A stretch of DNA of 64,000 nt. Origin: Candidatus Fermentibacteraceae bacterium (GTDB lineage: Bacteria; Fermentibacterota; Fermentibacteria; Fermentibacterales; JCC-6). Below the pieces are notes generated by a model. The model searched no databases and was not told the origin of the DNA. It saw only the letters and a list, made by a program, of their open reading frames with translations. Where the stretch lies: contig JADGDO010000008.1 of the NCBI GenBank assembly GCA_016744855.1, forward strand, positions 62,001-126,000, written 5' to 3'. The position numbers and the translations under genes were made by a program. Within the stretch, counting starts at the first letter, position 1; each line of letters starts with the position of its first letter. Below, one piece after another: positions 1-64,000 of this stretch.

Positions 1-830
1 GAAAGCTCGTGAGCTACATTCCTCAGAACAACATGGAAGATCCCATATCCTTACCGGCGACAGACCCTGTAGACAGAATAGAAAGCTGGCTTGATGAGTT
101 CATACCGGAAAATCCCAACAAGCCATACGATATGAGGAAAGTAATCGGTGGAATTCTTGATCACGGCGAATTTCTTGAAGTTCAAAGAATGTATGCCCAG
201 AACATCATAATAGGTTTTGGAAGAATGAACGGTAAATCTGTCGGACTTGTTGCAAATCAGCCGGCCTACCTTGCAGGAGTTCTGGACAATGATGCATCAA
301 TAAAGGCTGCAAGATTTATTAGATTTTGCGACGCCTTTAATATTCCTGTAGTAACTCTTGTAGATGTTCCTGGATTCATGCCTGGAACAAAGCAGGAGTA
401 CGGTGGAATCATCAAGAATGGTGCCAAACTTCTCTATGCATACGCCGAAGCAACTGTTCCTAAGATCACTGTAATCACCAGGAAAGCCTATGGTGGTGCA
501 TACGATGTGATGTCTTCCAAGCATTTGGGTGCAGATGTTAACTTTGCCTGGCCCACAGCAGAAATTGCTGTCATGGGGCCGGATGGCGCGGTCAACATAA
601 TTTTCCGAAAAGAACTTGCTAATGCAGAGGATCCTGTTGCAAAGAAAGCTGAACTTGTTAAAGAGTACCGTGACAAGTTTGCAAATCCATACAATGCAGC
701 TGGAAGAGGATACATTGATGATGTTATTCTTCCCTCTAACACCAGATTCCGCATCATCAAGAGCCTGGAGATGCTTGACTCCAAAAGACAGATTGTTCCC
801 GCTAAAAAACACGGAAACATTCCTCTATAA
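1..830 (+). CDS. mmdA: Methylmalonyl-CoA decarboxylase-type carboxyltransferase subunit (3' part)
   Basis: This is the carboxyltransferase subunit of a biotin-dependent decarboxylase. It moves CO2 from an acyl-CoA such as methylmalonyl-CoA to carrier biotin in the cytoplasm. The reading frame is open at the window edge (KL before [12 protein letters not shown]), so the start lies outside; the visible 275 residues are the C-terminal half of a roughly 515-residue family member. Family hallmarks are SYIPQNN, the [13 protein letters not shown] loop, the [13 protein letters not shown] segment and [17 protein letters not shown]. The stop overlaps the start of the gamma subunit (TAATG), and carrier and beta genes follow, so it belongs to a sodium-pumping complex. 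Substrate specificity (methylmalonyl-, glutaconyl- or another acyl-CoA) is inferred from general resemblance only. Confidence 0.9.
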
Positions 831-1228
831 TGGTAGCAGCAACACTACTTCAGACGCTGTTGTCAGCAGTTGAGCCTGATCTTCTTGCGATTGGTGTCAG
901 AATATCTGTTATCGGTATGACAATAGTCTTTTCCGGTCTTGTTATTCTGTCGCTTTCTCTGCCGCTTATCAAAAGACTAGCAGAAGGCAAAAAAAAGAAA
1001 TCAGAGCACAATGAAGCCACAACACTTGGTACCGGAGAACTGACAGAAGAGGAAATTGTTGCAATAACAGTTGCAATACACGCTCACTTCGCAAAGATCA
1101 GCCGGATTGAAGATATGCAACTAACCTGGGAGATGTATGACAGACCTTATTCTCCCTGGAGACTTGCGGGAAGATCAAGAATTCTGATGGATCGAACCGC
1201 ATTCAGCCAAAGGAACAGGAGCCGGTAA
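830..1228 (+). CDS. Sodium-pumping decarboxylase gamma subunit (OadG-like)
   Basis: This small membrane subunit holds the decarboxylase complex together (OadG/MmdD type). The protein has 132 residues. One hydrophobic helix lies at about residues 20-47 (ISVIGMTIVFSGLVILSLSL), followed by a charged KKKK stretch and a soluble tail with the EEEIVAITVAIHAH segment common in this family. The tail ends in a short region resembling the peptide that precedes carrier domains. Its ATG overlaps the stop of the carboxyltransferase gene and its stop overlaps the ATG of the biotin carrier, indicating translational coupling. Assignment rests on position, size and topology more than on catalytic residues. Confidence 0.85.
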   Translation: MVAATLLQTLLSAVEPDLLAIGVRISVIGMTIVFSGLVILSLSLPLIKRLAEGKKKKSEHNEATTLGTGELTEEEIVAITVAIHAHFAKISRIEDMQLTWEMYDRPYSPWRLAGRSRILMDRTAFSQRNRSR

Positions 1229-1665
1229 TGCCTGAATACAGGATAACTATAAACGACAAAACCCACACGGTTAAAATCGGCCGGATAGAGAGTGACAGCG
1301 TAGATGTTACAATAGGAGATCGTTCATACACAGTGGGAATCGAGTCTCCAGGAGGCAGATCTAACAAAACACCGACAATAACAAGAAGCACTGCCGTACC
1401 AAACGCTGCTGCCTCACCGGATAGAACCTCTCCACCAGGTGGAGTTTCCGGCAAGGGTGAAATTCATGCTCCTCTGCCCGGCGCAATACTGAAAATACTT
1501 GTAGCCGTTGGAGACTCTGTGACCGAAGGACAAGCAGTCGCAGTCATGGAAGCCATGAAAATGGAAAATGAAATTGAAGCTCCTGTAGCAGGTAAGATTT
1601 CTATAATTTCTGTCAAAGAGGGCGACACTATTCTGGAAAACGCACTCATAATGAGTATAGGTTAG
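1228..1665 (+). CDS. Biotin carboxyl carrier protein of the Na+-pumping decarboxylase
   Basis: This 145-residue protein carries the biotin arm that shuttles CO2 between the carboxyltransferase and the membrane beta subunit. The C-terminal lipoyl/biotinyl domain has the classic EAMKMENEI motif, with the biotinylated lysine at about residue 111, and a second hairpin VKEGDTI. A Pro/Ser/Thr/Ala-rich linker (about residues 45-75) separates it from a small N-terminal beta region, as is usual for MmdC/GcdC carriers. The start codon overlaps the previous stop (TAATG). The beta subunit starts 10 bases downstream. Confidence 0.93.
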   Translation: MPEYRITINDKTHTVKIGRIESDSVDVTIGDRSYTVGIESPGGRSNKTPTITRSTAVPNAAASPDRTSPPGGVSGKGEIHAPLPGAILKILVAVGDSVTEGQAVAVMEAMKMENEIEAPVAGKISIISVKEGDTILENALIMSIG

Positions 1666-1674
1666 GGGGGCTGA

Positions 1675-2886
1675 ATGACATTTGCAGCCCGTCTGCTAAC
1701 TTCTCTTACTGCCAGCACTGGCGAACTCAGGCTCAGCGATATAAGTATTGCGAGTTATCTGGGTGATTCCGGTTTCGGTCAGTTGGAGTTTGGCAACCTG
1801 ATCATGATCGCACTGGGTGCAATCATGATTTACCTTGCTATAAAGAAAGATTATGAGCCTCTTCTTCTGATCCCCATTGGCTTTGGAATCATTGCCGGTA
1901 ACATGCCATACAATCCGGATCTTATCCCTATTGGCTACATGGATGTACTTGGAAATCAGCAGTCTGTCTTTAAAATGTTCTATTTCGGTGTTTCCAGCGG
2001 ACTTTTTCCTCCGCTGATCTTCCTCGGAATAGGTGCCATGACCGACTTCAGTGCTCTTCTTTCCAACCCCAAGCTTCTGCTTCTGGGTGCTGCTGCACAG
2101 ATAGGTATCTTCATTACCCTGCTTGGTTCCCTTTTCCTGGGATTTAATCTCCAGGAAGCCGCAGCGATTGGGATTATCGGTGGTGCTGACGGGCCAACAG
2201 CCATCTTTGTTGCCAGTCAAATGGCTCCTCACCTTCTCGGTGCTATTGCCATTGCTGCCTACTCCTACATGGGTCTGGTTCCGGTTATTCAACCACCTAT
2301 CATGCGACTTCTAACTACCGATGAAGAACGCAAGAGAAGAATGAAACCAACAAGAATGGTTTCAACTACAGAGAAAATTTTATTCCCGATTATTGCCTTT
2401 GCAATCACTGCGTTTATAGCTCCAGGAGCAATTACTCTTCTTGGAATGCTCTTCTTCGGTAATCTTCTTAAAGAGAGCGGAGTAACCAAACGACTCGCAG
2501 ACAGTGCACAGGGTGCTCTAAACAATATCGTGGTCATTCTTCTTGGCTTCAGTGTTGGAACAAGTACTCAGGCAAAATATTTCTTGACTACTGATTCCAT
2601 CAAGATTTTCGTTCTTGGTGCACTCAGTTTCGCGATAGCAACAGCAGGAGGACTTCTTTTCGCTAAGTTTATGAACCTTTTCCTGAAAGGTGACAACAAA
2701 CTTAACCCTCTTGTTGGGGCTGCTGGAGTAAGCGCGGTACCGGATTCTGCTCGTGTTGTAGAAGTAGAAGGCCGTAAATACGACAAAAGCAACCACCTTC
2801 TGATGCACGCAATGGCTCCGAATGTGGCAGGTGTTATCGGTAGCGCTATTGGAGCCGGTATTCTCCTTAGCATGATACCTCACTAG
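1675..2886 (+). CDS. Sodium-pumping decarboxylase beta subunit (OadB/MmdB/GcdB family)
   Basis: This is the integral membrane subunit that decarboxylates carboxybiotin and couples the reaction to Na+ export. It has 403 residues and about nine to eleven hydrophobic helices. Conserved segments include GIIGGADGPTAIF (about residues 168-180), where the family has its key aspartate, the YSYMGLVPVIQPPIMR stretch, and the C-terminal GAAGVSAVPDSARV and HAMAPNVAGVIGSA segments. The length matches family members (about 380-430). It is the last gene of the decarboxylase operon; the epimerase gene starts on its stop codon (TAGTG). The complex would allow the cell to gain a sodium gradient from decarboxylation. 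Confidence 0.95.
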   Translation: MTFAARLLTSLTASTGELRLSDISIASYLGDSGFGQLEFGNLIMIALGAIMIYLAIKKDYEPLLLIPIGFGIIAGNMPYNPDLIPIGYMDVLGNQQSVFKMFYFGVSSGLFPPLIFLGIGAMTDFSALLSNPKLLLLGAAAQIGIFITLLGSLFLGFNLQEAAAIGIIGGADGPTAIFVASQMAPHLLGAIAIAAYSYMGLVPVIQPPIMRLLTTDEERKRRMKPTRMVSTTEKILFPIIAFAITAFIAPGAITLLGMLFFGNLLKESGVTKRLADSAQGALNNIVVILLGFSVGTSTQAKYFLTTDSIKIFVLGALSFAIATAGGLLFAKFMNLFLKGDNKLNPLVGAAGVSAVPDSARVVEVEGRKYDKSNHLLMHAMAPNVAGVIGSAIGAGILLSMIPH

Positions 2887-3869
2887 TGCTTATGCAATAT
2901 GATTATCTCGTGACAGGGGGAGCCGGTTTTATCGGCTCTCACCTGTGCGAAAGGCTGATTTTAGAGGGTAAATCTGTCTGTGTTCTTGATGATCTTTCAA
3001 CTGGACATCTTGAAAACATTGAACGTCTTCTCTCTTCAGAGAACTTTCTTTTTGTAGAAGGTTCAGTTCTCTCAGCCGACATAGTTACAGAGTGTGTTCA
3101 TAAGTGCAACACAATAATCCACTTGGCTGCTGCTGTGGGTGTCGAGAATGTCATTAATAGACCTGTAGAAACTATTGAAACAAATGTGAGCGGTACGGAA
3201 AATGTCCTCAGGGCAGCAAGACACAACAATTCTAAAGTCTTTATCGCTTCAACAAGTGAAGTTTATGGAAAGAGCTGGAAGGTTCCCTTTTCTGAAGATG
3301 GTGACATTGTACTTGGAGCCACATCAAGAAACAGATGGAGCTATGCCTGCTCGAAAGCTCTTGATGAATTCCTTGCTCTTGCATACAATCATTCCTACAA
3401 TCTACCCGTCGTTATCTGCAGGTTTTTTAACACAGTCGGACCCAGGCAGTCTGGAAGATACGGAATGGTTCTTCCAAGGTTTATCAATCAAGCGCTTACT
3501 GGCAAACCTATAACTGTATTCGGTAACGGCACACAGACTCGTTGCTTCAGCCTTGTTAACGAAGTAATTGACTGTGTTCTCAAGTTGCTTGAAACACCAG
3601 AGGCAGTCGGTAATGTGATCAACATTGGCTCGACAGAGGAAATAACAATTCTTGAACTTGCAAGACGAGTTCGAGAGATTTCCTCCTCCAATTCTGAAAT
3701 TGTTATTGTCCCTTACGATGAAGCCTATCCTGCAGGTTTTGAAGACATGCAGCGAAGAGTTCCCGATGTTACAAAACTGAAAAAAATGATTGGTATCTGC
3801 CCTGAAGCAGATACAGAAACCATTATCCGGCTAATTATCGAAAACGGAATTCCAGAGGGAAAACAGTGA
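2886..3869 (+). CDS. NAD-dependent sugar-nucleotide epimerase/dehydratase (extended SDR)
   Basis: This is a 327-residue extended short-chain dehydrogenase/reductase acting on nucleotide sugars. The NAD-binding glycine motif TGGAGFIGSHL is at about residues 9-19, followed by an acidic DDLSTG after the second strand. The catalytic YxxxK is YACSK near residue 156, preceded by the Ser-containing ASTSEVYG. The later RFFNTVGPRQ and VLPRFINQAL segments are typical of UDP-glucose 4-epimerase, UDP-glucuronate decarboxylase and dTDP-glucose dehydratase relatives; the sequence alone does not fix the substrate. GTG at 2886 overlaps the preceding TAG. An in-frame ATG at 2892 is an alternative start. A role in envelope glycan synthesis is inferred. 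Confidence 0.9.
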   Translation: MLMQYDYLVTGGAGFIGSHLCERLILEGKSVCVLDDLSTGHLENIERLLSSENFLFVEGSVLSADIVTECVHKCNTIIHLAAAVGVENVINRPVETIETNVSGTENVLRAARHNNSKVFIASTSEVYGKSWKVPFSEDGDIVLGATSRNRWSYACSKALDEFLALAYNHSYNLPVVICRFFNTVGPRQSGRYGMVLPRFINQALTGKPITVFGNGTQTRCFSLVNEVIDCVLKLLETPEAVGNVINIGSTEEITILELARRVREISSSNSEIVIVPYDEAYPAGFEDMQRRVPDVTKLKKMIGICPEADTETIIRLIIENGIPEGKQ

Positions 3870-4651
3870 TTCATACAATTACCAGTCGAGCAAATATTCG
3901 AATAAAATTGGCCATATCCCTCCAAAAACCTTCTTCCTGCCGGAAAAGACACAGATTTCTGATGGAGGGCCCTAAATTTGTCAGTGATCATCTAACAAGA
4001 AATGGCTCTGTTGATTTCATTGCAGTAAGTCAGGAAGCATCCGATGAGACCCTACTGCTTGCAAGAATGGCTGACAACAGTGGGCATTCTGTTATACAAA
4101 TTCCAGCTGAAATTTTTTCTTGTATATCAAATACTGGCACTCCACAGGGAATCGTAGCCATCTGCCCTATACCGGATCACTCTGTTAGTGATTTGTTTAC
4201 AGGTAAAACAGTTCTTATTTTGGATAAGGTTGCTGATCCGGGGAATGCAGGTACCGCAGTTCGTTCAGCCGCAGCTTTCGGTTGCTCTGGTGTTGTATTC
4301 CTGAAGGGTAGTGCTTTCCCCTGGAGTCCCAAAGTAACCAGATCTGCAGCGGGTCTGAACTCTTCTATTCCCATCTGTGAAGTAAATGATCTTGCTGCAA
4401 TCAGAAAACTGTTTCCCAATTACTTAATTCTCGGTGCAGAAAGCACTGGTTCTCAAATGGATGATCTGCTGCAAACCATAAATCAACCTGTATGCTTAGT
4501 AACAGGTTCTGAAGCTCATGGGTTGTCAGAGGTATCAGCTACTGCTTTAGACGGTAAGATATCAATTCCCATGGCAGCCGGTGTTGAGTCTCTCAATGCG
4601 GGTGTCAGCGCTTCTATCCTTCTATCCGGTCTGTTCAGAAAGAGCTCTTAA
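3866..4651 (+). CDS. SpoU/TrmH-family RNA 2'-O-methyltransferase
   Basis: This SAM-dependent SPOUT methyltransferase probably methylates a ribose in 23S rRNA or tRNA. It is 261 residues long. An N-terminal substrate-binding domain (residues 1-100; FLMEGPKFVSDHL and GTPQGIVAI) precedes the trefoil-knot domain. The three SpoU motifs are visible: motif 1 LDKVADPGNAGTAVRSA (N and R conserved), motif 2 CLVTGSEAHGLSE, and motif 3 ISIPMAAGVESLNAGVSASI. The GTG start overlaps the epimerase TGA. Its 3' end overlaps the convergent minus-strand selenoprotein gene by 17 bases. RlmB and TsnR types cannot be separated here. Confidence 0.9.
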   Translation: MIHTITSRANIRIKLAISLQKPSSCRKRHRFLMEGPKFVSDHLTRNGSVDFIAVSQEASDETLLLARMADNSGHSVIQIPAEIFSCISNTGTPQGIVAICPIPDHSVSDLFTGKTVLILDKVADPGNAGTAVRSAAAFGCSGVVFLKGSAFPWSPKVTRSAAGLNSSIPICEVNDLAAIRKLFPNYLILGAESTGSQMDDLLQTINQPVCLVTGSEAHGLSEVSATALDGKISIPMAAGVESLNAGVSASILLSGLFRKSS

Positions 4652-5261
4652 TACTTCCAAAAGTGCTTGCTTGAAGATCTTCTGTTGTAACAAACAAAAG
4701 ATTGGGAACGACTGTTGTAAGATATCCTGTTTCCCCATTTGGAGTTGCAGTGACAAGAGCATGATTAGCTGTGTCTTCCCAAGTCATCGCGTATATCCTG
4801 CTGTCAGGAGGGTCCACCGGGCCATTCCATGAAAGTTCGTAAAGAAGGTTTGATGATGAACTGTAAAAAAACGGTTCATCAAACTCGAAAACAATCCACT
4901 CTCCACCGGTTACACCTTCGAGCTGTAAATTTGCTTCTGAATAGATTTCAACAGGGGAAGACAACCAGTTTGTTTCGAACCTTGTGTGCAATTCATCAAG
5001 ATCTGTATAACCGAGTTTTATAGAAAAATCATTGTACTCACCTGTTTTCTGCGAGTAGTCCGATGGCATAAATGCAATTGCAGATAACTCTACAGGAACT
5101 CCACCCATATTTTCAACTGTTACCATCACCTGATGGCGTCTGGAGTCTCCGTTTCAATGACAAAATGGATCAAGTGACTCAAATTCTGCTTGACCAATTT
5201 CAATTGCTCCTGCGTAAAGTATACCTGTAATAAGCATTACGGCAGAGATAGTTTTTCTCAT
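4635..5261 (-). CDS. Secreted protein with in-frame TGA, predicted selenoprotein (paralog 1)
   Basis: The gene reads from ATG at 5261 to a stop at 4635 if the TGA at 5154-5156 is decoded. Residues 1-18 form a signal peptide (MRKTISAVMLITGILYAG). The mature protein starts AIEIGQAEFESLDPFCH, then TGA (residue 36), then NGDSRRHQVMV. The total is 208 residues. Downstream of the TGA the frame stays open for 172 codons and matches the proteins encoded at 34669-35280 and 35453-36061, including the C-terminal STFGSIKSSF. A hairpin with an AGGT loop lies 17 nt after the TGA. TGA is an ordinary stop in many neighbouring genes, so insertion of selenocysteine is the best explanation. The motif here is CxU, one residue shorter than in the other two paralogs. 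The function is not known. It is divergent from a secreted M28 peptidase. Confidence 0.8.
5122..5137 (-). promoter_or_regulatory. Candidate bacterial SECIS hairpin
   Basis: On the minus strand CCATC-AGGT-GATGG forms a 5-bp stem, extended by a G-T pair, with the tetraloop AGGT. It begins 17 nt after the TGA and the loop lies about 23-26 nt after it. Bacterial SECIS elements have a G in the first two loop positions at about this distance; the E. coli fdhF loop also starts AGGU. The stem covaries with the hairpins at 35142 and 35923. Confidence 0.75.
5154..5156 (-). other. Recoded in-frame TGA (predicted Sec36)
   Basis: The codon follows PFCH and precedes NGDSRRHQ. Conservation of protein sequence continues on both sides relative to the two paralogs, so it is not a true stop. 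It sits one codon nearer the Cys than in the paralogs. Confidence 0.8.
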
Positions 5262-5413
5262 AATTCCACTCTTTTCGTTTGTGAATTTCTGAACTATTAA
5301 CATACAACAATGTTAGGCAATTGTCCCGTGCCGGGGAACCTTCTTCATACAATCTTAGTATGTTATAAGACCCTGTACGAAAAACATTGTGAGTTTATTG
5401 AAAGAGGTGCGCA

Positions 5414-6958
5414 ATGAAGTTACCAGTTTTCCTTGCTTTTGTTTTACTGACTCTCTCCAGCACAGTGCTCGCTGGATCACTGTTTACTATTCCAGATCTT
5501 TCGGCCCAGGCAACTGATAGCTATGTAATTGTATACAGAGCTCAGGACCATGTAGTTGCTTTTGGAACTGAATCAGAAAGATACCAGAACATCCTTGACA
5601 CCGACGCCGAAGAGATGGATGCGTACGCTCTTGTTACAATACGAAACGATAATGGACTTCTTCAAGCAACAGAACTTGGCGAGGTTGTCTACCGTGAGGG
5701 AAGAACGCTTATCGTAAGGCTTATAAGACCTTTGAGAAGTGATTTTGTAAGATCAGATGTTTTCATGGTTCAACCACTCGTTGAGACGAGAGCTCCCTCT
5801 GCCCCACTACCGATTCCGATTACGCGTGGGTACGATAATGCTGTAGCAGATATAGTTGCCTCAGTTAGTGAAGACAGCCTTATCTCAATAACAACAAACT
5901 ACGAGAGCTATCTTACCAGATATTCAAACACAGATGGTTACGATACGGCATGTAACTGGAGCAATGACAGGTTTCTCTCATACGGTCTGGATTCCGAAAT
6001 TAAGCATTTTACCATGCAGGGATATGACTGTCAGAATGTTGTTGCTACTCAAACGGGTACAGTAAACCCAGCTCAGTACTGGATCATCTGTGGGCATTTG
6101 GATAGTATTTCACCCTACACGCAGACCGATGCTCCCGGGGCAGATGACAATGGCAGTGGTTCAGCAGCAGTAATGGAAGCTGCCAGAATAATGAGCGAGC
6201 ATGAGTTTGAGTACTCCGTTCTCTACATTTTGTGGGGAGGAGAAGAACAGGGGCTTTACGGTAGTGCTCATTTTGCAGATTCAGCAGCAACTGCTGGAAC
6301 TGATATTCTTGGAGTGGTTAATCTGGATATGATTTTCTACGGCCCGACTCCAGATGATAAAGCAGAGTTACACTACAACACGGCATCAACCAACCTCGGA
6401 GTAGCATTTGATGCTATAAGCGACACGTATGTTCCAGCACTTGAGAAGACAGTGGCAAATCCACCAGTTTCTGCAAGTGATCATTCAAGCTTCTGGAACG
6501 CAGGATATGCAGCAATGCTGAGCATAGAAAAAGAAGTCTGGAACAACCCTCACTACCATCAGACTACAGATATTATGGCAAACTATCTTGCCTATTTCCC
6601 CTTTGGAACAAACATGGCAAAAGCAGCAATTGCAACAGTTGCGCATCTTGCAGTTCCCATAGAAACAGGCATCGAAGATTTTAATTCAGCAGCAACACAT
6701 GGAACAGTTTCAATGCGCCTAGCAGCAAACCCTGTGGTCTCAAGTGCTTCCATACTGCTTTCTATCCCGACTACCGGGCCGGCAGATATTACACTCTTTG
6801 ATATTTCGGGCAGAGAAGTTCAGTCATTCTCTGAAACCATACCAGGAGGATCAAATCTTATTGAACTTGATGTAAGTTCTCTTTCACCGGGTATGTATCT
6901 GACAAGACTTACTTTCAATGGTCAGTCTGTTAACACGAGAATGGTTATTACCGAATAG
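5414..6958 (+). CDS. Secreted M28-family zinc aminopeptidase with C-terminal sorting domain
   Basis: This is an exported metallopeptidase of 514 residues. A Sec signal peptide (MKLPVFLAFVLLTLSSTVLA) is followed by a roughly 130-residue N-terminal region. The M28 catalytic domain has metal and catalytic residues in ICGHLDS (His about 227), GADDNGSGSAA (Asp about 243), WGGEEQGLYGS (Glu pair about 277), NLDMIFYG and SASDHSSFW (about 353-360). The final 85 residues form a type IX-like sorting/FlgD-like domain (ITLFDISGREVQ, LSPGMYLTRL) ending in RMVITE, as in several other secreted proteins of this window. It probably degrades peptides outside the cell. A strong terminator follows at 6981. Confidence 0.92.
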   Translation: MKLPVFLAFVLLTLSSTVLAGSLFTIPDLSAQATDSYVIVYRAQDHVVAFGTESERYQNILDTDAEEMDAYALVTIRNDNGLLQATELGEVVYREGRTLIVRLIRPLRSDFVRSDVFMVQPLVETRAPSAPLPIPITRGYDNAVADIVASVSEDSLISITTNYESYLTRYSNTDGYDTACNWSNDRFLSYGLDSEIKHFTMQGYDCQNVVATQTGTVNPAQYWIICGHLDSISPYTQTDAPGADDNGSGSAAVMEAARIMSEHEFEYSVLYILWGGEEQGLYGSAHFADSAATAGTDILGVVNLDMIFYGPTPDDKAELHYNTASTNLGVAFDAISDTYVPALEKTVANPPVSASDHSSFWNAGYAAMLSIEKEVWNNPHYHQTTDIMANYLAYFPFGTNMAKAAIATVAHLAVPIETGIEDFNSAATHGTVSMRLAANPVVSSASILLSIPTTGPADITLFDISGREVQSFSETIPGGSNLIELDVSSLSPGMYLTRLTFNGQSVNTRMVITE

Positions 6959-6980
6959 CAAGGGCTCTGGTTAAATTGCA

Positions 6981-7010
6981 GGGGGGAGATAACTAATCTC
7001 TCCCCTTTCT
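6981..7010 (+). terminator. Rho-independent terminator after the M28 peptidase gene
   Basis: GGGGGGAGAT pairs with ATCTCTCCCC (10 bp including one G-T) around a short AACTA loop and is followed by TTTCTTT. It also lies just beyond the end of the convergent YgjP-like gene, so it may serve both. Confidence 0.85.
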
Positions 7011-7015
7011 TTATG

Positions 7016-7639
7016 CTATAAGAGAAAGGCTCCCTGTAATCTCAACCATTTCTTCTGTGGCTTAACATCACCAAGGCAATCGTGAACGCTGCACCAGAAG
7101 CGATTGGAATGATTTCGGTGCTTAAGATGAACCAGTTCATGAACAAGTACATATTCAACAACATCGCGCGGTGCGTGGACCAGCCTCCTGTTTATCATAA
7201 TTACTCCCTTTGGACTGCAGCTTCCCCACCTGGTTCGCGCATTACCAAGCCTGAGCTTCGATGGATTCAATCCCTGCCGGGCATACTTGATTAGTTTTTT
7301 TTGGAGAAAACCAGTCAGCTGTCCGTCAAGCCATTTCACTATCTCAACCCCGGAAACATCTACATGATTCAAGCAGTCTTTAAGAAGAACTTTCTCTCCC
7401 AGAACAACAATTTCTGCGGAATGCTCATACGGGAGAAGGGGTTGAATCGGCTCCAGAGATGCAAAAGCAGAAAGCTTCTCCTTAAGCCAACTCTCTTTGC
7501 TTGCTACAAATCCATTTATCTGGGAAATCTTCATCCCGACGGGAGCAACCACTCTAATTTCTCCCGGAACCACTTCAATCCTGAGTCTTTTTGATTTCTT
7601 GCTGTATCTGAGCTTGTATATTGTCGCCTTGTTCATCAC
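7016..7639 (-). CDS. YgjP-like zinc metallopeptidase domain protein (DUF45)
   Basis: This is a 207-residue cytoplasmic protein of the YgjP/DUF45 family (M48-like zincin fold). The zinc motif HELVHLKHRNHS (HExxH with a downstream NHSxxFW) lies at about residues 167-182. It is preceded by the family block LGNARTRWGSCSPKGVIMINRRL. The N-terminal part (YKLRYSKKSKRLRIEV, VRVVAP-like strand) is also typical. The biological substrate of the family is poorly known. It stands alone, divergent from the ferredoxin gene at 7713. Confidence 0.9.
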   Translation of the reverse strand: MMNKATIYKLRYSKKSKRLRIEVVPGEIRVVAPVGMKISQINGFVASKESWLKEKLSAFASLEPIQPLLPYEHSAEIVVLGEKVLLKDCLNHVDVSGVEIVKWLDGQLTGFLQKKLIKYARQGLNPSKLRLGNARTRWGSCSPKGVIMINRRLVHAPRDVVEYVLVHELVHLKHRNHSNRFWCSVHDCLGDVKPQKKWLRLQGAFLL

Positions 7640-7712
7640 ACTCCAAGGAATTCATCCCGTTGACATAACACCAAAATGAAGCCATTTTGATACACTCTCT
7701 CGAAAGGACCAT

Positions 7713-8126
7713 GTGGCTGGGATATCAATCAGAAGTGATATATGCACTGGATGTATGAACTGTCAAACAGTCTGTGCTCTTAAGAAAGCAGGTCTCCATG
7801 ATAGATCTGCTTCAGCTATCAGGGTAGATCTTCAGCTTTTCTCTGGAGCGCATACACATACCTACTGCCGCCAATGTGAAATACCTTCTTGTTCAAATGC
7901 ATGCCCAGTTAATGCAATAAGTTTCAACCGTAACACCAGAGCATGGATCGTCGATGATAAGTTATGCTTGAAATGTGGGAAATGTGTTGAAGCATGTCCA
8001 TTTGAAGCCATGTTTCAAAACAAAGAAAAAGCAACCCCATTTAAATGTGATCTCTGCAATGGAAACCCGGCTTGCGTTGAAGCATGTGTCTTCAATGCAA
8101 TAACTTTTAGGGTAAATCAACAATGA
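7713..8126 (+). CDS. Four-cluster 4Fe-4S ferredoxin, AOR electron-transfer subunit
   Basis: This cytoplasmic polyferredoxin of 137 residues is of the HycB/DMSO-reductase-B type. Four cysteine groups are visible: CTGCMNCQTVC (about residues 11-21), CRQCEIPSCSNACPV, CLKCGKCVEACPF and CDLCNGNPACVEACVF. This arrangement normally binds four 4Fe-4S clusters. The start is GTG at 7713 after an AAAGGA ribosome-binding site. Its TGA stop overlaps the ATG of the downstream aldehyde:ferredoxin oxidoreductase, so the two are translated together and probably form one complex, with this protein passing electrons to ferredoxin or another acceptor. Confidence 0.9.
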   Translation: MAGISIRSDICTGCMNCQTVCALKKAGLHDRSASAIRVDLQLFSGAHTHTYCRQCEIPSCSNACPVNAISFNRNTRAWIVDDKLCLKCGKCVEACPFEAMFQNKEKATPFKCDLCNGNPACVEACVFNAITFRVNQQ

Positions 8127-10087
8127 AATACGGCGGATATGCAGGCAAGCTGCTCAGGGTAAATCTTACCACAGGGAAGATAGAACAACAGAACACAATG
8201 GATTACCTTCCGAACTGGTATGGTGGAAGGGCAATGGCAGCAAGAATTGCCTGGGATGAAATTCCACCCGGAACAGGTGCCTTCGATCCCGAGAGCCCAT
8301 TAATTATTTTGACAGGCCCACTTACAGGAACAGCTGCACCTTTCTCCGGTCGAACAACAGTATCGGGAATTTCAGCACAGGGTCACCCCGTTGAATGGTA
8401 TTCAAGATCCTCATTTGGGGGGCATTGGGGGCCAGAACTTAAGCATGCCGGTTTTGATGGATTGATAATCACAGGGAGAGCCTCAAGCCCTGTTTTTCTA
8501 AAAATAGAGGATAGAATCTGCACAATTCAGGATGCCAGGTCTCTTTGGGGAATGGGAATCTATTCCTCCCAGAAAAAAATAATGGCACAATACGGGGATA
8601 GCTGGCGTGTGTTTTCCATCGGCCCCGCTGGTGAAAACAAATGCCGTATAGCTATTGCTGCAACTGAAACTGAAAGCGCTTCCGGACAGGGCGGTTACGG
8701 TGCTGTAATGGGATCAAAAAACCTCAAAGCCATTGCGGTTCACGGGACGCTTCCTCTTGAGGTTGCTGAACCTGATCGTTTCCGTGAAGTTTGTCGGCTT
8801 ATCAGAAATGAAGCTCATGGATCACATGGGTGGCCTCATACACCCAAGCTCGATAAAGATAAAGTGAAAAGATTCGGGCAACGATACCAGGCCTGTACTC
8901 AGGGGTGTGCTGTGAGATGCTATGACGCTAGATTTTACACAACAGTTCCAGCAGTTTTGGAAAAGGGGAAAGTACTGTCAGGTCAGGTAGATTGTATTGC
9001 CGGGCTTTTCCCTGGTTTTGAGGGTAGCTTCTACAATTGGAAGCTGGGTTTTGAAGCCGGTTTCGAAATCGGTCAGATAGCGAATGATGAAGGGCTGAAC
9101 CACTGGGAAATACTGATGGGTCTCGTGCCGTGGCTCCGCTTTCTCAAAAATGACGGTGTTCTATCCAAAATTGATGGTATGGATATAGACCTGAACAATC
9201 CTGAATTCTGGGCTTTTCTACTTAGAGGAATTTCCAGAAGAGAAGGAGAGTTCCGCTCTGCTCTTTCCGAGGGTACCGTTCGTGCAAGTGAAATCCTGGG
9301 AATAGGTGAAGATAGAATCAAGGACTTATTTCCTGCATGGGGATATGCAGGTCACTGGGATGGTCACGGAGACAGAATAAACTACGTATTCTTTCCCTAC
9401 TGGGTTGTAAGCGCACTGCAATGGGCCGTAGATACACGCGACCCGATTTCAAGTGCACACGGTTACGGACAGAACATTATGGGTTGGAGTAAAATTTGCT
9501 CTCCTGAGTTGGGTCTTGAATGGAATACAATAAAGAAAGTCTCTGCCAAAGTTTATGGATCTGAAGCATGTGCAGACCCCGAAAGCGGTTACTCAGGAAA
9601 GGCTTTCCCTGTCTGGTGGCATGGACAAAGATCGGTAATGAAAGATTCTCTTACGGTTGGAGATCAGGTGTTTCCCAGAATCTACTCTTTGAAAACAGAA
9701 GATAATTTTGCCAGAGCAGGGAGTATGGATGGTCCATCATTTGAAAGACACATGTTTTCATCCCTAACGGGCATACCATGGAACGACAAAGAACTGGAAC
9801 ATGCTTCTGAAAGGGTGATTCAACTTGAACGTGCTCTACTCGTTCGTAACTTCAACAGGTCACGAGCAGATGATGAGTCTGTGATCCCCTACTTCGAAAA
9901 GGAAGAGGAACAAACCAATCCACTCATCGGCCACAGGGTCTCTCTGGAGCGAGATGAATTCAAGAAAGTAATGGATGAATATTATTCGCTAAGGGGATGG
10001 AGCAAAGAAACAGGCCGACCGACACTGGAAACAATGACAAAATTCGGTCTTGAGAAAGAAGCAGGGAAAATAGTTGACAAAGATTGA
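8123..10087 (+). CDS. Aldehyde:ferredoxin oxidoreductase family tungsten enzyme
   Basis: This is a 654-residue enzyme of the AOR family, expected to hold a tungsten or molybdenum bis-pterin and one 4Fe-4S cluster. The N-terminus GYAGKLLRVNLTTGKI is the standard AOR opening, followed by GGRAMAARI, the LTGPLTGTAAPFSGRT block and GGHWGPELKHAGFDG. The cluster motif is CTQGCAVRC (about residues 257-265), with a distal cysteine in GSEACADPESGYSG (near 480). CX3CX3C spacing and the dedicated ferredoxin partner resemble the WOR/BamB-like subgroups more than simple homodimeric AOR. The substrate is unknown; oxidation of aldehydes or reduction of carboxylates are both possible. The next gene overlaps it by 14 bases. 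Confidence 0.9.
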   Translation: MKYGGYAGKLLRVNLTTGKIEQQNTMDYLPNWYGGRAMAARIAWDEIPPGTGAFDPESPLIILTGPLTGTAAPFSGRTTVSGISAQGHPVEWYSRSSFGGHWGPELKHAGFDGLIITGRASSPVFLKIEDRICTIQDARSLWGMGIYSSQKKIMAQYGDSWRVFSIGPAGENKCRIAIAATETESASGQGGYGAVMGSKNLKAIAVHGTLPLEVAEPDRFREVCRLIRNEAHGSHGWPHTPKLDKDKVKRFGQRYQACTQGCAVRCYDARFYTTVPAVLEKGKVLSGQVDCIAGLFPGFEGSFYNWKLGFEAGFEIGQIANDEGLNHWEILMGLVPWLRFLKNDGVLSKIDGMDIDLNNPEFWAFLLRGISRREGEFRSALSEGTVRASEILGIGEDRIKDLFPAWGYAGHWDGHGDRINYVFFPYWVVSALQWAVDTRDPISSAHGYGQNIMGWSKICSPELGLEWNTIKKVSAKVYGSEACADPESGYSGKAFPVWWHGQRSVMKDSLTVGDQVFPRIYSLKTEDNFARAGSMDGPSFERHMFSSLTGIPWNDKELEHASERVIQLERALLVRNFNRSRADDESVIPYFEKEEEQTNPLIGHRVSLERDEFKKVMDEYYSLRGWSKETGRPTLETMTKFGLEKEAGKIVDKD

Positions 10088-11108
10088 TCTTTTTGTGCCC
10101 GGGAGACTCTGCCTGTTTGGAGAGCATTCCGACTGGGCTGGCGAATACAGAAAAACAGACAAAACAGTACTTACCGGAAAGTGTATCATTGCAGGCACTG
10201 ATCAGGGGATTTATGCAACTGCAGAGAAAACCGAAGAAGGATTTCATGTTTCACAGATTCTTTCAGATGGTTCAAAGGGTAAAGAGAATTCCTATCCACT
10301 GAAGCCAGACTCTCTAAGGGAAACAGCTGAATCAACATCATTTGACTCATATGCAGCTGGAACTGCCAGTATCATTTTAAATCAGTATCCTGCCCTTGGC
10401 CTCAAAATAGATATTAAAGATAGAGACCTGCCCCTTCAGAAGGGATTGTCTTCTTCTGCTGCCGTCTGCGTTCTTGTTGCACGTTCATTCAACTTGATTC
10501 ACCATCTGAATCTCTCTATTGAAGAGGAAATGGAGTTCGCCTACAGAGGGGAACTGCTTACCGGTTCTCATTGTGGAAGAATGGACCAGGCATGTGCTTA
10601 CGGCAAGAACCCAATGCTTCTGACATTCGATGGAGATGATATGTCCGCTTCACCTCTTAAGGCGGGTAAAGCGCTCCATTTCCTTATTGTTGATTTGCAG
10701 GCAAAGAAAAACACAAGAAAAATACTGAATGACCTGAACCTTTCATTCAAGGAAGGAAATATTGAGCTCAGAAATGCTTTGGGACTTGAAAACCACAAAA
10801 TTACTGAGGTAGCAGGCAAAGCAATTCAAAATGGAGATGCAAAGCTACTGGGCAAACTAATGAAGGCAGCACAAGAATTATTTGATGAAAAGGTTGCCCC
10901 TGCTTGCCCTACCGAGTTGAAAGCTCCAATGCTTCACGAGATTCTAAATCATAGCGCTGCGAAAAACCTTGCCTGGGGAGGAAAAGGTGTTGGCTCACAG
11001 GGTGACGGTACGGCCCAATTCATCTGCAAGGGAAATGAAGAGAGGGAAAAACTCAAATACATACTCGAAAACAACAGTGGTGTATTATGTTACAATCTCA
11101 ATCTTTAA
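10074..11108 (+). CDS. GHMP-family sugar kinase
   Basis: This 344-residue ATP-dependent small-molecule kinase belongs to the GHMP superfamily (galactokinase, mevalonate kinase, heptose kinase). Motif 1 is PGRLCLFGEHSDWAG near the N-terminus (substrate binding), motif 2 is LQKGLSSSAAVCVLVAR (ATP phosphate loop, about residues 123-139), followed by GELLTGSHCGRMDQACAYG, and motif 3 is AWGGKGVGSQGDGTAQF near residue 300. GEHxDW is closest to galactokinase-type enzymes, but the specific sugar cannot be read from sequence. The start is TTG at 10074 inside the end of the AOR gene, so the two are coupled or at least co-transcribed. Confidence 0.85.
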   Translation: MTKIDLFVPGRLCLFGEHSDWAGEYRKTDKTVLTGKCIIAGTDQGIYATAEKTEEGFHVSQILSDGSKGKENSYPLKPDSLRETAESTSFDSYAAGTASIILNQYPALGLKIDIKDRDLPLQKGLSSSAAVCVLVARSFNLIHHLNLSIEEEMEFAYRGELLTGSHCGRMDQACAYGKNPMLLTFDGDDMSASPLKAGKALHFLIVDLQAKKNTRKILNDLNLSFKEGNIELRNALGLENHKITEVAGKAIQNGDAKLLGKLMKAAQELFDEKVAPACPTELKAPMLHEILNHSAAKNLAWGGKGVGSQGDGTAQFICKGNEEREKLKYILENNSGVLCYNLNL

Positions 11109-11128
11109 TTTGAAGGGTGGGAACTCTC

Positions 11129-11635
11129 GTGCAATATTTCAAAGAGAAAAACGGCATCTATAAAGCAAAGTTCGGAAAAAGAAATTCAGCCGCTTCAATC
11201 TTTCCTGGAATTGCAATGGTTCTTCTTCCACTAATTGTAGGCAGCATTATTTATTACCAATCATCACAACCCAAGAGTGGATCTACGGAAAACATCCCGA
11301 TGATGTTCGGTCTAGGAATTCTGATTGTAATCAATCTTATCGGTTTTTTGGTGAGGAAAGCAGGAGCTGGTGCTGGAATCGCCGTAGATCTTGTAGACAG
11401 AACACTTAAATTCAGGAGAGCAGGCTTACATAGACAAGTACTGAACATTGACTCTATTCAAGAGATCAAGTTAAAAGTCAGTCCGGGCAAAATCAGTGTT
11501 TTCACTCTCTTGACCAGGGATGAACAAGAACACCTACTGACAATATCGAAGAATGTAACAATGATTAGGGAGTTAGCAAATGAGCTTTCTGCTCTGATTT
11601 CTGTAACTGTTTCTTGTGAGGACTTAATACAATAA
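11129..11635 (+). CDS. Small membrane protein of unknown function
   Basis: I do not recognise this 168-residue protein. Two membrane helices are visible (about residues 24-42, FPGIAMVLLPLIVGSIIYY, and 60-78, MFGLGILIVINLIGFLV). They are followed by a soluble region of about 90 residues with alternating hydrophobic strands (AVDLVDRTLKFRRAG, IQEIKLKVSPGKISVFTLL) that could be PH-like. I chose GTG at 11129 because a GGGTGGG ribosome-binding site precedes it at a good distance; GTG at 11117 is the alternative. It follows the GHMP kinase by 20 bases and may be in the same transcript. Confidence 0.6.
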   Translation: MQYFKEKNGIYKAKFGKRNSAASIFPGIAMVLLPLIVGSIIYYQSSQPKSGSTENIPMMFGLGILIVINLIGFLVRKAGAGAGIAVDLVDRTLKFRRAGLHRQVLNIDSIQEIKLKVSPGKISVFTLLTRDEQEHLLTISKNVTMIRELANELSALISVTVSCEDLIQ

Positions 11636-11742
11636 TCTCAGAGCAGACAAACCCTCCAGCCATGCCACGGCTGTGCAAAGGCATATTTCAGAAGACATAT
11701 TAGCAAAGACATTGTCACCGTTAACTCAAACAGGAATTCTGA

Positions 11743-12546
11743 ATGGATGAATTGAAAAAAAGAATTGGAATCTTTGACTCGGGGATTGGTGGCTTCTCAA
11801 TTCTCCACGAAATTATGGCAAAAGGTCCAGCGGTTGAGATAGACTACATCTCTGATGATGCTTATGCGCCCTACGGGGAGAAAACCGATTCGCAGATAAT
11901 TCAAAGAAGCCGCTTAATAACAGAGATTCTCCTCGAAAGAGGGTGCTCTCTTATTGTTGTTGCATGCAATTCAGCAACAGCCGCTGCAATTGCCGCTTTA
12001 CGAAACGATCATAGAGATGTTCCTTTTGTGGGGGTCGAACCCTATATCAATGTTCTCAATCACAGGGCACAATTCCCAGGAATTACGAAGGCCGCAGTAA
12101 TAACAACTGAACTTACAGGTAGCTCGGAAAAATTCAATCTTCTTAAGCAGAAAATTGATCCACTGAACAGAATTGAGCATGTTTCCATGCCGAACCTTGC
12201 ATCCATTGTTGAGAGAATCCTGGAGAACGGGCTGGATTCTTCTTCAAAAGCAAGCCTGCATGATGAACTTTCTCCTCTTAACGACATGAGGCTCAGCCAT
12301 TTGATTCTGGGTTGCACCCACTACCCATTGATATCAAGCCTTATAGAAGATGAACTGAAACTTGTAACAGTCTCTCCCGGCAAACATGTAGCTGATAGGG
12401 TTCTTGATTTAATTTCCACTCCTGCAGGTGTCGGCTGTGATTCTTTCTCCTACTTGTCTACAAAGTCGACCAGGTGGGAGCAAAAGACTGAAGATTATCT
12501 TTCCGCCCTTCTCAAGTACTCCAATTCTTACAGTGAAGAAGCATGA
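11743..12546 (+). CDS. murI: Glutamate racemase
   Basis: This cytoplasmic enzyme interconverts L- and D-glutamate for peptidoglycan. It has 267 residues, the normal length. Family motifs are GIFDSGIGGFSIL (catalytic Asp and Ser) near the N-terminus, YAPYGEK, VVACNSATAAA with the first catalytic Cys at about residue 75, and LGCTHYPLI with the second catalytic Cys at about residue 190. Both cysteines are intact. The next gene starts inside its stop codon (ATGATG), suggesting coupling to the phosphotransferase-like protein. Confidence 0.95.
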   Translation: MDELKKRIGIFDSGIGGFSILHEIMAKGPAVEIDYISDDAYAPYGEKTDSQIIQRSRLITEILLERGCSLIVVACNSATAAAIAALRNDHRDVPFVGVEPYINVLNHRAQFPGITKAAVITTELTGSSEKFNLLKQKIDPLNRIEHVSMPNLASIVERILENGLDSSSKASLHDELSPLNDMRLSHLILGCTHYPLISSLIEDELKLVTVSPGKHVADRVLDLISTPAGVGCDSFSYLSTKSTRWEQKTEDYLSALLKYSNSYSEEA

Positions 12547-13451
12547 TGGAATTTGACACCATCACATTCAATGATTTAATGAAGAGTGATTTGCTCTGCA
12601 CAAAGCTGGTTGAAAGTATTTGCAAATCGTTATCCTTCAAGAGTAACCTAAAAAGAATATACGAAGGATCCAGAATCCTCTTTGAAACTGATGATGAAAA
12701 AATAGTTAAGGTTTTTTCGCCGGAAGAGAAAGAGTTCTGTGTCAATGAAGCAAAGTTCCTGAGCCTGTTGCAGGGAAGGCTGAGTGTTGAAACTCCCGGG
12801 CTCATTGCAGAAGGTGTTTGTCAAGGATATCCATTCATTGTAATGCAGAAACTGAGGGGTATTCCTTTGAAGTCAATATGGAACTCCCTTTCTGTCTGGG
12901 CAAAGAAGCGTATTCTCACCCAAACTGCAGACTTACTAAAAGAGCTTCATGCACTACCATTATCACTAACTCAGAGCACTCAAGCTGGATGGGTCAGCTT
13001 TATCAAGTCACAGACAGACAACCTGAACAAAAATCACATGGCTTTCGGATTGGACAGAACCTGGACAGACAAATTTTCTGATTTCATTGAGAAAACTGAA
13101 CCTGTAGAATATTCCTCAAAAGCTGTTGTCTGCCATACCGAAATAATGAGGGAGCATCTATTCCTGGAAAAGGGAAGAGCAGGATATGAAATTACAGGTT
13201 TAATAGATTTTGAACCTTCAATGACTGCAATTCCTGAATATGACTTCTGTTCTGTGGGTCTCTTCATCTCGGGAGGAGAAAAAGACCTGTTTCAGCATTT
13301 TCTTAACTCTTACGGATACTCAGGAAATTCTTTCAGCGTAATGAGAATGCTCCTCTTACACAGATACTCAAACATGAAATGGTTCATGTCTACCATTCCA
13401 GAAACAATCACTATCAAAAGCGTGGAAGATCTCTGCAGTTACTGGTTCTGA
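12543..13451 (+). CDS. Aminoglycoside phosphotransferase/choline kinase-like protein
   Basis: This 302-residue protein has the APH-type kinase layout. The N-terminal lobe has RIYEGSRILFETDDEKIVKV (an ATP-lobe strand with the Lys) and PFIVMQKLRGIPL (hinge). The C-terminal lobe has VCHTEIMREHLFLEK at the place of the HGDxxxxN catalytic loop and GLIDFEPS at the place of the DFD/DFE metal motif. The catalytic loop is unusual: CHTE replaces HGD and the Asn is replaced by His, so activity may differ from typical family members. The substrate is unknown. It is translationally coupled to murI. Confidence 0.7.
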   Translation: MMEFDTITFNDLMKSDLLCTKLVESICKSLSFKSNLKRIYEGSRILFETDDEKIVKVFSPEEKEFCVNEAKFLSLLQGRLSVETPGLIAEGVCQGYPFIVMQKLRGIPLKSIWNSLSVWAKKRILTQTADLLKELHALPLSLTQSTQAGWVSFIKSQTDNLNKNHMAFGLDRTWTDKFSDFIEKTEPVEYSSKAVVCHTEIMREHLFLEKGRAGYEITGLIDFEPSMTAIPEYDFCSVGLFISGGEKDLFQHFLNSYGYSGNSFSVMRMLLLHRYSNMKWFMSTIPETITIKSVEDLCSYWF

Positions 13452-13620
13452 TCCCCCATCAGTTTAGAATAAGAGATCCAAAAATAGTTTCTCATCTTTC
13501 TTTAAAGGATTAATTTCACGTGTCATTTACAGCAATTCTAAGTTCTTGCTGTAAAGGTAGAATCCAGTGATATTCAAGAACAAAGAAACAAATGATACAA
13601 ACCTCCTCATTTCATAAGGG

Positions 13621-16116
13621 GTGATTGATTTGGATCGAATTGAGAAACTTGGAGCGTTCTATCTTGGTAGAGAATATGACTTAAAAGAAAAGAAACGCTC
13701 AGACAAAGAGATAATGTATGATGCGAGGGATCTTACCACCCATGCTGTCTGTCTGGGGATGACCGGCTCAGGCAAGACCGGACTCTGCATTGATCTTCTC
13801 GAGGAAGCAGCATTGGATTCTGTTCCGGCTATCATTATCGACCCCAAAGGTGATATCACAAATTTGCTTCTCACCTTCCCGGATCTTCTTCCGGAAGATT
13901 TCAAACCATGGATCAATGTGGATGATGCCCGTAGGAAAGATCTTACTGTAGAACAATACGCAGCAAGGGTAGCTGAAACATGGGAAGAGGGTCTCTCCGA
14001 GTGGGATCAGTCTCCGGATAGAATAAGAGCACTGAAAGATGGTACAGAATTCTCAGTCTTCACTCCTGGATCTGATGCGGGTACTGGAATTTCAATACTC
14101 TCGGCGCTTACTGCACCTAAAATGGATTGGAGCAGTGAAGCAGAGCTCATTAGAGAACAGATACAGGGAGTTGTTAATGCTCTGCTTGGTCTGATTGGAA
14201 TTGATGCTGATCCCCTGAGCAGTCGGGAATACATTCTTCTTTCCTCTATCATTGAGCATTACTGGAGGATGAATCAGGATCTGGATCTATCACTAATCAT
14301 CACATCCATCCAGTCTCCCCCTATTGAAAAACTGGGTGTTTTCGATTTGGAAACATTTTTCCCGGCAAAAGAGAGATTCAAATTTGCAATTGCAATGAAC
14401 AGCATAATCGCATCACCTGATTTTCACTCCTGGTTGAATGGAGAACCGCTGGATATTGCGTCTCTTCTTCATACCGACGAAGGAAAACCTCGTCACAGCA
14501 TTATTTATCTGGCACACCTCACTGACAGTCAGAGAATGTTCTTTGTTACTCTGCTTCTAGAAAAAATGATATCCTGGGTTAGGGCTCAATCCGGTACAAC
14601 CAGCCTAAGAGCTCTTCTCTACTTCGATGAGGTATTCGGGTTCTTACCTCCCGTAGCAGAACCTCCTTCTAAAAAACCACTGTTGTTACTGCTCAAGCAG
14701 GCGAGAGCATCCGGCCTTGGACTAATTCTCACAACGCAAAATCCCATGGATATAGATTACAAAGGAATGTCTAATGCAGGAACATGGTTTATAGGCAGAC
14801 TGCAGACCGACAACGATAAGAAAAGACTTCTTGATGGTCTGGAATCCATCTCCTCAGAATCCGGTCATTCCTTCAAGAGGGAGCAGCTGGATAGAATTAT
14901 CTCGACTCTAGACTCACGGGTTTTCCTGCTTCACAATGTCCACGAAGAACAAACTATTGTTTTTCAAACTAGATGGGCTATGAGTTATTTAAGGGGGCCA
15001 TTAACCCGTGATCAGATTCGACTTCTCAATAAATCAAATGATGAAAAGATTGCGACTGCCCCACCTCGGCTGAAGGCAAAGAAACACAGCGAGGAATTCT
15101 CTGATGATTCAGATCTAAACTCTACGCAACCTACTCTGGCAACAGGTATCAAACAGGTTTTTCTCCCGGTGGAGATAACGAAGGGGCAGGCTCTTGATCA
15201 ATCAGAGCGAGGTTCAACTATCTCCCTTGTCTATGAACCGGGTCTGATCGCAATCGCAAAGGTTTCATTTCTCAGCAGGAAATTGAATATCTCAGAAACA
15301 GACTCTCTCTCTTTTCTTGTTTACCCTGAAACACGAGAAATTGTAATGGAATGGGATGAATCTGAAATCAAGAAGTTGACTGTCGACGATCTTTCCTTGA
15401 CCGCAGAACCGGATTCAAAGTTTTCAGGCACCTTCCCTTCGGCCTGGACCGGGGTCAGATCTTTAAAATCAATAGAGAAAGATTTCAGCAACCATCTCTA
15501 CTACAACAGTGTATTGGAAATTCCAATCAACGCAGCACTGAAGCTGAATGCATCTTCCGGAGAATCAGTTGCTGATTTCGCGCTGCGCTGCAAAGACAAA
15601 GCAAGAGAAATGAGAGACGCCGAGGTGGACAAGCTTCAGACCAAAATCAGAAAGCAGCTTGAACGGCTTCAAACTAAACTCTCAAGAGAAGAGAGAGATC
15701 TGGAAGAAAACCGAGACGATTACAAGAGTAGAAAGAACGAGGAACTGCTCTCAGCTGGGGAATCTGTAGCTGGGCTCCTTGGGCTGTTCGGCAGAAGAAG
15801 ATCCAGTGCCCTATCCGGTGCAGCGAGAAAAAGGAGAATGACAAAAAGAGCAAAAGATGATATTGAAGAGTCTGCTGAAGAGATCGAGAGGCTCGAAGAG
15901 AGTATTAAAGATCTTGAAGAAGAAGTTAGAGAGCAGGCAGAGACCATTGTAGAAAAGTGGGAAGCTGCTCTCGAGGAAACAGATGTTCTTGAAATCAAAC
16001 CGCGAAGAACCGATGTTCAGATAAGCCTGGTAACTCCAGCATGGCTCCCGGTGTATTTGGTCTCGAAAGATGGTAGAGCCAATAGAATCCCCGCTTTCAG
16101 CACTGAGGACGAATGA
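13621..16116 (+). CDS. HerA/VirB4-like P-loop ATPase with coiled-coil C-terminus
   Basis: This is an 831-residue ATPase of the HerA/DUF853-like superfamily. Walker A is GMTGSGKTGL at about residues 46-55, followed by IIIDPKGDITN. Walker B is LLYFDEVFGFLPP at about residues 335-347. LTTQNPMDIDYKGMSNAGTWFIGRLQT carries the sensor and arginine elements typical of HerA proteins. From about residue 655 to 785 there is a long charged coiled coil (many E, K and R; ERLQTKLSREERDLEENRDD). The last 50 residues form a small beta domain. It probably moves or processes DNA or a macromolecular complex, but no NurA-like nuclease is next to it. The start (GTG 13621) follows an AAGGGG sequence. The next gene overlaps its stop. 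Confidence 0.85.
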   Translation: MIDLDRIEKLGAFYLGREYDLKEKKRSDKEIMYDARDLTTHAVCLGMTGSGKTGLCIDLLEEAALDSVPAIIIDPKGDITNLLLTFPDLLPEDFKPWINVDDARRKDLTVEQYAARVAETWEEGLSEWDQSPDRIRALKDGTEFSVFTPGSDAGTGISILSALTAPKMDWSSEAELIREQIQGVVNALLGLIGIDADPLSSREYILLSSIIEHYWRMNQDLDLSLIITSIQSPPIEKLGVFDLETFFPAKERFKFAIAMNSIIASPDFHSWLNGEPLDIASLLHTDEGKPRHSIIYLAHLTDSQRMFFVTLLLEKMISWVRAQSGTTSLRALLYFDEVFGFLPPVAEPPSKKPLLLLLKQARASGLGLILTTQNPMDIDYKGMSNAGTWFIGRLQTDNDKKRLLDGLESISSESGHSFKREQLDRIISTLDSRVFLLHNVHEEQTIVFQTRWAMSYLRGPLTRDQIRLLNKSNDEKIATAPPRLKAKKHSEEFSDDSDLNSTQPTLATGIKQVFLPVEITKGQALDQSERGSTISLVYEPGLIAIAKVSFLSRKLNISETDSLSFLVYPETREIVMEWDESEIKKLTVDDLSLTAEPDSKFSGTFPSAWTGVRSLKSIEKDFSNHLYYNSVLEIPINAALKLNASSGESVADFALRCKDKAREMRDAEVDKLQTKIRKQLERLQTKLSREERDLEENRDDYKSRKNEELLSAGESVAGLLGLFGRRRSSALSGAARKRRMTKRAKDDIEESAEEIERLEESIKDLEEEVREQAETIVEKWEAALEETDVLEIKPRRTDVQISLVTPAWLPVYLVSKDGRANRIPAFSTEDE

Positions 16117-17111
16117 TACAGGAAGATGTAGAAAAACTTGCTCTTCCCGAGGGAAGACGAGTGGGACAACCAGGCCATGCAATTGCACTGGAGTTCCTAA
16201 AAAATAGAATGAAGGAAATTGGGTTAATGCCCTTTAAAGAGCAGGGCTTCAGTATACCTTACAGCAATCAATTCACAAACCTGGCTGGAGTAATACCGGG
16301 ATCAGACAGTTCTGCTTTTCCAATTCTTATAGGTGCTCACTACGACAGTGCAATTGATGCTCCCTGTGCAGATGACAATGCAGTATCAGTAGCCTGTATT
16401 CTCAGTATTGCAGAAATCCTGGTAAAGGAAAGACCCAAGCGGAATGTTATAATTGCCTTCTTCGATGCCGAGGAACAGCCCTACTTCCTCACAGAAAACA
16501 TGGGGTCAAAACGGTTTTGTAATGATCACTGCAGAGAAATTGACTTTGCATGTGTAATAATTCTGGACGCTATTGGTCATGACTTTGAGATAGGAGTTCC
16601 ACCGGTAGACCTTCTAATCCCTGGAATTAAAAAATTGCTCTTCCTTCTCGGATCTGAAAGCCATGAAAGCCTTCCCGAAGTTGTTGAAGAGGCATTTATA
16701 GAAAAGAAACACCTTAGAGTAATTCCTACAATGAACAAATACTTTGGAGACAGATCAGACCACCATGCTTTCAGGAAAGCAGGTCACCCCTATCTCTTTC
16801 TCAGTAAGGGTTCGGGAAAGTATACACACAAACGGGAGGACACTGTAAGCTGGATTAACTTCAGAAGAGTAGAGATCATTAAAACTTACCTTCTCAACAT
16901 TCTTAAACTTCTTGATTCAGCTCAGATAGAAAGAAGCAAAGAGATTTCTGATCCTTATAAATACGAAATCAGAATGATGAAAAAGGCCATTGGTTGGCCT
17001 CTTGCTCTCATTCTTTTCTGTTTGGGTTTCTTCGGTATGACACTTCGTTCGCGCAAAGATATTGACTCTGTTATGAAAAAGGTCTTAAACCTGGCGGGTT
17101 ATAGCAGCTAG
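16113..17111 (+). CDS. M28-family zinc peptidase with C-terminal membrane anchor
   Basis: This is a 332-residue M28 peptidase-like protein. Metal ligands are seen in IGAHYDSAIDAPCADDNAVS (His about 74, Asp about 87), the Glu pair in DAEEQPYF (about 119), VIILDAIGHD, and DRSDHHAFRKAGHPYLF (His about 217). There is no clear N-terminal signal peptide. One hydrophobic helix near the C-terminus (about residues 293-310, WPLALILFCLGFFGMTL) would anchor it. A catalytic domain located before a C-terminal anchor and lacking a signal suggests a cytoplasmic face, or a different start from the one annotated. It is coupled to the upstream ATPase (ATGA overlap). Confidence 0.85.
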   Translation: MIQEDVEKLALPEGRRVGQPGHAIALEFLKNRMKEIGLMPFKEQGFSIPYSNQFTNLAGVIPGSDSSAFPILIGAHYDSAIDAPCADDNAVSVACILSIAEILVKERPKRNVIIAFFDAEEQPYFLTENMGSKRFCNDHCREIDFACVIILDAIGHDFEIGVPPVDLLIPGIKKLLFLLGSESHESLPEVVEEAFIEKKHLRVIPTMNKYFGDRSDHHAFRKAGHPYLFLSKGSGKYTHKREDTVSWINFRRVEIIKTYLLNILKLLDSAQIERSKEISDPYKYEIRMMKKAIGWPLALILFCLGFFGMTLRSRKDIDSVMKKVLNLAGYSS

Positions 17112-17307
17112 AATAGCGCTAACTTCTATGAAAAATACAATCCTTATTCCCAGCATTCTAGTATAGTATTGCTGACGCGAGTCTAAAGTCGTATTTTCTC
17201 CTTGTGCAAGCAAATCAATTAATGGGGGAAGACAGATAAGTAGTCACTTAGCTTCTGTGCATCCCCTGCACATCAAGACCTTTAACAAGGTTGAACAGGA
17301 GGAACTG

Positions 17308-18558
17308 ATGAAGTATCCGCTACTCTCTGATGCCGATATGAAAGCCATGGATGCTCTGAAGAAACACCACGGCGGTGCAGAGCACATAGTATCAACTATC
17401 AAGAAAATGAGAGATTTCGAAACAAGAAAGCGGATTCTTGCAGAAAAAGGCTTCGGTAAAATGATCGAAGAAGCGGAAGCCTTTGTGTTGAAGTTCCCTC
17501 AGGTGTCTGATTTTGAGAAAGCAAACAACATTAGTTACAACAGCTCTCTCGGTACTGGAACCAGTCAGGTATCCGGATTCCAGGGAGCAAAAGTTACGCA
17601 TAATTCTATGAAAAGAATCGCTGCTAGCGCGGGGTCAAATGAGCCTTGCTATGCTCCACAGGAGATGATATCTGTTGTGGCCCTTACGGACAATTACGTG
17701 TACAACGGCGACTTGATGGCTACGCTTGCAATGTCAGAAAATATTATGAAAGCAAGTAAATTCTGTAGCACGAATCTCATTGGTATTCCTCAGCCTGAGG
17801 CCCGTTTCAGAGAGCTGGAAGCACTAACCGGTGAAAAATTTGAACGGTACGAATGTGACAAAGGTGTATGTGCTCTTACTCTTAAGAACCAGGGAACTGT
17901 ATTCGGTAATTTCGGTGGAATTGAAGTCGCCAACAACAACCATCTTATCTACCTGGATGGGATTACCCGTACAGCTCTTGCAACAGGAGGAGACTTCTAC
18001 CTCAATCCCAGCTGGAGTACAATTGCAGCTGTTTGCTATTATGGCCGTGATCTACCAAATCTTCACATCAAAGTATCTATGCTTCTTGCAACTCAGAGTC
18101 CGGTTCAATTCAGAATGCTTCTCAACATCATAAACGAGTACATCCGTGAAGATGGCACTTCACCTATCTATGAGATCAACATTGGTAATGGAAGTACTGC
18201 AGCCAACTTCATCCAGTGTGCCAAGGAACTTGATGCCAGCGGCATCAAGGGGATCAGCCTCGCAGCTCACATCTACATTAATCCCGATCTGGGAATGGCA
18301 AACTTCAACTGGACTAATCACATGTTTGATGTTCTCAATAGCGGCACCAACATGACTTTCAAATATGAGAGTGATGGTACAGCGCACGAACTGGACACAA
18401 TGGCGACCTACTTTCTTCCGGAAGATGAGCGCGAAAAAATGGGCGTAGATATTGGTGAGGTGATATTCAACAAATCTCTCCGGGCATCGAAAGACGGTAG
18501 AGAGATGATGAGAAAGGGTATCAGATCCATATTTGCAGAGAGTTCACAGAAGCGCTAG
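17308..18558 (+). CDS. Conserved cytoplasmic protein of unknown function
   Basis: I do not recognise this 416-residue protein. The start at 17308 is supported by AGGAGG five bases upstream. No signal peptide or membrane helix is visible. It is rich in alternating hydrophobic strands and helices, with striking conserved-looking loops (NSSLGTGTSQVSGFQGAK, AASAGSNEPCYAPQE, GNFGGIEVANNNHLIYLDG, INIGNGSTAANFIQCAKEL). This pattern suggests an enzyme with a barrel-like core, possibly binding phosphate or a nucleotide. It lies 40 bases upstream of a PLP-dependent aminotransferase and then threonine synthase, so a role in amino-acid metabolism is plausible but unproven. No cofactor motif that I know is present. 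Confidence 0.75.
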   Translation: MKYPLLSDADMKAMDALKKHHGGAEHIVSTIKKMRDFETRKRILAEKGFGKMIEEAEAFVLKFPQVSDFEKANNISYNSSLGTGTSQVSGFQGAKVTHNSMKRIAASAGSNEPCYAPQEMISVVALTDNYVYNGDLMATLAMSENIMKASKFCSTNLIGIPQPEARFRELEALTGEKFERYECDKGVCALTLKNQGTVFGNFGGIEVANNNHLIYLDGITRTALATGGDFYLNPSWSTIAAVCYYGRDLPNLHIKVSMLLATQSPVQFRMLLNIINEYIREDGTSPIYEINIGNGSTAANFIQCAKELDASGIKGISLAAHIYINPDLGMANFNWTNHMFDVLNSGTNMTFKYESDGTAHELDTMATYFLPEDEREKMGVDIGEVIFNKSLRASKDGREMMRKGIRSIFAESSQKR

Positions 18559-18598
18559 TTCTACTAACGAGCAAACAGGATCCGGGGGTGAGTTTTTC

Positions 18599-19834
18599 AT
18601 GATACAAAACTGGGAATCGCGTTTTTCAGAGAATATCAAAGTGTACGGAGGGTATTCCATAGGCAAGCTCTTCGATCTCCTTAAAGACCCGGAGATCATT
18701 TCTCTGGCAGGTGGTTTGCCTTCACCGGACATGTTCCTGAAGCACGAAATGAGACTTGCCTCCGGACAAATTCTTGAGAATAACCTTGAAAAGGTAATGC
18801 AGTACACTGCAATCAAAGGCGAAAAGGCTCTTCTTGATGCAATAGTTGAGTTCCTGGCGAAAGACAATATCAGAGTAACTCACGAAAACATTATTGTTAC
18901 TTCCTCAGGTCAGCATGGCCTTGATTTGGTTGGAAGACTTTTTCTTGATCCAGGCGACACAGTTCTCATTGACCGACCAACTTTTGCAGGTGCAATTGTT
19001 GCTTTCCAGATGCAGCGTCCTGAGTTTGTTGGAGTAGACATAGAAAAAGATGGCTCCAATGTTGAGGGCTTCCGGACCAAAATTGAAGCTCTTGAAAAGG
19101 ATGGCAGGAAACCAAAGTTCATATATGTCGTTCCTGATTTTCAGAACCCAACAGGTATAACTATGAGCCTGAAAAAGAGAATTGCCCTTCTGGACCTCAG
19201 CAGGGAGTACGGAATCCCAATTCTGGAAGACAGCCCATACAGAGACTTCAGATACTACGGAGAAACTATCCCATCCATCTACTCTCTGGATCAGGAAAGG
19301 GGTGGAGGGCATGTAATAGGTCTTTACACCTTCTCAAAACTGTTCTGTCCCGGTCTACGAGTGGGCTTCAATATCGCTCCTGCTGATGTTATCAAAAAAA
19401 TAACCAACATTAAGGAAGGTAATGTTCTGAATACTCCGAAGTACAATCAGGACATGTGTGCCGCTTTCCTGACCGAAATGAAGGTTGAAAACCACATTGA
19501 GAAGTGCAGAAACTATTACAGGGAAAAACTTGAGGTCTTTCTTAAAACAATGGAAGAGTGTTTCCCTGAAGAAATGGGTGTCACCTGGACAAGGCCTGAA
19601 GGTGGACTTTTCCTTTGGGTTACAGTTCCAGAAGAGATAAATACACACGAACTTTTCTACGATGCGATAAAGTATAAGGTAGCATTTGTTCCGGGAGATG
19701 TATTCTTCGGAGAGAATCCAAAAGTAAACACTATGAGAATCAATTTCTCATTTTCGTCAAAAGAACAACTGACAGAAGCAGCAAAAAGACTTGCGAGCTG
19801 CATTCGAAACAGGCTGAAATCGCCTTCAGAATAG
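18599..19834 (+). CDS. PLP-dependent class I aminotransferase (2-aminoadipate/MocR-type)
   Basis: This 411-residue fold-type I aminotransferase resembles LysN/2-aminoadipate aminotransferases. Motifs include ISLAGGLPSPDMF at the N-terminus, TSSGQHGLDLVGRLFLDPGD, YVVPDFQNPTGITMS (PLP-binding Asn) and ILEDSPYRDFRY (PLP Asp). The Schiff-base lysine lies in YTFSKLFCPGLRVGF, and the carboxylate-binding Arg in NTMRINFSF. The start at 18599 is preceded by GGGGGTGAG; no helix-turn-helix domain precedes it. It lies between an unrecognised enzyme and threonine synthase in one likely operon, so it may act on amino acids of the aspartate or branched-chain group. Confidence 0.9.
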   Translation: MIQNWESRFSENIKVYGGYSIGKLFDLLKDPEIISLAGGLPSPDMFLKHEMRLASGQILENNLEKVMQYTAIKGEKALLDAIVEFLAKDNIRVTHENIIVTSSGQHGLDLVGRLFLDPGDTVLIDRPTFAGAIVAFQMQRPEFVGVDIEKDGSNVEGFRTKIEALEKDGRKPKFIYVVPDFQNPTGITMSLKKRIALLDLSREYGIPILEDSPYRDFRYYGETIPSIYSLDQERGGGHVIGLYTFSKLFCPGLRVGFNIAPADVIKKITNIKEGNVLNTPKYNQDMCAAFLTEMKVENHIEKCRNYYREKLEVFLKTMEECFPEEMGVTWTRPEGGLFLWVTVPEEINTHELFYDAIKYKVAFVPGDVFFGENPKVNTMRINFSFSSKEQLTEAAKRLASCIRNRLKSPSE

Positions 19835-19861
19835 ATGGCGACTAAGCTGGAGAATTGCCAA

Positions 19862-21232
19862 ATGGAAAACAAAAAGATTAAGTTCAGATCTACAAATCTG
19901 AAATCACCGGCCGTTTCTTTTGAACAGGCTCTTCTCAAGGGAATTGCTCACGACGGTGGGCTCTACATGCCAGAAGAGATACCTAGATTTTCTGAAGAGG
20001 AAATCCTGGAATTCTCAAACTCTGAGTACCACGAAATTGCACTTGCTGTTGCCAGGAAATTTCTCGGGGCGGAAGTACCCGATGAGGATCTTAGGAGAAT
20101 AGTTAAGGATGCCTACGACTATGAAGTCCCTCTGGAAAATGTCTGCGACAATCAGTTCGTAATGAGACTCGACCGGGGACCAACAGCCTCCTTTAAGGAT
20201 TTTGCTGCAAGGATGATGGGCAGACTAATGCAGTATTTTCTTAATCGAAATAATGGCAAGCTACTTATTCTAACCGCAACGTCAGGCGACACCGGAAGTG
20301 CAATTGCAAATGCTTTCTACGGCCTTGATAACGTTGAAGTAGTGGTGCTATTTCCTGAAAATGAAGTAACAGATCGTCAGAGAAAACAAATGACGACTCT
20401 CGGCAAAAATATATCAATTGTAGCTCTTGATGGAAAATTTGACGACTGTCAGGCACTCGTAAAGCTGGCTTTTGCCGATTCTGATCTCGACTATCTCAAT
20501 CTCTCTTCTGCAAACTCGATCAATATCGGCAGACTAATTCCACAGACAATGTACTACTTCTACTCCTTTGCAAAGCTCAGAGCGGGAAAAGCAGATGACC
20601 AGGTTGTTTTTTCCGTACCATCCGGTAACTTCGGGGATCTCTGTGGTGGTCTTATTGCAATGAATATGGGATTACCTGTGAAGAAGTTTGTAGTTGCAAC
20701 AAATGAAAATGACGAATATCCAAAATTTGTTAAGTCAGGCTTCTATGAAAAGCTGGTTCCCTCGCGCAACTGCATTTCCAGTGCTATGAATGTTGGTCAC
20801 CCGAGCAACATTCCAAGACTGGTTGGTCTTTATGGTGGCAACATGGATGAGCACGGAGCGATAAGTAATGCCCCGGACCTTGATCGAATCAGAGATGACA
20901 TGTATGCAGTAAGCATTACAGACAAAGAAACTGAAGCCATGATCAGCGATGCCTACAAAGAGCACAAACTGCTTCTTGAACCGCACGGTTCAGTGGGCTG
21001 GGCAGCTCTGCAGAAATACATAGAAGAGGAGAATATCGCGAAGGATCAGCTCTGTATCTCTCTTGAAACAGCTCATCCGGCTAAATTCCCGGAGAAAATC
21101 AGAGAAATACTATCATTTGACCCTGAACTTCCCCCAAGTCTCCTTGGGCTTGAAAGCAAAGAGGAATCCTTTGAGCACCTTCCAACTACTTATGAGGCTT
21201 TCAAAGAGTTCTTGAAGAAGAACTATAAGTAA
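19862..21232 (+). CDS. thrC: Threonine synthase
   Basis: This PLP-dependent lyase converts O-phospho-L-homoserine to L-threonine. It has 456 residues from the start at 19862, preceded by GGAG; an in-frame ATG at 19835 is possible but lacks a ribosome-binding site. The N-terminal block KFRSTNLKSPAVSFEQALLKGIAHDGGLYMPEEIP is characteristic of the long bacterial/yeast-type ThrC. The PLP lysine is in GPTASFKDFAARMMGR, followed by LTATSGDTGSAIANAF and VPSGNFGDLCGGL. The C-terminal region has LLEPHGSVGWAAL and ETAHPAKFPEKI. It is the third gene of the 17308-21232 group. Confidence 0.95.
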   Translation: MENKKIKFRSTNLKSPAVSFEQALLKGIAHDGGLYMPEEIPRFSEEEILEFSNSEYHEIALAVARKFLGAEVPDEDLRRIVKDAYDYEVPLENVCDNQFVMRLDRGPTASFKDFAARMMGRLMQYFLNRNNGKLLILTATSGDTGSAIANAFYGLDNVEVVVLFPENEVTDRQRKQMTTLGKNISIVALDGKFDDCQALVKLAFADSDLDYLNLSSANSINIGRLIPQTMYYFYSFAKLRAGKADDQVVFSVPSGNFGDLCGGLIAMNMGLPVKKFVVATNENDEYPKFVKSGFYEKLVPSRNCISSAMNVGHPSNIPRLVGLYGGNMDEHGAISNAPDLDRIRDDMYAVSITDKETEAMISDAYKEHKLLLEPHGSVGWAALQKYIEEENIAKDQLCISLETAHPAKFPEKIREILSFDPELPPSLLGLESKEESFEHLPTTYEAFKEFLKKNYK

Positions 21233-21298
21233 CAACTTTGTTACTCTTTTGTAGTGGGGCATGCCACTCGGTGTGCCCCTAAAAGAATAAGGAATATC

Positions 21299-22516
21299 AT
21301 GAAGTACATCATCGTTCTTGGAGATGGGATGTCAGATCGCCCTATGAATGCTCTAGGGGGGAAAACACCTCTGATGGTTGCAAACAAACCAGCAATTGAC
21401 TACCTCTGCAGGAAAGGGAAATGCGGCAAATTTGAAACCGTCCCACCCGGTATGCCACCAGGCAGTGCGGTAGCCAATCTTGCTGTTCTGGGATACAATC
21501 CGGCTGAGGTATTTCAGGGCCGTGGAGTTTTAGAAGCTGCAAGCATGGGAGTTGAACTTGATTCCTCTGATCTGGCAATGAGGTGCAATCTAATCTGTAT
21601 CGAGAATGGTCTTATCAAGAACCACTCTGCAGGGCATATCAGTACGGAAGAATCTCACCAACTGATTGATACTCTTACTGAAAAACTGGGTTCGGAATCT
21701 CTCATCTTTCACCCGGGCATAAGCTACAGACACCTTTTTGTAATGAAGAACGGAAACAACTCTGTTTTCTGCACACCCCCCCATGACGTCCCCGGTAGAG
21801 CATTCTCGGAAGTTCTAGTATCTGCAACGGAAGAACAGGGAGAGAAAACTGCTGCTGTTCTGAACAACCTTATACTTAAATCACAAGAAATTCTGAATGA
21901 CCATCCTGTAAATCTTAAACGCATTGCTGAAGGCAAGGATCCGGCAAACTCAGTCTGGTTCTGGTCTCCGGGTTACAAACCCCACATGAAAACTTTTAGC
22001 GAGCTTTATGGTCTTAAAGGGGCCGTAATCTCAGCAGTGGACCTCGTTAAAGGTCTTGGTGTGTATGCAGGCCTTGATATCATAGAAGTTGAGGGAGCTA
22101 CAGGCCTCTACGACACAAACTATGAGGGTAAGGCTAAAGCAGCAATTGATGCCCTGAAGAATGGATACGACTTTGTATACCTTCATGTTGAGGCAACCGA
22201 TGAAGCCGGGCATGAAGGAGACATAGATCTAAAGATAAAAACTATAGAGTATCTGGACAGCAGAATAGTCAAATTCCTTATTGAAGAGACGACAAAGATG
22301 GAAGAGGGTGTTGCTATCGGCATCACTCCTGATCATGGAACCCCGTGTGAGATCAGAACCCATGTTCACGACCCGGTTCCCTTCCTGATCTATCGCCCCG
22401 GTGACCAGGCAGATGATATCATCTCATACGACGAAACAAGCACAGAGAATGGAAGCTACGGTCTGATAAAGGGTGATGCATTCATACGAAATCTGTTAAA
22501 GGATTCTTCTAACTGA
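21299..22516 (+). CDS. apgM: Cofactor-independent phosphoglycerate mutase (archaeal type)
   Basis: This enzyme interconverts 2- and 3-phosphoglycerate in glycolysis and gluconeogenesis using two metal ions. The protein has 405 residues, as expected for ApgM. The start at 21299 follows AAGGAATATC. The alkaline-phosphatase-superfamily metal sites are MKYIIVLGDGMSDRP at the N-terminus and GITPDHGTPCEIRTHVHDPVPFLIY near the C-terminus. Between them are PPGSAVANLAVLGYNP, with the Ser nucleophile region, FLVHVEATDEAGHEGD-like HVEATDEAGHEGD, and FWSPGYKP. The upstream 60 bases contain a GGGGCA/TGCCCC hairpin without a clear U-tract. Confidence 0.93.
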   Translation: MKYIIVLGDGMSDRPMNALGGKTPLMVANKPAIDYLCRKGKCGKFETVPPGMPPGSAVANLAVLGYNPAEVFQGRGVLEAASMGVELDSSDLAMRCNLICIENGLIKNHSAGHISTEESHQLIDTLTEKLGSESLIFHPGISYRHLFVMKNGNNSVFCTPPHDVPGRAFSEVLVSATEEQGEKTAAVLNNLILKSQEILNDHPVNLKRIAEGKDPANSVWFWSPGYKPHMKTFSELYGLKGAVISAVDLVKGLGVYAGLDIIEVEGATGLYDTNYEGKAKAAIDALKNGYDFVYLHVEATDEAGHEGDIDLKIKTIEYLDSRIVKFLIEETTKMEEGVAIGITPDHGTPCEIRTHVHDPVPFLIYRPGDQADDIISYDETSTENGSYGLIKGDAFIRNLLKDSSN

Positions 22517-22608
22517 AGTATAAAAAGAATTGCTTCTCTTTATCAAGATCAATAGATCTATGCTGCTGCCCTTGTAATCACAAATGGAATAAGGGTAAAT
22601 GAACTCCC

Positions 22609-22700
22609 TGGCGGAGGAGGTGGGATTCGAACCCACGGTCCCCCAAAAAGAGGACAACGGTTTTCGAGACCGCCCCATTCAACCGCTCTGGCACCCCTCC
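22609..22700 (-). tRNA. tRNA-Ser (anticodon CGA)
   Basis: Read on the minus strand, the 7-bp acceptor GGAGGGG pairs with CTCCTCC (one G-T). The D-loop, the anticodon loop CTCGAAA with anticodon CGA, a long class II variable arm (TTGTCCTC...GGGGGACC) and the T-arm GTGGGTTCGAATCCCAC are all clear. The discriminator base is G and the CCA end is encoded. Confidence 0.95.
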
Positions 22701-22719
22701 GCAGGGAATCGAAATATAA

Positions 22720-23073
22720 CTATTGAATATGAACCTGTGGTATAACTGCTATTAGTACCAGATCACAACTGCCTGTGTTTTCAATAGAGTGAGACTCGCC
22801 GCTTCTAGTCAGGATAGAATGTCCTGCTGAAACCGGGTACTTCCCATCTTCATCAGCGGCTTCTCCGGATCCCTCGATGATGAAGTACAGCTCATCTTCA
22901 GCGGTGTGCTGATGAAGCCCAATCGAAGAGCCGGGTACAAGAGTTACTCTGGCGCAGAATCGAACAGCTGCCTCAAATTCATCAGGAGAGAAGAGAGGTT
23001 CTATGATAACCTCACCTTTCCCTTCAAATAGTTTTTTGGAAAGAGTCTGGGTTCCTTTTTTTCTAATCAGCAA
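22720..23073 (-). CDS. Small cupin-domain protein
   Basis: This is a 117-residue single-domain cupin. Cupin motif 1 is SIGLHQHTAEDELYFIIEGSG (two His and a Glu as metal ligands), and motif 2 is AGHSILTRSGESHSIENTG, with the later His. Such proteins may bind sugars, act as epimerases or isomerases, or sense ligands; nothing here decides which. The start overlaps the 3' end of the DNA-glycosylase-like gene by 11 bases, so the two are co-transcribed. The gene ends 20 bases from the tRNA-Ser gene. Confidence 0.85.
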   Translation of the reverse strand: MLIRKKGTQTLSKKLFEGKGEVIIEPLFSPDEFEAAVRFCARVTLVPGSSIGLHQHTAEDELYFIIEGSGEAADEDGKYPVSAGHSILTRSGESHSIENTGSCDLVLIAVIPQVHIQ

Positions 23074-23710
23074 TGTACTTCATCCCTTCATTCAGTGGAC
23101 AATCCGAGCAGAGCGGTTTAGGTCTGCAATACTTCTTTGCACATTCCACTAACAGAGCATGGTATTCCTTATAAATTATAACGTCAGAAACAAGATTCTC
23201 ATAAAAGATTTCCTGAATATCACCATAGGATGCTTTCTCGTGGCATAAGCCATGTCTGCCCAGAATACGGTTTGTGTAGGCATCAACAACAAAAACTGGT
23301 CTCTCCAGCACATAAAGTAATATGCAGTCACAAGTTTCCTGGCCAATGCCTTTTAGAGAGAGCAGCTCACCTCTCAACTGAAGAGTGCTGGTATTCACTG
23401 AGGAGGGAGATCCATTCCAACCCCTGGAAATCATGTACCTGCCCGCTATACGGAGGTACTCTGCTTTCCTTTTGTAAGTTCCTGAACCTTTAAGCACTTC
23501 CTCCAATTCATCCGTACTGAGTAAAAGATACTTTGCAGGAGTAAGAATATCTCTCTGTTTCATTCTTTCAAGTACGGGAACAACCCTTTCCCACCTTGTG
23601 TTCTGGGCGAGAATACATCCTATGAAATATTCGTAACAGGAGTCTCCGGGCCACCAGCCCTGAGGGCCGAAATGGTGAAGGAGCGAGTTGTAAAGACCGT
23701 TAAGGTTCAT
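23063..23710 (-). CDS. Endonuclease III-family DNA glycosylase (HhH-GPD)
   Basis: This 215-residue base-excision-repair glycosylase carries the HhH-GPD fold. The helix-hairpin-helix is LSLKGIGQETCDCILLYVL, and the catalytic aspartate is in VFVVDAYTNRILGRHG. C-terminal cysteines CAKKYCRPKPLCSDC form an iron-sulfur loop. The lysine used by bifunctional EndoIII (GVGxKTA) is absent: the motif reads GIGQETC. It is therefore probably a monofunctional glycosylase, like archaeal MpgII or MagIII-type enzymes, removing alkylated or mismatched bases. The adjacent Ogt gene (divergent) fits a role in alkylation repair. Confidence 0.88.
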   Translation of the reverse strand: MNLNGLYNSLLHHFGPQGWWPGDSCYEYFIGCILAQNTRWERVVPVLERMKQRDILTPAKYLLLSTDELEEVLKGSGTYKRKAEYLRIAGRYMISRGWNGSPSSVNTSTLQLRGELLSLKGIGQETCDCILLYVLERPVFVVDAYTNRILGRHGLCHEKASYGDIQEIFYENLVSDVIIYKEYHALLVECAKKYCRPKPLCSDCPLNEGMKYIAD

Positions 23711-23860
23711 CTATCTGTCACCTGTCTTCTGAAAGAAAATCCTGCCGAATAAGTTTCAGTCTTTTAACCATAGCATTCACGGAATAGTATAGACGCTCAA
23801 GCCTTTTCTCAAGATATTGCTATACTACAGAATGTGCTTTGAAAACATGGGGGTATTCGA

Positions 23861-24376
23861 ATGAAACAGATCAGCATTCAGTATTATAAAACTCAAATTG
23901 GCGAGATTGTTCTGGGCTCCTTCGATCAGCAACTCTGTCTGCTTGATTTCAGGTACAGAAGAATGAGAACGACAGTAGACAACAGAATCAAAAAGGGATT
24001 ATCAGCACAATTTATCGAAGAGGACAACGCTCTACTTCAAATGACAAGAGTGCAAATTGATGAATATCTCAGAGGAGATAGAAAACGGTTCTCAATTCCA
24101 CTTCTAACAGTTGGGACTGATTTTCAAAAAGAAGTCTGGAAAGCGCTTCTGGAAATACCGTATGGTTCAACCTCTACATACCTCCAGCAGGCCAAATCAA
24201 TCAACAATGCGAAAGCAGTTCGAGCTGTTGCTTCTGCAAACGGAGCAAACTCGATTGCCCTGATTATTCCCTGTCACAGAGTAATCGAAACAAACGGAAA
24301 GCTTGGAGGCTATGCCGGTGGTGTACCTGTAAAGCAGCGACTGCTGAAACTGGAGAAAGAAAACTGTGGGTTGTAG
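23861..24376 (+). CDS. ogt: Methylated-DNA--protein-cysteine methyltransferase
   Basis: This suicide DNA-repair protein removes O6-methyl groups from guanine. It has 171 residues. The active-site motif IPCHRVI carries the acceptor Cys. Ahead of it, FQKEVWKALLEIPYGSTSTY forms the DNA-binding helix-turn-helix, followed by AVRAVASANGANSIALI with the arginine finger. An N-terminal ribonuclease-like domain (residues 1-80; LLQMTRVQIDEYLRGDRKRF) completes the usual layout. The gene is divergent from the HhH glycosylase. No Ada-type DNA-binding extension is present, so it is probably not autoregulated. Confidence 0.93.
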   Translation: MKQISIQYYKTQIGEIVLGSFDQQLCLLDFRYRRMRTTVDNRIKKGLSAQFIEEDNALLQMTRVQIDEYLRGDRKRFSIPLLTVGTDFQKEVWKALLEIPYGSTSTYLQQAKSINNAKAVRAVASANGANSIALIIPCHRVIETNGKLGGYAGGVPVKQRLLKLEKENCGL

Positions 24377-24464
24377 ATACCGGCTATTTGTAGTTGCGAT
24401 CGACGAAAACTATTAACTGTTTTTAGCCAAACGACAAAAAAGCCCTTCAGAACTGCATCTAAAT

Positions 24465-25436
24465 TCAGTCCCGCAGCAATCCACCGATCTGAATAAATCG
24501 CGACAATGAGTTTTTGCCAACGATACAGGCCATGCCAGCTCCGTTTCCGGAAATTGATGTCAGGTCTCTTCCTGTCCTCAAATCGATAACAGTCCAGGTA
24601 ATTCCGTTATCATTTGATTTCACTGCTGTTCCATTGTCTCCTACTGCAAAAGCACTCACGCCCCATGATAGATAGGAAACATCATTAAGATTCTCTTCCG
24701 AAGAACAGGGCACTGAAACCCAGACATTTTCCTCTGAATAACGGGATAAGGATCCATTCTCTCCCACAGCAATGTATCTGCCGGAACCCGAAACAATAGC
24801 TGTAGCACCTCTTACGACTGAACTTGTGATAAAGAATTCAGCATTGCTCCGTAGGGAAAATCCGTTTCCATTGCTACCTAGAATCTGATCTGGAAAGCCG
24901 CTGCAAAGTAATACACAGGAAGCAACACAATCGAAAGTGAAATCTGTAGCAACTATACCTCTCTCTTTAGAAGAATAAATAAATCCATCTTCACCTGTGA
25001 TAATGAATGAGTTCGGGCTGGTTGGATCAAAATTTACACTCAGAAGATCGACATCATCAGATTCAAAATCAGCCCAGATCCTCCAGGAGAAACCACCGTC
25101 GAATGAGGAAAGAAGGGTGCCGTCTTCACCACAGGCCATAGCGCTCGTTATTCCCATCGATACAGAATAGAGATCAGCAGATAGATTTTCCGGAGAAACA
25201 TCTACCCAGAGTTCATCTTGTCCCCTGCGCAGAATAGTCCCGTTATCTCCCACTGCAAGCATAGCTCCACTAATAATATCAACCGAGACGCTGTTCAGAT
25301 TGCTCGAAGTGCCACTCACTTCACGAACCCAGTTGTTGCCACCATCAGAGGTATGCAATATCAGCGCTTCCCCGCTGGAAAGAGAAAAACAGATCAAAGA
25401 AACAGCAACTATCAACAATGAGCGCATAGGATTCAT
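24465..25436 (-). CDS. Secreted YCF48/BNR-repeat beta-propeller protein
   Basis: This exported protein of about 323 residues has repeats resembling photosystem II stability factor YCF48 and sialidase BNR repeats. A signal peptide (MRSLLIVAVSLICFSLSSGEA) is followed by recurring units such as HTSDGGNNWVRE, AVGDNGTILRRG, ACGEDGTLLSSFDGGFSW, TGEDGFIYSS, AVGENGSLSRYS and AVGDNGTAVKSNDNGITW, predicting a six- or seven-bladed propeller. Several possible ATG starts lie close together (25457, 25436, 25427); 25436 follows a G-rich sequence. A structural or binding role is likely; no catalytic motif is visible. There is no sorting domain at the C-terminus. Confidence 0.8.
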   Translation of the reverse strand: MNPMRSLLIVAVSLICFSLSSGEALILHTSDGGNNWVREVSGTSSNLNSVSVDIISGAMLAVGDNGTILRRGQDELWVDVSPENLSADLYSVSMGITSAMACGEDGTLLSSFDGGFSWRIWADFESDDVDLLSVNFDPTSPNSFIITGEDGFIYSSKERGIVATDFTFDCVASCVLLCSGFPDQILGSNGNGFSLRSNAEFFITSSVVRGATAIVSGSGRYIAVGENGSLSRYSEENVWVSVPCSSEENLNDVSYLSWGVSAFAVGDNGTAVKSNDNGITWTVIDLRTGRDLTSISGNGAGMACIVGKNSLSRFIQIGGLLRD

Positions 25437-25689
25437 TACCCCCCTTACCAATGCCACACTTCAAACATACAAATCCCGGAGCAATAGAGTTCAATCAAAC
25501 AAAGTAATATTCAGTAATACCAGAAAACCAGAAAAATAGCTTCTACCGCCTATGTAAATCAAATGATTGTTTCCAGAAACGCTTGTTTCTTGGGCTGAGA
25601 GGAACAATAGTAGGTTATTGGATGTAGACTTATTGAAACACATGTCATGATGAAATAGATAACGCAAATTTGAGACGGAGGATGATTAT

Positions 25690-26661
25690 ATGAAAAAGCA
25701 AATATTTGTACTGGTTGCTATAGTGCTACTTGCCTCAGCTGCAGCATGTTTAAGTGAATCAGAAAACCCTGTAGTTCCTACAAGCATCACCACTGGTGAG
25801 TTGGTGGTAGATACTGGATTTACAACTGGTGCTGAATATCCCTTGTACCCAGTATTTTACCTGGGCGAATATTCTGCTTTCACTTTGCGCTGGAATGAAG
25901 TTGAAGATACACAGTTCTATGAAATTCGTGCTTCAGAGGAACCTATCACTACTGAGAACTGGAATGACGCTATTGTGATGGCAACAGTTCAAGCACCGGC
26001 TGATACTGCAAATGTTTTCAATGTTATTGAAGTTCAAAGTGAACCATGCATTGGATGTGGTTTATGTGAACAGGTCTGCCCGAACAGCGCCATTACAGTT
26101 CAAGGTGGTATCGCTGTTATCGACTACGATAGATGCACATCCTGCGGGCAATGTATGGATGTATGTCCTGTTGATGCTATCACAGGAACCAGAAATGGAA
26201 CCAATTACTATTTCGGTCTAAGAGCATTTCACAATACCGAAACACCATCGGATGATGTAATATCCTCAAACGATTCTTATCGTATAATCTTCTACAACGC
26301 CTGGGGAACTCTCTTTGGACCGCAAACTAAATCTTGTGGCCTCTGCCAGACTGGGGAGGATAGTTTAGGTTGCTACGGAGGATGTCATATTTTAATTGAT
26401 TGGTTGGATGAAGATAGAGAAGTATTTACCGGATTTGGCTGCCCCGATGATGCAATCTGGCAGGACACTTTGCCAATCAATTCCGTCCCGAATATGGTTT
26501 ACATAGATTATGATAAGTGTACCAGTTGTGGAGTTTGTTTCACAGAATGCTGGAATTATAACCTTGTTATTAACCCGGAACATGACTACGCTGGTCCTAG
26601 AAGCATGATGCACAAAGTTGTACCTTCTGGATGGACTACCAATCAACCGTTGCGACCATAA
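25690..26661 (+). CDS. Exported ferredoxin lipoprotein with 4Fe-4S domain inside an Fn3-like domain
   Basis: This is a predicted lipoprotein of 323 residues with a lipobox ending LASAAAC (Cys20). An Fn3-like domain begins around residue 60 (AFTLRWNEVEDTQFYEIRAS) and resumes around residue 175 (TNYYFGLRAFHNTE). Between these halves sit two ferredoxin motifs, CIGCGLCEQVCP (C120) and CTSCGQCMDVCP (C149). A further Cys-rich region has CGLCQTGEDSLGCYGGC and a third motif CTSCGVCFTECW (about 277). Iron-sulfur proteins exported through a lipoprotein signal rather than Tat are unusual. It is the first gene of a five-gene operon of exported ferredoxins and a barrel, so electron transfer outside the inner membrane is inferred. 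Confidence 0.85.
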   Translation: MKKQIFVLVAIVLLASAAACLSESENPVVPTSITTGELVVDTGFTTGAEYPLYPVFYLGEYSAFTLRWNEVEDTQFYEIRASEEPITTENWNDAIVMATVQAPADTANVFNVIEVQSEPCIGCGLCEQVCPNSAITVQGGIAVIDYDRCTSCGQCMDVCPVDAITGTRNGTNYYFGLRAFHNTETPSDDVISSNDSYRIIFYNAWGTLFGPQTKSCGLCQTGEDSLGCYGGCHILIDWLDEDREVFTGFGCPDDAIWQDTLPINSVPNMVYIDYDKCTSCGVCFTECWNYNLVINPEHDYAGPRSMMHKVVPSGWTTNQPLRP

Positions 26662-26692
26662 TTAGTCTCTTCTATAAAGAAAGGAGCTTTTT

Positions 26693-27124
26693 TTGAAAAG
26701 CACAATAATGATTCTTGTCTTTGCCCTGGCCGCTACAGCAGGTGTATTCACTTTCAACCTGGGTCCGGTGTGCGGCGATTTTGCTGCTCTTGAAATCCAG
26801 TCCAAAGGCGCTGTAGTTAAGACCATTGAAGCTGAAGATGGTGTTTTCCCTGAAGAGGTTGAAGTTATCGAAGCCTACTATGTCATCCCAGAAGGATGCA
26901 TTGGTTGTGGTATTTGTGTAAACCAGTGCCCGGTAGATGCAATAGTAATGACTGAAGACAATATTGCAAGCATCGATCCTGAGCTCTGCATCAACTGTGG
27001 TATGTGTGCTAGCGCTTGCCCTACAGGTACAATTGAACTTCTTGAGCAGACTAATTGCAGCCTTTACGGAATAGACTCCGAAGGAAATGAAGAACTGCTT
27101 GAAGAGGGATTTGAGGTAGAGTAA
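26693..27124 (+). CDS. Exported two-cluster 4Fe-4S ferredoxin
   Basis: This 143-residue protein starts at TTG 26693, seven bases after an AGGAG site. The N-terminus KSTIMILVFALAATAGVFTF is a Sec-type signal or anchor without a twin-arginine motif. An acidic linker with EVEVIEAYYVIPEG leads to two classic ferredoxin motifs, CIGCGICVNQCP (about residue 70) and CINCGMCASACP (about 100). The C-terminal tail is very acidic. Its stop overlaps the next ATG (TAATG). Two 4Fe-4S clusters are expected, on the outer face of the inner membrane or in the periplasm. Confidence 0.85.
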   Translation: MKSTIMILVFALAATAGVFTFNLGPVCGDFAALEIQSKGAVVKTIEAEDGVFPEEVEVIEAYYVIPEGCIGCGICVNQCPVDAIVMTEDNIASIDPELCINCGMCASACPTGTIELLEQTNCSLYGIDSEGNEELLEEGFEVE

Positions 27125-27357
27125 TGCTAAAAAAGGGGATGTTGATTACTTTACTTGTTCTACTTGCTGCCGCTGTGGCTGCAGGTGGTACAAGATACTG
27201 GGTTGAAACTGAGAAGTGCAGTGGGTGTGGAGACTGCGAGGCAGTCTGCCCTGTTAGTGCAATCGTGATAGAAGATGGTAATTCACACATTGACCCTGAA
27301 GCCTGTATCGGTTGTGGTCTCTGTCAGGGGGTGTGCACATATGACGCGATTCACTAG
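27124..27357 (+). CDS. Small exported 4Fe-4S ferredoxin
   Basis: This 77-residue protein has a signal peptide or N-terminal anchor (MLKKGMLITLLVLLAAAVAA) followed directly by a bacterial-type 2[4Fe-4S] ferredoxin domain: CSGCGDCEAVCP (about residue 32) and CIGCGLCQGVC (about 61). There is no twin-arginine motif. The gene overlaps its upstream neighbour by one base and its downstream neighbour by 17 bases, so all are translated from one message. Confidence 0.85.
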   Translation: MLKKGMLITLLVLLAAAVAAGGTRYWVETEKCSGCGDCEAVCPVSAIVIEDGNSHIDPEACIGCGLCQGVCTYDAIH

Positions 27358-27589
27358 GCTTCTGCTTGTTTCACTTCTTGCTCTAGTTGTATTTGCTGCA
27401 TGTGATGGGCCTCTGGCTTCTGCACTGCTTTCCATTGATGAATCCCGCTGTGTCGGGTGCGGTGAATGTGAAGAGGTCTGCCCTTACAATGCAATAGAAG
27501 TTATTGATGGAGATGCCGTAATTAATCCAAATCTGTGCCATCAGTGCAACAGGTGCGTAGAAGTTTGTCCGGAAGGAGCGATATACTAA
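27341..27589 (+). CDS. Small ferredoxin lipoprotein
   Basis: This 82-residue protein starts at ATG 27341 inside the preceding gene. Its N-terminus MTRFTRLLLVSLLALVVFAAC ends in a lipobox Cys21. The mature part has CVGCGECEEVCP (about residue 37) and CHQCNRCVEVCP (about 66), a normal 2[4Fe-4S] ferredoxin. It is predicted to be tethered to a membrane on the periplasmic side. The stop overlaps the start of the barrel gene (TAATG), a strong sign that the products work together. Confidence 0.85.
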   Translation: MTRFTRLLLVSLLALVVFAACDGPLASALLSIDESRCVGCGECEEVCPYNAIEVIDGDAVINPNLCHQCNRCVEVCPEGAIY

Positions 27590-28788
27590 TGAAAGTATTA
27601 GCCATGTTGCTCTTTGTGGTAACTGTTGTTTTTGCTGCTGATTTTGAAAGTTATGCTCAGATCAATGTTGCCTCAGATAGCATCAACTATGGAGAAGGCA
27701 TCGCAAGAACCGGTAATCTTGGTTTCAGAATGGACTCTGCAAACTGGGATCTTGTTCTTGGTGTAAACAAGATATGCAGGGGTGAGGGAGCTGTGATCCC
27801 GCGTTTCACTCGGGATCAACTGGAAGCAAATCTTGAAGGCAGAATCAAGTTCGGTGGTTTTACAGTAAACCCCGAGATTCAATACACAATGATGATTGAC
27901 AGTGCCGATGTTGTTCTTCCCCTCCAGCATGGAGAAGGGTACAGAAACGCAGCAATGAGGCCTGGTCTTTCTCTCTCTTATTCCCTACCCGGTGTTTTTG
28001 AGATAAACGGTTCTGGAAAGTACTGGTCTCGTGATGTAACAGCTCTTGAGTCCGATGCAGACGCAGAGTGGACTGAGATGTATTACTCGGGAGATGTTCT
28101 CTGGCACACTCCGGTAGGTGGATATCTTGCTGTCGGTGGCATTTCTCACCAGACAAAACTTGATGCGCTGGATTATGATCAGAGCTGGACCCGTGTTGAT
28201 TTAGCAGCCGGGTATACTCCGATAGACTTCCCTACAAGAACAATAGTATCAACTGAAGCCGAATACTCTCTCTATACAGGAGAAGACTATACCGGCCTCG
28301 GTCTTCCAAACCGCTTTACCGCCAGGCTCAGAGCGGTTCAGAATGTTGCCCGGAATGTAATGTTCAATATCACATTCAGTCAGGCAGCAGATTTTTATGA
28401 GGACGAGACAAGATTCGGTCCCTTCCAGAGTGCTATCAGAAGCCAGTACAAATTTAGTGGCTGGGGTAGTGTTCCCTCATCAATAATGGTTGGCGGCCAG
28501 CTGACAGAATCTGCCATCACCACAAGACTCGGTGAAGTTGAAGGTCGAATAAGTCTCTACAGCGGTCTCTCTGCCCTCGTCACGGGCAAACTGTGGTACG
28601 GACCAAGCTCTGTTGCCGGTACCGGTGGGTACAGAACAAGAGAGATTGTCGGAGGAGGACTGGAGTTCCGAATGAATAACGGTCTGAACTCTTTTGTCGT
28701 TTACGAGCGCGAGGCTTCCAATCTTACTCCAAACGATGTATGGGGTAAAATCAGAGCAGGTGTTGGCTTCTACCCAACACAATTCTAG
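27589..28788 (+). CDS. Predicted outer-membrane beta-barrel protein
   Basis: This 399-residue exported protein has a signal peptide (MKVLAMLLFVVTVVFA) and a mature sequence of repeated amphipathic strands with aromatic girdle residues (for example LGFRMDSANWDLVLGVNK, GYLAVGGISHQTKLDALDYD, NVMFNITFSQAADFYED). It ends in phenylalanine (YPTQF), the usual outer-membrane insertion signal. I recognise no named porin family. It is the fifth gene of the exported-ferredoxin operon and may be a pore through which those ferredoxins reach, or pass electrons to, the outside. That role is inferred from the operon only. A terminator follows. Confidence 0.75.
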   Translation: MKVLAMLLFVVTVVFAADFESYAQINVASDSINYGEGIARTGNLGFRMDSANWDLVLGVNKICRGEGAVIPRFTRDQLEANLEGRIKFGGFTVNPEIQYTMMIDSADVVLPLQHGEGYRNAAMRPGLSLSYSLPGVFEINGSGKYWSRDVTALESDADAEWTEMYYSGDVLWHTPVGGYLAVGGISHQTKLDALDYDQSWTRVDLAAGYTPIDFPTRTIVSTEAEYSLYTGEDYTGLGLPNRFTARLRAVQNVARNVMFNITFSQAADFYEDETRFGPFQSAIRSQYKFSGWGSVPSSIMVGGQLTESAITTRLGEVEGRISLYSGLSALVTGKLWYGPSSVAGTGGYRTREIVGGGLEFRMNNGLNSFVVYEREASNLTPNDVWGKIRAGVGFYPTQF

Positions 28789-28809
28789 CCTCATCAGGAA
28801 CAAATATTT

Positions 28810-28849
28810 GCCGCGGTTGTTATCTTACAGTAAACAATCGCGGCTTTTT
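28810..28849 (+). terminator. Rho-independent terminator of the exported-ferredoxin operon
   Basis: GCCGCGGTTGTT pairs with AACAATCGCGGC (12 bp with one G-T pair) and is followed by TTTTT. It separates the ferredoxin/barrel operon from the CcdA-like gene at 28874. Confidence 0.88.
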
Positions 28850-28873
28850 CTGAAACAGAGAGGACTTCACTAA

Positions 28874-30007
28874 ATGTTCACTGGACTTGCAGAGGGTGTA
28901 GGACTCGGACTTGCAACCGGAATATCATGCCTTGCTTCATGCGGGCCTATTTATCTTACTTATCTTCTTAGCGAACAGCGATCGAGCAGGCAATCGCTGG
29001 TAACTATTCTGATGTTGAATCTAGGCCGGTTCCTTTCCTATGCGGCATTTGGAGCTATTATGGGTCTACTTGGGGGTAGCATCCCATCCTCTATCAGAAT
29101 ACCTCTTGCATTCTCGGGTTATATCCTGTTCTCAGTATACATGGTTCTTTCCGTAATCAGAGTAAATAAAACCTGCGGAGGATGTGACATTCCCAAGTGG
29201 ATGAAGCTTACAAAAAGCCCGATTCTTCTTGGAATTCTTACAGGATTTTCTGTTTGTCCTGCATTTCTCATTGCCTTGACCAGTGCTTTTGACACCAGTG
29301 GAGCTCTAAACGGGGCAATGCTTTTTACAGGTTTCTTCCTTGGAACAACGGTATACATGCTACCATTTGCTATCGTGGGCCTTTTCAGTAAAAAGAAATG
29401 GCTGAATTCAGTAGCCAAATATGCAGCTATTTTTGTAGCTGTCTATTTTGGTATTCTAGGTATCAAAGGACTCGCAGGATACATTCTACAAAATGGTGAT
29501 GTGGTTATTGATATGCATGAGCACGAGGAGACGGAATCCGGTCCTGTGAGTATTTATAATGCCCTTGAGGAAGATTCTCTTTACATTCTCACTTTCCCCG
29601 AAATCAGTGGAGATCGTGGTACCGATATCTTCAATGATCTTCAAGGAGCTGAAGGACCGGAAATGGTTCTGGTTCTCGCTGACACGACCAACTGGGAACA
29701 AGCGTTGAATTCGATTCCGGAACTCTCAGGAGTTATCGCCCCCTGGTGGATGGATTTCAGGAGCGGAGATGAACTAACACTCTGGCAGCAGGAAGCCAAT
29801 CTTTCAGCAGATGAACGGCGCTTCAGATTGTTTGCAATTGAATATGAACCTTATGATACAGAGCGAGCAGGTATTGTTTATCAATATCTTGCCAGGTACA
29901 GCTTCAGGTGCGATCCTGATTCAGGATTGACATTCTTACTAACAAGCGAAGCTGGGTGTGCAACCGATGCTGATTGCAACACCTGTCCAGCTTTTCAGAC
30001 CGAATAA
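28874..30007 (+). CDS. CcdA/TauE-like redox membrane protein with periplasmic domain
   Basis: This 377-residue protein has six membrane helices in its first 200 residues, resembling the CcdA/DsbD or TauE/SafE (UreH-like) transmembrane family that carries thiol electrons across the inner membrane. Cysteines sit where such proteins need them: CLASCGP in helix 1 (C18, C22), CGGC in a loop (about 101-104) and VCPAF in a later helix (about 127). After residue 205 comes an acidic linker and a soluble domain of about 165 residues that I do not recognise, ending in a Cys cluster CATDADCNTCPAF. It follows the exported-ferredoxin operon after a terminator. Delivery of reductant to periplasmic thiols is plausible. 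Confidence 0.8.
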   Translation: MFTGLAEGVGLGLATGISCLASCGPIYLTYLLSEQRSSRQSLVTILMLNLGRFLSYAAFGAIMGLLGGSIPSSIRIPLAFSGYILFSVYMVLSVIRVNKTCGGCDIPKWMKLTKSPILLGILTGFSVCPAFLIALTSAFDTSGALNGAMLFTGFFLGTTVYMLPFAIVGLFSKKKWLNSVAKYAAIFVAVYFGILGIKGLAGYILQNGDVVIDMHEHEETESGPVSIYNALEEDSLYILTFPEISGDRGTDIFNDLQGAEGPEMVLVLADTTNWEQALNSIPELSGVIAPWWMDFRSGDELTLWQQEANLSADERRFRLFAIEYEPYDTERAGIVYQYLARYSFRCDPDSGLTFLLTSEAGCATDADCNTCPAFQTE

Positions 30008-30020
30008 AAGGAGGATGGGG

Positions 30021-31160
30021 ATGCCATCAAAAGCAGGTTATGCAGGGCCAAAGGTAAAATCTGACATACTTGTTGAATTTTCGCCAGAAGGAGACAAGCT
30101 CGTATTCTCCGGATTCACCGTCGAGCAAAAAGAAGCAATTCTTGAAGTAGCAAAACGGCTTGAGATTTCTCACGGTGTTGTTACAGGGGAAGATTCCGGA
30201 GCAGCTCCCTGGGTAGCTGCTGCCCGTTTTGAAGCGGCTGTGAGAAAAGAACTCGGAGATAATTTTCTTCCCCTTCCTTCGGCTGCAAGTTGGACAGTTC
30301 AACCCAAAGACAGACCGCGCAGAAGCAGACTTTATGCACCGGGAAACAAACCTCGTTTTATAGAAAAAGCTGCCGGTGCCGGTGCTGACGGAATCATACT
30401 CGATCTTGAAGACAGCGTTGCTCCCGACAGAAAAGATGAAGCAAGAATTCTTGTCGCTTATGCACTTAAATACATTGATTTTGGCGCGACAGAGGTCATG
30501 GTTAGAATCAACCAGGGAGATAGAGCCAGCGATGATCTAGCTTGGATTGTACCACAACCTGTTCAGCATATTCTCCTGCCCAAAGTCGAGCTTGCAGAAG
30601 ACCTCGCAGCGCTAAGAGACATGGTGGAAACGATCATGGATCTCTGCGGCAGAGACTGCTTCCCCTGGCTAATGCCCATATTGGAGAGCCCCAGGGGCAT
30701 TCTGAATGCTCTTTCAATCGCTGACTGTATTCCTGAAATGGCCGCTCTCACTCTTGGTATTCAGGATTTGACCGCAGAGATAGGCATAATGCCTACAGCT
30801 GAAGCTACAGAAACCTTCACCGCCCGCAGCCTTGTAGTGCTTGCTGCAAGAGCCGCTGACCTTCAACCGATTGACACCGTCTATGCAGATGTAAAAAATG
30901 TTGAAGGACTCCAGAAAAGTATAGAAGAAGCCAAAACTCTCGGTTTTGTCGGCAAAGGGTGCATACACCCCTCACAGGTAAAGCCTGTTGAAGAGGGCTT
31001 TATGCCGACAGAGGCCCAGATAGATAAGGCAAGAAAGATTGTTGCAGCCATGAAAGAAGCTGAAGCAAAGGGTCTAGGAGCAATTGCGCTGGGTTCTAAA
31101 ATGATTGACCCGCCGGTAGCCCGGCAGGCCATGGCTGTGCTTAAGTTGATCGGTGAGTAA
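30021..31160 (+). CDS. CitD-CitE fusion: citrate/malyl-CoA lyase beta with fused acyl-carrier domain
   Basis: This 379-residue protein starts at 30021 after AGGAGG. Residues 1-85 resemble citrate lyase gamma chain CitD: AGYAGPKVKSDILVEF matches the carrier motif region (AGxxxSSD, Ser being the prosthetic-group site) and EDSGAAPWVAAARFEAAVRKE matches the end of CitD. Residues 95-379 are a CitE/HpcH lyase barrel: RSRLYAPGNKPRFIEKA (substrate Arg), DGIILDLEDSVAPDRK (metal Glu), LPKVE and PILESPRGILNA. No alpha subunit (CitF) is in this window. The reaction could be citryl-CoA or malyl-CoA cleavage. The fusion is unusual because CitD and CitE are normally separate genes. Confidence 0.82.
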   Translation: MPSKAGYAGPKVKSDILVEFSPEGDKLVFSGFTVEQKEAILEVAKRLEISHGVVTGEDSGAAPWVAAARFEAAVRKELGDNFLPLPSAASWTVQPKDRPRRSRLYAPGNKPRFIEKAAGAGADGIILDLEDSVAPDRKDEARILVAYALKYIDFGATEVMVRINQGDRASDDLAWIVPQPVQHILLPKVELAEDLAALRDMVETIMDLCGRDCFPWLMPILESPRGILNALSIADCIPEMAALTLGIQDLTAEIGIMPTAEATETFTARSLVVLAARAADLQPIDTVYADVKNVEGLQKSIEEAKTLGFVGKGCIHPSQVKPVEEGFMPTEAQIDKARKIVAAMKEAEAKGLGAIALGSKMIDPPVARQAMAVLKLIGE

Positions 31161-31196
31161 GACAATACACTAGGTGTACATTCAGCCAAGTCGGAT

Positions 31197-31228
31197 AAAG
31201 CGCTACTATACTTTTAGTAGCGCTTTCT
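31197..31228 (+). terminator. Rho-independent terminator after the CitD-CitE gene
   Basis: AAAGCGCTACTA pairs with TAGTAGCGCTTT around a short loop, followed by TCTCTT. It is a perfect 12-bp stem, although the U-tract is interrupted. Confidence 0.8.
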
Positions 31229-31281
31229 CTTGACATGTCTTTGCATGTTACTGATACTTTGTCTGAAAGTGAGGTCATATA

Positions 31282-33060
31282 ATGTTTATTTTCTATTCTG
31301 CTCTGTTTTTAGTTCTACTCTGTGTGCCAAACTCTATGAACGCATCTACATTCTCCGACAATTTTAATGATAATGACATAACCGACTGGGAAGATAGGTG
31401 TTTTGCCGCCAACTGGTACGCTTCCGGTGGAATGGTACATGGATCCACCAACAACAGCCCTTCCATTCTAGTTCCACTAGAAGGTTATAACTGTTTTAAC
31501 TCTACAGTTACAGTAGAGGCTTCCGGAGCACATGCTTTTGGTGTTGTTTCAAGACTATCTGATGAAGACTCGGGCATTATTGCCTATGTATCTCCAGACA
31601 ATAACCTGGCTCGGATTAGACTTGTCCAAAACGGTCAACTCGGAGAGTCTTTAAGTTCTCTTTCAGCTTCTTTCCCTGCTGGTGAAGATTACACACTGTC
31701 TCTCAATTGCGTAGATGATCAGTTAACTTTTTCTATCAGCATACCATCAATAGACCAATCGTGGGAGTTTTCTGCGACCGATCCAAATCCCATCTCCGGT
31801 CTATCGGGTTTACTCATGGGAGATGAGTCAAATGCATCGTGGGACTGGATAGAAATCGACGGTACCGGCTCAGTGAACCCTGAAATTACTTGGATGATCA
31901 CAGATGATCAAAGTCTTGGGAATGGTAATTTTGCTCTTGAACCTGGCGAAACTATCGACCTCGATATTCAAATCACTAACAATAGTGATGAATCTCTTTA
32001 TAATGCTTTTGCTGTTCTGCAATCCTTAAATTCAGAGTTGACAGTAATTCAGGATTATGCCCCCTATGGCACTCTTGCTCCAGGTGAAGCAAGCTATGCC
32101 TCCGAAGATTTAATGGTTTTGGCCCCTCTTGTAACCCCTTCCGACGAAGTTTATCCGATGAGACTAACCCTTATGGCTGACGGGGGTTATCAGGAACAGC
32201 TTCTTCTTTCTCTTCCGGTAGGAAATGGATTTAATACCGATGTAGAATCCGGAGGTGATGATTGCAGTTGGGAAGCGCTCGAAGGGGGCTGGGCCAATGA
32301 TTGGCATATTTCTTCCGAGCGTAACAATACTACAGCAGGGCAATACAGTTTCAAATGCGGAGAGAATGGTCCGGGAGACTACTCTGATCACCATTTCGGC
32401 TCTCTTACCACACCACTGATTAACGTGCCATTGCACAGCGAAGTTGGTTTCTGGATGTGGATTGATACCGAGATACTCGATCTTCCGGCAGCCCTTGATG
32501 GGGGGCTTGTCCAATACGGAAGATGTGGTCAATGGATTGATTTACTCCCCGTGACCGGTTACACCCATGAGATTGCTACAGGAACAGGTGGACCGTTCCC
32601 AGATGGATCTCCGGTTTTCAGTGGAACCGTTCCATGGACTCAGTATAACATAATTGTACCTGACGAGCTCGCCGGGCCGGGCCAGATAAGATTTGTATTT
32701 GGGTCTGATGATACTGGATCAAGAGAAGGCTGGTATCTTGATGATATCTGCATTGAAGTTCCCAGCTCTATCGAAGAAACACAGAATCAGGGGCTAGTTA
32801 CCACTGCTTCTCTCTCCGTATCTCTAAATCCCTTTGTTTCCTCTGTAACATTTGCTTATCAATTGCCCGTTTTCGGCAACTCTACTCTGGAAATTTATGA
32901 CATTTCCGGCAGGCTTATCTCATCGCATGAGGTATCGTCTGAGACAAATACATACAGCTGGAACGGAAGAAACACCTCGGGAGAGCAAATACCATCAGGA
33001 GTATATCTTGCCAAACTGTGTGGATATGATTTAACTACCATCAAGTTGATTAAGCTCTAA
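31282..33060 (+). CDS. Large secreted protein with C-terminal sorting domain
   Basis: This is a 592-residue exported protein. A signal peptide (MFIFYSALFLVLLCVPNSMNA) is followed by an N-terminal lectin/laminin-G-like domain (about 25-200; FSDNFNDNDITDWEDR, ending DWIEIDGTG) and a CARDB/Ig-like domain (about 205-320; LEPGETIDLDIQITNNSDE). A second jelly-roll-like domain (about 330-505; HFGSLTTPLINVPLHSEVGFWMW, EGWYLDDICIEV) resembles MAM or immune-inhibitor-A-like beta sandwiches. The last 75 residues are a type IX-like sorting domain (LEIYDISGRLISS, IPSGVYLAKL). No protease motif is visible. It probably acts at the cell surface or in binding. Confidence 0.82.
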   Translation: MFIFYSALFLVLLCVPNSMNASTFSDNFNDNDITDWEDRCFAANWYASGGMVHGSTNNSPSILVPLEGYNCFNSTVTVEASGAHAFGVVSRLSDEDSGIIAYVSPDNNLARIRLVQNGQLGESLSSLSASFPAGEDYTLSLNCVDDQLTFSISIPSIDQSWEFSATDPNPISGLSGLLMGDESNASWDWIEIDGTGSVNPEITWMITDDQSLGNGNFALEPGETIDLDIQITNNSDESLYNAFAVLQSLNSELTVIQDYAPYGTLAPGEASYASEDLMVLAPLVTPSDEVYPMRLTLMADGGYQEQLLLSLPVGNGFNTDVESGGDDCSWEALEGGWANDWHISSERNNTTAGQYSFKCGENGPGDYSDHHFGSLTTPLINVPLHSEVGFWMWIDTEILDLPAALDGGLVQYGRCGQWIDLLPVTGYTHEIATGTGGPFPDGSPVFSGTVPWTQYNIIVPDELAGPGQIRFVFGSDDTGSREGWYLDDICIEVPSSIEETQNQGLVTTASLSVSLNPFVSSVTFAYQLPVFGNSTLEIYDISGRLISSHEVSSETNTYSWNGRNTSGEQIPSGVYLAKLCGYDLTTIKLIKL

Positions 33061-33075
33061 AAACTCTGGTTAGCA

Positions 33076-33101
33076 AAAAGGGGAGCAGAAGCTCCCCTTT
33101 T
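33076..33101. terminator. Bidirectional terminator between convergent genes
   Basis: AAAAGGGGAGC pairs perfectly with GCTCCCCTTTT around an AGAA loop, giving a U-tract on either strand. It ends both the secreted-protein gene (plus) and the selenoprotein/NapH-like transcript (minus). Confidence 0.9.
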
Positions 33102-33102
33102 C

Positions 33103-34641
33103 CTATTTATCGAATTCCTCATCCGAATCCATCTCAGGTTCCTGTGATCTAATTCCCTTTATCTTGTTCCAAAGAGCAAGACGAGCAAGAATTGCCTGAG
33201 CTGCACCATAGAAACAAAGATACCGGCAAAAGAATCTTCGTACATAAATAGCGAGTAATATCGTTAACCCAGCAATTACCAGACTACCGGAGAGGAACAG
33301 TGTGAAAATTGTGTGGAAGGGATCAACAGCGCAGAAAGGTGTCGACCATCTCAAAGAAATCAGTTCAAACCTGTTGAGCAGTATCAAAGCTATAAGAGCA
33401 AAGAGAATGACTGTGCTGAGGTGTCTGAGCTTCCTGTGCCACTTCCCGGATGGAGACATACTGCCCGGAACATGAATACTGTATAAAAATTCCTGGACTG
33501 CTCCCATGGGACAGACCCAGCCACAAAAAACTCTTCCGAAAAAAGCACTGAATACGAGTGGCATAAGGAAAATGACAATACCGCTTATACCCAGAAAACT
33601 AAGACCTTGGGCGGTAAATGCATACTGGAAAGCACCAAGTGGGCAAAAACACCCCTGTACACCAAAACCAAGGATCATTAGGGAAACACCGCGTACAATA
33701 TGGTGTGCCGAATTTCTCTTTAATCTGTCTTTCAGTCTTCGTCCGTAGAATTTTCTTGAGAGCCAGGTTGATACGGGTAGGAGAAGACCGAGTGTAATCA
33801 GAATGATGCTTATTCTTCTGTTGCCTCCGGCTGGATTTGAACAGGATGTTCCGGAGGTGACTCCATACCAATGTGGGCACAGAGCAAGAGAGTCCGGGCA
33901 GGCAGCCTCAGGAGGAAGGCCCAGAGGACATCCTATCACGGAGGGAGTCTGACGGCTACTTGAAGAATCAGTAGCCTGACAGGAAGCTCCATCCTGTCGA
34001 CCGGGTCCCGGATTGTCACAGAATGTGTTTCCATCAGAATCTACAAAGAAGGAGCAGGCAGGATTTTCTTCGCTGCAGGCTTCTGCAGGAGAATAGCCGA
34101 GAGGGCAGGTGTTTCGTTGCACATGAGAATCAGATTCAATTTCTTCAACTGCTGCAACCTCTTCGATCTCTTCCTCTGCAGTATCCTCTTCAACTTCAAC
34201 CGGATCATCCACTTCTTCAATTTCAACAATTTCTTCTGTATTTTCTTCTGGTGTTGAATCTTGCTGATCCGAAGTTTCCGGATTGTCCTCAACCTCTTCA
34301 ATGATTTCTTCAACCGGAACAACTGGTTGCGGCCCTGGGTTATCACAAAGATTGTCTCCGTTGGAATCAGAATAAAGGGTACATCTAGCAGTACTCTGGC
34401 TGCAAGCCTCTTCAGGGGTGAGGGTGAGAGGACAGAAAGGATCTGAAGTTGGTTCTGGTTCGGGCTCTGGTTCGGGTTGACTCTGTGGACCGGGATTGTC
34501 GCAGAGAGTGTCGGCGTCACCATCGCTGAATAGACCACATGATGGATTGTCGGAACTGCATGATTCCTCGGGAGAAAACCCGAGCGGGCACTGCGCAAAG
34601 AGGGCAGAAGCCACAAAAAGAAGAATTAGAAGATGTTTCAC
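33103..34641 (-). CDS. NapH/NosR-like membrane iron-sulfur protein with four Cys-rich repeats
   Basis: This 512-residue protein starts with a signal peptide (MKHLLILLFVASALFA). Four exported repeats of about 36 residues follow at roughly 18, 70, 178 and 237, each with C-x9-C-x6-C-x9/11-C spacing and a DSDGDxxCDNPG-like ending (for example CPLGYSPAEAC ... FCDNPGPG). A long Glu/Pro-rich spacer separates repeats 2 and 3. After about residue 275 come five or six membrane helices with NapH-type motifs FCGWVCPMGAVQEF and FCRYLCFYGAAQAIL; the usual second CP is CF here. The typical C-terminal ferredoxin domain is missing. The gene follows a selenoprotein gene by 27 bases. A role in passing electrons across the inner membrane is inferred. 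Confidence 0.82.
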   Translation of the reverse strand: MKHLLILLFVASALFAQCPLGFSPEESCSSDNPSCGLFSDGDADTLCDNPGPQSQPEPEPEPEPTSDPFCPLTLTPEEACSQSTARCTLYSDSNGDNLCDNPGPQPVVPVEEIIEEVEDNPETSDQQDSTPEENTEEIVEIEEVDDPVEVEEDTAEEEIEEVAAVEEIESDSHVQRNTCPLGYSPAEACSEENPACSFFVDSDGNTFCDNPGPGRQDGASCQATDSSSSRQTPSVIGCPLGLPPEAACPDSLALCPHWYGVTSGTSCSNPAGGNRRISIILITLGLLLPVSTWLSRKFYGRRLKDRLKRNSAHHIVRGVSLMILGFGVQGCFCPLGAFQYAFTAQGLSFLGISGIVIFLMPLVFSAFFGRVFCGWVCPMGAVQEFLYSIHVPGSMSPSGKWHRKLRHLSTVILFALIALILLNRFELISLRWSTPFCAVDPFHTIFTLFLSGSLVIAGLTILLAIYVRRFFCRYLCFYGAAQAILARLALWNKIKGIRSQEPEMDSDEEFDK

Positions 34642-34668
34642 TGCCCTCCTTGAACTATGAAGTATTAC

Positions 34669-35280
34669 TTACCTGAAAGATGCCTTTATACCTGCAAAAG
34701 TCATCTGATTCAAAGCCATATCACCGTTGATGAGAATGTGTGGTACTTCCATCCACGGATTTCCAGTAGGACTATCGTAGGCTCCACTCACTGTATGATT
34801 ACCGGTTGTTGTTGAGTAGAAAGTATAAATTTCATCCTCGCCGTTAGGCCATGCAATCTCGAAAACAAGATTACCATTTGCCGGGACATAAAAGAATGGT
34901 GTCTCAAAATAGATGGTTGGATCTGTGTCCTGGAAAGTGACTGGTGTTGCACTGTCAAAAACACGATACTTTGTTCCATTTATGTAATTGGCGTCATATC
35001 TATCACCGAGCTCATCGTTGGCACAGTAGCCCATGTCTACATAGAACTCATCAAAAGTTACACTGTTCGTCTGGCCTCCGGGGCCTGTGAAAAATGAAAT
35101 CGAGTTAATAACCATTGCTTCTGAAAACTCACTTGCGTTTACTACCACCTGGTAGCGTAAAGAGTTAGTTCAATTGCCGCAAAATGGCTTAGACCCGCTA
35201 ACCTGATTCGAGCCGATTTCTACACTTGCAGCCAAAAGCATTGGTACTGCAAGAAGTAGAAGAAATACTGATTTTTTCAT
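34669..35280 (-). CDS. Secreted protein with in-frame TGA, predicted selenoprotein (paralog 2)
   Basis: The gene reads from ATG 35280 to the stop at 34669 if the TGA at 35170-35172 is decoded (203 residues). Residues 1-18 form a signal peptide (MKKSVFLLLLAVPMLLAA). The mature part begins SVEIGSNQVSGSKPFCGN, followed by TGA (residue 37) and TNSLRYQVVVNASEF, so the motif is CGNU, a CxxU arrangement. One further Cys lies in VDMGYCANDELGDRY. The protein ends MTFAGIKASFR, like its paralogs. The fold looks all-beta; the domain resembles a widespread secreted family in which the PF...RYQ segment is conserved, but I cannot name it. A candidate SECIS hairpin lies 14 nt after the TGA. The NapH-like gene follows 27 bases downstream. 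Confidence 0.85.
35141..35156 (-). promoter_or_regulatory. Candidate bacterial SECIS hairpin
   Basis: On the minus strand CTACC-AGGT-GGTAG forms a 5-bp stem plus a G-T pair. It starts 14 nt after the TGA, with the AGGT loop at +20 to +23. Relative to paralog 3 (CTATC/GATAG), C-G replaces T-A, a compensated change within otherwise conserved codons. Confidence 0.8.
35170..35172 (-). other. Recoded in-frame TGA (predicted Sec37)
   Basis: It lies between PFCGN and TNSLRYQV at the same position as in paralog 3, with protein similarity continuing through it. A CxxU redox-type motif would result. Confidence 0.85.
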
Positions 35281-35333
35281 ATATATCATCCCTTTCATGT
35301 TTCGAATTGCATCGAGCACCCGAAATTTGTTCA

Positions 35334-35343
35334 TTTCATGAAA
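35334..35343. promoter_or_regulatory. Palindrome TTTCATGAAA upstream of selenoprotein paralog 2
   Basis: On the minus strand it reads TAGTTTCATGAAATGA, 53 bases before the ATG. The same box, better conserved, lies 51 bases before the start of paralog 3. It could be an operator for a shared regulator, or a relic of gene duplication. Confidence 0.4.
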
Positions 35344-35452
35344 CTATACCAAAACATTCAAATGTTAGCTACCCCATAACAAAAATACACCTACTATTCT
35401 TCTTACAGTACCCCTCAGACTGAAAAAGGTTCGGTAACTAATTCCAATTCAG

Positions 35453-36061
35453 TTAATTGAATAAACTTTTAATACCGGCAAAAGTGGATTGAGTCATTGC
35501 TAATTCTCCCCCGATGAGAAGATGTGACATGTCAGTTAGGGGGTATCCTGTTGGTAAATCATAAGCTCCGGATATTGCTGAAACACCCGGTGTAGGAAAA
35601 TTGAATATGTAAAATTCACCTTCTCCATCTGGCCACACAATATCGATAATCAGATTACCTTCCGATGGATCAAAAACAAAAGGGGAATCAAAATACAATG
35701 TTGGAGAGTGAGAGAATACAGTAAAATTAGAAGTTCTTTCAAAAACTCGAGTTTTAGTACCGCTCACATAATTTTCTTCATAGGCACTATCCAGTTCTGT
35801 GCTGGCGCAGTAGCCCAGATCTACCGAAAACTGATAGAAAGTCGTTTCCTCCCCTGTTCCCGGTACCGAAGAAAAGGTAATTGAACTAATAGTAAACGGC
35901 TCTTCAAACTCATCGCCCTGAACTATCACCTGATAGCGCAAAGAACTTGTTCAATTAGCACAAAACGGTTTGTTGCTTGAAAATTCTGAGGAACCGATTT
36001 CGACAGATGCCGCATAAGCAAATGCGAGAGATAGAACTGAGAGAAGTGCAGCTAGTTTCAC
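35453..36061 (-). CDS. Secreted protein with in-frame TGA, predicted selenoprotein (paralog 3)
   Basis: The gene reads from GTG 36061 (AAAGGA nine bases upstream) to the stop at 35453 if the TGA at 35951-35953 is decoded (202 residues). The signal peptide is VKLAALLSVLSLAFAYAA. The mature protein starts SVEIGSSEFSSNKPFCAN, followed by TGA (residue 37) and TSSLRYQVIVQGDEF. This gives CANU, the same CxxU placement as paralog 2. The remainder is about 45-50 percent identical to paralog 2 by eye, including VDLGYCASTELDSAYEENY, SGTKTRVFE and the end STFAGIKSLFN. The first gene of the minus-strand group, it is followed by paralog 2 after 172 bases. No catalytic domain is recognisable apart from the Cys/Sec pair. 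Confidence 0.85.
35922..35937 (-). promoter_or_regulatory. Candidate bacterial SECIS hairpin
   Basis: On the minus strand CTATC-AGGT-GATAG forms a 5-bp stem plus a G-T pair, 14 nt after the TGA, with loop AGGT at +20 to +23. Together with the hairpins at 5123 and 35142 it shows two covarying base pairs around an invariant loop. Confidence 0.8.
35951..35953 (-). other. Recoded in-frame TGA (predicted Sec37)
   Basis: It lies between PFCAN and TSSLRYQV. Both flanks are conserved with paralog 2 and the downstream frame is open for 166 codons. Confidence 0.85.
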
Positions 36062-36108
36062 AGAAGTAATTCCTTTCGCGAAAAGTTACTATATTATCGA
36101 TAGTCAGA

Positions 36109-36126
36109 TTAGTTTCGTGAAACTAA
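36109..36126. promoter_or_regulatory. 18-bp palindrome, candidate operator of the selenoprotein genes
   Basis: TTAGTTTC-GT-GAAACTAA has two 8-bp arms and lies 48-65 bases upstream of the GTG of paralog 3. A TATAGT-like sequence follows on the minus strand, so the box is near the -35 region. Related TTTCNNGAAA cores occur at 36074-36083, 35334-35343 and 36430-36439. Confidence 0.5.
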
Positions 36127-36206
36127 GGAATTTTGTTCAATTAAGCAACAACCGTAAATTTCACCATTTTGCGAGATTACCAGAAATGCGGCTTTTGTTC
36201 GGGGGG

Positions 36207-36234
36207 TTGACAAATCAAAATATTTTGAGATATT
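36207..36234 (+). promoter_or_regulatory. Sigma70-type promoter of tRNA-Asp
   Basis: The perfect -35 TTGACA (36207-36212) and -10 GATATT (36229-36234) are 16 bp apart, about 15 bases before the first base of the tRNA. Confidence 0.7.
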
Positions 36235-36248
36235 TGCACTCCTTGAGT

Positions 36249-36325
36249 GGCCCGGTAGTTCAATTGGTTAGAGCACCGGCCTGTCACGCCGGAAGTTACG
36301 AGTTCGAGTCTCGTTCGGGTCGCCA
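36249..36325 (+). tRNA. tRNA-Asp (anticodon GTC)
   Basis: The acceptor GGCCCGG pairs with TCGGGTC. The D-arm AGTTCAATTGGTTAGAGC, anticodon loop CTGTCAC (GTC), T-arm ACGAGTTCGAGTCTCGT and encoded CCA are all clear. A terminator follows at 36337. Confidence 0.97.
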
Positions 36326-36336
36326 AGGTATCTTTT

Positions 36337-36363
36337 CGGGGCAGAAATGCCCCGTTTTTTTTT
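36337..36363 (+). terminator. Rho-independent terminator after tRNA-Asp
   Basis: CGGGGCA pairs with TGCCCCG around GAAA, followed by nine T. Confidence 0.95.
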
Positions 36364-36419
36364 GCTCAAATACTCAATTTTTTACAGGGCTTGACTTCCG
36401 TCAATCACTTATTCAGATT

Positions 36420-36548
36420 TCAGCATATGTTTCGCGAAATTGGAAATGAAATCAGTTTTCAAGCGAAGCGATGCCTGGTAATGGTATCCTCCCTCTTTAC
36501 CATCCAGGACTTCTAACCCGCTCCCTCCTACAGGGGGCGGGTTTTACA
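36420..36548 (+). ncRNA. Candidate small RNA with C-rich loops
   Basis: This intergenic stretch holds no open frame. It has a TTGACT at 36391, a TTTCGCGAAA palindrome near the expected start (36430), a strong hairpin at 36474-36508 (CCTGG-ta-ATGGTA paired with TACCAT-CCAGG, loop TCCTCCCTCTT) and a terminator-like hairpin at 36515-36545. Exposed CCUCC-type loops are typical of small RNAs that pair with Shine-Dalgarno sequences. The -10 element is weak, so the 5' end is uncertain. Confidence 0.45.
36515..36545 (+). terminator. Terminator hairpin ending the candidate small RNA
   Basis: AACCCGCTCCC pairs with GGGGGCGGGTT (one T-G pair) and is followed by TTTTA. There is no protein gene just upstream for it to end. 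Confidence 0.75.
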
Positions 36549-36633
36549 TTCTGTTACAATTCATCCTTATGCATAAATACTATATTTCTATCCTGTCAGC
36601 AGTTTACTTAAATACAATAACAGGAGAAAAATA

Positions 36634-37749
36634 ATGAGAGTTATAGTAGCACTCGCAATCGCCCTCACTCTGATGGCGTGCAACAAAACAGATCAGACAG
36701 CAGCAGAAGGCACAGAACTTACTCCAACAGAAACAAGCGCTTCAATTCTGTATTTAGCAGAAGAAATCGGAGTAGAGCTTGGTGATTCCAACTTCGTTTT
36801 TGGAGTTATTCAGGATGTAGACTTCACCTCTGAAGGAAACATCGCTGTTCTTGACGGGCAAAAAAAGAGAGTCAAACTCTATTCTCAGTCCGGAGACTTC
36901 ATCGGTGATTTCGGAGGAGCCGGAGAGGCACCGGGAGAATTTCTCAATCCTCACGGAATCGCTTGTCTCAGTGATAACAGAATAGCAGTTACTGATCCTT
37001 TTAGTAGAGAGGTGGAGATATTCGGAACCGATCTTGAGTACATCGACACATTTTCAGATTTTACTGGAAGAGCTCCCTTTGTCATCTCTTCTGCTGGAAC
37101 CGGCTTTGCCGGCGAACAGGGAGGCTTTGATAGAGAGGCTGGTATTCTTACCACTTCAGTTGCACTATGGGAAACAGGTTCAGAAATGCGAGTATTCTCG
37201 GAACTCACTGATGACTTCTCTCCAGAGAATATGATTCAAAGAATCATGATGCCTAGCGCTCAAATTACCTCAGACAGCAGCAATATCTACTATTCAGCTC
37301 CTGTAAGTGAAGAATATATTGTCTCAGTTTATCCACTGGATGGTTCTGAATCCTACAACCTGAGTTTTCCCGACTATACTGCGAAGGAGAAGTCGGAAGA
37401 GGATCTAGAGCTCGACATCCAGGCATACGAATACAGAATGCAGGGAATGGCTTCTGCAGGTAGAGGTGGAAGACTTGCTAATGCCACTTACGATCCTCCC
37501 CCCTTCTACTATGCAACCGGAGCTATGGGTATTGATAATGAAAACAACATTTGGGTTCAGCGAGGCTGGGAATCGAATCCAACATTTGACATTTTCCCCG
37601 AAGGAGCAACTACACCGACAGAAATCGTAATTGTAGATCCTGAACTTGATCTGTCCGGTTACTCTTTTGTGATCAGTCCAAATGGAATTGCAGCTTTCAA
37701 TCCTAACCCTGAAGACTACCCTAAAGTTCTGATTCTTAACCTGAATTAG
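36634..37749 (+). CDS. Lipoprotein with NHL-type beta-propeller
   Basis: This 371-residue exported lipoprotein has MRVIVALAIALTLMAC (lipobox Cys16). The mature part carries NHL/6-bladed-propeller repeats (IQDVDFTSEGNIAVLDGQKKRVKLYSQSG, FLNPHGIACLSDNRIAVTDPF, AMGIDNENNIWVQRGW). The pattern resembles the 6-bladed lipoproteins common in Bacteroidetes-like genomes. It is probably a binding or scaffolding protein in the periplasm. The gene is 90 bases upstream of the FadL-like barrel gene and may share its transcript. No enzyme motif is seen. Confidence 0.82.
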   Translation: MRVIVALAIALTLMACNKTDQTAAEGTELTPTETSASILYLAEEIGVELGDSNFVFGVIQDVDFTSEGNIAVLDGQKKRVKLYSQSGDFIGDFGGAGEAPGEFLNPHGIACLSDNRIAVTDPFSREVEIFGTDLEYIDTFSDFTGRAPFVISSAGTGFAGEQGGFDREAGILTTSVALWETGSEMRVFSELTDDFSPENMIQRIMMPSAQITSDSSNIYYSAPVSEEYIVSVYPLDGSESYNLSFPDYTAKEKSEEDLELDIQAYEYRMQGMASAGRGGRLANATYDPPPFYYATGAMGIDNENNIWVQRGWESNPTFDIFPEGATTPTEIVIVDPELDLSGYSFVISPNGIAAFNPNPEDYPKVLILNLN

Positions 37750-37839
37750 ATAGCTTCAGCCTTCCGTTGACCCCCCTTCTGCCTCTCGCTAGATTCTTCC
37801 CGTGGAAGTTTTCAGAAGTTTAATACTGAAGGAGGGATA

Positions 37840-39120
37840 ATGCGAGGTCTTCTGTCATTGGCTGTTCTTGTGCTGGTATCCGGGGTTGTTTTGGCTGGTA
37901 ACATTGATATTCTTGCTATAAGAAGTGCAGAATATTTGATGGAATTATCCAGAAATGCAGTAACAGACTGTGCGGATGGTGTTACTTATAACCCAGCCGG
38001 TCTGGTTTTCATGAACGATGGCATTCATCTGAATTTCAGCGGTCAATATATAGGCAAAGACTATACTATCAGTGGTACTTTCCTCGGTGCAACCGAAGAG
38101 ACTGAAGTTTCAACCACCAAGCCTACGACCTTTATTCCAAATTTCTATGCTGTATACAAAACAGGCAAACTAGCAGCATTCGGTGCTTTTACTGTTCCTG
38201 CCGGAGGTGGAAGTGTTGATTATTCCGAGGGTCTTTTCATTATGCCCCTTCTCCAAACCGGCATTGTACAGGCTCAATACGGCCCCGGCCATGTTGCCCT
38301 TTTGAATGAGGGTTCAATGGAGGGTACTTCCTTCTACATGAGAGGAACTACCGGTATTGCATACGCATTCAATGAAACATTCAGCGGTGCTGTGTCAGGC
38401 AGATTTACAACTGCCCACAGAAACTACAAAGGAGAGGGCTCTTTTACAGTCGTCGATATGGCAACAGGTCAGCCGGTAGGCACAGCCTCCGCTGAACTCG
38501 ATGTGGACAGAGCAGCTACAGGAATGTCTGCAGTAATAAGCGTTGACTACAAGCCCTCAGACGCAATCAATCTTGCTGCGCGATACGAAACCGCTACTGC
38601 TCTCGACTTTGAAGCAACTGCAAATGTAGTTTCATCGTGGGATGCAGTCTTGCCCTACCTCGCAGATGGTGCCATGCAGAGAAGAGATCTTCCAGCTGTT
38701 GCAGCCATTGGTGTTGAAATGGCAATAAACGACCGCTTCAGGTTAGGTGGATCTGCAAACTACTACTTCCTTGAACAAGCCGATCAGGGAGAAGATGATG
38801 GCATCAATGATGCATACGGCGACGGATGGGAAGCAAACATTAGCGGGCGATACCAGTTCAACGAAGCTATTGCAGGCGCTCTTGGATACAGCTATTCAAA
38901 CTATGGCGGTAACGACTCTACCTATACAGACCTCGAATACAATATCAATGCCGGTCTTCTTTCAGGAGGAGTAAATTGGCAGGCAACCAATGTCATGGAC
39001 TTCACTCTTGCTGGTGGAGCTACCTTCTTTGACAAGGGAAATGGTGTTGGCATTTATACGGGAGAAACATTCGACAAGAAGGTTTTCTTCGTAGCAATTG
39101 GTGCTAACGCTTCTTTTTAA
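37840..39120 (+). CDS. FadL/OmpP1/TodX-family outer-membrane transporter
   Basis: This is a 426-residue beta-barrel of the hydrophobic-compound transporter family. After the signal peptide (MRGLLSLAVLVLVSGVVLA) comes the N-terminal hatch-like region with TDCADGVTYNPAGLVFMNDG, matching the family's NPAGL motif. Many amphipathic strands follow, ending in VFFVAIGANASF with terminal Phe. FadL proteins move long-chain fatty acids or aromatic hydrocarbons across the outer membrane by lateral diffusion; the substrate here is unknown. A strong terminator follows. Confidence 0.88.
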   Translation: MRGLLSLAVLVLVSGVVLAGNIDILAIRSAEYLMELSRNAVTDCADGVTYNPAGLVFMNDGIHLNFSGQYIGKDYTISGTFLGATEETEVSTTKPTTFIPNFYAVYKTGKLAAFGAFTVPAGGGSVDYSEGLFIMPLLQTGIVQAQYGPGHVALLNEGSMEGTSFYMRGTTGIAYAFNETFSGAVSGRFTTAHRNYKGEGSFTVVDMATGQPVGTASAELDVDRAATGMSAVISVDYKPSDAINLAARYETATALDFEATANVVSSWDAVLPYLADGAMQRRDLPAVAAIGVEMAINDRFRLGGSANYYFLEQADQGEDDGINDAYGDGWEANISGRYQFNEAIAGALGYSYSNYGGNDSTYTDLEYNINAGLLSGGVNWQATNVMDFTLAGGATFFDKGNGVGIYTGETFDKKVFFVAIGANASF

Positions 39121-39136
39121 CCTGAACCTTTTTGCC

Positions 39137-39165
39137 AGGGGGAGCTTAACTGCTCCCCCTTTTTT
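39137..39165 (+). terminator. Rho-independent terminator after the FadL-like gene
   Basis: AGGGGGAGC pairs with GCTCCCCCT, loop TTAACT, followed by TTTTTT. Confidence 0.93.
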
Positions 39166-39261
39166 GTTACATTCCGTTACACTGCATTAACTTTTCAGCT
39201 GAATAATCTGACTATTATGCATTTGTTCTTGAAACAAACAAGCAAACGAAAGGAAAACGAA

Positions 39262-39804
39262 ATGAAAAAGCGAACAATGACGATAGCGACCCTCGCAATA
39301 GTAATCCTTGCAGGCACAGCGATTGCCCAGCCGGGTGGGGCTGGAATGTCAGGCCGATCAGGTGAACACAGAGGAATGGGCCAACAGAGACCAGGAGCAG
39401 ATTTCTTCCAAAGAATGAGACCAATGCTGGGAATGCTTGAACTCAGTGATACTCAGAGAGAAGAAATTGGTGAGATTATCACAACAGCCACTGAGTCAAT
39501 AGAGGGTATCAGAGAGGGGACTGAGGGCAGTAGTCACAGGGATGATTTCATCCAGATGTTCTCTTCAGCAACCATCTCAGCCACAGAAGTGGAAGACCTT
39601 CTTAACAATAGAATTGAGACCATGGAGGAAATGAACAGAATCGTTGCCGTAGCCCTCGTAGACATCCATGATCTTCTTACAGCTGATCAGCTTGCAGTTC
39701 TTGCAGACTTTGAACCGGGTTCTATGGAAATGGACCGCGGTGAGCGTGGAAGAGGCGGCAATAGCAACCACAGAAGCAATACGGGCGTACACCCCACCAG
39801 GTAG
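39262..39804 (+). CDS. Exported Spy/CpxP-like LTxxQ-type protein
   Basis: This is a 180-residue exported protein. The start at 39262 follows AAAGGA. The signal peptide MKKRTMTIATLAIVILAGTAIA precedes a Gly/Met/Arg-rich segment, then an all-helical region. MLELSDTQREEIGEIITTA and LTADQLAVLADFEPG match the two LTxxQ-type helices of the Spy/CpxP periplasmic chaperone or metal-sensor group. The C-terminus is Gly/Arg/Asn-rich. Such proteins usually counter envelope stress or bind metals. It sits alone between two terminators. Confidence 0.75.
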   Translation: MKKRTMTIATLAIVILAGTAIAQPGGAGMSGRSGEHRGMGQQRPGADFFQRMRPMLGMLELSDTQREEIGEIITTATESIEGIREGTEGSSHRDDFIQMFSSATISATEVEDLLNNRIETMEEMNRIVAVALVDIHDLLTADQLAVLADFEPGSMEMDRGERGRGGNSNHRSNTGVHPTR

Positions 39805-39816
39805 CCATTCTACCTG

Positions 39817-39851
39817 AAAAAAGGGAAGGTTTCAAAAGCCTTCCCTTTTTT
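39817..39851 (+). terminator. Rho-independent terminator after the Spy-like gene
   Basis: AAAAAAGGGAAGG pairs with CCTTCCCTTTTTT, a 13-bp perfect stem ending in a T-tract. Confidence 0.93.
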
Positions 39852-39876
39852 GTATTTTCGGGGGAAGGAGTGTGAT

Positions 39877-40110
39877 ATGTACTTTGCTGATCTTCCTGAA
39901 ATAAGGAAAGCTGCCATTCTTGCTGCCGAGAGAGATGGGATGCCATTTTACATCCTTTGCAACCCGTCAAGGAAAGAGAAGAAGTACACTGCCCTTCCTT
40001 CAAGGGGCTTCGGACTGCCTGACGGGTTCTTCATTGAAGACCTTATCAGACCGGACGAGGAAAGAATCGAGCTGGAACGCCCCGAAAAAACCAGCACAAA
40101 CGGCTTTTAA
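39877..40110 (+). CDS. Small hypothetical protein
   Basis: This 77-residue soluble protein is of unknown function. The start at 39877 is supported by GGAAGGAG seven bases upstream. The sequence is mixed charge with no signal, membrane helix or cysteine pair (YFADLPEIRKAAILAAERDG, PSRGFGLPDGFFIEDLIRPD). It has a good ribosome-binding site and is flanked by terminators on both sides, which support a real gene. I do not recognise a family. Confidence 0.6.
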   Translation: MYFADLPEIRKAAILAAERDGMPFYILCNPSRKEKKYTALPSRGFGLPDGFFIEDLIRPDEERIELERPEKTSTNGF

Positions 40111-40135
40111 AAAACCACCCGGTTTCCCGGGTGGC
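40108..40135 (-). terminator. Terminator of C25 peptidase gene (first copy)
   Basis: On the minus strand CCACCCGG pairs with CCGGGTGG, loop GAAA-like, followed by TTTTTT. The same 20-base hairpin recurs after the second peptidase at 42241. Confidence 0.85.
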
Positions 40136-40158
40136 CAATTAGCAAATCCAGCTTTTTT

Positions 40159-42180
40159 CTAGCGCAGAACAAGCATTTGTGTTGAGGCAGAGCCTGTTGC
40201 AGAGTTAACTACTAGACTGTAGCATCCGGAAGGAAGTGTGGAAGCATCAAAGCTGAGACTTCCCTCTCCCTCGCTGAGAATACCATCGTGTAGTGTTGCA
40301 GCCATTCTTCCCGAAAGATCGAAAACTGCAATTGTGGCTGTTCCAGCAACAGGCATTGTGAAATTAACAACACAAGTACCGTTTGCCGGATTGGGAATTG
40401 GGGCAGAGATAACTGGTGCTATAATGGAAGGACTACCCTCTGTTTCTTCTATACCAGTCTGTCCGGTGACAAACCTGAGAGCAGGGTCGCCAAGAAGATT
40501 GTTTTCCTGGAGTATCCAATTTTGCATTGAAATGGAAACATTGGCCTTGAACTCATCCTTGGAAATTGCGTGAGCTACACCTATTTCATACTGTTCATCT
40601 TCGAGAAGAACTTCTGCAAAGTATAATTCAAGCCATTCGCTCGGTCCGAAATTCGGAGGAGTCCCAATACCCCAGTGAGAATTGAACATAACTGCAATTC
40701 CACCTCCATCCGGCCAGATCATCAATCTTTCTGCGATACAGGCAACGTTCTGGAGGTGCCCCGGGTGACAGGCCATCGAATGAAAAACAGTAGGCATTCC
40801 AGAATTGCTCAAGTCATAGTAGTTTGCTGAAGTTACAATCCCGGTAGGAGGGAAATCGAACCAGTAAACACCGCCTTCGTTTCCATGCCCATTAAGGGTG
40901 CTGTATGAAACACCTTCGTTTAAGAGATCAATCTGATTGTAGGGATGAGAGGTATAGTCCTCATATAGCTTGTGTACAGTCCAGGACTCGGGTAATCTGC
41001 TGTCGATTGAATCGCAAACAAATGAACCCCAATACCCCGGAGGATCATCAACCCAGAGACCCGCACCTGCCAGTAAGGCAGTCGTCTGCCAATCACCTTC
41101 CGGAGAAGAAGTCTCATAAGCAATAGTTTTTTCTACCATGTTTTCAAGTCTATTGGGAACATCGGTACTGAATCTTCCTACGTAGATATCACTGTACCAG
41201 TCGATCCCGTCTGTTAACTCCCCGTACAGGTTGTCTCCATCCAGATCCCATGAACCATCAAGGTCACTGAAATACAGGTCGGATACAGAATCCATTACGT
41301 TTTCGCCAATACAAAGACTGGAGATCCGGGTAGTTTCTCCATAGTCTCCAACGATAAGTGCATATATAAGTCCCTGGTTCTCGTATGCATCTTTCAGAAA
41401 ATTCCTTATCTGCTCTTGAGAATCGAAACCGTCATAGTTTTCATAGATCCACTGGGTAGACCTGAAAGCAGATCCATGAGTTGCTTCCCTGTGATCAACA
41501 AGAGGCTGAAGAGTTGGAAGAAGAGCTATGTCAGCAATAACCACCCAAGGTGCTCCATCTGTACTGCTTGTTGTTAGTGGAGAACAGCTAAGCAGCATCT
41601 CAGGATTTGAAACAACAGACTCCAGAGCAGAAACCGCTTTTTCTGTCTGCGTGATGGAAAGGGAAAGCATTGGAGCATCACTGTTGGATACAAGAACTGG
41701 AGAAAGAGTTGCACTTGTTACAAGAGATAGAGTCCCAGTAAGTGGATTCAGCTTAAACGGTACAAATGAGAAAGAAGCTATCCTGAAACCAGTTTTGTTT
41801 CCATTGGAGATTTCACAGATCCATGAACCGGGAAAAACATCAGTCAAGTAAGTTGTGGAATGAGGTCTGATCGCTGGAACTGGGTAGGATAATGGGATGG
41901 AAAGCACTGGAATAATGTTGAACCGATTCGGAAAATCAAATGTCGAATGAACCTCAACCTCAACATTATCAAGACTTGTTCCCTGGGGAATCACCATAGA
42001 ATAGTTAACGCCCGGAAGACTGGGCTCTCCATCTGAAAAAGGAGATGAACCTCCCGGTATGGAGATAGCATCCTCACCGCAGTAAGAGCTGAATTCTACC
42101 TGAGCAGGGTTTATCTGAAAAAAAACAGCATCTGGTTGAGTCGGTGCGAAAAGCAAGAATGCCTGCAGTAACAAAATCAT
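40159..42180 (-). CDS. Secreted gingipain-like C25 cysteine peptidase with sorting domain
   Basis: This is a 673-residue exported protease. A signal peptide (MILLLQAFLLFAPTQPDA) and a propeptide region of about 190 residues precede the C25 catalytic domain, which opens with PWVVIADIALLPTLQPLVDH. The catalytic His lies in YSTLNGHGNEGGVYWF (about residue 432) and the catalytic Cys in VFHSMACHPGHLQ (about 470). The last 80 residues are a type IX-like sorting domain (IAVFDLSGRMAATL, LPSGCYSLVVNS) ending QMLVLR. Acidic FSDLDGSWDLDGDN resembles a Ca2+-binding loop. A paralog lies immediately upstream in the same orientation. Confidence 0.92.
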   Translation of the reverse strand: MILLLQAFLLFAPTQPDAVFFQINPAQVEFSSYCGEDAISIPGGSSPFSDGEPSLPGVNYSMVIPQGTSLDNVEVEVHSTFDFPNRFNIIPVLSIPLSYPVPAIRPHSTTYLTDVFPGSWICEISNGNKTGFRIASFSFVPFKLNPLTGTLSLVTSATLSPVLVSNSDAPMLSLSITQTEKAVSALESVVSNPEMLLSCSPLTTSSTDGAPWVVIADIALLPTLQPLVDHREATHGSAFRSTQWIYENYDGFDSQEQIRNFLKDAYENQGLIYALIVGDYGETTRISSLCIGENVMDSVSDLYFSDLDGSWDLDGDNLYGELTDGIDWYSDIYVGRFSTDVPNRLENMVEKTIAYETSSPEGDWQTTALLAGAGLWVDDPPGYWGSFVCDSIDSRLPESWTVHKLYEDYTSHPYNQIDLLNEGVSYSTLNGHGNEGGVYWFDFPPTGIVTSANYYDLSNSGMPTVFHSMACHPGHLQNVACIAERLMIWPDGGGIAVMFNSHWGIGTPPNFGPSEWLELYFAEVLLEDEQYEIGVAHAISKDEFKANVSISMQNWILQENNLLGDPALRFVTGQTGIEETEGSPSIIAPVISAPIPNPANGTCVVNFTMPVAGTATIAVFDLSGRMAATLHDGILSEGEGSLSFDASTLPSGCYSLVVNSATGSASTQMLVLR

Positions 42181-42240
42181 ATTCTTCCCTATCCCCTGTT
42201 GTGTGAAACTATTCTATGAAATAAGAATCCATTGAAAAAG

Positions 42241-42262
42241 CCACCCGGTTTCCCGGGTGGCT
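42241..42262 (-). terminator. Terminator of C25 peptidase gene (second copy)
   Basis: The same hairpin (CCACCCGGTTTCCCGGGTGG) occurs as at 40115, followed on the minus strand by CTTTTTC. It was evidently duplicated together with the peptidase gene. Confidence 0.8.
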
Positions 42263-42283
42263 AATATGTCAATCAGTCTTTAT

Positions 42284-44314
42284 CTAGCGCAGCACAAGCA
42301 TCTGTGTTGAAGCAGAGCCTGTCGCTGAGTTAATCACGAGACTGTAGCATCCGGAAGGAAGAGTAGAAGCATCAAAGCTGAGACTTCCCTGACCCTCAGT
42401 GAGGACACCCTGGTGTACAGTTGCTGCGATTCTTCCTGAAAGATCGAAAACTGCAATTGTAGCTGTTCCAGTAGCCGGCATCGTGAAATTAACAGCACAA
42501 GTACCGTGTACAGGATTAGGGCTTGGTGCGGAAATAGCAGGTGTAACAACGGATGGGTTACCTTCTGCTTCTTCTATACCGGTCTGTCCAGTGATAAACT
42601 GAAGAGCAGGATCTCCAAGAAGATTGTTCTCCTGAAGAACCCATGTCTGCATTGATATACTGTAGTTAGCCTTGAATTCATCCTTGGAAATAGCATGAGC
42701 AACACCAATTTCATACTGCTCATCCACAAAGAGGACCTCAGCAAAGATGAGCTCAAGCCACTCACTGGCACCCATGTTAGGAGGGGCACCCCAACCGTTC
42801 TGAGAGTTAAACATAACAGCTACTCCACCACCCTGAGCACGGAACATCAGTCTCTCAGCTATTGAAGCAATGTTCTTGATGCTACCGGCGAGACATGCAA
42901 TAGAGTGGAAAACCGGAGGCATATCATTATTAGTCAAACCGGTGTAGTTACCTGCGGAAATCATATCAGTAGGATTATTGTAGTACCAGTAGATTCCACT
43001 CTCGAAACCATGTCCGGTAGGACTGGTGTAGGAAACACCTTCGTTATAAAGATCAATGATGTTAGTCGGGTGGGCACTGGTGGTTTCATAAAGCTTATGA
43101 ACAGTCCAGGAATCTGGAATTCTAAGATCGATAGAATCACAAACGAAGGAACCCCAATAACCTGATTCAGGCCAGAGACCTGCGCCGGCAAGAAGTGCTG
43201 TCGTCTGCCAGTCTCCGGAAGGAGCGGTAGTCTCGTAAGCAACAGTTCTGTTTACCATTACTTCAATGCGAGAAGGAACGTCAGAGCTATATCTTCCAAC
43301 ATATACATCTGAATAGTAATCAATTCCGTCACCAAGTTCTCCGAATTTGTTGTCGTTATCGGCATCCCAGGAACCGTCAAGATCAGCATAGTAGAGATCC
43401 GCTACTGAATTCATAACGTTTGTGCCTATCTGCAAGCCGGAGATTCTTGTTGTTTCTCCTGTGCCATAGGAAGCACCATCACCAACGATAAGGGCGTATA
43501 TAAGCCCCTGGTTTTCGTAGGCATCCTTGATGTAGTTTCTTATCTTTTCCTGGGTATCTCTACCTGTGTAATTTTCGTAAATCCACTGGGTAGAAACAAA
43601 AGCTGACCCGTGAGTTGTTGCTCTGTGGTCGATAAGAGGCTGAAGTGTTGTCTGCATGGCGTCATCTGCAATAACTACCCATGGAGAACCATCTACACCA
43701 CTGCTGATCTCTGGAGAGTATGCGTCGATCATCTCGGTATTGAAAACGATTGACTCGACAGCTGATGAAGCAGTTCTAACCTGCAGTTCAGTAAGGGGCA
43801 ACTGAGGTGCATCTGTAGAAGGAGCTGTTACAGTAGTAAGGTTTGCGCTAGTAACTAGCGAAAGAACACGTGTTGCAGGGTTCCATGTGAAAGGAACATA
43901 AGTGAAAGAAGCTATCCTGAAACCGGTCTTGTTGCCTGTATTTATGGCTTGAATTGCCGTAGTAGGGAATACTCCTCTTGTATAACTGTCGGAATGAGGA
44001 ATAACAACAGGAACTTGCTGATTCAAAGGAACAGAAAGTACAGGAGCAATATCATAAAAACCGGGAAGGTCTACTTTTGACAGTACCTCTACCTCAACAT
44101 CTTCAAGATATGTGCCCTGAGGTATAACCATGGAATACCCGATTCCGGGAAGACCAGGCTCACCGTCAACAAATGGAGAGGTGCCACTGGGAATGTATAA
44201 AACATCCTCCCCGCGGAACTCTGTGAGTTCAACCACAGCTGGGTCAATCGAGAAAGAGATATCTGATGCCTGAACAGACATCAGAATCATCGCAACTTGC
44301 AGGAATAGAGTCAT
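42284..44314 (-). CDS. Secreted gingipain-like C25 cysteine peptidase, paralog
   Basis: This 676-residue paralog of the downstream protease shares the order of signal peptide, propeptide, C25 domain and sorting domain, and the C-terminal 80 residues are nearly identical. The catalytic His is in SPTGHGFESGIYWYY (about 434) and the Cys in VFHSIACLAGSIKN (about 472). It has the same YYADLDGSWDADNDN acidic loop. Differences around the active site suggest different peptide preferences. The 103-base gap between the two genes includes a terminator, so the genes are probably transcribed separately. Confidence 0.92.
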   Translation of the reverse strand: MTLFLQVAMILMSVQASDISFSIDPAVVELTEFRGEDVLYIPSGTSPFVDGEPGLPGIGYSMVIPQGTYLEDVEVEVLSKVDLPGFYDIAPVLSVPLNQQVPVVIPHSDSYTRGVFPTTAIQAINTGNKTGFRIASFTYVPFTWNPATRVLSLVTSANLTTVTAPSTDAPQLPLTELQVRTASSAVESIVFNTEMIDAYSPEISSGVDGSPWVVIADDAMQTTLQPLIDHRATTHGSAFVSTQWIYENYTGRDTQEKIRNYIKDAYENQGLIYALIVGDGASYGTGETTRISGLQIGTNVMNSVADLYYADLDGSWDADNDNKFGELGDGIDYYSDVYVGRYSSDVPSRIEVMVNRTVAYETTAPSGDWQTTALLAGAGLWPESGYWGSFVCDSIDLRIPDSWTVHKLYETTSAHPTNIIDLYNEGVSYTSPTGHGFESGIYWYYNNPTDMISAGNYTGLTNNDMPPVFHSIACLAGSIKNIASIAERLMFRAQGGGVAVMFNSQNGWGAPPNMGASEWLELIFAEVLFVDEQYEIGVAHAISKDEFKANYSISMQTWVLQENNLLGDPALQFITGQTGIEEAEGNPSVVTPAISAPSPNPVHGTCAVNFTMPATGTATIAVFDLSGRIAATVHQGVLTEGQGSLSFDASTLPSGCYSLVINSATGSASTQMLVLR

Positions 44315-44478
44315 AAATAACCTTTCATAATTTAGAATTTGTCAATTGGGAAAAAAGAACCAAAGAACAGACTGCAAATCTACTTACTATGAAGACAACA
44401 AAAAAGTGGGGAAAAAGTTTCAAGAAATAGTGTGCATATCAGAATGTTCAATAAATTGACAAAAAAAAGCAGCAAGCG

Positions 44479-44506
44479 TTGACGAATTCAGTTTCCATAA
44501 TATGTT
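44479..44506 (+). promoter_or_regulatory. Promoter of the tetR-tolC-mfp-rnd operon
   Basis: -35 TTGACG (44479-44484) and -10 TATGTT (44501-44506) are separated by 16 bp. The -10 overlaps the operator palindrome starting at 44505. Confidence 0.6.
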
Positions 44507-44524
44507 TACTTACCCGTAAGTAAA
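44505..44524. promoter_or_regulatory. TetR-type operator palindrome
   Basis: TTTACTTAC-CC-GTAAGTAAA has perfect 9-bp arms, placed directly after the -10 element and 12 bases before the regulator's start codon. Binding of the TetR-family protein here would shut off its own operon. Confidence 0.75.
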
Positions 44525-44536
44525 AAAGGAGAACGA

Positions 44537-45133
44537 GTGCCCAGAAAAAAAATAAAAAAGGAGCAGTTACTAAGTGCCGGCATCGCTCTGCTTGCAAAAA
44601 AATCTCCTTCTGAAATATCAATGGATGATATCGCAGCAGAAGCCGGTGTAACAAAACCAATGGTCTATTACTACTTCGGTAGCAAGACAGGTTTCTACGA
44701 ACATCTCGTTGAACATGTCACTTCTTCTCTCCGAGAAATGCTGACAGGTTGTCTGGACTCTGGCTCTACTTTCAGAGAAGTTCTTAAAAGCTTGATTGTT
44801 CAACGAATCAACCAGGAGAGTTTCCATCCTGAACTGTCAAACACAGTGAGAATATTAGCAACCACAAAGGAGATAGGTGGAGCTGAATGTCGAGCAAAAA
44901 TTCTAGCCCTTTTCTCAGGACTGGATCCGCTCTTTGCTGACGCAAAAAAATCAGGAGAGATAAGGAAAGACGCAGATCTTCGTCTGGTAATGGCTTTGCT
45001 AAATTCATTACTGGAAGGCGCATTAAGAATTCACGGAAAAGATTTTTTTAAAACTGTCACCTCAGTCGATTTTTCGGAAGTACTGATACGACTGCTGTTC
45101 GACGGCATAGGAACTGGAAAGAGGTCCGAATAA
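44537..45133 (+). CDS. TetR-family repressor of the efflux operon
   Basis: This 198-residue regulator starts at GTG 44537 (AGGAGAACGA upstream). The N-terminal helix-turn-helix is EISMDDIAAEAGVTKPMVYYYFGSKTGFYEHLVEHV, a standard TetR DNA-binding domain. The C-terminal 140 residues form the ligand-binding helical domain. It is the first gene of an operon; its stop overlaps the tolC start (TAATG). The palindrome at 44505-44524 is the probable operator, giving negative autoregulation that is released by an efflux substrate. Confidence 0.93.
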   Translation: MPRKKIKKEQLLSAGIALLAKKSPSEISMDDIAAEAGVTKPMVYYYFGSKTGFYEHLVEHVTSSLREMLTGCLDSGSTFREVLKSLIVQRINQESFHPELSNTVRILATTKEIGGAECRAKILALFSGLDPLFADAKKSGEIRKDADLRLVMALLNSLLEGALRIHGKDFFKTVTSVDFSEVLIRLLFDGIGTGKRSE

Positions 45134-46449
45134 TGAACAAAATACTAACTCTGCTTATTCCTCTGTTGTTATTAACAGCACAGCTTTCAGCATTTACCCT
45201 TACTGAAGCAGTTAACACCGCTATGCAACAACGGGGTGACGTGGCCTCTGCCAGAAGCGCAGTTGAGAACAGCAGATGGAGCAGGAATTCAGCACATACC
45301 TGGTTTCTACCCCAGGTTGATTTCTCACTCTCCTATCAGAAAAGCCATGATGTTCAGGAAATGACTATTCCCGGTCTGGGCTCTATTCCTATGGGAACTG
45401 AATGGTCTTCTATGTACGGAGTTACTGCAACCCTTCCAATAGTTTTGCAGGCACCTATCGGGGCATCAATGTCTTCCAACGCACTGGAGCTTTCTGAAAT
45501 CACTTTGACCGGTGCTGAACAGGATGCCGTAGTTAATGTTATCACTTCCTTCTATGGTGTACTAATGGCTGAGATGATGTCAGATGTTACAACCGAAGCA
45601 ATGAATATTGCCAGAGAGGGCTTCACTCTTGCACAGCAAAGATTCGATGCCGGTACGATTAGCAGGTTTGAACTTCTGCAGAGTCAGGTAGCTTACGAAA
45701 ACCGCAGACCGGACTCAATAGCAGCAGTCGCAGGTGTTGAGAATTCTCGCGCTGCTTTTGCTGTAAGTCTTGGTTTTGATGAAACACATGCCGCTGCTGT
45801 TGAGGGAGAACTCACTGATCCATTCCCGGTAGCTCTTCCTGAATCCTTTGAAGAAGCAGAGCAAATAATGCAGCGAAACAGCACAACTCTGGCTACAGCT
45901 GAAGAAGTGCGTCAGCTAGCAGATGGTCAGGTTAATCTTTCGGCAGCTGCTTTTGCCCCTCAGCTGGTATTTCAGACCAGCTACGGTTTTCAGGCCGGAG
46001 TTGATGACATCTGGAAGATAGATAGTGAAGATTACTCCCGTAGCTGGACAACTTCAGCTGCTTTGCAGATTCCAATCTTCCACGGCATTAACGACTACAG
46101 CAGTTACAAATCTGCCAGGGCAGATAGACTTGCTTCCTTTGCAAGTGCACGGGATATGGAAAATTATGCATCACTTCAGTTAACTGTTGCCTGGAATTCT
46201 TTACATCAGGCAAGAGAAACAGTGTCGGCAGCGGGGTCGACGGTACAACAGGCGATTGAGGGCTCACAAATAGCTACAGTTTCCTATGAAGCTGGAATAA
46301 TAACCAGACTGGACATGGACGGTGCTTTCCTGGCACTGACTCAAGCAAGGACCAACTACGCTTCTGCTCTATATTCTTTAAAAACAGCGGAAGCCGACTT
46401 AGCCAGGGCACTCGGAATACTAACCCTGGACACAAGGGAGACTAAGTAA
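45133..46449 (+). CDS. TolC-family outer-membrane efflux channel
   Basis: This 438-residue outer-membrane factor has a signal peptide (MNKILTLLIPLLLLTAQLSA) and two repeats of the long helical-coil/beta pattern. Repeat 1 has FTLTEAVNTAMQQRGDVASARSAVENSRW and a QRFDAGTISRFELLQSQ segment; repeat 2 has QVNLSAAAFAPQLVFQTSYGF and VSYEAGIITRLDMDGAFLAL. Trimers form a channel across the outer membrane and periplasm that docks to the RND pump encoded downstream. The start and stop both overlap neighbouring genes, so the operon is translationally coupled. Confidence 0.92.
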   Translation: MNKILTLLIPLLLLTAQLSAFTLTEAVNTAMQQRGDVASARSAVENSRWSRNSAHTWFLPQVDFSLSYQKSHDVQEMTIPGLGSIPMGTEWSSMYGVTATLPIVLQAPIGASMSSNALELSEITLTGAEQDAVVNVITSFYGVLMAEMMSDVTTEAMNIAREGFTLAQQRFDAGTISRFELLQSQVAYENRRPDSIAAVAGVENSRAAFAVSLGFDETHAAAVEGELTDPFPVALPESFEEAEQIMQRNSTTLATAEEVRQLADGQVNLSAAAFAPQLVFQTSYGFQAGVDDIWKIDSEDYSRSWTTSAALQIPIFHGINDYSSYKSARADRLASFASARDMENYASLQLTVAWNSLHQARETVSAAGSTVQQAIEGSQIATVSYEAGIITRLDMDGAFLALTQARTNYASALYSLKTAEADLARALGILTLDTRETK

Positions 46450-47513
46450 TGAAAAAAAATATTGCTGCATTAACAACACTACTTGTCCTTCTGACGGTTG
46501 CCTGTGGACCGGGCGGAACAGAGGATGACGAACGTATTGTAAGAGTAAGAACTCAGACAATGGAGCTCTCTGCCATCTCGTCTGAGGTATATGCGAATAC
46601 CAGGCTTGAGGGTGCTCAGGAAGCGCTTATTTTTGCTTCCATTCCAGGCACTGTCCAGGAAGTACTGGTTACGGAAGGTGATGAAATTGAAGCCGGCGCA
46701 AGGCTTGTAAAAATGGATACGGACCAGCAGGTAAATGCCGGTACTTCAGCTGCCCTAGCTTCCGTCAGTGCTGCCCGGGCAAATGCGGAAAACGCAAGAT
46801 CGAACTATGCCAGAATGGAATCTCTATTTGAAGCAGGAGCTTTAAGCGAGCAGGAGCTTGATGGTATTGGAGTTGCTCTTGAAGCTGCCGAGGCTCAGCT
46901 TAACCAGGCATACGCCGGTTACACACAGGCAAGATCAACAAGGGATAATGCCTGGATTGTTGCTCCGTTCTCAGGCAAGGTTGGACGCGTGTGGGCAAGA
47001 GAAGGCAATATGAGTAGCTCAACTCCACTAGTTTCCATTTCAGGACATGACGGAGTTGTAGCAAAGGTGCTTCTTCCTGAATCTGAAATCTTTAACCTTC
47101 ATGAAGGCCAGGCTGCCTATGTAACCGTTCCTGCTATTGATCAACTCTCGATCCCGGGAATTGTTACTGCAGTTGCTCCAACTGTCGATCCGGTAAGCGG
47201 GCAGGTGTCTGCAGAAGTTCGTTTCGATGATCCTGATGGCAGGCTCAGACCGGGACTCTCTGGTCGGGTCTCAATAGTTACCGAGTCAATAACAGATGCT
47301 ATCGTTCTACCGATCAGTGTTCTCAGACGCACAAGAAATGGGTATCAGATCGCTGTGGTTGTCAATGGTAAAGCTGACCTGAGAGAAATAACAACAGGAT
47401 TGATAAGCCAGGGGAATGTACAGATAACTTCAGGAGTTGAACCTGGAGACGTTGTAATAGTTCTTGGGCAGAACAGTGTTGTTCAGGACGGTTCTGTGGA
47501 AGTGGTGAACTGA
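46449..47513 (+). CDS. RND efflux periplasmic adaptor (membrane fusion protein)
   Basis: This 354-residue periplasmic adaptor appears to be a lipoprotein (MKKNIAALTTLLVLLTVAC, Cys19). Order: a beta-barrel/lipoyl half (IPGTVQEVLVTEGDEIEAGARLVKMD), a helical hairpin (about 95-165; ANAENARSNYARMESLFEAGALSEQELDG), the second lipoyl half (IVAPFSGKVGRVWAREGNMS), a beta-barrel domain, and a membrane-proximal domain (PISVLRRTRNGYQIAVVVNG). It links the TolC channel to the RND pump. Overlaps on both sides confirm the operon. Confidence 0.93.
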   Translation: MKKNIAALTTLLVLLTVACGPGGTEDDERIVRVRTQTMELSAISSEVYANTRLEGAQEALIFASIPGTVQEVLVTEGDEIEAGARLVKMDTDQQVNAGTSAALASVSAARANAENARSNYARMESLFEAGALSEQELDGIGVALEAAEAQLNQAYAGYTQARSTRDNAWIVAPFSGKVGRVWAREGNMSSSTPLVSISGHDGVVAKVLLPESEIFNLHEGQAAYVTVPAIDQLSIPGIVTAVAPTVDPVSGQVSAEVRFDDPDGRLRPGLSGRVSIVTESITDAIVLPISVLRRTRNGYQIAVVVNGKADLREITTGLISQGNVQITSGVEPGDVVIVLGQNSVVQDGSVEVVN

Positions 47514-50500
47514 TGAGTCTTTCCAGCGTATCGGTACGAAGAAGAATAACATTTATGATGGTTTTCATTTTCATCATAGGTGTCGGTTTCTTCGGTTTAT
47601 CAAAACTCGGTATTGATCTTTTTCCAAAACTCGAATTCCCAATGGTTATCGTAGCAAGTACGATGCAAGGGGCCGGCCCTGAGGAAATGGAAAACCTTGT
47701 TACCAAGTATTTAGAGGAAGCAGTTTCCAGAGTTGAAAATGTAAAGGAAGTAAGTTCCACTTCATCTAACGGATCAAGCGTAGTCATGGCTGAATTCCAG
47801 TGGGGGCACAGCCTTGAAGCAGCAGAAACAGATATAAGAAGACAGCTCGATTTGTACGGAAGTGCCTTGCCGGAGGATACCTCAGATCCCATGGTTCTGG
47901 CGTTAGACCCATCGATGCAGCCAATACTCTTTATCGGGCTTTCCAGCCCTGTACTCGATGACTTTGCGCTGAGAAAACTAATTGAAGATGAGATAGAGCC
48001 AAGACTAGCCCGACAGGAAGGTGTGGGTTCTGTCAGCGTTGCTGGTGGTCTGATCAGGGAAATCCAGATAATGGTAGATCCCGCAAAGCTTCAGGGAGCT
48101 GGACTAAGCATAAGTCAGGTTGTCGGGGCTCTCGCTCAGGTACGAAACGATAAACCTGCAGGAAACCTCGATTCAGGTGGAGAGAGAATAAACATCAGGA
48201 TCGAATCAAGTGTTACCTCTCTTGATGACCTCGAACAGCTGGTTGTTGGTAACGGACAAAGCGGACCAGTTCTATTGAGGGATGTAGCAGAAATCGTAGA
48301 TGGCGAAGCGGAAGTTTACGAGTTGATCAGAATGAATCAAACACCTTCTCTCTTCGTATATATTCAGAGAAGAAGTGATGCAAATACCGTAAACGTCTGC
48401 CAGATAGTGCAAGAAGAACTTGACAGAATAGGTGTAGAGTACGCGGGACAGGTAGTTCCCTATGTAATGTATGACCAGTCAACATTTATCACCCAGTCAA
48501 TCGGAAACCTCTCCACAACTGCAGTAACAGCAACCGTTCTTGCATTTTTGGTTCTCCTGTTCTTCCTCAGATCTACCCGTGGAGCAGCAATTGCGGGATC
48601 TGCAATTCCAATATCGATTGTAGTTACGTTTGCAGCAATGCATTTCTTCGACGTTGACCTTAACATGATCTCACTGGCAGGATTGGCCCTTGCTGTGGGT
48701 ATGCTGGTGGATAACTCGATTGTGGTGCTGGAGAATATTTACAGGCACAGAGCGATGGGACATTCGGCCATAGATTCAGCAATCAAGGGTTCACAGGAAG
48801 TTGGAATGGCTATTACAGCCTCTACACTTACTACTCTAGCTGTTTTTATTCCAATTCTTTTTGTCCCCGGTCTTGCCGGTCAAATGTTCAGAGAAATGGT
48901 TCTGACAATAGTCTTCAGCCTTGTTGTCTCTCTTTTTGTAGCCTTGAGTCTCGTTCCTCTGCTCAGCTCCTTTGCTGAGAAACTGATTCCTCAACACAAA
49001 AAGGGGTCACTTGGCCAGAAGATAAAAGACGGTTTTGAAAAGCTTGAGAAGAAATACAACAAACTTGTAACCAAAATGGTTGCCAGGAAAAAATCCACTC
49101 TGATAATCACAGGAGTTGTCTTTGTAGCTAGTCTGGCTCTCGTAACTCTTATCAAGACTGAATTCCTTCCAGCTAATGATGATGGAATGATTCAGCTAAA
49201 TCTCGAAGCAGCTATTGGTACGGATCTGGAAACCACAAGTGCAATGGCAATTGCTCTTGAAGACAGTATTTCTGCTCTTTTCGATGATGGAGATCTGATA
49301 ACCCTTTACTCTCAGGTTGGTACTTCCGGCGGGTTTGATGCGATCTTTGGTGGCGACAAGGGAAGCTACTCAGTGGAAATGATGCTAAGACTCGTCCCGG
49401 TTAATCAGAGAAGTATTGGTCAGCCTGAGTATGAGGAACGTCTGCGCGCCTACCTTGATGAAATCCCCGGGTTTGAATATGACATCTCCGGTGGAAACAT
49501 GATGGGTGGAAGTGCTATCGAAATAAAAATCTTCGGAGACAATCTTGAAATCTTATCCTCTGAAAGCGAGAGGATGAGAGATCTTATCTCGAACGTTGAA
49601 GGCGTCAGAGAAGCCAAGACATCAATGGAAAACATGATTCCTGAACTTACCTTCAAGCAGGATTACACAATGCTTGCTCTTCATGGAATGCATCCGGCAA
49701 ATGTTTCCTCTGAACTCAGCAATTCCTTCGGGAACTCCCCTGCAACAATCTTCAGAGAAAACGGTGACGAATTCAATGTTGTTGTTCAGTATCCCGAATT
49801 CATGAGAGATTCTCGGGAAGAATTGGATTTCCTCGCTGTTTATGGTTCTCCAGCTGCAAACTTCGGAAGGTTTGAAGAGAGGCTAATCTCCACTAGCATA
49901 CGTCGTACAAATCAACAGAGGTCTGTAACGATAACTTGTGACGTCTCCGGAAGAAGTCTGGATGACGTGGCGGCTGATGTAGAGAATGCTATCACGAATA
50001 ACAATGACTACAATCTCAGAGTTGAATTCGGTGGTGAGATGGAAGATCAGAAGGAAACTTTCCTCTATCTTGGTATAGCAATTCTCGTTGCTGCTCTACT
50101 GGTGTATATGGTAATGGCCAGCCAGTTCGAATCGCTTCTGGAACCCTTTATCATCATTTTCACTGTGCCGATGGCCATTATTGGAGTAACTATAGGTCTC
50201 TTCCTTACCGGCACTCCACTTTCTGTGATGTCTCTTATAGGTGTTCTAATGCTCGCCGGAATCGTTGTTAACAACGGTATTGTTATGGTTGACTATGCCA
50301 ATCAGATCCTCTGCAAAAGGAAAACTACGCTGGAAGAAGCAATTGTTGAGGCATCCACAACAAGGCTCCGGCCCATTCTGATGACTGCTATAACGACAAT
50401 GCTGGCCATGACCCCGCTTGCTCTGGGAATCGGTGAGGGTGCGGAAACATGGGCTCCTATGGCTGTTACAGTCATCTTCGGTCTTGCAGCAGCAACTGTT

Positions 50501-50587
50501 CTGACTCTAATTGTTGAGCCCTGCATCTATGTTGTTATGGGTAAAAGAATAGCAAAGAGAATTTGCCATACGGACACTGCGAACTAG
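47513..50587 (+). CDS. RND-family efflux pump (AcrB/MdtB-like, HAE1 group)
   Basis: This is a 1024-residue inner-membrane proton-driven exporter. The N-terminus SVRRRITFMMVFIFIIGVGFFG is the first helix; GIDLFPKLEFPMV is the signature following it. GLALAVGMLVDNSIVVLENIYRH (helix 4) has the proton-relay aspartates of the family, and VNNGIVMVDYANQI (helix 10) the corresponding region in the second half. PLLSSFAEKL and FIPILFVPGLAGQMFREM are further conserved parts. Two large periplasmic loops form the porter and docking domains. Typical substrates are drugs, bile acids or hydrophobic compounds. A terminator follows at 50602. Confidence 0.95.
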   Translation: MSLSSVSVRRRITFMMVFIFIIGVGFFGLSKLGIDLFPKLEFPMVIVASTMQGAGPEEMENLVTKYLEEAVSRVENVKEVSSTSSNGSSVVMAEFQWGHSLEAAETDIRRQLDLYGSALPEDTSDPMVLALDPSMQPILFIGLSSPVLDDFALRKLIEDEIEPRLARQEGVGSVSVAGGLIREIQIMVDPAKLQGAGLSISQVVGALAQVRNDKPAGNLDSGGERINIRIESSVTSLDDLEQLVVGNGQSGPVLLRDVAEIVDGEAEVYELIRMNQTPSLFVYIQRRSDANTVNVCQIVQEELDRIGVEYAGQVVPYVMYDQSTFITQSIGNLSTTAVTATVLAFLVLLFFLRSTRGAAIAGSAIPISIVVTFAAMHFFDVDLNMISLAGLALAVGMLVDNSIVVLENIYRHRAMGHSAIDSAIKGSQEVGMAITASTLTTLAVFIPILFVPGLAGQMFREMVLTIVFSLVVSLFVALSLVPLLSSFAEKLIPQHKKGSLGQKIKDGFEKLEKKYNKLVTKMVARKKSTLIITGVVFVASLALVTLIKTEFLPANDDGMIQLNLEAAIGTDLETTSAMAIALEDSISALFDDGDLITLYSQVGTSGGFDAIFGGDKGSYSVEMMLRLVPVNQRSIGQPEYEERLRAYLDEIPGFEYDISGGNMMGGSAIEIKIFGDNLEILSSESERMRDLISNVEGVREAKTSMENMIPELTFKQDYTMLALHGMHPANVSSELSNSFGNSPATIFRENGDEFNVVVQYPEFMRDSREELDFLAVYGSPAANFGRFEERLISTSIRRTNQQRSVTITCDVSGRSLDDVAADVENAITNNNDYNLRVEFGGEMEDQKETFLYLGIAILVAALLVYMVMASQFESLLEPFIIIFTVPMAIIGVTIGLFLTGTPLSVMSLIGVLMLAGIVVNNGIVMVDYANQILCKRKTTLEEAIVEASTTRLRPILMTAITTMLAMTPLALGIGEGAETWAPMAVTVIFGLAAATVLTLIVEPCIYVVMGKRIAKRICHTDTAN

Positions 50588-50601
50588 TTCCAGAATGCTA
50601 T

Positions 50602-50638
50602 GCCCCTACTGTAATATGCAGTGGGGGCTTCCTTCTTC
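50602..50638 (+). terminator. Rho-independent terminator of the efflux operon
   Basis: GCCCCTACTG pairs with CAGTGGGGGC (one T-G pair), loop TAATATG, followed by TTCCTTCTTCT, a pyrimidine-rich but imperfect U-tract. Confidence 0.75.
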
Positions 50639-50677
50639 TCTTTCTCATTGGTACATTATAGAGGGAAGGATAATTAC

Positions 50678-52393
50678 ATGGAAAACGCTTTTGAAGTATA
50701 TGTTCGCGACTATGCAAAAACCGGGATAGTCCTGTATGATCATCAACTGAAATACCTGGACAGCAATCTAGCTTTCACCAATTTTTTCAACTCCTGCTTC
50801 CGCTTCTCATTACCGGATCTTCTTGAACACATATCTGTGAAAGATGATATTCTTTCTCAAATGATGATGTTTATTGAGATGGATCTTGGTGAAAACACTT
50901 GCAACATTGCATACAACTCTGATGGAAACCGTAGAGAATTTGTTGTAAAGCTCTTCGCTAGGGGAGATGGAGCAGAGAGAAAATACATCTGTTCTTTTGA
51001 AGATGTAACTGAGTTTCTTTTCTTCCAAAAAGTGCTAATGCATCGCTCAGACAGCCTTGAGGACCTTGATAGAAATTCTCCTGTAGGGGTTTTCAAAGCT
51101 GCTCTTACCGGTAGTGTTCTTTTCGTTAACACCGGTTTGGTTTCTATGCTCGGGTATAGTAATGAACACGAACTTTACAATATTCCGCTTGCAAAAGTTT
51201 GGGTTACTGTTTCGGATCGAAACAAGCTTCTTGATCTGTTGAAAGAAGAGAAAACCGTAAACAGCTTTGAAACCAGATGGAAAAGGAAAGATGGTAAACC
51301 CTTCTGGGTTTCGCTGACGGCTACCTGTCAGCAAGACAAAGAAGGCAACATTGTATTTTTTGAAGTTGTTGCTATTGATGTCGATGAAAAAAAGAAAGCA
51401 GAGGAAGATCTCAGCCTGCTTCAAAGCAGATTGAATGAGATTATTGACTCAAGAACAACTGAACTTAAAAGAGCCAATGACCTGCTCCTGAAAGAAGTTG
51501 CCGTCAGGCAGAGAGCAGAATCAATCTATTCTGTACTTCATTCTATCGCAGAGGAAACAGTTACAACTCCCTCTCTGAAAGATCTTCTTGAATTCATTCA
51601 CAATCAACTATCAAGAGTGATTCATACACCGAATCTCTATTTCGCATTTTACAATCAAGCTTCAGGTGCATATTCATTCCCTTATTCCGTAGATATTGAA
51701 GACGGTGTTGATGATTTCCTGGGTGTGGAATTCATGAAAGGCAGCCTTACAGATTATGTAAGAACAACAGGTCTGCCCCTTCTGGTTGATGAAGAGATTT
51801 ACTGCAGAATGTTGAAAGAAAAAAAGATTCAAGCCATCGGTTCCCCCAGCGAACAGTGGATGGGGGTACCCCTTAGGGGGCCTGATGGTATCTGGGGTGT
51901 GCTCGTTGTACAAAGCTACACAATGAAAAGTGTTTTCTCTAATACAGATCTGGTTCTTTTCGCTGGTCTTGCAGAAAGCATTTCCATGGCAATTGACAGA
52001 TACAGAACCGAACAGAACCGGAAAAGGCTGGACTCTCTCTACAACACAGTTGTAGACAACCTCCGTCAGGGAGTGCTTATGTGTGACCCTGGTGACAGAA
52101 TTCTCTTTGCAAACGAAGCTTTCTCAAACATCGTTGGAATTCCAGCAGAAAAACTTAAGGGGATGAGTTTTGATTCTCTTCTCTCCTCAAGGGATGCGGG
52201 AAGAACTGCAAGTGTTCGTGAGATGCGCAGTCATGGCACAAGAAACTCCTATCAGATTGCACTGACAAGGCCCGATGGAGAAAAAATACCAGTTACTGTA
52301 AGTGGAATACCTAGATTTGAAGTAGGAGACAGTTTCCTGGGAACTATTGGATTATTTGAGATAATTGAAGAGGGTGAACACCTGCTGGAGTAG
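50678..52393 (+). CDS. PAS-GAF-PAS sensory protein without a recognised output domain
   Basis: This 571-residue cytoplasmic sensor starts at ATG 50678 (AAGGA upstream). Order: a PAS-like region (residues 1-115), a PAS/PAC domain (about 125-245; SPVGVFKAALTGSVLFVNTGLVSMLGY, FETRWKRKDGKPFWVSLTAT, FFEVVAIDVDEKK), a coiled-coil linker (about 245-290), a GAF domain (about 285-450; GVPLRGPDGIWGVLVVQSY) and a C-terminal PAS (about 455-565; DRILFANEAFSNIVGIPAEKL). No histidine-kinase, GGDEF, EAL or DNA-binding domain is present, and no partner gene is adjacent. It may regulate by protein contact. Confidence 0.82.
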   Translation: MENAFEVYVRDYAKTGIVLYDHQLKYLDSNLAFTNFFNSCFRFSLPDLLEHISVKDDILSQMMMFIEMDLGENTCNIAYNSDGNRREFVVKLFARGDGAERKYICSFEDVTEFLFFQKVLMHRSDSLEDLDRNSPVGVFKAALTGSVLFVNTGLVSMLGYSNEHELYNIPLAKVWVTVSDRNKLLDLLKEEKTVNSFETRWKRKDGKPFWVSLTATCQQDKEGNIVFFEVVAIDVDEKKKAEEDLSLLQSRLNEIIDSRTTELKRANDLLLKEVAVRQRAESIYSVLHSIAEETVTTPSLKDLLEFIHNQLSRVIHTPNLYFAFYNQASGAYSFPYSVDIEDGVDDFLGVEFMKGSLTDYVRTTGLPLLVDEEIYCRMLKEKKIQAIGSPSEQWMGVPLRGPDGIWGVLVVQSYTMKSVFSNTDLVLFAGLAESISMAIDRYRTEQNRKRLDSLYNTVVDNLRQGVLMCDPGDRILFANEAFSNIVGIPAEKLKGMSFDSLLSSRDAGRTASVREMRSHGTRNSYQIALTRPDGEKIPVTVSGIPRFEVGDSFLGTIGLFEIIEEGEHLLE

Positions 52394-52398
52394 TGGGT

Positions 52399-54078
52399 CT
52401 ACCTCTCCAGCTTCCTGTGAACATACCTGTGGGGACGATCTGCTGCTGCACCCAGCTTTTTGCGGCGGAACTCGGCATACTCAGTCCAATTTCCGTCGAA
52501 CCAGACGATTTCACCATCTTCGAACGCAAGCAGATGGGTACAAACCCTGTCAAGGAACCATCTGTCATGGCTGATAATCAAAGCGCAACCTGCAAAGTCA
52601 TCGAGACCTTCTTCAAGGGCCCTGAGTGTGTTAACATCAAGATCATTTGTGGGCTCATCAAGAAGAAGAACATTGGAGCCCTCTTTGAGCATCAATGCAA
52701 GGTTCAATCTGTTTCTCTCACCACCGGAGAGAATGCCGACCTTCTTCTGCTGATCTGCACCGGTAAAATTAAACCATGAGCAATAAGCTCTGCTGTTTAC
52801 TTCCCCGGTTTCGCCAAGCTTGATTATATCCTGACCGCCTGAAAGCTGTTCCCAGATGGACTTGTCGGGGTCCAGCCCGGAACGCATCTGGTCAGCATAT
52901 CCAAGAGAAACGGTTTCACCTATTTTCAACTCACCGCTGTCCTGCTTCTCGAGACCTGTCATGAGTCTGAAGAGAGTGGTCTTTCCGGCTCCGTTTGGAC
53001 CGACAATACCCACAATTGCACCGGGAGGTATAGAAAAATTAAGATCACTGAAAAGTAGTTTATCACCAAATGATTTTTTTAGAGATTTTGCATCAACCAC
53101 AACTGAGCCGAGTCTCGGACCGGGCGGGAAAGCAAGTCTGACCTCTTTCACTCTTTCCTTCTGCCCTTCTGCAAGGAGCTTCTCGTAGCGGCTTATCCTG
53201 GATTTGCTTTTTGTGTGGCGCCCCTTGGGGGTCATTCTTACCCACTCCAGCTCCCGCTCAAGAGTTTTTGCTCTTCTGCTTTCTCCCTTTTCCTCCTGGT
53301 TAAGTCTTTTGGCTTTCTGATCAAGCCACTGTGAATAGTTGCCCTTCCAGGGAATGCCTTCGCCCCGGTCAAGTTCAAGTATCCATCCAGCTACATTATC
53401 GAGGAAATAGCGATCATGAGTAACTGCAATAACAGTTCCCGCATACTGCTGCAGGTGTCTCTCCAACCAGGCAACTGTTTCAGCGTCGAGATGGTTTGTA
53501 GGCTCATCCAGAAGCAGAATATCTGGTTTTTGAAGAAGAAGCCTGCAGAGTGCAACCCTTCGCCGTTCGCCACCGGAGAGGTGATCAACAACTTCTTCCG
53601 AAGGAGGGCATCGCAGGGCCTCCATAGCAAGATCAAGGCGTGCATCAAAATTCCAACCGTCAACAGCTTCTATTTTATCCTGAAGAACAGCCTGTCTATC
53701 TGCAAGTTTTTCATAATCGGCATCGGGTTCTGCAAAATCGAGACCGATCTGCTCGTACTCTGCAAGAAGGTCAACAACATCCTGAACACCTTCAGATACA
53801 ATCTCTCGAACAGTCTTTCCATCCTGAAGGAAAGGCTCCTGCTCAAGAAATCCTACGCTGAAACCGGGTGCACAACTGGTATCGCCTATGAAGTTTTCGT
53901 CTACACCGGCAAGTATCCGCAATAGAGTGGATTTGCCGGAACCGTTCAAGCCGATTACACCAATTTTAGCCCCGTAGAAGTAGGAAAGATAGATGTCCTT
54001 AAGGACAAATTTCATTCCATGCTTCTTGGAGACATTGTGCATGGTGTAGATAATCTTTTTGTCGTCTGTTGTTGCCAT
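52399..54078 (-). CDS. ettA: ABC-F translation factor EttA
   Basis: This 559-residue cytoplasmic ABC-F ATPase gates the ribosome E site according to energy state. The start at 54078 gives MATTDDKKIIYTMHNVSKKHG, the usual EttA opening (the TMxxVSK motif). Domain 1 has Walker A GLNGSGKST and signature LSGGERRRVAL; domain 2 has GPNGAGKTT and LSGGERNRLNLA. Both Walker B sites end DEPTNHLD/DEPTNDLD. The linker contains the arginine-rich GRHTKSKSRISRYE region, and there is an EttA-type arm. It ends 5 bases from the convergent sensor gene. Confidence 0.95.
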   Translation of the reverse strand: MATTDDKKIIYTMHNVSKKHGMKFVLKDIYLSYFYGAKIGVIGLNGSGKSTLLRILAGVDENFIGDTSCAPGFSVGFLEQEPFLQDGKTVREIVSEGVQDVVDLLAEYEQIGLDFAEPDADYEKLADRQAVLQDKIEAVDGWNFDARLDLAMEALRCPPSEEVVDHLSGGERRRVALCRLLLQKPDILLLDEPTNHLDAETVAWLERHLQQYAGTVIAVTHDRYFLDNVAGWILELDRGEGIPWKGNYSQWLDQKAKRLNQEEKGESRRAKTLERELEWVRMTPKGRHTKSKSRISRYEKLLAEGQKERVKEVRLAFPPGPRLGSVVVDAKSLKKSFGDKLLFSDLNFSIPPGAIVGIVGPNGAGKTTLFRLMTGLEKQDSGELKIGETVSLGYADQMRSGLDPDKSIWEQLSGGQDIIKLGETGEVNSRAYCSWFNFTGADQQKKVGILSGGERNRLNLALMLKEGSNVLLLDEPTNDLDVNTLRALEEGLDDFAGCALIISHDRWFLDRVCTHLLAFEDGEIVWFDGNWTEYAEFRRKKLGAAADRPHRYVHRKLER

Positions 54079-54291
54079 AGTCGCTATGATAGTAAAACAT
54101 CTCCTTGAGGAACAACTCCCCATTCAAAATCGGGAGTTTTTCTGCTCTATTCTGTCCTGATTTACAGAAGAGAAGGCAAGGATCTTAGGGTGAATGCTCT
54201 TCCATCTCTCAGCTAATGTATTGATATATATTGCGATGGTTATAGCAATCTAGTACAATATGGAAACACACTCAGAGAGGATTTAATTATC

Positions 54292-55557
54292 ATGACTAGG
54301 CTATTGATAGTTCTTATAGCGCTCTGTGCTACTTATGCTGTTGCTCAAGATGGCAGCTATTCCTACTACAATTACTTTCATGATGAATCCATACTTCAAG
54401 GATATTTTACCGATGGTCACTTCCTCGGGGGACCTTTCAGAGTAAACGGTTCTATCATTCTAAAGAGCAGCTCCCCAGGAAGAGACAATGATCCATATTT
54501 CTATAGCTTAACCCTCTCATCAGATTATTACCTCTATGGAGGTCCTTCCGGTCCGCAACTTTCCGTTCCTCACTACGATTACCTTTGGATTGAACCATAT
54601 GAATTGATGGAACAGGGAGCTCCGTGGTTCAACCTTGGAGCAGATCCGCTGCCGTTTAGCGCTGATGAAGTGGATTGGCAAACCGTACGTAGTGCAGCAA
54701 CCAATAACGGCCTCTACCTTACAAGCACCGAAGTGCCGGATGGCTCCAGAATTCTACTTGAAGACGGGCAACTTACCGTAAAAACCAGTGAATATTCTCA
54801 GCCTGTTGTTTACAACCTTTCAGATCTTTCTGAAAAGATTATCTGGATTGAAAATTCTCCAGCTGACAACATATTCCTGAAGGGACACCCCGATTCTCAG
54901 GGTTTTTCAGATGAACTCACTATTGGTACGATGGGAGATATCTTTTTCGCCGGACCCCTTGAATACAACGGTGGCACAGCGGGGATGTTGGGTTTGATTT
55001 CAGTGTACGGCGATGGTGTGATTGCCGACACACCGGGTTCAGACTGGGAAGCCCCTTTCCAGGTTGAAACAGAAGAGAGCTTTGTCTACAGTGCTTCTAT
55101 TCTCTTACTGGAAGGAGAACTTCTTGCAGAAAACTACACAGCACCAACCCCAATGGTTGATTTTACCCTTTATGGTGGAATACAAATGCAGCAGGAAGGT
55201 TATACAAGTACAAGTACTACAGGATTCTCTCTCTGTTTTGAGTACGATGAAAGACTTCTCAATCAAAGCCCCCCTTGCTATCCAGAATATGAAACATCCT
55301 CTATTGAAGGCTCAAACTCTATTTCGTTTGAGTTCGACATGACTGCATCCTGCAATCCAATCCATACCTCTGTTTCTCTTGAATTCTCTGAACCAGGACA
55401 CCTAACTATTTATGACCCTTCAGGAAGAATTGTTGAATCTGCCGGTGTAAGTGGAGAATGGTTCTGGAACAGCAGCTCACTGCCCCCAGGTATTTATGTT
55501 CTACGCGGGTATGGTAAAAGTGGAGCTACCTCATCAATGAAACTTCTAAAACTATAG
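54292..55557 (+). CDS. Secreted beta-rich protein with C-terminal sorting domain
   Basis: This is a 421-residue exported protein of unknown function. A signal peptide (MTRLLIVLIALCATYAVAQ) precedes a repetitive beta-rich body (SIILKSSSPGRDNDPYFYSL, NIFLKGHPDSQGFSDELTIG). The body resembles the FlgN-less DUF4900-like or pilus-accessory proteins, but I do not see a firm match. The last 65 residues are a type IX-like sorting domain (LTIYDPSGRIVESAGV, LPPGIYVLRGYG) ending SMKLLKL. The terminator hairpin in the repeat at 55711 lies 150 bases downstream. Confidence 0.78.
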   Translation: MTRLLIVLIALCATYAVAQDGSYSYYNYFHDESILQGYFTDGHFLGGPFRVNGSIILKSSSPGRDNDPYFYSLTLSSDYYLYGGPSGPQLSVPHYDYLWIEPYELMEQGAPWFNLGADPLPFSADEVDWQTVRSAATNNGLYLTSTEVPDGSRILLEDGQLTVKTSEYSQPVVYNLSDLSEKIIWIENSPADNIFLKGHPDSQGFSDELTIGTMGDIFFAGPLEYNGGTAGMLGLISVYGDGVIADTPGSDWEAPFQVETEESFVYSASILLLEGELLAENYTAPTPMVDFTLYGGIQMQQEGYTSTSTTGFSLCFEYDERLLNQSPPCYPEYETSSIEGSNSISFEFDMTASCNPIHTSVSLEFSEPGHLTIYDPSGRIVESAGVSGEWFWNSSSLPPGIYVLRGYGKSGATSSMKLLKL

Positions 55558-55710
55558 AGAAGCAAATACAGCAGACCCAATTCAATATTGCATTGTTTTA
55601 CTTTTTTCATAGTCAGAGTATCAGGTTGAATCAACTAGCATTAGCTGCTCAGTAGACTTCTAAATCGATCTGAATGCAAAAATATTTACACACAACCGCT
55701 AACCGAGAAT

Positions 55711-55777
55711 CACCCTTAAGCTGTTGATGGGTATGAAAAAGGGGAGCTAATGCTCCCCAAAAAGATGAATGGCTGGC
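55711..55777 (+). repeat. 67-bp direct repeat, distal copy (tRNA-Gln 3' end plus terminator)
   Basis: It matches 61836-61902 with three mismatches. It includes TGGCTGGC (the last 8 bases of tRNA-Gln, reversed) plus the downstream hairpin GGGGAGC...GCTCCCC. The similarity stops abruptly on both sides. Confidence 0.85.
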
Positions 55778-56011
55778 CATCAGTTTGAGAGTTGGAACAC
55801 TTTTGTCTGTTGGTTAATTGCTATCGCCCAATAATAACACTCTTTATTGTGACATTTGCAGATAAACACCCATTCTAAAAATGATCCCAAAAACAGTAAT
55901 CTCTTACCTCCTTCCCCTCATTCAAGACAAACAAAATCAGAATCTCCGATATACATCACTCAGCAACTCATAGAAACAAAGTGAGAGTCAATACTGTCCA
56001 TCTTACGCCTG

Positions 56012-56040
56012 TTGACATCACTGCCCCCCCCCAAGTTATT
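56012..56040 (+). promoter_or_regulatory. TTGACA element followed by a nine-C tract
   Basis: The perfect -35 hexamer TTGACA (56012-56017) is followed by a run of nine C in what would be the spacer, then AAGTTATT as a weak -10. Poly-C or poly-G spacers make promoters phase variable in some pathogens. It lies about 150 bases before the next gene. Confidence 0.35.
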
Positions 56041-56190
56041 GAAATCAAACAGAAGTAATTTTCTTACTAACGAAAAAGCACACTGGTCTTAGCCCAGTCA
56101 AGGGGCAATACTACAGGAAAGGAGTAATTAGTACATAATTCTGCGACTGGAAAATATTTGATAAATTCAATCAAACATCGGAGAAGCACC

Positions 56191-57636
56191 ATGAGGCATA
56201 GAACAAAGAAGAAGTCTAGTAATGCAGTTCTTAGTCTAGCAGTCATTCTCCTCCTGGTATCTTCAGCAAATGCTACCGGTTTTGTTGACAGATTGCATTC
56301 TCTTGCAGAACAAGCCTGGCAGGATGAATACATTCCCGACTCCGGTCTTCCAACAACATCACTCACTGATTATGACAATTTTGAAGTTACCGAACTTTTC
56401 AGAGCAGTAACAATCGAAGATCTGGAAGCATCCATAACAAATGGCTACCCCATGCCTTGGCTGGAAGAGATTCTTAAGGACGAAAGCATCCCATGGGAAG
56501 ACCGCTACTGGCTTGACTGTAGGATGAGAGCCGCAATAGCTCAAAATACTCACACCTTTTTCAATCCTGCTGGAAGTCCAATTCATATTGATGCTGATGC
56601 GGTGTTTCCTGGGGAACTTTACTGGCGAGAGCATATGATTGTTGATCCGGCTGGGTGGGCTGCACAGGAAGGGATTCCGAGACCGACAAATCTTCAAACA
56701 TGGGACATCGGATTGCTCTTGAATTCTTTTGGCAATAGAGTAGGTGAAATTGCTCTGGCTATTCCCATGGCTGTTTCTATTTCCCGGGATGCATCGGTTG
56801 GTGTAGTGCCAAGTGGGGGTAATTGCTGGGATTACCCGAACAGACAACCGTTTGCCTGCTTTCTTTCGCCCGACGGATCATTTCAAGAGATTCCTCTAAG
56901 CAATATTGGAAAGTACGATGTTGCACTATCAGCTGATGGTACAATTGCTGCTTTTTCCTTCACAGATGATCGTATAAGGACAGATGAAGAGCCAATACAG
57001 TACAGCAATGATATTGAACTTTTCAGCGGTTCAGAGGATTTCATTCGTACTGTTGACACCCCAAAACTTGACAGTTCGGAAATGGGAGTCATTACACAAG
57101 ATGGCCTTTTTCTCTCTCATAAGGCCGAACGGGGAATTACCAGCTTGGTAAGTTGTATGACAGGAGAATCAACTATTCTGGAAAAACCTATCTGGGATCA
57201 AAACACTAACAGATTAAGTTTCTCCCCGGATGGAAGCAGTCTTGTTCTCAGCGGAACTACTACAGATAGAATGGTGAACCTGGAGTCAAGAGAACAAACC
57301 ATTCTTCCATTTATAACATTGCGAAATAGCTCTTCTTCCTACTCATCATATGCTTGCGCAAGTAGTACCGGTATAATCTCATCAATAATATATCTAGGGC
57401 ATGGAGAGTCCTTTCGTCGCTATCTGACTCTGGCAAAAAATACAACCCTATTCCATACAGAAGAAATGCTGACAGAGATTCACACTTATCCTCTTGAGGC
57501 AGAGTTTTCCCCGGATGGTTCTTTTCTATTGATAAACCCGCAAGATGCTGCTACAGGTGCACCATCTCCTTATGTTGGAGCCCCACCTGGAGCCTACAAT
57601 CTACCATTGATCGTAATTCAAATTGAGGGTAGGTAA
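56191..57636 (+). CDS. Exported WD40/Tol-Pal-like beta-propeller protein
   Basis: This 481-residue protein starts at ATG 56191 (GGAG upstream). It has a basic N-terminus and a signal peptide (KKSSNAVLSLAVILLLVSSANA). An N-terminal region of about 140 residues with a hydrophilic helical part (DLEASITNGYPMPWLEEILKDE) is followed by propeller repeats of the TolB/PD40 type (ISRDASVGVVPSGG, LSADGTIAAFSFTDDR, LSFSPDGSSLVLSGTT, EFSPDGSFLLINPQD). No enzyme motif is visible. It is 5 bases upstream of the giant M23/FG-GAP protein gene, so the two are probably co-expressed. Confidence 0.78.
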   Translation: MRHRTKKKSSNAVLSLAVILLLVSSANATGFVDRLHSLAEQAWQDEYIPDSGLPTTSLTDYDNFEVTELFRAVTIEDLEASITNGYPMPWLEEILKDESIPWEDRYWLDCRMRAAIAQNTHTFFNPAGSPIHIDADAVFPGELYWREHMIVDPAGWAAQEGIPRPTNLQTWDIGLLLNSFGNRVGEIALAIPMAVSISRDASVGVVPSGGNCWDYPNRQPFACFLSPDGSFQEIPLSNIGKYDVALSADGTIAAFSFTDDRIRTDEEPIQYSNDIELFSGSEDFIRTVDTPKLDSSEMGVITQDGLFLSHKAERGITSLVSCMTGESTILEKPIWDQNTNRLSFSPDGSSLVLSGTTTDRMVNLESREQTILPFITLRNSSSSYSSYACASSTGIISSIIYLGHGESFRRYLTLAKNTTLFHTEEMLTEIHTYPLEAEFSPDGSFLLINPQDAATGAPSPYVGAPPGAYNLPLIVIQIEGR

Positions 57637-57641
57637 TTCTA

Positions 57642-60600
57642 ATGGGAAAAATTACTATACTTGCAATTTTCTCCCTGAGTTTGCTCTCATTTATGGTAAC
57701 TTCTTCATTCGCTAATGAGCCTAATACAATTCCCTGGCCTGTCGGTTCTACTGAAGCAATGATGAACTCAACTAAAACCCTGATGAACAGCTACGGTGAT
57801 CCGCAAAATAGCTGGTCCTCCGGAAGCTTTCACTGCGGTATTGATCTTGATTCCTGGACGGAGCCACCATTGGGAACCACTCTTGTTAGATGCGTACATG
57901 GTGCAAAGGAACCAGCTCCTTGCACTGTAATCATGTCACACGGACCAGATCTCGACTTTACATCCGGACGCATGCAGTACTCTGTTGTAACTACTGAAGG
58001 AACAGGAGAATTCAATCACGAAGATTTTGGCTGGTGCTATGAACACCTTACTAATCCGGAATGGACTGTAACACCTGATAACAACGGATGGCAATTATGG
58101 GAGCAAATCGGTGAAGGTGAGTTGATTGCTTCAATGCATAGTGATCCAAACCCCTACCACACTCACTTCAAATGGGCTGACTGGAATTTCACCAACTGGT
58201 GCTATGTGAATCCTCTTGATTACCTGACACCTTCGGCTACAGGATTAAACTACACCTGGACATTCAATCCTTCAGGATACACAAACACCTTTGAGAGTTT
58301 CTTTCTTGATCAAGCTGTACCGGGAGAATGGCCAGAAAATCCAGGGGCAGTCAACATGCGTGATGAAAACGACCTCAACGGAGCTATCGATGTATTCTTC
58401 GGGTTTGGTCTCAGTGGCGTTGGTCAGACCACAACTGCTCAATGCGGCAGGAATGATCTTGCTCCGGAAAAGATCAAGTGGAATATCCAGCAGGTGACTG
58501 TTTCTGGTCTTGAATTGTTGGTTGAAAAGTTTCTGGTTAACTTCAACTGTCCTCTAAACAACCAATTTAATGAAAAGGTTCAGCAACTGTATTTCAAGTT
58601 CGATCTTGATGAAATGTACTCCTATACATCCGGAGAACACGAGGGGCTGATAGTGTGTCTCTCAAATTGTGGAGACATGCAGGATTTTGATAACATCGGA
58701 ATTGATAATATTGATGAAAATGCATGGCAAACTAACGACAACTATCTGCATTCAGGAGAAACGGATAATCCTGTATTGGCAGCTTTTGCTGATGGTTCAT
58801 ATCAACTGGATGTTACATTATACACCCACGATCCAAGTGTGACATTCCCCCAAAGTATTCCCTGTGAACTCCATAATTTCGCCCCTGCCCTCCGTGAAGT
58901 CAACATTACGGAAGCAACGTCAGATCAGACTGTTTACCACGGTGAATGGGTCCGGAACGACCTTTCTGCTGATCTGTATGTTTCTGTAGATATAAATGTA
59001 GAAGCAGGTACCACTCTTGATGTTGTCTTGACCTTCACAGAAACAATGAATACTTCTTCCATTTCTGCTTGTTTAGGTCCTTTGTCTTTTGCCAATGGAA
59101 CATGGACAAGCTCAGTAGTTCTAAACGACACCTGGACCGGAGAAGTAACAATGCCATCCGAAGGAACTGATGGCTTCTATATTCTCTCTGTGAGTGCAAC
59201 CGACACAGATGGGAACTCTCTTATGAATCCGGAAGGAATCGGTTCAATACCCGATCCTCCTGCACCGGATACACATCATGAAATAGGTATGGGCTTCGGA
59301 GTTGATCTGGACTGGTCAGTTACTCTTCCAGAACCCATCCGAGGATCAATTGCCCTTGATGACATAGATGGTGACGGTTACATGGAACTTGCCGTCCAGA
59401 CAGAAGAGGGCACTGTTCACATTTACAATCATGATGGGTCTGTCTTGTCAGGGTGGCCTAAATCAAACACTGGTTACTATCCTTCATATGATGAGGTTCA
59501 TATCACTCCAGCGCTCGGTGATGTTAATAATGACGGATACATTGATGTGGTTTCCGGATACCATTGTGGCAGCATGGCTTGGAATGCTACAGGAAACACC
59601 CTTTCCGGTTGGCCATTCATGGTTAATGGAGTCGAGTTTGAGGGACAGGATTTCGCTTACTCTTCTCCAGTGCTCTGCAACCTGGACAGTGATGATGCCC
59701 TGGAAGCAGTCGTTTGCAGACAGCTTTACAATTTGCCTTCCAATGGTCCTCCTGAGTCTGTGTTTGCCCTAGATTCAGACGGTAGTGAAATCTGGAGATG
59801 CAATCTTAATCCATCAAACGATGGAGAATCTGTAATAGGCACTCCTGCTGTTCTCGATGTCACGGGAGATGCCACTCCTGAAATTCTTGTATGCTCATCA
59901 TCATCGCCTACAATAAATAAGGGTACAGACGATGAAACTGACGCCTGGTTCTGTGATGGTAGATTGTATTTGTTGTCTGGGTCATCAGGCACAATTCTCA
60001 ACTCAAGCAGCATTATCGGTGAGTATGTTTATGGTTCTCCTGTAGTGGGTGATATTGATGGAGATTCTTCTCTGGAAGTTGTTATATCGTGCTGCCAGAA
60101 TCCTGGAGGTGTGGTTAAATCATATGTCTTCAGTCTCCCCTCTCTCACCCTTGAGCATTCATGGATTATCCCCGGGCCGCTTGGCTCAATGTCATCCGCT
60201 ACAATAGGAGATATTGACAACAGCGGTTCTGTTGATGTTGTAGTAAGCGGATTGAACACTGTCTATGCATGGGACGGAATTACCAAACAACCTTTATTGG
60301 GATTTGATCCTCCGGTAAATATTGGAGGTTGTGCAAGACACGGCATTTCACTGGCCGATATCGATGGTGATGATTTCCTCGAAATTGTCCTTTGCACGAC
60401 TTCGGGCTACCTCACAGCACTTAACCACGATGGAAGCAATTGCGGAGGATTTCCTATATACATTGGCAACTCAATGTCCCAACCGGCAATAGACGATATT
60501 GACGGAGACGGTAGGCTTGAAATCTGCGTAACTAATACTCTTGGTGAAATCATTGTGTACGAAGCTGGAGATAGCTCCTGGCCAGCACTGCTAACATGGC

Positions 60601-61691
60601 CACAGTATCAGCATGATGCAAGGAATTCTGGAATTCTCGATGCTGACTTTAACGCTCCTGCAACTCCAGAGAATTTCGCAGGTACTGGGACTTTAGCGAG
60701 TAATATCTTCGAGGCAGATCTCTCCTGGACTCTTTCAGTAAATGATCCTGATCATCCTACTCCAACACCCCCTGCTGATGTTGTCAGCTACAGGATCTAT
60801 CGCACAATCCCACCGGGAGCGCAACAGCTCATAGCAACCTTGCCAGCTGGAACATCGGCATATACTGATGTAGTTACTTTCAATAGCTTCCCGTATCCAG
60901 CTGCAATTGTATACCATGTTTCCGCATGGGACGGTGTGAATGAGTCACCACTGAGCGATAGAGCAAAGATCCGAGTTGGTGGGCTAGACAACATTGCCGC
61001 TGGATGCCCGGTGCGTGAGATTTCTCATTCAGCTGCGGTAAGATCCTCAAGGTCTCATTTATCTAGGGCTATCGGAGCAGTGTCTTCTGCGATTGAAACT
61101 GCTCAACGATCGAACTGCAGAGTATTAACTGATGGTGAGTACAACGAAGTCTTCATCTCTTCAGGCTCATCTGATTTTATTGAGATTGACCTTGGAGCTG
61201 TTTTCTCTGTAAATGATGTTGTTATGGTCGGAACTGATAACTCCACCTCTGAATCTCCAATCAGCGACATTCCAGAGCCGACCCACAGAGTGACCAATGA
61301 GATCGGTGCTTCTTACCAGCTTTCAATAGATGGAAGAAGTTTCAGAAGCATTGACTCCGGCAGAGCCCGATACATCAGAATTTACAATGCCTCAGGAACT
61401 GCTGAAGTGGAGGTTTACGGTGAAAGGGTCACTGTAACCTCTGCAGCAGTAGATATCCAAAGAAGCCTTGATAACGGCTACCGCATTGCCGCAGTTGAAT
61501 CCGGTACTCCAATTACAGCAACTGTATTTGATCTTTCAGGCAGAAGCATCTGGAGCAACACATCATCTACAGGTGAAGTTATGTGGAATAGCTGCAATTC
61601 ATCAGGGAACACTGTTCCCAATGGAGTTTACCTGATAATGGTAGAATCAGATGACATTGAAACCTTTACATCAAAGGTGATTGTAAGGTAG
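57642..61691 (+). CDS. Giant secreted protein: M23 peptidase, FG-GAP repeats, Fn3, discoidin and sorting domain
   Basis: This is a 1349-residue exported protein. The signal peptide is MGKITILAIFSLSLLSFMVTSSFA. Residues about 40-190 resemble a LytM/M23 metallopeptidase (SFHCGIDLDS for HxxxD, YHTHFKW for HxH). A long beta-rich middle follows. Residues about 570-975 carry at least six FG-GAP/VCBS repeats (DIDGDGYMELAV, DVNNDGYIDVVSG, DIDGDSSLEVVIS, DIDNSGSVDVVVS, DIDGDDFLEIVLC, DIDGDGRLEICVT), which bind Ca2+ and form a propeller. Then come an Fn3-like domain (about 1005-1115), an F5/8-type C-like domain (about 1120-1265) and a sorting domain ending TSKVIVR. It may bind or process cell walls or surface polymers. 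Confidence 0.85.
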   Translation: MGKITILAIFSLSLLSFMVTSSFANEPNTIPWPVGSTEAMMNSTKTLMNSYGDPQNSWSSGSFHCGIDLDSWTEPPLGTTLVRCVHGAKEPAPCTVIMSHGPDLDFTSGRMQYSVVTTEGTGEFNHEDFGWCYEHLTNPEWTVTPDNNGWQLWEQIGEGELIASMHSDPNPYHTHFKWADWNFTNWCYVNPLDYLTPSATGLNYTWTFNPSGYTNTFESFFLDQAVPGEWPENPGAVNMRDENDLNGAIDVFFGFGLSGVGQTTTAQCGRNDLAPEKIKWNIQQVTVSGLELLVEKFLVNFNCPLNNQFNEKVQQLYFKFDLDEMYSYTSGEHEGLIVCLSNCGDMQDFDNIGIDNIDENAWQTNDNYLHSGETDNPVLAAFADGSYQLDVTLYTHDPSVTFPQSIPCELHNFAPALREVNITEATSDQTVYHGEWVRNDLSADLYVSVDINVEAGTTLDVVLTFTETMNTSSISACLGPLSFANGTWTSSVVLNDTWTGEVTMPSEGTDGFYILSVSATDTDGNSLMNPEGIGSIPDPPAPDTHHEIGMGFGVDLDWSVTLPEPIRGSIALDDIDGDGYMELAVQTEEGTVHIYNHDGSVLSGWPKSNTGYYPSYDEVHITPALGDVNNDGYIDVVSGYHCGSMAWNATGNTLSGWPFMVNGVEFEGQDFAYSSPVLCNLDSDDALEAVVCRQLYNLPSNGPPESVFALDSDGSEIWRCNLNPSNDGESVIGTPAVLDVTGDATPEILVCSSSSPTINKGTDDETDAWFCDGRLYLLSGSSGTILNSSSIIGEYVYGSPVVGDIDGDSSLEVVISCCQNPGGVVKSYVFSLPSLTLEHSWIIPGPLGSMSSATIGDIDNSGSVDVVVSGLNTVYAWDGITKQPLLGFDPPVNIGGCARHGISLADIDGDDFLEIVLCTTSGYLTALNHDGSNCGGFPIYIGNSMSQPAIDDIDGDGRLEICVTNTLGEIIVYEAGDSSWPALLTWPQYQHDARNSGILDADFNAPATPENFAGTGTLASNIFEADLSWTLSVNDPDHPTPTPPADVVSYRIYRTIPPGAQQLIATLPAGTSAYTDVVTFNSFPYPAAIVYHVSAWDGVNESPLSDRAKIRVGGLDNIAAGCPVREISHSAAVRSSRSHLSRAIGAVSSAIETAQRSNCRVLTDGEYNEVFISSGSSDFIEIDLGAVFSVNDVVMVGTDNSTSESPISDIPEPTHRVTNEIGASYQLSIDGRSFRSIDSGRARYIRIYNASGTAEVEVYGERVTVTSAAVDIQRSLDNGYRIAAVESGTPITATVFDLSGRSIWSNTSSTGEVMWNSCNSSGNTVPNGVYLIMVESDDIETFTSKVIVR

Positions 61692-61712
61692 ACTCAACTT
61701 GCTTCAATACAG

Positions 61713-61744
61713 TGCAGCTCCTGCTTTTGCAGGGGCTGCATTTT
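61713..61744 (+). terminator. Rho-independent terminator after the giant protein gene
   Basis: TGCAGCTCCTGC pairs with GCAGGGGCTGCA (12 bp, one T-G) around TTTT, followed by TTTTC. Confidence 0.88.
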
Positions 61745-61835
61745 CATATGCGAAAATGAGCTTTTGGTGATGGAAAGGGTTCCAAATCAGGTTGAATTTG
61801 GCATTACTTACACAAAATCCGCAGGAATTGTGGAA

Positions 61836-61902
61836 CACCCTTAACTTGTTGATGGGTATGAAAAAGGGGAGCTTATGCTCCCCAAAAAGATGAATGGCTG
61901 GC
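61836..61902 (+). repeat. 67-bp direct repeat, tRNA-Gln copy
   Basis: It contains the 3' end of tRNA-Gln (eight bases) and the hairpin GGGGAGCTTATGCTCCCC that terminates the tRNA on the minus strand. It is 95 percent identical to 55711-55777. Confidence 0.85.
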
Positions 61903-61968
61903 GAACAGGGAGTCGAACCCCGATTATCGGATCCAGAGACCGATGTCCTGCCATTGGACGATTCGCCA
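61895..61968 (-). tRNA. tRNA-Gln (anticodon CTG)
   Basis: On the minus strand the acceptor TGGCGAA pairs with TTCGCCA, discriminator G, encoded CCA. The D-arm GTCC/GGAC, anticodon loop CTCTGGA (CTG) and T-arm CGGGGTTCGACTCCCTG are as expected. A hairpin with a T-tract just downstream on the minus strand terminates it. Confidence 0.95.
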
Positions 61969-62033
61969 GCGAGCTGGGATTATTATATATTGATTCTGTT
62001 CTGTCAAGTATTGTTTTTACAAAAGGAGATGAA

Positions 62034-62396
62034 ATGGCTGGAAAGAACTTTGGGTTGTTGAATAACTTCATAATTGCAGCTGTTGTGCTTTTTCTTACAT
62101 CTCTTATTCTCGGAAATGCAATGGTATTTTCAGGATTCTGGGGTCTTCTTGCTACTGCAGCAGTTATAGGGCTTCTTAACTTTTTCATTGCTCCGATAAT
62201 TGCTCTTTTAACTTGCCCGCTTCAGATACTGACTCTTGGTCTTGCAAGGTTTCTTGTAAGTGGATTGATGATCATTCTTGCATCAAACTGGCTTGATGGT
62301 TTTCATATTGCAAATTACTGGTGGGCAGTTCTTGCAGCAATACTCATTTCTATTTTGAATTCAGCAGCTGACCGTCTTCTTGGTGCAAAGGGCTAA
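62034..62396 (+). CDS. Small holin-4_2/DUF360-like membrane protein
   Basis: This is a 120-residue inner-membrane protein with four helices (FIIAAVVLFLTSLILG, FWGLLATAAVIGLLNFF, ILTLGLARFLVSGLMIIL, WWAVLAAILISILNSA). The NFFIAPIIALLTCPLQILTLGL segment is typical of the Phage_holin_4_2 family, which despite the name is widespread in bacterial chromosomes and of unknown function. The start at 62034 follows AAAAGGAG. Its 3' end overlaps the convergent CofE-like gene by 47 bases. Confidence 0.85.
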   Translation: MAGKNFGLLNNFIIAAVVLFLTSLILGNAMVFSGFWGLLATAAVIGLLNFFIAPIIALLTCPLQILTLGLARFLVSGLMIILASNWLDGFHIANYWWAVLAAILISILNSAADRLLGAKG

Positions 62397-63084
62397 CCCT
62401 ACGGATGATACCGGCTGGAGTTTGGGCTTTTCCCTGTCCTAACGGATTGTCTTGAAGAATCTGTATTAGCAAGTTTCTATCCTTATCCAGAGGGAAGCAT
62501 CCGAGAATATTTCCACCTAGGTCATTGATATCCACTACGGCAGCAGCACACCCAAATTTCTCGGAAAGCTTTTGGGAGACTCCTTCCGGATCCAAGGGAG
62601 CAAGGCTGACTGCGTTGTTGAATGGTGGGATTGTTCCCTTTGTCGGCCCGTCGATTGATCTTGCACAAGATCCAGCAATTCTGTAAAAGTCTCCTCTTCT
62701 GCCAAACAATCTGGTGAGACCTCCAAGAAATGCAGCGAAAAGAATTCTGCAAACACCACACTCCCTAAGAGCACACTCCATAGTCTCCGGCATTCCCAGC
62801 CCGATTCCAGCGGGAGTTCTGGTTACAAATCGACTAAGGGTTCTTGCAAGAGCTCTCACGCGAAGATCATCTTCGCCGAGAACAAAATATCTTCCCTGAC
62901 TTCCGCCAACAGCTTTCTCACTCACAAACAGGATGTCATCAGAGTTCAGAATAAGACCGGCACTTGAAAGACCCTCCTGAATTGCCTCAGCAAGATCATC
63001 ACCTCGAAGCACTAATCGTGTCTTCACAGGAATTCTTAACCAGCTTACTTCATCAATGGTAATTACTGGGGCCTTCGTCTGCAT
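62350..63084 (-). CDS. Coenzyme F420-0:L-glutamate ligase-like protein (CofE family)
   Basis: This 244-residue protein resembles the CofE/FbiB ligase domain (F420_ligase). Recognisable parts are LRGDDLAEAIQEGL, DDILFVSEKAVGGSQGRYF (the family SEKxV motif) and the later GSCARSIDGPTKG and AAVVDINDLGGNILG blocks. True CofE adds glutamates to F420-0. Many bacterial homologs without an F420 pathway have unknown substrates, so I call the function tentative. The start at 63084 has AGGAAT upstream; longer starts are possible. It is divergent from the creatininase-family gene. Confidence 0.75.
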   Translation of the reverse strand: MQTKAPVITIDEVSWLRIPVKTRLVLRGDDLAEAIQEGLSSAGLILNSDDILFVSEKAVGGSQGRYFVLGEDDLRVRALARTLSRFVTRTPAGIGLGMPETMECALRECGVCRILFAAFLGGLTRLFGRRGDFYRIAGSCARSIDGPTKGTIPPFNNAVSLAPLDPEGVSQKLSEKFGCAAAVVDINDLGGNILGCFPLDKDRNLLIQILQDNPLGQGKAQTPAGIIRRVSPLHQEDGQLLNSK

Positions 63085-63121
63085 ATATTCCTCTCTGAAG
63101 CTACAAAAGGGGGTGACTCTC

Positions 63122-63829
63122 TTGAATCTAATTAAATCCATGTCTGCTGAAGTAGATGCTGCCTGCAACGGAGTTGTTCTACTGCCAGTGGGTAGTCTGG
63201 AACAGCACGGTACCGAAGCGCCACTCGGATGCGACGGAATGATTGCAGAAGCATTATGCAGAAGTGTTGGGAAACGGCTGGGAGTGGCGGTACTGCCTAC
63301 CCTTTTCTACGGATACTCTCACTGTCACACATCATTCCCCGGGACATTCTCCCTTTCAGAGAAAACTTATACTCTCTTGCTTGCTGAAATTATTTCGGAA
63401 GCGGCCAGAAATAAATTCTCACGAATACTTTTACTAAGCGGGCATGGGGGTAACAGAAAATCGGCAGAAAAAGCCCTTGCCGAAACTTCTGATCCAATCA
63501 AAGCACAATACCTTGGCTACTGGGCACTCCCTGGAGTTGCGGAGAAAGAGGTATCGCTGTTTGGAAAAAGCGGGTATCACATCACAACTTCCGAGGTTTC
63601 AATGATATGGTATCTGATGTTAGGAGAAATACCGGGGTTATTCACAGGAACCTATCCGCAAGCAATAGAAAAAATCGACACACTGTCCCCACAAAACTGG
63701 AGGAATAGGTATCCAGATGGAGGAGTTGGAGCAGACTTGTCAACCGCTTCGGTTGAGGCGGGTAAAGAGCTCTTCGAGTTTATCTCCGACTCTCTTGTGC
63801 AATACCTTAAAGTCAGTCCTTCTAGCTAG
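63122..63829 (+). CDS. Creatininase/ArfB-family amidohydrolase
   Basis: This metal-dependent amidohydrolase of about 235 residues belongs to the creatininase superfamily. The motif LPVGSLEQHGTEAPLGCDGMIAE carries the metal-binding Glu, His and Asp. SHCHTSFPGTFSLS and LLLSGHGGNRKSAEKALAE carry the further ligands, and TTSEVSMIWYLM holds a catalytic Glu. The family includes creatininase, the archaeal FAPy deformylase ArfB of flavin/F420 synthesis and MftE. The TTG at 63122 is preceded by AAGGGGGTGA; ATG 63140 is the alternative. Divergent orientation to a CofE-like gene suggests, but does not prove, a cofactor role. Confidence 0.8.
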   Translation: MNLIKSMSAEVDAACNGVVLLPVGSLEQHGTEAPLGCDGMIAEALCRSVGKRLGVAVLPTLFYGYSHCHTSFPGTFSLSEKTYTLLLAEIISEAARNKFSRILLLSGHGGNRKSAEKALAETSDPIKAQYLGYWALPGVAEKEVSLFGKSGYHITTSEVSMIWYLMLGEIPGLFTGTYPQAIEKIDTLSPQNWRNRYPDGGVGADLSTASVEAGKELFEFISDSLVQYLKVSPSS

Positions 63830-64000
63830 TTCGGCCAGCTCTCGAAAGGTTGCTTTTCCAGTTTCATAGTTCCGTCAGCCTCTTTGCTGATGTTAATCCA
63901 GGCCTGCCAGTTGTCATAATCGACATCCGGGTAGTCAAGCCTGAAGTGGCTACATCTGCTTTCCTTTCGCATCAGGGACGCTTTGAGCTTCATCTCTGCA
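63826..64000 (-). CDS. C-terminal end of an AprA/fumarate-reductase-type flavoprotein (partial)
   Basis: On the minus strand the frame from the window edge to the TAG at 63826-63828 reads AEMKLKASLMRKESRCSHFR and continues LDYPDVDYDNWQAWINISKE before ending ESWPN. RKESRxxHFRxDYP followed by W is the C-terminal signature of the FAD subunit of adenylylsulfate reductase, fumarate reductase and succinate dehydrogenase. AprA or a related fumarate-reductase-like protein is possible; the visible 57 residues do not decide. Most of the gene lies outside the window. It overlaps the creatininase gene stop by four bases. Confidence 0.7.
   Translation of the reverse strand, partial: AEMKLKASLMRKESRCSHFRLDYPDVDYDNWQAWINISKEADGTMKLEKQPFESWPN

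Follow-up and report, generated by a model that had tools for sequence, protein, structure and literature searches.

Two adjacent minus-strand genes in a 64,000 nt stretch of a Candidatus Fermentibacteraceae genome (contig JADGDO010000008.1; the whole stretch is referred to below as the window) contain an in-frame TGA shortly after the start codon, which raises the question of whether this TGA is a stop codon or a codon for an amino acid. An earlier note on the window had considered the pair likely to encode members of a new selenoprotein family. This reading is supported by the presence of tRNA-Sec, SelA, SelB and SelD, by homologs with Cys in place of the TGA-encoded residue and by a covarying hairpin of the bSECIS type. 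The two genes, designated A and B, and their homologs very probably constitute a selenoprotein family with TGA as the codon for selenocysteine (Sec).

Genes with an in-frame TGA and their homologs

Gene A (35453–36061, minus strand) has a GTG start, a TAA stop (35455–35453) and 202 codons, with the putative Sec codon at codon 37 (TGA, 35951–35953); its product has a putative signal peptide followed by a predicted jelly-roll domain. Gene B (34669–35280, minus strand) starts with ATG, ends with TAA (34671–34669) and has 203 codons, again with the predicted Sec codon at codon 37 (TGA, 35170–35172). The frames remain open after the TGA for 165 codons in gene A and 166 in gene B, and the two genes are 49% identical through the TGA, in agreement with the homology claimed earlier. 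Both have the same layout: a hydrophobic leader, PFC-x-N, the TGA and xxSLRYQV. Elsewhere in the window TGA is an ordinary stop, as had been pointed out for positions 3867, 8124, 10085 and 13449.

The description of the locus as a tandem pair was right in that both genes are real, but it drew the set too small: the family extends over several phyla, and a third copy in the window had been missed. This paralog (4635–5261, minus strand), of the PFCHU form, has the putative Sec codon at codon 36 (TGA, 5154–5156) and is terminated by another TGA (4635–4637); the first TGA is read through and the second serves as terminator. Altogether the host genome has nine paralogs, with TGA at the same site in all nine; their leaders are of the MKK-(hydrophobic)-A-x-A type, as judged by eye. 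On base composition alone, a single gene has a probability of ∼4e-5 of staying open for 166 codons by chance. This value, the TGA at the same site in the nine paralogs and the dN/dS of 0.06–0.23 observed after the TGA (14 pairs where it was computable) together exclude a chance open frame. Purifying selection acts on the sequence 3′ of the TGA.

Of the phylum's 42 genomes, 40 have family members according to a profile built from the nine paralogs; among the matches listed, 17 were without TGA. We read 107 members in the phylum, 94 with TGA and 13 without. In every one of these 13, all of them full-length, Cys occupies the TGA site (e.g. PFCADCAVSMRYQTLYLEEE and PFCGDCWQSLRFQ) and aligns with the TGA of gene A; CxxU is exchanged with CxxC. 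No exchange of TGA for Trp was seen among the homologs. A tree inferred from 110 members after masking of this site requires three Sec/Cys changes, of which strongly supported branches force only one.

Reading of the TGA codon

The host genome, a metagenome-assembled genome (MAG) of 3.24 Mb and 95% completeness, has a canonical tRNA-Sec with UCA anticodon (68.1 bits; gathering threshold 47) as well as SelA (503 bits), SelB (317 bits) and two SelD proteins (339 and 310 bits), with selA and selB adjacent; the absence of tRNA-Sec and SelB, which the earlier note had named as fatal to its proposal, is therefore not what we found. The two SelD genes are distinct (G000:C85:30587 and G000:C10:33589). 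Both have an in-frame TGA within CAGUAGK, the known SelD Sec context, followed by a hairpin of their own, so that Sec decoding is to be expected in this genome. SelD resembles the family in having an in-frame UGA and then a hairpin, but it is a cytoplasmic kinase and the proteins are unrelated. Across the phylum, tRNA-Sec of at least 68 bits is present in 36 of the 42 genomes. Five genomes in which TGA-bearing members occur (G013, G016, G019, G023 and G031) gave no strong tRNA-Sec match, probably owing to gaps in the MAGs and to strict filtering. tRNA-Sec and the family occur together in nearly all genomes, and the joint presence of the two is non-discriminating.

In the mRNA, the UGA is followed at a distance of 13–16 nt by a hairpin of six pairs with a 4 nt loop, the loop being AGGU in 80 of the 99 Sec members and starting 19 or 22 nt after the UGA. 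The predicted hairpins of the window genes are GCUAUC-AGGU-GAUAGU in gene A (35922–35937, minus strand; −11.2 kcal/mol), GCUACC-AGGU-GGUAGU in gene B (35141–35156, minus strand; −9.0 kcal/mol) and GCCAUC-AGGU-GAUGGU in the third paralog (5122–5137, minus strand; −8.9). According to published rules, a bSECIS has a loop of 3–9 nt with a G in the first two positions, a stem of 4–16 bp, a distance of 16–37 nt from the UGA and a minimum free energy of −7.5 or lower (PMC13188914); with a 4 nt AGGU loop, 6 bp, a spacing of 19–22 nt and the energies given above, the window genes conform to them. The complete six-pair stem forms in 93 of the 99 Sec members but in 0 of the 13 Cys members, although both groups retain RYQ in the protein.

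The strongest evidence comes from codon choice. The third base of the Tyr/His codon, where C and T are synonymous, tracks the first base of the codon three positions on, G of Val versus A of Ile/Met: unique hairpins show 38 C-G, 21 T-A and 1 T-G combinations (Fisher 3e-15), and although such counts are inflated by kinship among the sequences, the same pattern is found again in different paralogs and phyla. Val after Gln is encoded by GTG in 78 of 80 cases, as compared with 29% GTG elsewhere in the same genes, and in members with Met in place of Gln the closing pair C-G turns into A-T. In a set of 50 distinct hairpins, pairing holds in 99.3% of cells, with both-side changes in three pairs; the covariation score is 0.47 versus 0.31 (sd 0.02) in shuffles, and none of 500 shuffles scored as high. 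Individually, these short hairpins are no more stable than shuffled sequences (z from −0.4 to −1.1); such folding scores being uninformative, the case for the hairpin rests on covariation. Comparison among members shows, at the level of sequence, selection on the hairpin as RNA.

The same protein motif is also encoded with the hairpin in a second register, e.g. GGUACCAG-GUU-CUGGUAC with a 3 nt loop, in WOR-3, in Zixiibacteriota and in two Fermentibacterota copies; many TGA members outside Fermentibacterota have it. Its stem is CCAG/CUGG and its loop GAC, GUU or GUG (L094, L156, L165–L169 and L205 onward). With these two SECIS registers, a single coding site has two solutions at the RNA level.

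The comparison with Cys homologs shows read-through of the UGA, with Cys as the alternative residue, and we infer that the amino acid inserted is Sec. SelA, SelD and tRNA-Sec would produce Sec-tRNA, and SelB acting on the mRNA hairpin would deliver it at the UGA. Decoding of the UGA as a residue other than Sec (as Trp or Cys, or via a suppressor tRNA) is very unlikely: Cys is indeed aligned at the site in non-TGA homologs, but TGA is the stop codon of other genes in the window, the UCA tRNA is the canonical tRNA-Sec, no TGA-to-Trp exchange was seen and the hairpin accompanies only the UGA forms. A genome-wide alternative code (TGA as Trp or Cys) was rejected, since TGA ends other genes and the third paralog itself. 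Least probable of all, to the point of being negligible, is that the TGA is a real stop, with the genes being pseudogenes or the downstream part a separately started protein: translation table 11 does predict a stop, and GTG or TTG codons soon after the TGA permit mechanical ORFs of 159 and 162 aa, but the arrangement is conserved in nine paralogs and across four phyla and ∼40 genomes, a protein made of the downstream part only would have neither signal peptide nor first strand, and the low dN/dS and the Cys homologs, which are continuous through the site, led us to reject a separate downstream ORF, the other outcome that the earlier note had named as refuting.

Distribution and novelty of the family

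Beyond Fermentibacterota, the family was found in 29 of 147 WOR-3 genomes (six TGA loci), in 11 of 14 genomes of the phylum of a Zixiibacteriota MAG (∼40 TGA loci read; up to 28 copies per genome, non-Sec copies included) and in a Chitinivibrionales (Fibrobacterota) MAG with two TGA loci. For the first three TGA loci outside Fermentibacterota, each genome has a tRNA-Sec of 66–71 bits. The family spans four or more little-studied phyla of bacteria, often with many copies per genome. Four genomes of the Zixiibacteriota phylum (G044, G199, G200 and G201; L205–L254) have 22–28 copies of the domain each, and tandem arrays there mix TGA-bearing and non-Sec copies (e.g. G044:C56:28018-33239). Two Zixiibacteriota loci (L236 and L237) have NS or NA in place of CU (PFRGNSGV, PFRGNAGV), an apparent secondary loss of both residues.

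More distant relatives (PFWGxxYxxxRFQxLYLQSEI and similar) in WOR-3, Zixiibacteriota, Nitrospiria, Gammaproteobacteria and Bacteroidota have neither Cys nor Sec, and the Sec/Cys site therefore looks like a later addition to an older secreted domain. This unnamed domain (PF...RYQ/RFQ.L.L.SEI in Bacteroidota, WOR-3, Zixiibacteriota and Nitrospiria) is homologous to the family over most of its length; it differs in that the relatives read lack Cys and Sec at the site. Some of its proteins have tails of the T9SS or FlgD type: in some outgroup members the C-terminal domain is Por_Secre_tail (below the curated cut-off) or FlgD_ig, which supports an extracellular place.

The earlier note knew of no described family with the PFCxNU/RYQV signature, and our searches agree. 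The family has no match to Pfam and NCBIfam models, including NCBIfam release 20 (June 2026) with its many selenoprotein models, and none of the 119 prokaryotic selenoprotein families and subfamilies catalogued in a 2026 review matches by motif or domain (PMC13188914). Literature joining Fermentibacteria or Zixibacteria with selenoproteins, within a coverage that leaves out subscription papers and preprints, does not describe it. Known CxxU selenoproteins (SelW-like, AhpD-like, GrdA, UshA-like family 2 and the TonB receptor of the FCYXU type; PMC13188914, Table 1) share with the family the C-x-x-U spacing, UGA-encoded Sec, a bSECIS immediately downstream and Cys homologs, and some are extracytoplasmic; the family differs in matching no Pfam or NCBIfam model, in its predicted jelly roll and in the many Sec paralogs per genome. 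What is new is the family, the fold and the expansion; being a selenoprotein is not new. The rarity of selenium outside the cytoplasm, put forward earlier, holds in that few selenoproteins are known with this fold, a secreted β-sandwich, and in this place, but it is not unprecedented, as the catalogue has UshA-like, TonB-receptor and TlpA-like entries (PMC13188914).

The family adds >100 members read, which gene prediction under the standard code breaks in two or cuts short at the UGA, and suggests heavy use of selenium by whole candidate phyla. With its different SECIS registers and its switches between Sec and Cys, all on a single protein motif, it offers a natural series for testing why bacteria retain Sec.

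Predicted structure, gene context and possible function

An AlphaFold2 model derived from 29 members (pLDDT 89.4) is a mostly-β sandwich, predicted to be of the jelly-roll type, with Sec in a loop just before the RYQVVV strand. A thioredoxin-like fold around CxxC/CxxU finds no support, the model being almost all β and its best solved matches β-sandwiches. Foldseek and VIA matches are carbohydrate-binding module (CBM) domains of carbohydrate esterases, a lectin-like domain and PHR domains. The jelly-roll CBMs and lectin-like domain (7toh, 4ci7) and the PHR domains (3gbw) share the overall β-sandwich (VIA Z 8.7–10 over 142–153 residues), but they have ∼10% identity to the family and neither Sec nor CxxU; the likeness of fold says nothing about function. 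A PDB sequence search with the family gave no match.

The protein would be exported through its N-terminal signal peptide and is presumably located outside the cytoplasm. In its mature form it would be a jelly roll of ∼180 residues, with the selenol on the loop just before the RYQ strand and usually three residues after a Cys. A selenol and a nearby Cys are probably either redox active or bind a soft element. We tentatively favor, with less than even confidence, a C/U pair forming a reversible selenenylsulfide for redox chemistry outside the cytoplasm. The CxxU motif proposed earlier is indeed the commonest form, but CxU, CU and SxxU occur too, and some members are missing the partner Cys (PFSGSU, PIGIGU), so that one CxxU redox mechanism may not apply throughout the family.

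For the clade of genes A and B, electrons might come from a membrane polyferredoxin. A gene for a membrane protein with a Fer4_5 (4Fe-4S) domain and Cys-rich repeats at its N-terminus (33103–34641, minus strand) lies 27 nt downstream of gene B, and the same neighbor was found in nine other genomes of the genus, ten in all. The N-terminus of this polyferredoxin has extracytoplasmic, calcium-loop-like Cys-rich repeats (CPLGF..EAC...DGNGDxLCDNPGP), a fusion conserved in the ten genomes. A DsbD_2 transmembrane protein is encoded in the window at 28874–30007 (plus strand) and might supply thiol electrons on the extracytoplasmic side.

Somewhat less probable, and in our opinion unlikely, is that the selenol/thiol binds a soft metal (Cu, Hg, Ag or Cd) or is a structural selenenylsulfide staple on a carbohydrate-binding-like surface domain. 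The resemblance of the fold to carbohydrate-binding modules and a lectin-like domain, the occurrence of CU, CxU and CxxU spacings and the retention of the domain by non-Sec superfamily members without both residues would all fit, but keeping costly Sec for a mere staple is improbable, and no metal-handling neighbor was recognized in the loci read.

Another clade has a different context. Its locus in the host genome reads selB-selA, selD, the family gene, a small DUF3343-like gene (a name given by eye, the gene having no NCBIfam match) and yedF; in another genome (G034) a family gene lies near yedF and selD. YedE (TIGR04112) was detected in 5 of the 42 genomes, and in four of the five a family gene is directly downstream of yedE on the same strand (G009:C74, G014:C44, G022:C70 and G032:C40). 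YedE, YedF and DUF3343 are proposed selenium-metabolism genes (PMC5322559), and members of this clade may act in selenium uptake or homeostasis together with YedE, YedF, DUF3343 and SelD. Both the Fer4_5 and the YedE links were observed in Fermentibacterota only. That the main job of the family is the capture or homeostasis of selenium at the cell surface, feeding or buffering selenium for YedE and SelD instead of general redox chemistry, is doubtful: the two arrangements of this clade speak for it, but most other paralogs have no selenium gene in the stretches read, the clade of genes A and B adjoins the Fer4_5 gene, and 37 of the 42 genomes have no YedE match.

We hold it improbable, yet worth stating, that Sec was added to an existing non-redox, carbohydrate-binding-like surface domain, present in ∼10 Sec copies per genome in several candidate phyla, with one clade in a selenium-uptake locus. 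If true, an extracellular selenoprotein would obtain or buffer selenium for these bacteria.

Elsewhere in the window, tandem C25-type (gingipain-like) peptidases are encoded on the minus strand at 40159–42180 and 42284–44314, the second assigned by eye; the former has a Por_Secre_tail domain, which points to type IX-like secretion in the lineage.
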